This document shows, piece after piece, positions 1-20,041 of a DNA stretch of 20,041 bases. Made by a program: the position numbers and the translations under genes. Each line of letters opens with the position of its first letter. Within the stretch, counting starts at the first letter, position 1. This stretch comes from a virus. Where the stretch lies: IMG/VR virus record IMGVR_UViG_3300027969_000509, positions 1-20,041 of that record, one strand, 5' to 3'. The notes beneath the pieces are model-generated. The model saw only the letters and a list, made by a program, of their open reading frames with translations, was not told where the DNA came from and ran no database searches.

Positions 1-1075
1 TAAATCGTCTCCAGAAGAAAGCACTAAGCACAACCCCATAATCCATATGACGGACTCGGGTTTCTTCTGTTCCTTGGTTGTTCTTAAGTACAATAAGATC
101 ATCAAACTGATGATGCCAAATAGGATAAAATACAGTAGCACTTGCATTACGAATACCTCCTTGACTGCAACTACGTAGGTCGCCAAACCACTTCTTCAAG
201 AACGGAATCATACCTGTGTGCATGATCTCCCCACCGCGGATGGGTGAGCCTAGTGGGCGAAGTCGGCCAACCTCTAGGCCAATGCCAGCACGTTTGCTGG
301 CATACTTGGCCATCATCTCGCCACTAGCAAAAATACTATCCAAGTCATCATCACTGCGAATAAGTACGCACGAACTGAATTGTTTAGTAGGGGTACCGAG
401 ACCAGCAAGCACAGGGGTAGCAAGAGTAAATAATCCATCACTTGCGGCATTGTAGTATTCCTTTATATAACGCATTCTTGCGCTGTTGGGTTCTTCTTTA
501 TGAAAGACTGTGGCGGCAGCAACCATGTATCTAACTTGTGGAGTTTCATATGTGTGTTTTGTACTGCGATTTTTGACCAAGTACTTTTCAATCAGTTGTT
601 CAATTGCCGCACAAGAGTATAATTCATCTTTAGCATGGTCAAGCATGTTATCCATCTTGTCCCAGTCTTCTTCGGTATACCATTCCAGCAATTCTGATGT
701 GTATAATCCAGTGGATACATTTGTCTTAACAATTTCGTACAGGCGTGGAGGAGTGTAACTGCCATAAACATCCTTACGCAACATGCTAAGTCTATGCTTG
801 CCTGCCACGTACTGATAATTTGTATGTCCTACATCAGGATTTGATTCCACATCAATTAGATCTACAATGGCTCGCATGGTGATTTCATCAATTTCACGTG
901 TGCTAATACCGTTGTAAAAATGTGGTTGTGCCTTGATTTCAATCATGCTCTGACTCACATCAGCAATACCACTACACACTTTACTAATCTGGGCTTGCCA
1001 TTTTTCTACTGCTAGTGGCTCGACACTGCCACTTCTTTTAACTACATTTATAATATTCTTGCTCATATTTTCCAT
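1..1075 (-). CDS. nrdA: Ribonucleoside-diphosphate reductase alpha subunit, class I (partial, N-terminal part)
   Basis: Class Ia-type ribonucleotide reductase large subunit, which reduces NDPs to dNDPs for phage DNA synthesis together with a small subunit (NrdB) that is not in the window. About 358 residues are visible and the frame is open at the left edge. The N-terminal region resembles an ATP-cone (near VVKRSGSVEPL). The alpha-subunit core follows with DGLFTLATPVLAGLGTP and the SSCVLI cysteine, equivalent to Cys225 of E. coli. Further along are the signatures KRAGIGLEVGRLRPLGSPI, SCSQGGIRNASATVFYPIWH and RVRHMDYGV. The catalytic-site cysteine and the C-terminal cysteine pair would lie beyond the edge. 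Two in-frame ATGs, at 1075 and 1066, are possible starts. GAGGA about 12 nt upstream slightly favours 1075. It is the last visible gene of the unit that starts with the nuclease at 2266. Confidence 0.95.
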   Translation of the reverse strand, partial: MENMSKNIINVVKRSGSVEPLAVEKWQAQISKVCSGIADVSQSMIEIKAQPHFYNGISTREIDEITMRAIVDLIDVESNPDVGHTNYQYVAGKHRLSMLRKDVYGSYTPPRLYEIVKTNVSTGLYTSELLEWYTEEDWDKMDNMLDHAKDELYSCAAIEQLIEKYLVKNRSTKHTYETPQVRYMVAAATVFHKEEPNSARMRYIKEYYNAASDGLFTLATPVLAGLGTPTKQFSSCVLIRSDDDLDSIFASGEMMAKYASKRAGIGLEVGRLRPLGSPIRGGEIMHTGMIPFLKKWFGDLRSCSQGGIRNASATVFYPIWHHQFDDLIVLKNNQGTEETRVRHMDYGVVLSAFFWRRF

Positions 1076-1139
1076 TATTTGCTTGCGTCCTCAGTCAGAT
1101 TCAGACAAATACTTACCGCTGACTCATTACGCAATATCT

Positions 1140-1634
1140 TTACACTTTAACCAGTCTAGCCAGGTCGCTAGACGCCCAATGTTTCAAAATTTGGGCTTCG
1201 CTAAAATTAGCGTCAATTACTTCACCGTCATAATAATTTAATAGCTTGTTACCAAGCACTTCAACTAGTAATCTGGGTTGTTCGTTTATCACGGCTAGTA
1301 TTAAGCGGCTGTCAACACCACATAATACTAAACTATAGAACATTCCTAGCCCTTGGGCACTGGGGCAAAACGACCCGTTACTGACCAAAGTCCATGGATC
1401 TGGCCAAGTTTCTTCTCGCCAAGGGTCAAATGTTTTTGTGACCAGGGGGACAAATTTCCACCAGGTTGCAACTTCTTGACAGGCGGATTCAGCGTCCATT
1501 TCAGACAACTGTAATCTCCAGTCACGCCAGGCTTGCAACTTTCCTTGTTTATCAAAGAACCAATGTTCAGTGCTACGATGTTCCACAACGATACTTATAT
1601 TAACTTGTAATACTGTTCTACTCGTTGTAACCAC
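1140..1634 (-). CDS. Hypothetical protein between nuclease and nrdA
   Basis: I do not recognise this 164-residue protein. It is rich in tryptophan and aromatic residues, with the visible patches EHWFFDKQGK, DWRLQL, DPWTLVSNGSFCPSAQGLGM and EAQILKHW. There are no membrane segments and no obvious catalytic motif. The first codon at 1634 is GTG, which makes the 5' end overlap the last 40 nt of the nuclease gene in another frame. A second in-frame GTG at 1586 would start just after the nuclease stop. Neither has a clear Shine-Dalgarno sequence, so the start is uncertain. It is cotranscribed between nuclease and nrdA, which suggests an early or middle role in nucleotide or DNA metabolism, but that is inference only. 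Confidence 0.7.
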   Translation of the reverse strand: MVTTSRTVLQVNISIVVEHRSTEHWFFDKQGKLQAWRDWRLQLSEMDAESACQEVATWWKFVPLVTKTFDPWREETWPDPWTLVSNGSFCPSAQGLGMFYSLVLCGVDSRLILAVINEQPRLLVEVLGNKLLNYYDGEVIDANFSEAQILKHWASSDLARLVKV

Positions 1635-2266
1635 AGATCGCTGTAGTGTTTAAACTCTGCACCTTCAATGATAAAAGTTTGATACTGATTTTCCCTATCA
1701 ACCATGAACAGTACACCTTGCTGAATGTCAGTACCATGTACTTCATTGTGTGCCAGTGCGTAGGCTGTAGTTTGAATAAAGTAGTCTTGCATCCATTCAG
1801 GCTTTTTCATTTTCTTGGCCGTTTTATGGTCCATGATACTGGGCCGGCCTTTGTATACGCCACACAAGTCTGTGGTGCCAGCATACAGGCCGGGGTAGTA
1901 AAGACTTGCTTCCATGCCCCATACTTCGTCTACACCAGATAATCCGTTTTCAATAACTTGATCACTCATTGAGCGAGCTAGAACATGAATAGGAGTACTA
2001 CCTGGTGGGCGTTCGATGCCCTCAATAAAGTTCTCAATATGTTTGTGTACTAGTGTGCCTAGTCCAGCACTCTCTGTACTAATACGTTGAGCTTCTGCTT
2101 CGCCTACACGTTTTTTCCATTCATTTAAGAATGTTTTGTCTGCTGTAGAACTTAGGATTGTAGTTACACTAGGGACTCGAGAGCCATCTGGTGTAGCATA
2201 AAGACGACTAGGACCATCAATCCTAGTTAATTTTTCATATTTGAATTTGTGATTGAAAGTTATCAT
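1595..2266 (-). CDS. PD-(D/E)XK superfamily (RecB/Cas4-like) exonuclease
   Basis: A 223-residue nuclease of the PD-(D/E)XK fold, RecB-like branch. Motifs appear in the expected order. His74 lies in GTLVHKHIE (motif I), Glu119 in the core strand MEASLYY, Asp133 in YAGTTDLCG, then IMDHKT with Asp146 and Lys148 (the D-x-K variant of the E-x-K pair), and Gln165-x3-Tyr169 in QTTAYA. The likely role is a phage DNA exonuclease or end-processing enzyme that degrades host DNA or supports recombination. The family assignment is firm; the exact substrate is not visible. It begins at the ATG only 8 nt after a TATAAT box, so its mRNA may have no leader. It heads the unit that continues into the 164-aa gene and nrdA. 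Confidence 0.88.
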   Translation of the reverse strand: MITFNHKFKYEKLTRIDGPSRLYATPDGSRVPSVTTILSSTADKTFLNEWKKRVGEAEAQRISTESAGLGTLVHKHIENFIEGIERPPGSTPIHVLARSMSDQVIENGLSGVDEVWGMEASLYYPGLYAGTTDLCGVYKGRPSIMDHKTAKKMKKPEWMQDYFIQTTAYALAHNEVHGTDIQQGVLFMVDRENQYQTFIIEGAEFKHYSDLWLQRVEQYYKLI

Positions 2267-2274
2267 TGTCGTTT

Positions 2275-2303
2275 ATTATAAACGATAATAACAAAAAAGT
2301 CAA
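2275..2303 (-). promoter_or_regulatory. Sigma70-type promoter of the nuclease-nrdA unit
   Basis: On the minus strand TTGACT (2303-2298), exactly 17 nt, then a perfect TATAAT (2280-2275). The box ends 8 nt before the ATG at 2266. It directly follows the terminator of the preceding late unit, so it resets transcription for an early/middle operon read by host RNA polymerase. Confidence 0.85.
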
Positions 2304-2310
2304 GGACTAT

Positions 2311-2337
2311 TTTAAAAAGTGTTGTAAAAATACAACA
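2311..2337 (-). terminator. Intrinsic terminator of the 3642-2341 late unit
   Basis: On the minus strand a 7-bp perfect stem TGTTGTA / TACAACA with a TTTT loop is followed by CTTTTTAAA. It lies 4 nt after the stop of the 115-aa gene. The stem is AT-rich but perfect, and its position between a stop codon and a new promoter is convincing. Confidence 0.75.
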
Positions 2338-2340
2338 GTA

Positions 2341-2688
2341 TTACCAAGCAATGACCCACTGGAAAGTGGTTTGTGTAACTGGGTTCATCTGACGGTCTAT
2401 TGTATAACCAAGGTCACTGAAGTACAGTACAACTTTATTCATTTGTAAAACTTTCTGACGGTCTTCTCTTGATCCTACCCAAGTATCATAATACTCTGCG
2501 GCCATTGCATAACCCACATCAGCGGCATTTTTTGCCATTGTGCTGGTTGTTGAAACAGTAACTTGTACAGCACCATCTGCGCTGGCCAATAGCACTTCTT
2601 CTTCGAGGTCGCGTATTTCTCTCAAAACATAAATGTCTTGTAATGACTTAACACGAGCCTCTGCGGCTGTTAACATTACTCTACTCAT
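2341..2688 (-). CDS. Hypothetical late protein, 115 aa
   Basis: Not recognised. The N-terminal half is probably helical (AEARVKSLQDIYVLREIRDL). A Ser/Thr/Ala stretch follows around residues 43-60, then an aromatic C-terminal part ending in FQWVIAW. There is no signal peptide or membrane helix. It overlaps the previous gene by ATGA (start at 2688), indicating translational coupling, and is the last gene before the terminator at 2311-2337. It lies downstream of the GCTAAATA late motif at 3659-3666, so it is probably made late and may be a virion or assembly protein. That role is inferred from transcriptional context only. Confidence 0.82.
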   Translation of the reverse strand: MSRVMLTAAEARVKSLQDIYVLREIRDLEEEVLLASADGAVQVTVSTTSTMAKNAADVGYAMAAEYYDTWVGSREDRQKVLQMNKVVLYFSDLGYTIDRQMNPVTQTTFQWVIAW

Positions 2689-3026
2689 ATTCCTAAATCC
2701 TTGCGAGCTTGGCTAATAGCATCTTTATTAACTTTATTTTTGTTTTCTTCTGCTTGTGCTTCTGTATCAGCAGATGGTACTGTTGTTAAAATTATTTCAT
2801 TGTTATTAACATCTGCTACAAGATTATTATTCTTAGCTTTGAATGTGGCGATCAATCCGCGAATGGCATTAACTTGGCCAGCGGCACTGAAACCCATTCG
2901 GTTCAATTGGTCTACCATGGCATTCATAGGAATTTTTGCTACACCATCATTTTGATTTTTAATAATCAACATTTTGATGGCGTTGGCAAAATTCTTATCA
3001 ACTGTGGCTAGTTCACTCAATACCAC
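2685..3026 (-). CDS. Hypothetical late protein, 113 aa
   Basis: Not recognised. Residues 1-70 look helical and basic to neutral (NFANAIKMLIIKNQNDGVAK, then MVDQLNRMGFSAAGQVNAIRGLIATFKAKNNN). A short beta-like segment (NEIILTTVP) and a charged Glu/Lys/Asn tail follow. The start is a GTG at 3026, supported by GGGAGA six nt upstream inside the end of the preceding gene, which gives a 14-nt overlap. A TTG two codons later is a weaker alternative. It is coupled to the following gene through ATGA. Its position in the late unit suggests a structural or head-internal role, unproven. Confidence 0.82.
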   Translation of the reverse strand: MVLSELATVDKNFANAIKMLIIKNQNDGVAKIPMNAMVDQLNRMGFSAAGQVNAIRGLIATFKAKNNNLVADVNNNEIILTTVPSADTEAQAEENKNKVNKDAISQARKDLGI

Positions 3027-3642
3027 TCTTCATCTCCCTGCCAGTGGTTTCACCTTCTGGACCTGAACTACTTGGGAAAATAGGAGCCGATGCATCAGCT
3101 GGTTCGCCTGACATGTCAGGACTTGCTACTTGACCGCCACTTGTCAATGAAGTGATAGCTGAGTCTAGTGTATTCTTAGTGTCCATTAAAGCTGTAATTG
3201 CCGCATCCAATGCTGCCTTAACAGTTTGGGCATACTGCTCGCCTGCGGCATCACCAAAGCGTTCTTTGATTTGATCAACCAAGGTGATCATATCGCTGCC
3301 TAGCATGTCAGCAACATCTTCAATCATGCCTTGGAATTCATGGTTCATTGCTTTGGCCGCAATAACTACTTCAGCTTGCTCAATATCAGCATCATCTAGC
3401 TCGCCTTCAAAAAGCACTGCATCAACGTTGGCCATTTCTTCATAAATTTCTCTATGAAGGATAGCTCGTGTATAAGCTTGTCCACCCTTGCTTGCTAAAA
3501 TGTTAATTTCTTCGTTAACACGGGCTAGCTCTGTTCTCAGGCGTCTTCCGCCCATGCTTTCAACTACAATGCTTTCTTTGCGTAATGCAGATCTAGCGGC
3601 TTGTGCTGGTGTTTTTATAGTTGTAATATCATTAAATTTCAT
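3013..3642 (-). CDS. Hypothetical late protein, 209 aa, possible virion or prohead component
   Basis: Not recognised by name. It is mostly helical and acidic. Residues 1-90 are charged (RSALRKESIVVESMGGRRLR, then a predicted helix around TELARVNEEINIL). A central acidic segment ELDDADIEQAEVV is followed by long Ala-rich helices to about residue 165. A low-complexity Gly/Ser/Pro/Ala tail, roughly residues 166-200, ends the protein. Disordered tails of this type are common in phage structural and scaffold proteins, which is suggestive only. It is the first gene after the late motif GCTAAATA, with a good ribosome site (CGGAGAAC) 8 nt before the ATG. Two coupled genes follow it. Confidence 0.85.
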   Translation of the reverse strand: MKFNDITTIKTPAQAARSALRKESIVVESMGGRRLRTELARVNEEINILASKGGQAYTRAILHREIYEEMANVDAVLFEGELDDADIEQAEVVIAAKAMNHEFQGMIEDVADMLGSDMITLVDQIKERFGDAAGEQYAQTVKAALDAAITALMDTKNTLDSAITSLTSGGQVASPDMSGEPADASAPIFPSSSGPEGETTGREMKSGIE

Positions 3643-3658
3643 AATGTTCTCCGTAATC

Positions 3659-3666
3659 TATTTAGC
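3659..3666 (-). promoter_or_regulatory. Late-type promoter box GCTAAATA upstream of the 209-aa gene
   Basis: A perfect GCTAAATA on the minus strand, overlapping the stop codon of the basic-protein gene and 16 nt before the ATG at 3642. It resembles the T4 late -10 box TATAAATA read by the gp55 sigma factor. One of five perfect copies in the window, all at gene starts. Confidence 0.65.
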
Positions 3667-3928
3667 GTCTTTTTTTGTTTAACTTGGTCACACGTTTACT
3701 TAGTGGGTTAAATTTCTTGGTACGTTTGATTTTCATTGCAATTCTGCCACGCATTTTGGCTTTTGTGCGCTTAAAACGTAAACGCTTTTTGATGTCAATT
3801 TTCTTGCTACAACTACTAGCGGCGCTAACAACTCTACCACGTTTGCGTCCAGAAGTACAGCGAACTTTGCGCTTGATTTTTTTACCACTTCTGGCCCAGA
3901 CTATTTTAGCTTCAACTAGTATTTTCAT
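3662..3928 (-). CDS. Very basic small protein, 88 aa, possible DNA-associated head protein
   Basis: 37 of 88 residues are Lys or Arg and only two are acidic, so the predicted charge is extremely positive. It has two cysteines (in VRCTSGRKRGRVV and SSCSKKID) that could bind metal or form a disulfide, and a Lys/Arg-rich C-terminal half with KRT repeats (FKRTKAK, IKRTKKF). The composition suits nucleic-acid binding or DNA packaging in the capsid. I recall similar small basic proteins in marine T4-like phages but cannot give a firm name. It lies 3 nt after the coiled-coil/membrane gene and shares its late promoter. The opposite-strand frame here is a shadow. Confidence 0.82.
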   Translation of the reverse strand: MKILVEAKIVWARSGKKIKRKVRCTSGRKRGRVVSAASSCSKKIDIKKRLRFKRTKAKMRGRIAMKIKRTKKFNPLSKRVTKLNKKRR

Positions 3929-3931
3929 TTA

Positions 3932-4216
3932 TTATTTTTGCAAATGTGTGATTACATAACCCAACATTGCTAATAAACCTACAATTACAGTTGCAGTAGA
4001 TGTAACCATAATCTTGAATTTCTCATCTTTTGCGCTACTTAACATGGACTTGATGTCACTCATTGCCCTTGAATTTTCTATCTTAAATGCATTAAAATCA
4101 CCATGTAGATGATCCAACCCACTCTCAACATCTTTAAACTTTTCTTCTAGACGAGCGTATCGCTCAGCACACAATTCAACGTGCATTTCTAGGCTTGAAC
4201 TTTCTGTGATAGCCAT
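3932..4216 (-). CDS. Small coiled-coil protein with C-terminal membrane helix
   Basis: A 94-residue protein in two parts. Residues 10-65 form a charged, heptad-like helical region (ERYARLEEKFKDVESGLDHL). Residues 69-90 form one strongly hydrophobic segment (IMVTSTATVIVGLLAMLGYV) ending in HLQK. This layout resembles XhlA-type and related tail-anchored phage membrane proteins, so a role in lysis or membrane attachment is possible, but no family signature settles it. AAAGAG lies 5 nt before the ATG. A GCTAAATA late motif stands 117 nt upstream, leaving an unusually long untranslated leader. It is followed directly by the basic protein. Confidence 0.82.
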   Translation of the reverse strand: MAITESSSLEMHVELCAERYARLEEKFKDVESGLDHLHGDFNAFKIENSRAMSDIKSMLSSAKDEKFKIMVTSTATVIVGLLAMLGYVITHLQK

Positions 4217-4333
4217 TTAACTCTTTACCCATAGATAATTCACACAAGGTGATTCATATCAGCAGTGTGATTTTTTAACGAGCCATAATGGAGCCAGGGT
4301 GAGTTGTGTACTAACGTTGTTTTTATTATGCTG
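4217..4333 (-). other. Long 5' leader between late motif and the coiled-coil/membrane gene
   Basis: About 117 nt with no ORF beyond a few codons. On the minus strand it holds a TCACAC...GTGTGA inverted repeat (6-bp arms, 19-nt loop) and a small CCATTATGG odd palindrome. No recognised riboswitch or terminator was seen. Confidence 0.4.
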
Positions 4334-4341
4334 TATTTAGC
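4334..4341 (-). promoter_or_regulatory. Late-type promoter box GCTAAATA upstream of 4216-3662
   Basis: A perfect GCTAAATA on the minus strand, 4 nt beyond the stop of the 136-aa gene. It is the only copy that stands far (117 nt) from the next ATG. Confidence 0.6.
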
Positions 4342-4345
4342 AAAT

Positions 4346-4756
4346 TTAGAAAGTTTCGTGGCGTATAAAAAACATATTAGTCTCAGGTCCTGATGTAATA
4401 GCGCGGCCTGGTAGGGTAACAGTTTCAGTGAGTCCAACAGTCATGTACTGTTCGTTTGATTCAATTGACAATGTTTCTTCTGTCATTTGTCCAACACCAC
4501 TGGCAATCCATTTTAAACACCACACTCGTTGTTTACCCGAGTAAGCTTCTCCAAAGATTTCAGTCCCTAAGTCTTGGTTTTCAAAACACTCAACACTGGC
4601 CAACAGTGGTTGACCACGAGCGGCCACAATGCTCATGAGTGTGGCTAAATTATCTCGCCCATCTGGGCCAATATCATATAATGTCCACGCAGAAAAGAAT
4701 TCAGGATCTCCACCAAAGTGAGAACCCGGAATTGTGTACGACTTTTTGTCAGACAT
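4346..4756 (-). CDS. Hypothetical late protein, 136 aa
   Basis: Not recognised. Probably a soluble beta-rich protein. It carries GSHFGGDPEFFSAWTLYDIG near the start, a central VWCLKWIASGVGQM, and a strand-rich C-terminus (YMTVGLTETVTLPG, NMFFIRHETF). There are no signal peptide and no membrane segments. The start ATG overlaps the stop of the preceding gene by one nucleotide (TAATG), so the two are translationally coupled. It is the last gene of the five-gene late unit that begins at 8108. A virion or assembly role is inferred from that context alone. Confidence 0.83.
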   Translation of the reverse strand: MSDKKSYTIPGSHFGGDPEFFSAWTLYDIGPDGRDNLATLMSIVAARGQPLLASVECFENQDLGTEIFGEAYSGKQRVWCLKWIASGVGQMTEETLSIESNEQYMTVGLTETVTLPGRAITSGPETNMFFIRHETF

Positions 4757-5505
4757 TACATGTTTCTTCCAATTGCATAACCCACAGCAAACCCGCCTGC
4801 GGCTTTGGCTACACCAGATAAAAATCCATTCCCAGACCTTGACCCAACAATTGAGCCAGCACCCACTGCCGCAAGTTCTGCATTGCCAACATCAGTAAGT
4901 TCCATTCCCTTGTTTCTAGCTAATGCTTCTAGTACAGGTAGTAACTCACTACGACGGCCACGCAATCTGTAATACTGTAGTAGACGGGTAACACATAATT
5001 GATGCTGAATAGTTGTTAAATTTTCCCAGTCTGTAATTAGACGTCTTAGACTTTTGTAGTTGCTGATGTCAATGCCCATCTGGCCTTCAAGCCTATACAT
5101 AATACGAATAGCAGTGGTACGATCAAGTGTACCACTTGCAATACCACGGAGGAAATCTTTTACTAGTTTTGCATTGGTATGTAATTGAGTTGCCAGTGCT
5201 GAATTTTGTTCTCCAGCCTTTAACAACGATGCAGTGTGCCCGGTTGGGTATAGCATGATGTGCAGGCCTTGGTATAGGTCTGTACCGCCAACTCTCGGAG
5301 TTGTAAAATTTGCAAACGACATTGTACGAGTTGCGTACTCTTGTGCAAATGGACGAGTTTCAAATTCCTTACTCAACATGTAAAGTGTAAGCAAGTTAAG
5401 AAATACACTATCAACTGTATCACGCAAGGTTAACTGATTAAGATAGTTGTTACGAAACATTTTGCTTTCGTTGCAGTTCTCTTTAATAAAACTAAAGTCT
5501 TCCAT
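4756..5505 (-). CDS. Hypothetical late protein, 249 aa, with Gly/Ala-rich hydrophobic C-terminus
   Basis: Not recognised. Residues 1-200 are helical with several Arg/Leu-rich segments (ITDWENLTTIQHQL, RLLQYYRLRGRRSEL). The last 40 residues are small, glycine- and alanine-rich and mildly hydrophobic (ELAAVGAGSIVGS, then GVAKAAGGFAVGYAIGRNM). That tail resembles glycine-zipper or membrane-interacting segments and could mark a protein that inserts into a membrane or packs tightly in a virion. The gene starts 1 nt after the stop of the ligase-like gene and is coupled to the 136-aa gene. Its late-unit position suggests a structural function, unproven. Confidence 0.84.
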   Translation of the reverse strand: MEDFSFIKENCNESKMFRNNYLNQLTLRDTVDSVFLNLLTLYMLSKEFETRPFAQEYATRTMSFANFTTPRVGGTDLYQGLHIMLYPTGHTASLLKAGEQNSALATQLHTNAKLVKDFLRGIASGTLDRTTAIRIMYRLEGQMGIDISNYKSLRRLITDWENLTTIQHQLCVTRLLQYYRLRGRRSELLPVLEALARNKGMELTDVGNAELAAVGAGSIVGSRSGNGFLSGVAKAAGGFAVGYAIGRNM

Positions 5506-5506
5506 A

Positions 5507-6661
5507 TTATACCTTTTTCATAAACACAGGTCTGTTTACAATTTTAATTTTACCATGTGGTGTATCTGACACAAACCCTTCGTGTCCTGGTTCATCTCTA
5601 ACTGTGGCTGTAACTGCCGCATCATGTCCAGCATGTGCATCCAGTTGCGTTTTTAACTTGTATTTGAGTGCAACTAATTTATTGGCAACTTCAAACACTC
5701 CGGTAAATCCAGCCTTGTTCTTACTAATGTGATCTAGCACATTTTGTAGCTTGTTGGCTGTTAGTTTGCTTCTCATTGGATCTTGTAACCAGGCCATAAA
5801 ATCTTTACTACTCAGGCCTTGTTGCCCAATGCCAGCTCTGTAATTTAAATAACTCTTAAAGATATCTGGTAAGTTAGAAATTTTCAATGAGCTTATTGAA
5901 AAGTTGTCTAGCAACTTGTCAATGGCATTGCCATATTTTTTAATAACGTTGTCCACTTGTGCAATGTCTTCTTCGGATAATTCAAAAGGAGCAGATCTAA
6001 CCTGCATTACAGGGCTTAGTACAACAAGTCCAGGACTAGGTTTCAGCTTTTCAATTTCAGCAGGTGTCATTGCTCTTGGCTCTTCTTCTGCGGTGCTTGT
6101 AAAGTAGCTATGCACAACAATACCTGCTTTGCTTGCTTTAATTTTCTTACCCAAGTCACTGGCCGGGTCAATTGTGTACTTTACCTTTAATGGCTGTATT
6201 TCAATTACTCCGTCGTGTACTACAGGAGTACTCATCCACATGATGTCACCTTGGACAAAGCCACGAAACTTGGCAGGAACAATCTTCTCCAGCATCGGAT
6301 ACAGACTAGCAATTTGTGTTGAGTATTCCAAACGTCCTTGGTCATCTGGTTTGCGATTGTAAATCATGTCACGGAACATTTTAGCACTACGAGCCATGCC
6401 ATCATATTTTTTGGCACCAAAGCCGGCCTTGTCAGTCATGATGAAACCATTTTCATCTCGACCAAATATAATTGCAGGAGTACCATCCCACTTGACTGAG
6501 TTAACAGTAGGATCAACTGCCGCGTGTTTCATTGCATCAAGTGCTCGTTGTGCACCGCCGCTGCCTTCTTCAAATACCAAGTCTTCTGGATGGTCAATAC
6601 GAGCCTTGGCTTCTGACAGCAGGGACTTCTTTTTGTATGTTGCTATTTCAAATATTTTCAT
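5507..6661 (-). CDS. Nucleotidyltransferase/ligase-like protein (resembles DUF6267-type phage proteins)
   Basis: A 384-residue protein with motifs, in order, of the covalent nucleotidyltransferase (DNA/RNA ligase, capping enzyme) superfamily. Motif I is KWDG at 57-60 in NSVKWDGTPAIIFGRD. A motif III-like FVQGDIMW lies at 135-142 and a possible IIIa strand AGIVVHSYF at 179-187. Motif IV is EGFV at 361-364 and motif V is KIKIVN at 371-376. A helical insert (about 230-345) separates IIIa from IV. Lys57 would be the AMP/GMP-linked lysine. From memory it matches a family of unknown function common in T4-like phages of marine hosts (N-terminal signature HPEDLVFEEGS...GA). The ligase link is my inference from motif order. 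It lies in a late unit rather than with replication genes. It overlaps the preceding gene by ATGA. Confidence 0.8.
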   Translation of the reverse strand: MKIFEIATYKKKSLLSEAKARIDHPEDLVFEEGSGGAQRALDAMKHAAVDPTVNSVKWDGTPAIIFGRDENGFIMTDKAGFGAKKYDGMARSAKMFRDMIYNRKPDDQGRLEYSTQIASLYPMLEKIVPAKFRGFVQGDIMWMSTPVVHDGVIEIQPLKVKYTIDPASDLGKKIKASKAGIVVHSYFTSTAEEEPRAMTPAEIEKLKPSPGLVVLSPVMQVRSAPFELSEEDIAQVDNVIKKYGNAIDKLLDNFSISSLKISNLPDIFKSYLNYRAGIGQQGLSSKDFMAWLQDPMRSKLTANKLQNVLDHISKNKAGFTGVFEVANKLVALKYKLKTQLDAHAGHDAAVTATVRDEPGHEGFVSDTPHGKIKIVNRPVFMKKV

Positions 6662-7860
6662 GTTGTAGGGTTTGCATTGTTATATGCTTCTCTTGCTTTA
6701 TCGTATACATCTTTCATCTGCACAGGTGTAAGATTGGGATTGGTAGCCAACGCATTACGTAATGCAGTCTCTCCTGCGGTGTGAGAATCTGTCAATGATT
6801 GTATTTCTTCTTCAGCATCAGGTGATACCTGTGGTGCTTCTTTCTTTGCAGGGGTGCCGAACTTCATTTTGTCAACTAACACCATTGCACTGGCGCCCCA
6901 CGGCTCAACATAAAGATGCGAACTTTGATTTGGTGGGCCACCCGCCGCTGTTTCTTTGACTGCAATTTCTAACCAAATCTTAAATTGATTTTGAATTGCT
7001 GGTGTTGCCTTTGCTATAAGTTGATTTACTGCATCGGGGTTGACACTGGCTGAATGTCCAGACAATGCTGTCTTAAATTCAAGGGGACTAATTAGTGCTG
7101 GCGGATTTGCCAGTAAGGCCTGCAGTTTGGCATTATCTAATACTGCGTATTTTTTCTGTATGCCTTGAATCATCTGAATGATTAACCAATGCAAATGATC
7201 TTTGAAATCTTCATTTGGTTGTAACGCACGAATCTCAGCTGATGTAGGATCGCATAAAATTTCTTTAACTTGTTCGCCAGCGGCATTGAAACTTTCCAAG
7301 TCTGCTGGTTCAATGTTGTAGTCTTCTAAGTCTTCTTTGGTTGTTTTAATGTAGATGATTGCGCCTGCTACAATCATTGAAACTGCTTTCATTGCTGGTT
7401 CTACTTCCATGCCAATGTTTGAGGAACCAGTTCCGCCTAAGATTGAATCAAATATTAATTTAATTTGATTGTTGTCTCCAACATTACTTGAAAGTACTAA
7501 GCGTTCAATATCAGCACGATTTGATCTAATTGTTTGCCCAACTTGCCCAACATCAACATTCATTTGATCAGAGGCTGCAACCTGTTTTGCGGCTGAAATG
7601 GCTTGTTGATAAATCATGGTAACTGGTAGTGGTGCCTTACCAGAGTTAATCAAGTCAAGTTGATTGCCTACACGTTGCATAACTTTGTTACGTGTGGCAT
7701 TTGTAATAGCATCAGCAAATTTTCTCAATGCGGCATCTTGGCCGCGCAATGCTCGAATGATACCAGTAGGGCCATCTCCGCCTGCCATGGATTGCACTTT
7801 AGAAACTAAATTATCTAAAAATCCTTCATCTAATTGACGTTGTAAATCATTTACTTTCAC
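6658..7860 (-). CDS. Hypothetical late protein, 400 aa, helical
   Basis: Not recognised. A large, mainly helical protein. A short N-terminal amphipathic stretch (VNDLQRQLDEGFLDNLVSKV) is followed by Gly-rich GGDGPTG. A hydrophobic patch lies near residue 165 (AVSMIVAGAIIYIKT), too short and isolated to be called a membrane helix with confidence. A segment around 305-330 holds GGPPNQSSHLYVEPWGASAM, and the C-terminus is acidic and Ala/Asn-rich. The start is GTG at 7860, overlapping the stop of the 83-aa gene (GTGA). The end overlaps the ligase-like gene (ATGA). Tight coupling in the late unit suggests these proteins act in the same assembly process. Confidence 0.85.
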   Translation of the reverse strand: MKVNDLQRQLDEGFLDNLVSKVQSMAGGDGPTGIIRALRGQDAALRKFADAITNATRNKVMQRVGNQLDLINSGKAPLPVTMIYQQAISAAKQVAASDQMNVDVGQVGQTIRSNRADIERLVLSSNVGDNNQIKLIFDSILGGTGSSNIGMEVEPAMKAVSMIVAGAIIYIKTTKEDLEDYNIEPADLESFNAAGEQVKEILCDPTSAEIRALQPNEDFKDHLHWLIIQMIQGIQKKYAVLDNAKLQALLANPPALISPLEFKTALSGHSASVNPDAVNQLIAKATPAIQNQFKIWLEIAVKETAAGGPPNQSSHLYVEPWGASAMVLVDKMKFGTPAKKEAPQVSPDAEEEIQSLTDSHTAGETALRNALATNPNLTPVQMKDVYDKAREAYNNANPTT

Positions 7861-8108
7861 TGGTCGTTTTCCTTGATAGATCGTACACCTCGAGTAAATT
7901 TGGCTGTGTCTCCGTTTTTAATGGCTAGCTGTAATCGTCTAATTAATTCATCAGCTTGATGCTGTGGATAATTTTGCTGAATTACTTCCATTAAATTAAT
8001 TACACGGGCAATAGCTTGCACAGCTAAACCCTCAACAAGTAAGTGCTTATCTTGCTTTGGGACTAGCCCTGTAATTTCGTCTAAAATACTTCGAGTGTGT
8101 TTTCGCAT
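7857..8108 (-). CDS. Hypothetical small helical protein, first gene of late unit
   Basis: Not recognised. 83 residues, all-helical by composition (VEGLAVQAIARVINLMEVIQ, ADELIRRLQLAIKNGDTAKF), with a basic N-terminus (MRKHTRS). A longer frame would start at 8156, but that runs back through the divergent promoter. The ATG at 8108 stands 7 nt after a perfect GCTAAATA box, so I chose 8108. There is no Shine-Dalgarno sequence, and a transcript from that box would have almost no leader. It is coupled to the next gene by a GTGA overlap. Confidence 0.8.
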   Translation of the reverse strand: MRKHTRSILDEITGLVPKQDKHLLVEGLAVQAIARVINLMEVIQQNYPQHQADELIRRLQLAIKNGDTAKFTRGVRSIKENDQ

Positions 8109-8115
8109 ATTAATA

Positions 8116-8123
8116 TATTTAGC
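8116..8123 (-). promoter_or_regulatory. Late-type promoter box GCTAAATA, leftward half of divergent palindrome
   Basis: Minus-strand GCTAAATA, 7 nt before the ATG at 8108. It shares its GC with the rightward copy, together forming the perfect 14-nt palindrome TATTTAGCTAAATA (8116-8129). Confidence 0.7.
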
Positions 8124-8129
8124 TAAATA
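8122..8129 (+). promoter_or_regulatory. Late-type promoter box GCTAAATA, rightward half of divergent palindrome
   Basis: Plus-strand GCTAAATA, 21 nt before the ATG at 8151. The ribosome site AGGAG at 8138-8142 lies 8 nt before that ATG, so this transcript has a normal short leader. Confidence 0.7.
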
Positions 8130-8150
8130 ATCTATATAGGAGATTGTAAA

Positions 8151-8579
8151 ATGCAATTATCGCCAAGCGCACAACAATTAAGGGACTTAGCCAATAAGAT
8201 TTCCCGTTTAAATGAGTATGATACTCATACGGATACTGGGGAACCAGACCACGACATTAGCTCTGGTGAGCTTGCACGTTTAAAAATGGCGTTGGGGCCA
8301 CTGGTAAGTGATGAGCTACAAAGTCGTTTTATGCAAACATTGAATAAAATGGCAAGTGGCCAGCCAGTAACTTTTTCAGAATCAAAGCTAATCACAGCGG
8401 CTTTTATTAGCATGGCAGACATCATTGCAAGTGATCCTTCGTTGATTGGTAGATTACGCAAAGACATTAGAGATTTTAATGTAGAGCAAGATGCAGAAGA
8501 TGCCGTTGCACCTGAGGACGATATTGCCGCAGATGTAATGCCAGATGTTGGCGCTTCTGATCCGTACAGAATGAAGTAA
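8151..8579 (+). CDS. Hypothetical late protein on the plus strand, 142 aa
   Basis: Not recognised. It is one of only two plus-strand genes. The N-terminal half is helical (PSAQQLRDLANKISRLNEYD) and the middle has LARLKMALGPLVSDELQSRF and ESKLITAAFISMADIIASD. An acidic tail from about residue 112 (VEQDAEDAVAPEDDIAADVM) ends in DPYRMK. It has the best ribosome site in the region (AGGAG, 8 nt spacing). Its promoter is the rightward half of the palindromic late box. It ends exactly where gp41 ends on the other strand, with stop codons back to back and no terminator between them. The reverse-strand frame inside it is a shadow. Confidence 0.85.
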   Translation: MQLSPSAQQLRDLANKISRLNEYDTHTDTGEPDHDISSGELARLKMALGPLVSDELQSRFMQTLNKMASGQPVTFSESKLITAAFISMADIIASDPSLIGRLRKDIRDFNVEQDAEDAVAPEDDIAADVMPDVGASDPYRMK

Positions 8580-10079
8580 TTAGATTTCACGGCTAACAAT
8601 AGCCCTTAATGCGTTTCTATTTGCACTGGTTGCAACAGGAGCGGTTAGGGGCTTTTGTACGGGTGCAGTCTCACTTGTAGGTTCGGCTGTAGCACTAGCA
8701 GTTGGGTAATCCCATGCATGAGTGCCAGTTGGTTTTTCCCATTTGGTAGATGCTGGTGGTGGTGCTTCAGTATTAACTGTTGTACCTAAGTTGGATCTGG
8801 CCCGCACCTTATCATATACATCTGATGCACGAGTTGTAGTACTTCCACCACCACTATCTACTGCATCTGAGATACGCATTGTATCTGGATTAAAGCTTAA
8901 ATCAATTTTCTGTCCAACACCTGAACTACTACGTGTTTTCATAAACTGTATTTGTACTGTTCCACGTTCTTTCATGCTAGGTGTACTGTAGATACCAAAC
9001 ACATTGTCAGCAGTTTGAATTTTACTTAAACCACCTGCAATCATACTGTGGTCAAACTCTACACTTTCCACAGCACTACGATTCAACTGTGACGCTGTCG
9101 CTAATAGCAAATTCTCTGTAACAACCAAGTTACGCAACTCCTCTGCCACTAACTTGTCCTTGACAAACATATCACTTACACTGATCTTTTGACCTGCTGG
9201 CATCATCAAGTCCAAGTAGTCAACCAAGATAGCATCAACTTTGATGTCACGTTGTGTTTGAAATTCTCTAATCCATGCCAATAAATCGTTTGGGGTTACG
9301 CCATTTGTAAGTTGTACAATCTGTAGCTTGCCTTTTTTACCTGCAGACTTGACCTTGAGTTCAACCTCATCTAGACGTTTGTACAAGTCACGTGTGCTCA
9401 TGTCTGTTAACATGGCATCCATACGTTGGCTACATAACAGTTCACTGAGTTCCAAACTAAAGTAAACAGTATTCATTCCACGCTGTGTCCAGTTTAATGC
9501 CAAGTTCTGTAAGAACAAACTTTTGCCTGCGCCAGATGCGCCAGCAAAGATGTTTAACTCACCTTTGTTAAAGCCACCATACAACTTATCATCTAAATCC
9601 TTCCAACCAGTTGATACCTGTCCGTTGTTGTCTCTAATTGCTTTTAGTCGACCCACAGGATCTTCAAAGTAGTCTGTACCAAATGTCTTTGGCAAACCAA
9701 CCTGTACAGCATCTTTAATTAACTTCTCAACTGCACCATACTCATGCTTCTCTAACAAGTCCGAGCTGGTCAAGATGGCTTTTTCTAATGCCTTGTATCT
9801 TGAGAACTTTTCAAACTCTTCCAGGAACCATGAACTATGCTGTACAGCAGTGGCGCCTATAGGCTCAATGTCAACCCCGCCTACTGCTTTAATTTGTAGT
9901 GGATCCGGAATGTCACCATGTTGACTAACATAGCTCTTGATAAACTCCGCGGCTTTTCTAATACGCCTGTCAAAGTGGTCTGGATCTAAGATGTTATTGC
10001 ATCTTGCCGCCAAGTCTCTATTACTAATTAAAAACTGCAAGTACAAGGTCTGCGTACTTACACTATATTCTTTATCCAT
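8580..10079 (-). CDS. 41: DnaB-type replicative helicase, T4 gp41-like
   Basis: 499 residues, slightly longer than T4 gp41 (475). A hexameric 5'-3' helicase that unwinds the replication fork and works with the gp61 primase. The N-terminal helical domain covers about residues 1-140. The RecA-like domain opens with STGWKDLDDKLYGGFNKGEL. Walker A is GASGAGKS (180-187), followed by TVYFSLELSELLCSQRMDAM. Walker B is ILVDYLDLM (284-292). TASQLNRSAV and QIQFMKTRSSSGVG are the downstream motifs. From about residue 410 there is a low-complexity Thr/Ala/Pro/Ser tail of some 80 residues before a short conserved-looking end. The ATG overlaps the stop of the 65-aa gene by one base. It is third in the gp61-65aa-gp41 unit. 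Confidence 0.95.
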   Translation of the reverse strand: MDKEYSVSTQTLYLQFLISNRDLAARCNNILDPDHFDRRIRKAAEFIKSYVSQHGDIPDPLQIKAVGGVDIEPIGATAVQHSSWFLEEFEKFSRYKALEKAILTSSDLLEKHEYGAVEKLIKDAVQVGLPKTFGTDYFEDPVGRLKAIRDNNGQVSTGWKDLDDKLYGGFNKGELNIFAGASGAGKSLFLQNLALNWTQRGMNTVYFSLELSELLCSQRMDAMLTDMSTRDLYKRLDEVELKVKSAGKKGKLQIVQLTNGVTPNDLLAWIREFQTQRDIKVDAILVDYLDLMMPAGQKISVSDMFVKDKLVAEELRNLVVTENLLLATASQLNRSAVESVEFDHSMIAGGLSKIQTADNVFGIYSTPSMKERGTVQIQFMKTRSSSGVGQKIDLSFNPDTMRISDAVDSGGGSTTTRASDVYDKVRARSNLGTTVNTEAPPPASTKWEKPTGTHAWDYPTASATAEPTSETAPVQKPLTAPVATSANRNALRAIVSREI

Positions 10080-10276
10080 TAATTATTCCCCCATCGCAAG
10101 GCCATTATGGCGGCGTTTTCTTGTTCTTCAAAATTAAAAATCATATAATCTTCTGTTAGTTCTGTTTTATATTTGTTGCCTGGCAATCCAAATTCTTCTA
10201 TTGCCCAAATGCAAACTTGGTCCCACCATTCACTAGAGTCTTGTCCTAGCCGCCAAACTACTTTTACTTTATACAC
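10079..10276 (-). CDS. Small hypothetical protein between primase and helicase
   Basis: 65 residues, not recognised. Probably an alpha/beta fold (MYKVKVVWRLG, WWDQVCIWAIEEFGLPG, DYMIFNFEEQENAAIMALRW). The start is GTG at 10276, overlapping the end of the primase gene by 8 nt, with AAGG 5 nt before it. It is coupled to gp41 through TAATG. Its place inside the primase-helicase unit suggests an accessory replication role, which is inference only. Confidence 0.8.
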   Translation of the reverse strand: MYKVKVVWRLGQDSSEWWDQVCIWAIEEFGLPGNKYKTELTEDYMIFNFEEQENAAIMALRWGNN

Positions 10277-11237
10277 ACCACCGCCTTGCTAATAATTTAA
10301 TCTTTAATGGTGAGCTCTCAATCGCCAATATCACACTTTGTAGAACAGCAACTCGTCCAAACTGTCGTGCCGCATCGTTGGCATCTTTAATGCCGTCTGG
10401 CCAATCTGGAAAGCTTACACTCCAACCTAGTTCTGCGGCTTGCAATGCTAGAGTCATACCGGCCTTGTCTTTATCTGGTAACACCACTGGCTCGTTATCA
10501 ATGTCCTCAATAATCTTTGCTTGTTCTGGGCTAATGCTATTGGTCATGACAGCAACACCATCTAGCGTTAGTGCATCATATTCACCTTCTGTTACAATAG
10601 TATACTTACGCTGTTGACTTTGATGATCTAAATTGAATACAAAGCTGGGTGGTCTACTTGTGATCATCTTTGCGGTTTTTTTATCTGGCACATCACCAAT
10701 CCAACGTGCTGTGTATCCTACAATTTTGCCATCACTTGTATAAGGTAGTATAACACGGTTATCCATACCTTGTATAGGGCTAGCACTGGTATACCAATCA
10801 CTGAGTTCAAGTACACCTCTACTGTCAAGATACTCTGCGGCTTCTAAGTTTAAGTCTCTAACAGTCCACGGCCAAGTTATTTCTGGCCATTCAGGTTTCT
10901 TATATGGTTCTTGTACAACTGTATCGTCCTCAACCACTTGGTCCCACAGTTGAATCTTTAAACGCTGTATATCGCCTTCGTCAATGCCAAACGTTCGCAT
11001 TAGCTTGATTAGTTTAATACCCAATCGTTGGCCCGGACGCCATCCTGTTGTATAGCCACAGTTGAAACAATGATAACCAACCTTGTCTTGGTCAAATCTT
11101 AGGCCGCCGCGATGTTTGGTATCTGGTCTTGCTTGACCATTTTGTACACACATAGGGCAGTTTAAAGTTAGCCAACCATTGGATGTTGCCTTTAATGGAG
11201 GCAGGTGTGCTCTTAGTGTGTTCTCAACTATACTCAT
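10269..11237 (-). CDS. 61: DNA primase, T4 gp61-like
   Basis: 322 residues, close to T4 gp61 (342). It makes RNA primers for lagging-strand synthesis with the gp41 helicase. A zinc-binding domain carries Cys27-x2-Cys30 (NCPMC) and Cys57-x2-Cys60 (YHCFNC). The Toprim catalytic core has VTEGEYDAL with Glu217, then LPDKDKAG with Asp255 and Asp257, and a third acidic site near KDANDAA (about 284-290). Between them, NRVILPYTSDGKIVGYTARW is typical of DnaG/gp61 proteins. It starts at ATG 11237, 11 nt after the structural gene, with no clear Shine-Dalgarno sequence. A TTGACA promoter lies in the end of that upstream gene. Confidence 0.93.
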   Translation of the reverse strand: MSIVENTLRAHLPPLKATSNGWLTLNCPMCVQNGQARPDTKHRGGLRFDQDKVGYHCFNCGYTTGWRPGQRLGIKLIKLMRTFGIDEGDIQRLKIQLWDQVVEDDTVVQEPYKKPEWPEITWPWTVRDLNLEAAEYLDSRGVLELSDWYTSASPIQGMDNRVILPYTSDGKIVGYTARWIGDVPDKKTAKMITSRPPSFVFNLDHQSQQRKYTIVTEGEYDALTLDGVAVMTNSISPEQAKIIEDIDNEPVVLPDKDKAGMTLALQAAELGWSVSFPDWPDGIKDANDAARQFGRVAVLQSVILAIESSPLKIKLLARRWCV

Positions 11238-11245
11238 ATAGAGTT

Positions 11246-11274
11246 AGTTTACACTCTTATTAGGACTTTGTCAA
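11246..11274 (-). promoter_or_regulatory. Sigma70-type promoter of the gp61-gp41 unit
   Basis: Minus-strand consensus TTGACA (11274-11269), 17 nt, then TAAACT (11251-11246, 4 of 6 matches to TATAAT). The -35 lies in the last codons of the structural gene and the -10 overlaps its stop. The -10 ends 8 nt before the primase ATG. Position and spacing are good; the -10 is imperfect. Confidence 0.55.
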
Positions 11275-12046
11275 GTGTTCCAGCGTTGGATGGGCTATTA
11301 GTTTTGGCTATTCTTAACCAACGAACCCCACCATAGTAGTTGTATGGATCAATGCCAGTGTATCCATTGAAGTTCAAAATTGTAGTGGTATAATCTTGTG
11401 GTTTCAAGTTTGCCCACAATGTTGTACCTGTTACCGTTTCATCCAAGGTACCTTGTACCTGTACAGAACCTGTCCAGTTTGTTGCGTATATACCTACTGT
11501 GAATAAGCTTATATCTTTTCTAAAAAACTGTGGGCCATTTACTGCACTGGAAGTGAATATATCATTTGCATTAAGGTACTCTGTAATTTCAAATGTGCCA
11601 CGACTTGTGGGTACAACTGCATCCTTTACTTCTACGTCAAATGCGCCTTGCATGGCACGGTTCCAAGTAAGAGCAGTTTCTAAACCCTCAGCATTTACAA
11701 ATGTGGCACCTAGGGCATAAATCCCACTACCCAGTGTCGTTAAGTCTCGGGCAAAAACGGTTAGCCTTGCTTGACCATTTTCGGCAACTGTTGGTACTGC
11801 TCTGCGACGGAAAATGGTAGTTCCTGTTGTTCTATCCCACATTGTGATTGTTAGTTCTCTGCGTAATAAACTAACAGGTCTGCGATCACTACCGGTTAAG
11901 GTAATGTCCAATATGTTATCTACACCTTTAAACCAAACTATTCGTTGATCGGTGTAACCGGGTACATGTCTAGTGGTACTGTGCCCAGTGCCTGCACCTG
12001 CGTAATTTAAGGTTGCTGTAGGAATGCTTGAGTTAAGTGTTGCCAT
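11249..12046 (-). CDS. Probable virion structural protein, beta-rich (tail/baseplate type)
   Basis: 265 residues and almost entirely beta-strand by pattern. Residues 30-140 look like an immunoglobulin-like domain similar in style to BppU N-terminal domains of phage baseplate proteins (DILDITLTG-type strands, ELTITMWDRTTGTTIFRRRA, GSGIYALGATFVNAEG). The second half (about 165-265) resembles a jelly-roll or lectin-like domain (FTVGIYATNWTGSVQVQGTL, YYGGVRWLRIAKTN, LDKVLIRV). There is no signal peptide. A perfect GCTAAATA late box ends 5 nt before the ATG, which fits a late virion protein. It sits isolated between replication genes. The domain comparisons are by eye and the exact location in the virion is unknown. 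Confidence 0.85.
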   Translation of the reverse strand: MATLNSSIPTATLNYAGAGTGHSTTRHVPGYTDQRIVWFKGVDNILDITLTGSDRRPVSLLRRELTITMWDRTTGTTIFRRRAVPTVAENGQARLTVFARDLTTLGSGIYALGATFVNAEGLETALTWNRAMQGAFDVEVKDAVVPTSRGTFEITEYLNANDIFTSSAVNGPQFFRKDISLFTVGIYATNWTGSVQVQGTLDETVTGTTLWANLKPQDYTTTILNFNGYTGIDPYNYYGGVRWLRIAKTNSPSNAGTLDKVLIRV

Positions 12047-12051
12047 ATAGT

Positions 12052-12059
12052 TATTTAGC
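12052..12059 (-). promoter_or_regulatory. Late-type promoter box GCTAAATA for the beta-rich structural gene
   Basis: Minus-strand GCTAAATA followed by ACTAT and the ATG at 12046. With normal promoter geometry transcription would start at or inside the start codon. Confidence 0.65.
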
Positions 12060-12078
12060 TGACCTGAGTTTTTAATAT

Positions 12079-12086
12079 GCTAAGTA
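12079..12086 (+). promoter_or_regulatory. Late-type promoter box variant GCTAAGTA for the 124-aa plus-strand gene
   Basis: Plus-strand GCTAAGTA, one mismatch to GCTAAATA, 6 nt before the ATG at 12093. Together with the minus-strand box at 12052-12059 it makes a second divergent late promoter pair. Confidence 0.5.
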
Positions 12087-12092
12087 TACTTG

Positions 12093-12467
12093 ATGGAAAG
12101 TAAAATCAAAGAATTTCTAGAACGGTTCCCGTTTATGAGCCTAGTTCGTTATGGAGACCAAGAATTAGTTGGAATTATACAAAACAGTGATCAAACTGTG
12201 GTCACTATGTACGTCTATAACTTACTCAAAGACGAAACGGATAAGATGCTGTTTGTGGAAATGGGCGAAGAATGGTGGTGGGGTAGTAACAGACTAATTC
12301 CTATCAATATTGTTCTTAAAGAACCTATGCGTAGATTTGTGTATGCCCTTAAAACCTATAGCACCAAAGACTTTGAAATGCTACACGGACATCAAACTAG
12401 CCTGATTAATGTAATTACCAAACGCACCAAACGCAGACAAATTAGTCTGGTGCGTAAAATGCATTAA
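12093..12467 (+). CDS. Conserved hypothetical phage protein on the plus strand
   Basis: 124 residues. I recall relatives in T4-like phages of marine bacteria but know no function. Features are FPFMSLVRYGDQELVGIIQN near the start, MYVYNLLKDETDKMLF, a striking GEEWWWGSNRLIPINIVL, and a basic tail RTKRRQISLVRKM. It is probably a small alpha/beta protein. An in-frame TTG precedes the ATG but the ATG at 12093 is preferred. There is no Shine-Dalgarno sequence and the late-box variant lies 6 nt upstream. It ends overlapping the Pol III-like gene by 4 nt in convergent orientation, with no terminator seen. Confidence 0.85.
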   Translation: MESKIKEFLERFPFMSLVRYGDQELVGIIQNSDQTVVTMYVYNLLKDETDKMLFVEMGEEWWWGSNRLIPINIVLKEPMRRFVYALKTYSTKDFEMLHGHQTSLINVITKRTKRRQISLVRKMH

Positions 12468-13051
12468 CTGAATCCGTAACTAATTTCTTCACAGATCAAA
12501 TTCATTTGTGCCACAATGGCAACTGCATAAGCAGTGGCATGACTCTTCTTAAAGTAGTACTCACCATTCTCTGGCTTCGTCCATACTTCCTTCATAATCG
12601 CACTCCATGGCTTCCCAATCAAATAGCGTTTGGCCGGGCGTATCATTGCCAAGACGGCAGCTAATTGTTCCACGGAAGTTGGGCAAGTCTTCTTCAGTGT
12701 ATCCACATGCCCGTTCAAATGAAATAAAAGATTCACAAAGCCCTCGTCTAATAGTAAATCCCATAGTGGCTCCTGGTTTGATAGTCTATTTAACTCTTCT
12801 TTGCTTTTGATGCGTTGATACAAGCTTACGTTAAGCAAGTCAACTTTGAAGAAACCTGCTTCCTCTGCTTGTTGATAATCGATATTACACCAACCTGTGT
12901 ATGGGTTAACAGGAACAGGATGGAAGTACACTCCTGTTTTATGCTTTTGTCTTGTACCATTGGGCATTTTTAATGTCGCTGGTACATGTGCCAATAATTT
13001 TAGCACTTGTTCTCTATCTGCAAAGTCAATGTCTACGTCTGGTTGGCTCAT
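12464..13051 (-). CDS. Miniature DNA polymerase III alpha (C-family) palm-like protein
   Basis: 195 residues that align by eye with separated pieces of the palm/fingers of bacterial DnaE (about 1160 aa). QPDVDIDFADREQVL matches PDFDVDF...RDQV, giving Asp7 and Asp9 as counterparts of E. coli D401/D403. KHKTGVYFHP corresponds to KHAGGVVIAP. CNIDYQQAEEAGFFKVDLLN matches the stretch before KFDFLGL, giving Asp71 as D555. Next come LLFHLNGHVDTLKK (FQLESRGMKDLIK), EQLAAVLAMIRPA (ALFRPGP), and FKKSHATAYAVAIVAQM (FNKSHSAAYALVSYQ). The PHP, thumb, beta-binding and OB domains are absent, and two internal stretches are strongly shortened. All three catalytic acids remain. Activity, if any, is unknown; it could be a regulator or decoy. 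It is coupled to the coiled-coil gene by ATGA, at the end of the UvsW unit. Confidence 0.85.
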   Translation of the reverse strand: MSQPDVDIDFADREQVLKLLAHVPATLKMPNGTRQKHKTGVYFHPVPVNPYTGWCNIDYQQAEEAGFFKVDLLNVSLYQRIKSKEELNRLSNQEPLWDLLLDEGFVNLLFHLNGHVDTLKKTCPTSVEQLAAVLAMIRPAKRYLIGKPWSAIMKEVWTKPENGEYYFKKSHATAYAVAIVAQMNLICEEISYGFS

Positions 13052-13248
13052 TCTAATCTACTTTTTATATAATTTAGTATTTCGGCTTGTTGCTGTTTAA
13101 TCTCATTAATCTCAGCTTTCACTGAATTGAGCTTTTCAATGAACTGCTCAAGTTTTACTTCTAGGCTTTCATATCTAGGACCAGAGCCATTGTCGTGTTT
13201 AACCAGGCCACTTCTTCCTGATTCTTTTTTAATTTGTTTGTCCACCAT
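13048..13248 (-). CDS. Short coiled-coil protein
   Basis: 66 residues. After a basic, Gly/Ser-containing N-terminus (KKESGRSGL), residues 27-66 form a heptad-patterned helix (LEVKLEQFIEKLNSVKAEIN, then EIKQQQAEILNYIKSRLE), so it probably oligomerises. Not recognised. The only in-frame ATG is at 13248, which makes an unusually long 88-nt overlap with the end of the zinc-finger gene. No GTG or TTG inside would remove the overlap without losing most of the protein. Its stop overlaps the start of the Pol III-like gene by ATGA, which supports expression and possible partnership with that protein. Confidence 0.65.
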   Translation of the reverse strand: MVDKQIKKESGRSGLVKHDNGSGPRYESLEVKLEQFIEKLNSVKAEINEIKQQQAEILNYIKSRLE

Positions 13249-13853
13249 TCAGTATCCACATGTTTTGCCACAGTGTCAATTTGGCCAGGTTCCATTCTGT
13301 CTAATAATCGTTGTGCCGCATCAGTAGAATATATGATCCATGGACTAATTCTGCCCATGACTATTAAATTCATACCTGTTGCTGGTGCAATTTTATTAAA
13401 GAACTTTTGCCAATCTTCTCCTGTTTGCTCACTCCACTCTTGTATTGCAAGTAAAGTACGTTCCAGTGCTCTTTCCGCAGTTTCCTTTTTTGCGGCTTCT
13501 TGCACATATAGCTGGTACGTTCCTGGTCTCTGCCAATCACTTAATCGAACTCCCATCTTAAAAAGCCACTGTATAAACTTGTCGCTTTCTACCGGTTTGA
13601 GGTCAATAATATAGTTAGCAAATTTCTTAAAGCCAATGTAGTCAGGACTGCGTATAAAGTCCTCGGTGGTTTTGGCCTTCTTTGTATTTGGACTAACAAA
13701 CTTCATAAAGTCAGTCCATACATTAAATGCCATGCGGCTATCCATGTCATCCTTGCACATCCATCTACGCTTTTTCTCACACATATGACTGCTTAAGGTG
13801 CGTTCGCGAGTAAATGCTTTTCCGCAAAATTTACATTGATAATCCATTAACAT
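13161..13853 (-). CDS. Zinc-finger phage protein of unknown function, 230 aa
   Basis: An N-terminal zinc-finger-like motif, Cys7-x2-Cys10-x12-His23-x-Cys25, with Cys33 as a further possible ligand (CKFCGKAFTRERTLSSHMC). The rest is helical and aromatic-rich: AFNVWTDFMKFV, YIGFKKFANYIIDL, KFIQWLFKMGVRLSDW, AIQEWSEQTGEDWQKFFNKI and GRISPWIIYS. I recall similar proteins in marine T4-like phages with this finger and body, without known function. Nucleic-acid binding is plausible from the finger. It follows the gp62-like gene with a TAATG overlap. A second ATG two codons in (13847) is an alternative start. Confidence 0.85.
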   Translation of the reverse strand: MLMDYQCKFCGKAFTRERTLSSHMCEKKRRWMCKDDMDSRMAFNVWTDFMKFVSPNTKKAKTTEDFIRSPDYIGFKKFANYIIDLKPVESDKFIQWLFKMGVRLSDWQRPGTYQLYVQEAAKKETAERALERTLLAIQEWSEQTGEDWQKFFNKIAPATGMNLIVMGRISPWIIYSTDAAQRLLDRMEPGQIDTVAKHVDTEWWTNKLKKNQEEVAWLNTTMALVLDMKA

Positions 13854-14341
13854 TATTTAAACAATTCCTTAAGATCTTTATTACCCGTGTTTTTGGAGAT
13901 TGCAATGTCTTCCAGAACATCGTTGCCATTTATAGTTCTAAATAATTCAATTTCATCATCGCTCATTGCCGGGAACTGTTCTACTAGCCAAATTGCCAGT
14001 TTATCCTTTTTGCTGTTCTTGGGTGGGATAAATTCATGTCGCATTTTAAAACCAAGACCGCACAAGGCTAACACTCGCCAGCGTAGTTCCTCATGTTCGC
14101 TTGTGGTGGCAATGTAGTCAATGTTGCTGTAGTCGTTTACATTAAGGAGATACTGCTCTTGTACTTCCAAATCGCCTTGTACCTGACTTGCCCAACGTTG
14201 TGACATGAACGTACTTAGCGACTTTACATCCTCATCACTAAGGCTGGAGTAGTAATCTCCCTTACGAAGGTCAACCGCAGACATCACCTGTTCAATTGGT
14301 AACTTGTATGCCGCTGACGCTGTTTTCTTTTTTGTAGCCAT
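13853..14341 (-). CDS. Possible clamp-loader small subunit (gp62-like), tentative
   Basis: 162 residues. After a Lys/Ala-rich start (MATKKKTASAAYKLPIE) there is a helical core: LSTFMSQRWASQVQGDLEVQ, YLLNVNDYSN, ELRWRVLALCGLGFKMRHEF and KLAIWLVEQFPAMSDDEIEL. It ends in DLKELFK. The order of an (F/S)R-type helix, an N-rich turn, a helix with conserved Leu/Arg, and a following basic/tryptophan segment is reminiscent of T4 gp62, which pairs with gp44 to load the gp45 clamp. The similarity is weak and from memory. gp44 and gp45 are not adjacent, unlike T4. Treat it as a replication-linked unknown. It starts 9 nt after the preceding stop, with no clear ribosome site. Confidence 0.55.
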   Translation of the reverse strand: MATKKKTASAAYKLPIEQVMSAVDLRKGDYYSSLSDEDVKSLSTFMSQRWASQVQGDLEVQEQYLLNVNDYSNIDYIATTSEHEELRWRVLALCGLGFKMRHEFIPPKNSKKDKLAIWLVEQFPAMSDDEIELFRTINGNDVLEDIAISKNTGNKDLKELFK

Positions 14342-14350
14342 GCTACTATT

Positions 14351-14857
14351 TTAAAACCAAATCTTGTTTAAGTCAAGTACTTCTGGAATTTTATTAGTCT
14401 CTTTGATAAAGAAAGCACACATTGGACTTTTGCTTTTCTCTAATGGCACTGCTAACACATGACCAAACTTTAACTTGGGCACATACCATTTGACTTCTTG
14501 GTAGATGTTGATCACTTCAACCTTTTGCCACTCTGGTTTGTATCCGTTGATGGGATTAAACACAAACGCACTGAAGCCGCGGTCGTTCAAACTCATGACA
14601 TTGATGACTTCTGGTTCACCATGGTCAGCTTCACCAATGATCAAGGACCAATCCAAGGGAACCTTTAGTTCGTGCTTGCCTATTCTTAGTACTGCCGCTG
14701 GGCAACTAAAGCTTTCCAAGAACACCAAGGGAACAAACATGTAATCAACTTCAGATGTGTTTGAATAATCTAGTACACCATAACGAAGATCCTCGTCAAT
14801 TTCCTCTGGTAGTCTATCCAAGTCGTATGTGGTGTTGTCAACTGTTAAAATGTTCAT
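14351..14857 (-). CDS. Hypothetical protein downstream of uvsW, 168 aa
   Basis: Not recognised. It appears to be a soluble beta-rich protein. An acidic N-terminal part (YDLDRLPEEIDEDLRYGVLD) is followed by alternating strands (VDYMFVPLVFLESF, AVLRIGKHELKVPLDWSLII, RGFSAFVFNPING) and a C-terminal KFGHVLAVPLEKSKSPMCAF. There are no membrane segments. The ATG overlaps the uvsW stop in ATGA, so translation is coupled to UvsW and a related role in recombination or replication is plausible but unproven. Confidence 0.85.
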   Translation of the reverse strand: MNILTVDNTTYDLDRLPEEIDEDLRYGVLDYSNTSEVDYMFVPLVFLESFSCPAAVLRIGKHELKVPLDWSLIIGEADHGEPEVINVMSLNDRGFSAFVFNPINGYKPEWQKVEVINIYQEVKWYVPKLKFGHVLAVPLEKSKSPMCAFFIKETNKIPEVLDLNKIWF

Positions 14858-16311
14858 TTATAAATTACCTTTTCTGTTTGATATGGATAGTTTGCGTCTT
14901 CGTAAAACTTCTTGCGCTTGGCCAGGTGCCGTTTAGCAAACTTTGCTGTGCTTGTAACGTCCCATATTTGGACGAAATCTTTATCTTGGGCTTTTCTTAT
15001 GCCACGACCAATACTTTGAATTACTCGCACAAAGCTCTTACCAGGTTCTACTAAAACCAAATTAAAAATACGGGGGATATTAATACCCACAGAGGCAACA
15101 CCATAGGTAGCCACAATAATCTTATTATCAGCTGTTGTAATTTCATCATATTCTTCTTTTCTGTCTTTGGATTTCATTGCTCCACTGACAAACACACTGT
15201 CTGGTAAACGTTCAACCAGCATCTTTCCAGATGCTATGCGATCAACCAGTACAAGAGTGTTTCCAGCTTGACTAATTGTATCAATTGTTTTGGCCAACTC
15301 ATCCATTCGCGTTTCGTTAGACGTTAGATAAGTCAGTTCCTCTTGGTAAGTTTTATATTCTACTTTATCATCAAATTGCAACACCTTGACATGGCATTGT
15401 GAAAGCACACCCATGTCTTGAAGTTCGCTTGCCTGCAATCTGTGCAGTACTGGGCCCAAGCTTGCCAACAAACTAATGTACTCATGTTCTTCTTTGGGAA
15501 CGGTACCTGTTAGTCCCCAACGAATTGGTATATGTGCAAACGGACCTGTTAGCATTGAACGAAGCACATCTGCTTTGGCCATGTGTACCTCATCAACAAT
15601 GACTGCAATAAGATCATCTGTAATTGCTTCCATGCCAACAGCACTTGTACCTTCTTTGTTCTTTTTAATAAGACTGTTGATACTTTGCCATGTTGCAATG
15701 GTATGTGTATGTCCCAGGTCTTTCTCATCACCAAAGTATACACCAACATCTAGTCCCATGTTAACATAATCGGCATGTGTTTGTCTAACTAAGTCTTTGT
15801 TAGGGACAATAACCAATGTGCGTCCATAAGGTTCACAGCACAAGCTCATTGACGCTGTCATTAAAGTCTTGCCGGCACCTGTAGCAATCTCTTGGACTCC
15901 GTGCGGGTTAGCAAGGTAGCGATTAATACACTCCACTTGATAGTCCCTAATTACAATAGGCTGCCCCTCTGCAGGATGTCCTTTAGGCCAAAGTATGTGG
16001 CTAAACGTATCCTCGGTAACTTCTACAAAATTAAAATTATGCTGTTGCCTATTGTCTTCTATCTCAATGTGCCAGCCTTCATCATCTAAGATAGGCAATA
16101 TCCTATCTAATAGATTAATGTATGTAGAACCGGCAGTAGTAAAGAAACCAATCTTACCATCCCACCTTCCTAATCGGAACGCAGGCACATGATAAGCATA
16201 TGGCAACTGATACTTTAGTTTTGATTCACATTTACGACGAGTACTAGGATCCAGGTCATGGAACTTAATGTTTACTTCGTCTTTGATTTCTAGTCTTGTT
16301 ATTCCTGGCAT
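14854..16311 (-). CDS. uvsW: UvsW-type DNA/RNA helicase (superfamily 2)
   Basis: Recombination helicase that, in T4, unwinds R-loops and branched DNA and shifts replication from origins to recombination. With the start at 16311 (485 aa) the order is an N-terminal substrate domain with FRLGRWDGKIGFF, a Q-motif-like IRDYQ, Walker A ATGAGKT (143-149), TLVIVPNKDLVRQT (Ia), DEVH (240-243), GLTGTVP (motif III), TYGVASVGINIP and QSIGRGIRK (V and VI). T4 UvsW (503 aa) begins at the equivalent of the Met at 16311, so I prefer it to the in-frame ATG at 16350, which lacks a ribosome site. GGAG lies 16 nt before 16311, which is also not ideal. Confidence 0.93.
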   Translation of the reverse strand: MPGITRLEIKDEVNIKFHDLDPSTRRKCESKLKYQLPYAYHVPAFRLGRWDGKIGFFTTAGSTYINLLDRILPILDDEGWHIEIEDNRQQHNFNFVEVTEDTFSHILWPKGHPAEGQPIVIRDYQVECINRYLANPHGVQEIATGAGKTLMTASMSLCCEPYGRTLVIVPNKDLVRQTHADYVNMGLDVGVYFGDEKDLGHTHTIATWQSINSLIKKNKEGTSAVGMEAITDDLIAVIVDEVHMAKADVLRSMLTGPFAHIPIRWGLTGTVPKEEHEYISLLASLGPVLHRLQASELQDMGVLSQCHVKVLQFDDKVEYKTYQEELTYLTSNETRMDELAKTIDTISQAGNTLVLVDRIASGKMLVERLPDSVFVSGAMKSKDRKEEYDEITTADNKIIVATYGVASVGINIPRIFNLVLVEPGKSFVRVIQSIGRGIRKAQDKDFVQIWDVTSTAKFAKRHLAKRKKFYEDANYPYQTEKVIYK

Positions 16312-16422
16312 AGTATATAATAACACACTCCGCAGGCAATGTATAGTCATATTATGCCAAAGCGGTAAAACTGATAGTGGGGGTTACGTATACTTATCTA
16401 AAAACCACCAGTTTTTTTGACT

Positions 16423-16444
16423 GGCCTAAAAATATATTTTGGCC
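16423..16444. repeat. AT-rich palindrome flanked by GGCC
   Basis: GGCC, then TA and AAAATATATTTT (12-nt perfect palindrome), then GGCC. It lies just beyond the terminator of the AAA+ gene and upstream of uvsW. It could be a second weak hairpin or a protein-binding site; nothing decides between these. Confidence 0.4.
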
Positions 16445-16472
16445 AAAAAGAAAGGGCTCCGAAGAACCCTTT
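16445..16472 (-). terminator. Intrinsic terminator of the AAA+ gene with UUCG tetraloop
   Basis: Minus-strand stem AAAGGGTTC / GAGCCCTTT (9 bp, one G-T wobble) closed by the tetraloop TTCG, then CTTTTT. C(UUCG)G loops are typical of T4-type phage terminators. It stands 44 nt after the stop at 16516. Confidence 0.88.
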
Positions 16473-16515
16473 CCCACCGACCACATTCCACGCAAATAGT
16501 CAGCTGTCGGTAACT

Positions 16516-17577
16516 TTATGCACGTTTCATAACAGTGGTCTCTGCAAGACGCTTCCACTTGTCGTTGCCAGGACCGCACATCTTTTTCAAGTCTGCAATC
16601 TTAATAACTGTACGCAGGCTCAGTTCACGCAATTTGTCTTTGTTAGTGTCAACATACTCATACAATTCTTGCTTGGCACCTTCTTCAAACTCGTAGTGAT
16701 CCAACATACCATCCAACATAATCTGTTTGATACGCAACATCTTGTCACGTGCCGTGTCAAGTGTCAAGTCCAGGTAGTGGCAACGGCTTTCCAAAGCACC
16801 TAGGTGATCTTTAAGCTTTGCAGAACGCACGTTCTCAAACTTAATGTTGGTGATAAAGATAGCAGAGCCCTTGAACTCGAAGCGATCTGGAACGCCTTCT
16901 GAACGCAACATACGGCTGTCGGTGTTCCAGCAAATTGTACGTTTCTTAGAACTGTCCAAAGCCGCTTTCAAGATGTTAAGTGACAGCTCGTCCATCAACA
17001 CGCTGTCACAGTCGTCAAACACCAGGACATTGCCTTCACCACTGTAGTTGTAAAGCTTGCAATACAAACCAATGGCACTCATTGCACCTTTAACAACTTC
17101 ATAACGTGGGCGACGTCCACCAATCTTGTCAAACATGGCGCTCTTGTCAAGTACCTTTTCAACACCAAAGCTCTTACCTACGCCTGGAGGGCCTACAACA
17201 ATCATAGCACGGACGGTACCGTCTACAGCACCTTCTGTCATCTCTTCCAAGATGTCAAAACGTTCACGGATGCGCTCAATTGCTTGTTCATCTGTCTCTA
17301 ATTGCATTGCTTTTTCCTTGCGCTTAGGGGTTTCATAATTGGCTTCAATGCTGGTGGTAGTGGCGCAATCTGCGGCACTAGCCGGAATCACGTCTTGCAT
17401 AGAAGAAACTTTAATACGAACAACTTCTGGCATTCCTGGGAAGGCTCCGTTGTTTTTAACAGTAACATAGCCGGCGCCGTCGGTACCTTCTTTGAAATCT
17501 GCTACTAGTTGAAATGTTTGGCCTGTAACATTGAAGTTACGATATTTGCCATCGTTAATAGTAATGTAAGCTGACAT
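16516..17577 (-). CDS. AAA+ ATPase with N-terminal beta domain, phage-specific
   Basis: 353 residues. An N-terminal beta-rich segment (about 1-65) precedes a linker and an AAA+ module. Walker A is GPPGVGKS (129-136), Walker B VLVFDDCD (184-191), a sensor-1 type strand is AIFITN (239-244), and an Arg-rich segment runs GVPDRFEF. A helical lid follows (LKDHLGALESRC, then the C-terminal REIL-like helices and DKWKRLAETT). It is not a good match to gp44, because of the extra N-terminal domain and lack of a clamp-loader box. I cannot name it. It is a monocistronic unit: two sigma70 promoters upstream, AAGGAAA 7 nt before the ATG, and a strong terminator after it, so it is likely made early and in quantity. 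Confidence 0.9.
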   Translation of the reverse strand: MSAYITINDGKYRNFNVTGQTFQLVADFKEGTDGAGYVTVKNNGAFPGMPEVVRIKVSSMQDVIPASAADCATTTSIEANYETPKRKEKAMQLETDEQAIERIRERFDILEEMTEGAVDGTVRAMIVVGPPGVGKSFGVEKVLDKSAMFDKIGGRRPRYEVVKGAMSAIGLYCKLYNYSGEGNVLVFDDCDSVLMDELSLNILKAALDSSKKRTICWNTDSRMLRSEGVPDRFEFKGSAIFITNIKFENVRSAKLKDHLGALESRCHYLDLTLDTARDKMLRIKQIMLDGMLDHYEFEEGAKQELYEYVDTNKDKLRELSLRTVIKIADLKKMCGPGNDKWKRLAETTVMKRA

Positions 17578-17616
17578 TTTGATTTCCTTTGCGTGGAATG
17601 ATTAAACAATAACTCT

Positions 17617-17645
17617 ATTATATGCGCTTTTGGAACAATTAGCAA
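17617..17645 (-). promoter_or_regulatory. Sigma70-type promoter P1 of the AAA+ gene
   Basis: Minus-strand TTGCTA (17645-17640), 17 nt, perfect TATAAT (17622-17617). It leaves a leader of roughly 30 nt that contains AAGGAAA. Confidence 0.75.
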
Positions 17646-17660
17646 CCTCTTTTTTTGTTA

Positions 17661-17678
17661 TGTTGCTTTTACGCAACA
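17661..17678. repeat. Hairpin between the two AAA+ promoters
   Basis: TGTTGC / GCAACA arms (6 bp) with a 6-nt loop, next to an A/T run. It would be in the leader of transcripts from the upstream promoter. There is no U-run on the minus-strand 3' side, so it is not a leftward terminator. Confidence 0.45.
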
Positions 17679-17715
17679 CAGATTGCTTTAAACTCTTTTT
17701 GCTGTCCATGTATTG

Positions 17716-17744
17716 ATTATAAGCGATCTTGAGCCAAAGGTCAA
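17716..17744 (-). promoter_or_regulatory. Sigma70-type promoter P2 of the AAA+ gene
   Basis: Minus-strand TTGACC (17744-17739), 17 nt, perfect TATAAT (17721-17716). It lies 99 nt upstream of P1, directly after the uvsY terminator. Confidence 0.8.
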
Positions 17745-17780
17745 GTGATTTTTACCAGTTTTTTGTTGTATTTTAGCCAC

Positions 17781-17805
17781 AAGAAAAGTAGTACTAAGTA
17801 CTACT
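17781..17805 (-). terminator. Intrinsic terminator after uvsY
   Basis: Minus-strand perfect 8-bp stem AGTAGTAC / GTACTACT with a TTA loop, then TTTCTT. It starts 28 nt after the uvsY stop and ends the uvsX-uvsY side before the two AAA+ promoters. Confidence 0.75.
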
Positions 17806-17832
17806 CTAAAGATTGTCTATTTTTTAAGCAGA

Positions 17833-18294
17833 TTAGCGAAGCTCTGCGTCTTCCATGCCTGCCACACGTAGCTTGACAACATTGGTAATCTGCCATTGCT
17901 TGTTGTCCAGTGCTTTGGTAAGGCCAATAAATTTATTCCTTACCAGTGCAAACTCATTTACAATACTGTCCATGTCTGCTACTTCTGGTTCACCGTCAAC
18001 ATACTTCTCTGCATCACGACTTGTCAATGCTCTGTTGTAGTGTTCTGTAAATTGACGGAACTTTGCACTACGAAGTTTACGCAATTCAATATTGAGTTGT
18101 TCAAGTATGGCTTCAACTTCCTGTAACTGGTTAAAGCGATACTCTACTATGCCTGGCATTTCCCTTGCGGCTTTTTCTAAGCTTCCGGTGATATGTAATT
18201 CGTAACGACCTTGTTGAAGTTCATTTTCAAAAAAAGCAATACAATCAGGAAGCGCACCGATATTTGCTGTAACCTTCCTGTACCATTGGCTCAT
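17833..18294 (-). CDS. uvsY: UvsY-like recombination mediator
   Basis: 153 residues (T4 UvsY is 137). UvsY loads UvsX on gp32-covered single-stranded DNA. The pattern fits T4 UvsY: an N-terminal helix with the Leu/Glu/Ala patch SLEKAAREMPGIVEYRFNQL, a long helix EAILEQLNIELRKLRSAKF (UvsY: EMLRIEAQKKVAL...), a central YNRALTSRDAEKYVDGE, and a C-terminal ALDNKQWQITNVVKLRVAGM that corresponds to the UvsY oligomerisation helix ending in DMRAFEAG. Sequence identity is modest but the order, length and neighbours (UvsX, UvsW) agree. It is coupled to the 76-aa gene by TAATG. Confidence 0.8.
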   Translation of the reverse strand: MSQWYRKVTANIGALPDCIAFFENELQQGRYELHITGSLEKAAREMPGIVEYRFNQLQEVEAILEQLNIELRKLRSAKFRQFTEHYNRALTSRDAEKYVDGEPEVADMDSIVNEFALVRNKFIGLTKALDNKQWQITNVVKLRVAGMEDAELR

Positions 18295-18524
18295 TAGAAA
18301 TCCTCTTCTGTGTCGTCTTCTGTTTCTTCATCGCCTAGCAATTCAGCAAAGGCACTATGTAATGCACTGTCAGCCTCTCCGGCATCTTCTCTGGATTGTT
18401 CTAAGTCAACAAAGTCTTCTGCGGCTCTAAGGAAGCTAAGTGCCGCATCGTTTCTTTCTTTCTTATCAATGTAGGGTTTGATTGCAAGCCACATTTGAGC
18501 TAGCATTTCTCCTGAATCAATCAT
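18294..18524 (-). CDS. Small acidic hypothetical protein, 76 aa
   Basis: Not recognised. It is helical at the N-terminus (EMLAQMWLAIKPYIDKKERN) and becomes very acidic (SREDAGEADSALHSAFAELL, then GDEETEDDTEEDF). The tail of Asp/Glu could mimic DNA or bind a basic partner. GGAG lies about 12 nt before the ATG, a long spacing. It directly precedes and is coupled with uvsY, in the position of the small uvsY.-1/.-2 genes of T4, but with no clear similarity that I can see. Confidence 0.78.
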   Translation of the reverse strand: MIDSGEMLAQMWLAIKPYIDKKERNDAALSFLRAAEDFVDLEQSREDAGEADSALHSAFAELLGDEETEDDTEEDF

Positions 18525-18581
18525 TATAATTTTATCTCCAATTTTGTATCAAATTGATAACTGCGATACTTAGTCAATACA

Positions 18582-19037
18582 TTACTTTTGTTTAGCCATT
18601 CTTGCCAGGTAATCAGTGTTATGGATCCACTTGTTTCTAACCAAGAATCCCCATTCTCTTTTTTGCGGACCTGGTATAAACAATGTCCATGCTGTCACTT
18701 CAGGATTTAAATCAATTCTATGATAACTGGTTGCTTTGCAAATACGAAAATGCCCAGGGCCTCTCCACTTGCAAATTTCTGTCATTTTTTTATTGTCTTT
18801 ATCATAGTAAGGAACCCACTCGTAGTAGCCGCCTTTTAGAATTAGTGTAAAGTATGGCCATGGATGGTCATGTAGGTGGTCTGGATCGCTTTTAAGAAAC
18901 TTATGCACAAAGATATTAAACGGGAACCATGTACGATCTTTAAGAAACACATAGTAGCGTTCAAGATATGGTTCATCGCTTTGCCTATACATAATGACTC
19001 TATGGCGTCCTAGGCGTTGCATAAGTTTTTTAATCAT
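18582..19037 (-). CDS. Cupin-fold phage protein
   Basis: 151 residues. Cupin motif 1 is visible as HLHDHPWPYFTLILKGGYYE (His-x-His then Glu), and motif 2 as YHRIDLNPEVTAWTLFIPGP (His and Asn). This gives three histidines and a glutamate able to bind one metal ion. Other parts are basic at the N-terminus (KKLMQRLGRHRV) with conserved WFPFNIFVHKFLKSD. Similar short cupins occur in phages without known reaction. It could be a metal-dependent dioxygenase or epimerase, or only a binding fold. The ATG stands 5 nt after a TATAAT box with no ribosome site. Confidence 0.82.
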   Translation of the reverse strand: MIKKLMQRLGRHRVIMYRQSDEPYLERYYVFLKDRTWFPFNIFVHKFLKSDPDHLHDHPWPYFTLILKGGYYEWVPYYDKDNKKMTEICKWRGPGHFRICKATSYHRIDLNPEVTAWTLFIPGPQKREWGFLVRNKWIHNTDYLARMAKQK

Positions 19038-19042
19038 AATAT

Positions 19043-19071
19043 ATTATAGCAGAAGTTACCGTTAAGGCCAA
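19043..19071 (-). promoter_or_regulatory. Weak candidate sigma70 promoter before the cupin gene
   Basis: Minus-strand TTGGCC (19071-19066), 17 nt, TATAAT (19048-19043), ending 5 nt before the ATG. The -35 is a poor match and overlaps the end of the upstream gene. Confidence 0.35.
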
Positions 19072-19466
19072 TGGGGAGTTTCGCCAAGTAAGACGCGAAT
19101 GGATTGAAACTCTTTCCATGCGGTTCTATACATTTCATTTTCTTTGAGCATTTCATGGTGTCGATTCCAATTTTCAGCAAAGTAATGTCCAACACTGCCA
19201 GTGCTGTTTAGCCCTTGACGGTTTAGGCGATCTGCATGTTCCATTGCATTGATAATCATTATCTCAGATCGACGAAGACGCTCAACTGTTCTTTCATCTA
19301 TTTCAACTTGATATATCTGCTCAATCTCAGGTGCCCAGTTGATATGATCTTCTTGTTTTTCTTCTATCCATTGATAATATGAAGGTAGCTTGGCGCGGCG
19401 CAAGGTGTATTGACCTGTGATCTTTACACCTTGCTTCCTTAACCATTCTTCATGGTCTGTTGACAT
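19062..19466 (-). CDS. Hypothetical protein downstream of uvsX, 134 aa
   Basis: Not recognised. It is largely helical and highly charged (EEWLRKQGVKITGQYTLRRA, EEKQEDHINWAPEIEQIYQ, ERTVERLRRSEIMIINAMEH, FAENWNRHHEMLKENEMYRT). There are no membrane segments and no catalytic motif. It starts one nt after the uvsX stop with GAGG 5 nt before the ATG, so it is cotranscribed with uvsX and may be an accessory in recombination, which is inference only. Confidence 0.85.
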   Translation of the reverse strand: MSTDHEEWLRKQGVKITGQYTLRRAKLPSYYQWIEEKQEDHINWAPEIEQIYQVEIDERTVERLRRSEIMIINAMEHADRLNRQGLNSTGSVGHYFAENWNRHHEMLKENEMYRTAWKEFQSIRVLLGETPHWP

Positions 19467-20041
19467 TTATTCCTCGACTAGTTCAGGGGCTTCTTGTGGA
19501 GTAGCCTTGTCAAACATGTGCGGATTAGCAGTAATATTTGCCATCACTGTGTCTAAGCATCCATCGTCATTGCGTTCCCATCCCTTGCGGAACTTCTTGA
19601 TGATTTCGCCTTCTGGTGTTGTGTAAACAAGACTATTGCCTTCTTTCTTCAACATGCCTTTGCCTTCAATCAAGTCAGTTAGGCCACTGTAAGGATTCAT
19701 ACCTGTTTCGTATGGAATCTTAACTTGCACACTTTCAAAAGGTTTGGCATAACGTGTTTTCATAATCTTACATGCGGCACGAATACCTTGGACTGTGGTT
19801 GTTTTGCCACCATCCTCATCTTCTTTTAGCTTTAGTTTACGCATAGCAACAACAATAGAGCTAGCGTAGATAAAGCCTTGACCACCTGAGATCTTGTCAT
19901 CTGGATCAAACATGTCTTGTGATGCGTATGTGTGGTTGGTACATACCAAGCCCAAGTTCAAGTCGCCAAACATGTTGACACAGTTACGAACAAGTGCGGT
20001 TAATGCTTTGGGCTTACGACCCATGTCACCTTTCATGTCAC
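19467..20041 (-). CDS. uvsX: UvsX recombinase (RecA-like), C-terminal part, cut by window edge
   Basis: About 191 residues of the C-terminal half are visible; the frame is open at the right edge. UvsX forms filaments on single-stranded DNA and catalyses strand exchange. Features are the Walker B-like strand LGLVCTNHTYASQ, a loop-2 segment KISGGQGFIYASSIVVAM, the strand KLKLKEDEDG, then IRAACKIMKTRYAKPFESVQ and the typical ETGMNPYSGLTDLIE before the acidic C-terminus. An acidic tail (QEAPELVEE) fits UvsX proteins. The Walker A region lies outside the window. It is followed directly by the 134-aa gene. Confidence 0.92.
   Translation of the reverse strand, partial: DMKGDMGRKPKALTALVRNCVNMFGDLNLGLVCTNHTYASQDMFDPDDKISGGQGFIYASSIVVAMRKLKLKEDEDGGKTTTVQGIRAACKIMKTRYAKPFESVQVKIPYETGMNPYSGLTDLIEGKGMLKKEGNSLVYTTPEGEIIKKFRKGWERNDDGCLDTVMANITANPHMFDKATPQEAPELVEE

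What the first reader, a model, noticed from the sequence alone, without database searches (positions are those of the whole stretch)
5507..6661. Ligase/capping-type nucleotidyltransferase motifs in a late-unit gene of unknown function
KWDG (57-60), FVQGDIMW, a IIIa-like strand, EGFV (361-364) and KIK (371-373) follow the order of the covalent nucleotidyltransferase superfamily, with a helical insert before motif IV. Its neighbours are late, probably structural proteins, so a ligase-like enzyme here could repair DNA or RNA ends during packaging, be injected with the DNA, or modify proteins.
Basis: partly seen in the sequence, partly recalled or inferred. Interest (0 to 1): 0.66.

Follow-up and report, generated by a model that had tools for sequence, protein, structure and literature searches.

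The report
Head-packaged ligase-like phage enzyme
This phage gene of unknown function most likely makes a distant cousin of RNA/DNA ligases that carries an address tag for the phage head, so it is probably carried into the new host with the DNA, where I think it works with a nucleotide-adding partner enzyme to mend broken nucleic-acid ends.

Summary
The ORF (minus strand, 384 aa) is a full-length member of Pfam DUF6267 (unknown function). K57, D59, G60, D139, E361, G362 and K373 are invariant in 68 aligned relatives. A confident AF2 model (pLDDT 92) gives strands in ligase order with a helical insert. Foldseek puts RNA/DNA/tRNA ligases at the top, but weakly (best E 0.17). The best sequence link is a bridge: jumbo phages Atu_ph07 and Phosso and contig L213 carry a ligase-like KLDGS family, in two of them at the syntenic locus, that matches both DUF6267 and, weakly, Pfam RNA_ligase.

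Found beyond the original finding: (1) most members carry an N-terminal leader ending [LIV]xE|A/G/S, some with exact T4 capsid-targeting spacing, and near relatives encode a gp21-type protease and gp23; (2) in 24 loci a Pol-beta-type nucleotidyltransferase sits next to DUF6267 or is fused to it; (3) seven complete Kyanoviridae genomes with DUF6267 lack four standard ligase families.

Best reading: a head-packaged, injected covalent nucleotidyltransferase that heals ends with the Pol-beta partner. Fold class is fairly secure, packaging likely. Ligation and substrate are inferred; no activity has been shown.

The parts
5507..6661 (-). DUF6267 gene, 384 aa, proposed covalent nucleotidyltransferase
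   Evidence: Pfam PF19782 E 1.3e-32, residues 22-381; AF2 pLDDT 91.9
6611..6661 (-). N-terminal leader, residues 1-17 (MKIFEIATYKKKSLLSE), proposed capsid-targeting sequence with gp21-type cleavage E17|A18
   Evidence: conserved leader in family; disordered in the model
6482..6493 (-). Motif I KWDG (57-60), K57 the proposed nucleotidylated lysine
   Evidence: invariant
6428..6445 (-). Motif Ia region, residues 73-78, K78 nearly invariant
6236..6253 (-). Motif III QGDIMW (137-142), D139 invariant
6101..6127 (-). Motif IIIa-like strand, residues 179-187, H184 invariant
5627..5974 (-). Helical insert, residues 230-345; cyanophage short forms are about 100 residues shorter
5570..5581 (-). Motif IV EGFV (361-364)
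   Evidence: E361 and G362 invariant
5531..5551 (-). Motif V region KIKIVNR (371-377); K373 and R377 invariant, K371 not
6658..7860 (-). Adjacent upstream gene, 400 aa, leader QLDE|G; occupies the slot held by Pol-beta in other lineages
   Evidence: conserved synteny in 22 loci; leader
7857..8156 (-). Small gene, PHROG virion structural protein; real start probably the internal Met at 8108
   Evidence: phrog_11854 E 4.9e-16; homologues in 55 loci
4756..5505 (-). Adjacent downstream gene, 249 aa, homologues in 56 loci; a similar gene follows Pol-beta in Atu_ph07 and Phosso (by eye)
3662..3928 (-). Very basic 88-aa protein with leader MKILVE|A, resembles a head-internal protein
3013..3642 (-). 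PHROG virion structural protein, leader VVE|S
   Evidence: phrog_14154 E 3.9e-14

Best explanation
The gene encodes a divergent covalent (lysyl-NMP) nucleotidyltransferase of the DNA/RNA-ligase superfamily, nearest to Rnl1-type RNA ligases. It is made with an N-terminal capsid-targeting leader, drawn into the prohead, trimmed at LLSE17|A18 by a gp21-type prohead protease, kept in the head and injected with the DNA. In the new host K57 would be nucleotidylated and the enzyme would seal nucleic-acid ends; in many relatives a neighbouring or fused Pol-beta-type nucleotidyltransferase, which also carries a leader, would first restore missing nucleotides. Shown by computation: family, motifs, modelled topology, link to a ligase-like family, Pol-beta linkage, leader. 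Inferred: cleavage, packaging, injection, ligation, substrate.
For: Invariant motif I/III/IV/V residues. AF2 topology; 15 of the top 50 PDB fold matches are ligases of four different enzymes, ranks 1, 2 and 4 among them, and RNA ligases follow the family itself in BFVD. Bridging family Atu_ph07/Phosso/L213: best of 50 templates (P 8e-5), L213 matching in two collinear segments; the Atu_ph07 member hits Pfam RNA_ligase at E 0.002. Pol-beta gene adjacent or fused in 24 loci, fold confirmed at E 3e-5. Leader in 53 of 66 members versus 5% background, some with exact T4 spacing (compare 40, 41 and PMC9026906); gp21-type protease and gp23 in near relatives; leaders cluster in the window's virion-gene block. 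Seven of seven complete Kyanoviridae genomes lack four standard ligase families.
Against: No direct sequence or profile match to any ligase family is significant. Foldseek E-values are weak (best 0.17) and TM-scores about 0.2. Motif III has Asp where ligases have Glu; only one motif V Lys is conserved; there is no domain after motif V. The leader motif is short and its count is inflated by common descent; the window's own leader lacks the exact T4 spacing. Leaderless cyanophage copies exist and one is absent from a published virion list. Close relatives (L102 and L106 records) also carry an Rnl2-type gene, so the role may not be simple ligation. Pol-beta is not next door in the window.
Confidence: 0.5

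Rival explanations
1. A packaged nucleotidylating effector: the same covalent fold, but it transfers NMP to a host protein or small molecule (an Alt-like strategy) instead of sealing nucleic-acid ends.
For: T4 packages Alt, which modifies a host protein; NAD/ADP-ribose enzymes are often packaged in myoviruses (PMC9503650). Cyanophage DUF6267 is linked or fused to a cytidylyltransferase-like protein. There is no domain after motif V, which many ligases use for sealing.
Against: The Pol-beta partner in 24 loci and the RNA_ligase-like protein at the same locus in Atu_ph07 and Phosso point to nucleic-acid ends.
Confidence: 0.2
2. An ordinary replication or repair ligase made inside the infected cell and not packaged; the leader is a coincidence or an unrelated N-terminal extension.
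For: In Kyanoviridae it lies beside UvsX, primase-helicase and MazG and has no leader; gp30-type ligase is missing there (PMC2984593); the S-CREM2 copy is not in the virion list.
Against: Leader with protease-type site in 53 of 66 members, T4-exact in several, also on the Pol-beta partners, in a block of virion-type genes.
Confidence: 0.17
3. A head or scaffold protein with a decayed, inactive nucleotidyltransferase fold.
For: Virion-type neighbours and fusion to a large uncharacterised protein in close relatives.
Against: The catalytic-type residues are the most conserved positions of the family down to about 22% identity.
Confidence: 0.08
4. Motif coincidence in an unrelated fold.
For: Weak Foldseek E-values and no Pfam ligase hit.
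Against: Order, spacing and invariance of the motifs; ligases head an unbiased fold list; the ligase-like family ranks first of 50 templates with collinear segments.
Confidence: 0.05

Closest known systems
Pfam DUF6267 (PF19782) / phrog_455 of T4-like cyanophages
   Same: Full-length family membership and all invariant residues
   Different: The cyanophage copies examined mostly lack the leader; many are about 100 residues shorter and many are linked to a cytidylyltransferase-like gene instead of Pol-beta
Ligase-like proteins of jumbo phages Atu_ph07 and Phosso and of contig L213
   Same: Next to the same Pol-beta family in Atu_ph07 and Phosso; KxDG, PN[TS]hxY, EGhV and K[LV]VD[KR]xxF in order (the last not in Atu_ph07); best profile match
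   Different: KLDGS instead of KWDG[ATS]P; motif III Glu; no DUF6267-type insert seen; long C-terminal parts
T4 RNA ligase 1 (Rnl1, PF09511)
   Same: KxDGS with a Lys about 20 residues on, EGYV...KIK; best local profile segments fall on these motifs
   Different: No significant profile match; the helical part lies between motifs IIIa and IV, not after V; Asp in motif III
T4 internal head proteins IPI-IPIII and Alt
   Same: Leader ending IxE|A or LxE|A cut by a gp21-type protease, in several relatives at the exact T4 spacing
   Different: Cargo is a ligase-like enzyme; the window's own leader is 17 residues with different spacing
[quoted passage not shown]
   Same: A Pol-beta nucleotidyltransferase coupled to a ligase-superfamily protein
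   Different: This Pol-beta family matches no Pfam model convincingly, and both partners carry head-targeting-type leaders

Membership tests
DUF6267 (PF19782) | Profile match over the curated cut-off across the full length | tested here: met
   114 bits against cut-off 27, residues 22-381
Covalent nucleotidyltransferase (ligase/capping) superfamily | Motif I KxDG lysine, conserved | tested here: met
   K57, D59, G60 invariant; 11 of 11 in the unbiased set
Covalent nucleotidyltransferase (ligase/capping) superfamily | Motif III acid, motif IV Glu and motif V Lys in order | tested here: inconclusive
   E361 and K373 invariant; the motif III acid is Asp (D139) and only one motif V Lys is conserved
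Covalent nucleotidyltransferase (ligase/capping) superfamily | Nucleotidyltransferase fold | tested here: inconclusive
   Topology fits and ligases head the list, but best E is 0.17; no superposition possible
Covalent nucleotidyltransferase (ligase/capping) superfamily | Enzyme-NMP adduct | not testable with these tools
   Needs purified protein
Rnl1 (PF09511), Rnl2 (PF09414), ATP DNA ligase (PF01068) | Pfam or profile match | tested here: not met
   No hit in 68 members; hhalign not significant
ATP DNA ligase (PF01068) | OB-fold domain after motif V | tested here: not met
   The protein ends about 10 residues after motif V
Head-internal proteins with capsid-targeting sequence | N-terminal leader with a prohead-protease-type site | tested here: met
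   LLSE|A in the window; 53 of 66 relatives; the exact T4 spacing occurs only in some relatives
Head-internal proteins with capsid-targeting sequence | gp21-type protease and gp23 capsid protein in the same genome | tested here: inconclusive
   Met in the L095, L102 and L106 records; the window is a 20-kb fragment
Head-internal proteins with capsid-targeting sequence | Presence of the protein in virions | not testable with these tools
   No proteomics for this phage; the leaderless S-CREM2 copy is not in its virion table
RlaP-type Pol-beta plus ligase pair | Adjacent Pol-beta nucleotidyltransferase | tested here: not met
   Absent from the window, though present in 24 related loci and elsewhere in the L102 record

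The most novel reading that the evidence does not exclude
A large group of T4-like aquatic phages packages a two-enzyme end-healing kit in the head, a Pol-beta nucleotidyltransferase plus a DUF6267 ligase. Both are tagged by capsid-targeting leaders and trimmed (or, in fusions, released) by the prohead protease, and they act on nucleic acid at the moment of injection. The leaderless DUF6267 of cyanophages is the unrecognised ligase they were thought to lack.
Probability: 0.28. Interest if true: 0.85.

Novelty: new variant of a known kind. Interest (0 to 1): 0.66.

Why it matters
DUF6267 is found in 468 phage records, nearly all T4-like cyanophages, and has no assigned function. A ligase-superfamily assignment gives it a testable chemistry, offers a candidate for the DNA ligase reported missing from cyanomyoviruses (PMC2984593), and predicts that some phages inject a repair enzyme pair. 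The packaged enzymes I know of in T4-like phages modify host proteins, act on nucleotide signals or block restriction; a packaged end-healing pair would be a new class of head cargo.

Tried and rejected
Direct searches of PDB sequences with the protein and its profile found nothing relevant. hhalign to T4-type Rnl1, Rnl2 and DNA ligase alignments was not significant. Pfam hmmscan of all 68 members found no ligase. No held paper mentions DUF6267, and the searches for a packaged ligase of this type gave no paper describing one (abstracts and selected passages read, not every paper). There is no T4-type late promoter TATAAATA in the window, so lateness rests on gene content only. I considered the upstream gene 6658-7860 as a hidden Pol-beta gene: the GSxG..SGDxD pattern is absent from the window. 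The antisense reading of the locus is full of stops. Expanding the Atu_ph07-type family gave only one new member.

Full report
WHAT IS THERE. The ORF lies on the minus strand, 5507-6661, 384 aa; the plus strand has stops throughout. The protein is a full-length member of Pfam DUF6267 (E 1.3e-32). tblastn finds 112 phage records with the window protein and 468 with a cyanophage member, nearly all T4-like cyanophages, with hypothetical-protein annotations in the rows shown. Alignment of 68 relatives leaves K57, W58, D59, G60, P62, F73, D139, Y162, H184, K333, E361, G362, K373, V375, R377 and F380 invariant. Most rows were fetched with a pattern containing K[WY]DG, so invariance at 57-60 is partly built in there. 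Eleven phage proteins found without that pattern all keep KxDG.

FOLD. AF2 with that alignment gives pLDDT 91.9 and pTM 0.87, with residues 1-18 disordered. Strands 54-57, 63-69, 72-77, 134-142, 179-187, 362-367 and 370-375 carry motifs I, Ia, III, IIIa, IV and V in ligase order; a helical block (230-345) sits between IIIa and IV. Many cyanophage members are about 296-299 aa, some 100 residues shorter. Foldseek against PDB has no match at E <= 0.001, but 15 of the top 50 are ligases from four enzymes (Naegleria Rnl, LIG1, yeast tRNA ligase, Pyrococcus ligase), including ranks 1, 2 and 4. Against BFVD, RNA ligases are the first named functional class after the family itself. I read this as a divergent covalent nucleotidyltransferase; it is not proof.

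A BRIDGE TO KNOWN LIGASES. Direct profile comparison with T4-type Rnl1, Rnl2 and DNA ligase is not significant, though the two best segments to Rnl1 fall on motifs IV/V and I/Ia in register. The jumbo phages Atu_ph07 and Phosso gave a better link. In both, downstream of the DnaB gene, a KLDGS protein stands next to the same Pol-beta family that neighbours DUF6267 elsewhere. The Atu_ph07 protein hits Pfam RNA_ligase at E 0.002 and the Phosso one at 0.085, both below Pfam's own cut-off. With one further member (L213) this family is the best of 50 templates for DUF6267 (P 8e-5), and DUF6267 is second only to L213 itself in reverse (P 8.6e-6), followed by Rnl1 (P 0.005). L213 alone matches in two collinear segments (P 2.5e-4 and 4.6e-4) covering motifs I and IV/V, starts LNE|GIDHVDDL where DUF6267 has SE|AKARIDHPEDL, and shares PNTVVY and LKLVDKEKF. 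These are pairwise values on a small family, so I treat them as good but not final.

THE PARTNER. In 24 loci related to the window the gene just upstream of DUF6267, often with overlapping stop and start, or the N-terminal half of the same protein (L031, L042, L047), has LG[ST]xGxxxxSGDxD and a third invariant Asp. It matches no Pfam nucleotidyltransferase convincingly. Its AF2 model (pLDDT 94) matches DNA polymerases lambda, beta and mu at E 3e-5, with 116 PDB hits at E <= 0.001. It is thus a Pol-beta-superfamily nucleotidyltransferase. Pol-beta enzymes paired with RNA ligases are known in jumbo phages as RlaP (PMC7824862). The window has no such gene next door, but a 72%-identical relative carries one elsewhere in its genome, also with a leader (IVKE|GG).

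THE ADDRESS TAG. Relatives carry a leader ending [LIVMF]xE|[AGSDN] just before the conserved HxED motif: 53 of 66 against 5% of background windows (common descent inflates this). Several distant members have the exact T4 internal-protein leader spacing: MKSFKKYIAE|A, MKTFKKFIAE|D, MISFKTFIAE|A, compared with MKTYQEFIAE|A in T4 IPII and IPIII. In T4, residues 4 and 7 direct targeting and 8 and 10 processing (PMC9026906). The window's own leader is longer and lacks that exact spacing. The Pol-beta partners also have leaders (MILKE|GG, MILNE|GG, ITE|GG). In L094-L107 and L112 DUF6267 is the C-terminal part of a longer protein, up to about 1060 aa where complete, with LTE|A at the junction, as if released by the protease. 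Three near relatives encode a gp21-type protease and a gp23 capsid protein. Of 28 minus-strand ORFs in the window only six have such a site in the first 40 residues, all within the eight-gene block 3013-8156; the block was delimited after seeing the result.

A CONSISTENCY CHECK AGAINST PUBLISHED PROTEOMICS. S-CREM2's cytidylyltransferase has a leader (MKNFSSFLTE|A) and is in its virion; its DUF6267 copy (gp87, no leader) is not listed; a Pol-beta-like protein (gp156) is listed (PMC10665884). S-SM1's citidylyltransferase was also found in virions (PMC3037559). This fits leader-dependent packaging, but it is one phage and non-detection is weak evidence.

MISSING LIGASES. Seven complete Kyanoviridae genomes with DUF6267 have none of PF01068, PF01653, PF09414 or PF09511; T4, the control, has three of these. 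A review noted that gp30 homologues are missing from cyanomyoviruses and that distant homologues might exist (PMC2984593). DUF6267 is a candidate, but host ligase can substitute, and Vibrio phage 2.275.O has DNA ligase, Rnl1 and an Rnl2-type gene besides DUF6267.

MECHANISM AND CONFIDENCE. Covalent nucleotidyltransferase fold: about 0.85. Packaged in this lineage: about 0.7. Acts on nucleic-acid ends: about 0.6. RNA or DNA: not decided; Rnl1-like motifs favour RNA, while the Pol-lambda-like partner, the replication-gene context and the need at injection favour DNA. The conservation does not fit a dead enzyme. Failing the Rnl1, Rnl2 and DNA ligase profile tests means it should not be filed in those families; it works like them if the motifs do what they do elsewhere.

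Noticed in passing
window 12464-13051 (-): 195-aa ORF starting MSQPDVDIDFADREQVLKLL, which looks like a piece of a bacterial Pol III alpha (DnaE/PolC) catalytic core; a split minimal Pol III has been described for some jumbo phages (PMC7824862).
   Followed up: no
window 8151-8579 (+): A gene-like 142-aa ORF on the opposite strand to almost everything else, between DnaB and the virion-type block.
   Followed up: no
window 3662-3928 (-): Extremely Lys/Arg-rich 88-aa protein with leader MKILVE|A, like a small basic internal head or DNA-condensing protein; homologues in 22 loci.
   Followed up: partly
L206:6558-9935 (Atu_ph07 47215-50592): Four tandem paralogues (or more) with leader-like starts (MRWHQLTE|A, MRWDQLTE|A) and an LYRG motif that reminds me of ADP-ribosyltransferases, behind the Pol-beta gene; possible array of packaged effectors.
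   Followed up: no
L095:5931-8000 and equivalents in L094-L107, L112: About 690-aa N-terminal part with no Pfam or PHROG match, with leader-like sites at its start and LTE|A at the DUF6267 junction; looks like a polyprotein to be cut in the prohead.
   Followed up: partly
L005:6173-7225, L210:4893-6050, L209:2609-3469, L072:10631-11446: Cytidylyltransferase/NMNAT-like proteins carry T4-type capsid-targeting leaders (MRFRQFIIE|A, MKKFSAFLTE|A, MKNFSSFLTE|A, MKSFSQFINE|D), which may explain their published presence in cyanophage virions (PMC10665884, PMC9602691, PMC3037559).
   Followed up: partly
L209:4013-4726 (S-CREM2 gp156): Another Pol-beta-type nucleotidyltransferase (Pfam NTP_transf_2 E 3.4e-4), listed in the published S-CREM2 virion proteome as a hypothetical protein.
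   Followed up: partly
loci L214-L244: DUF6267 copies also appear in contigs binned as bacterial or archaeal genomes, mostly metagenome bins; probably phage contigs or prophages.
   Followed up: no
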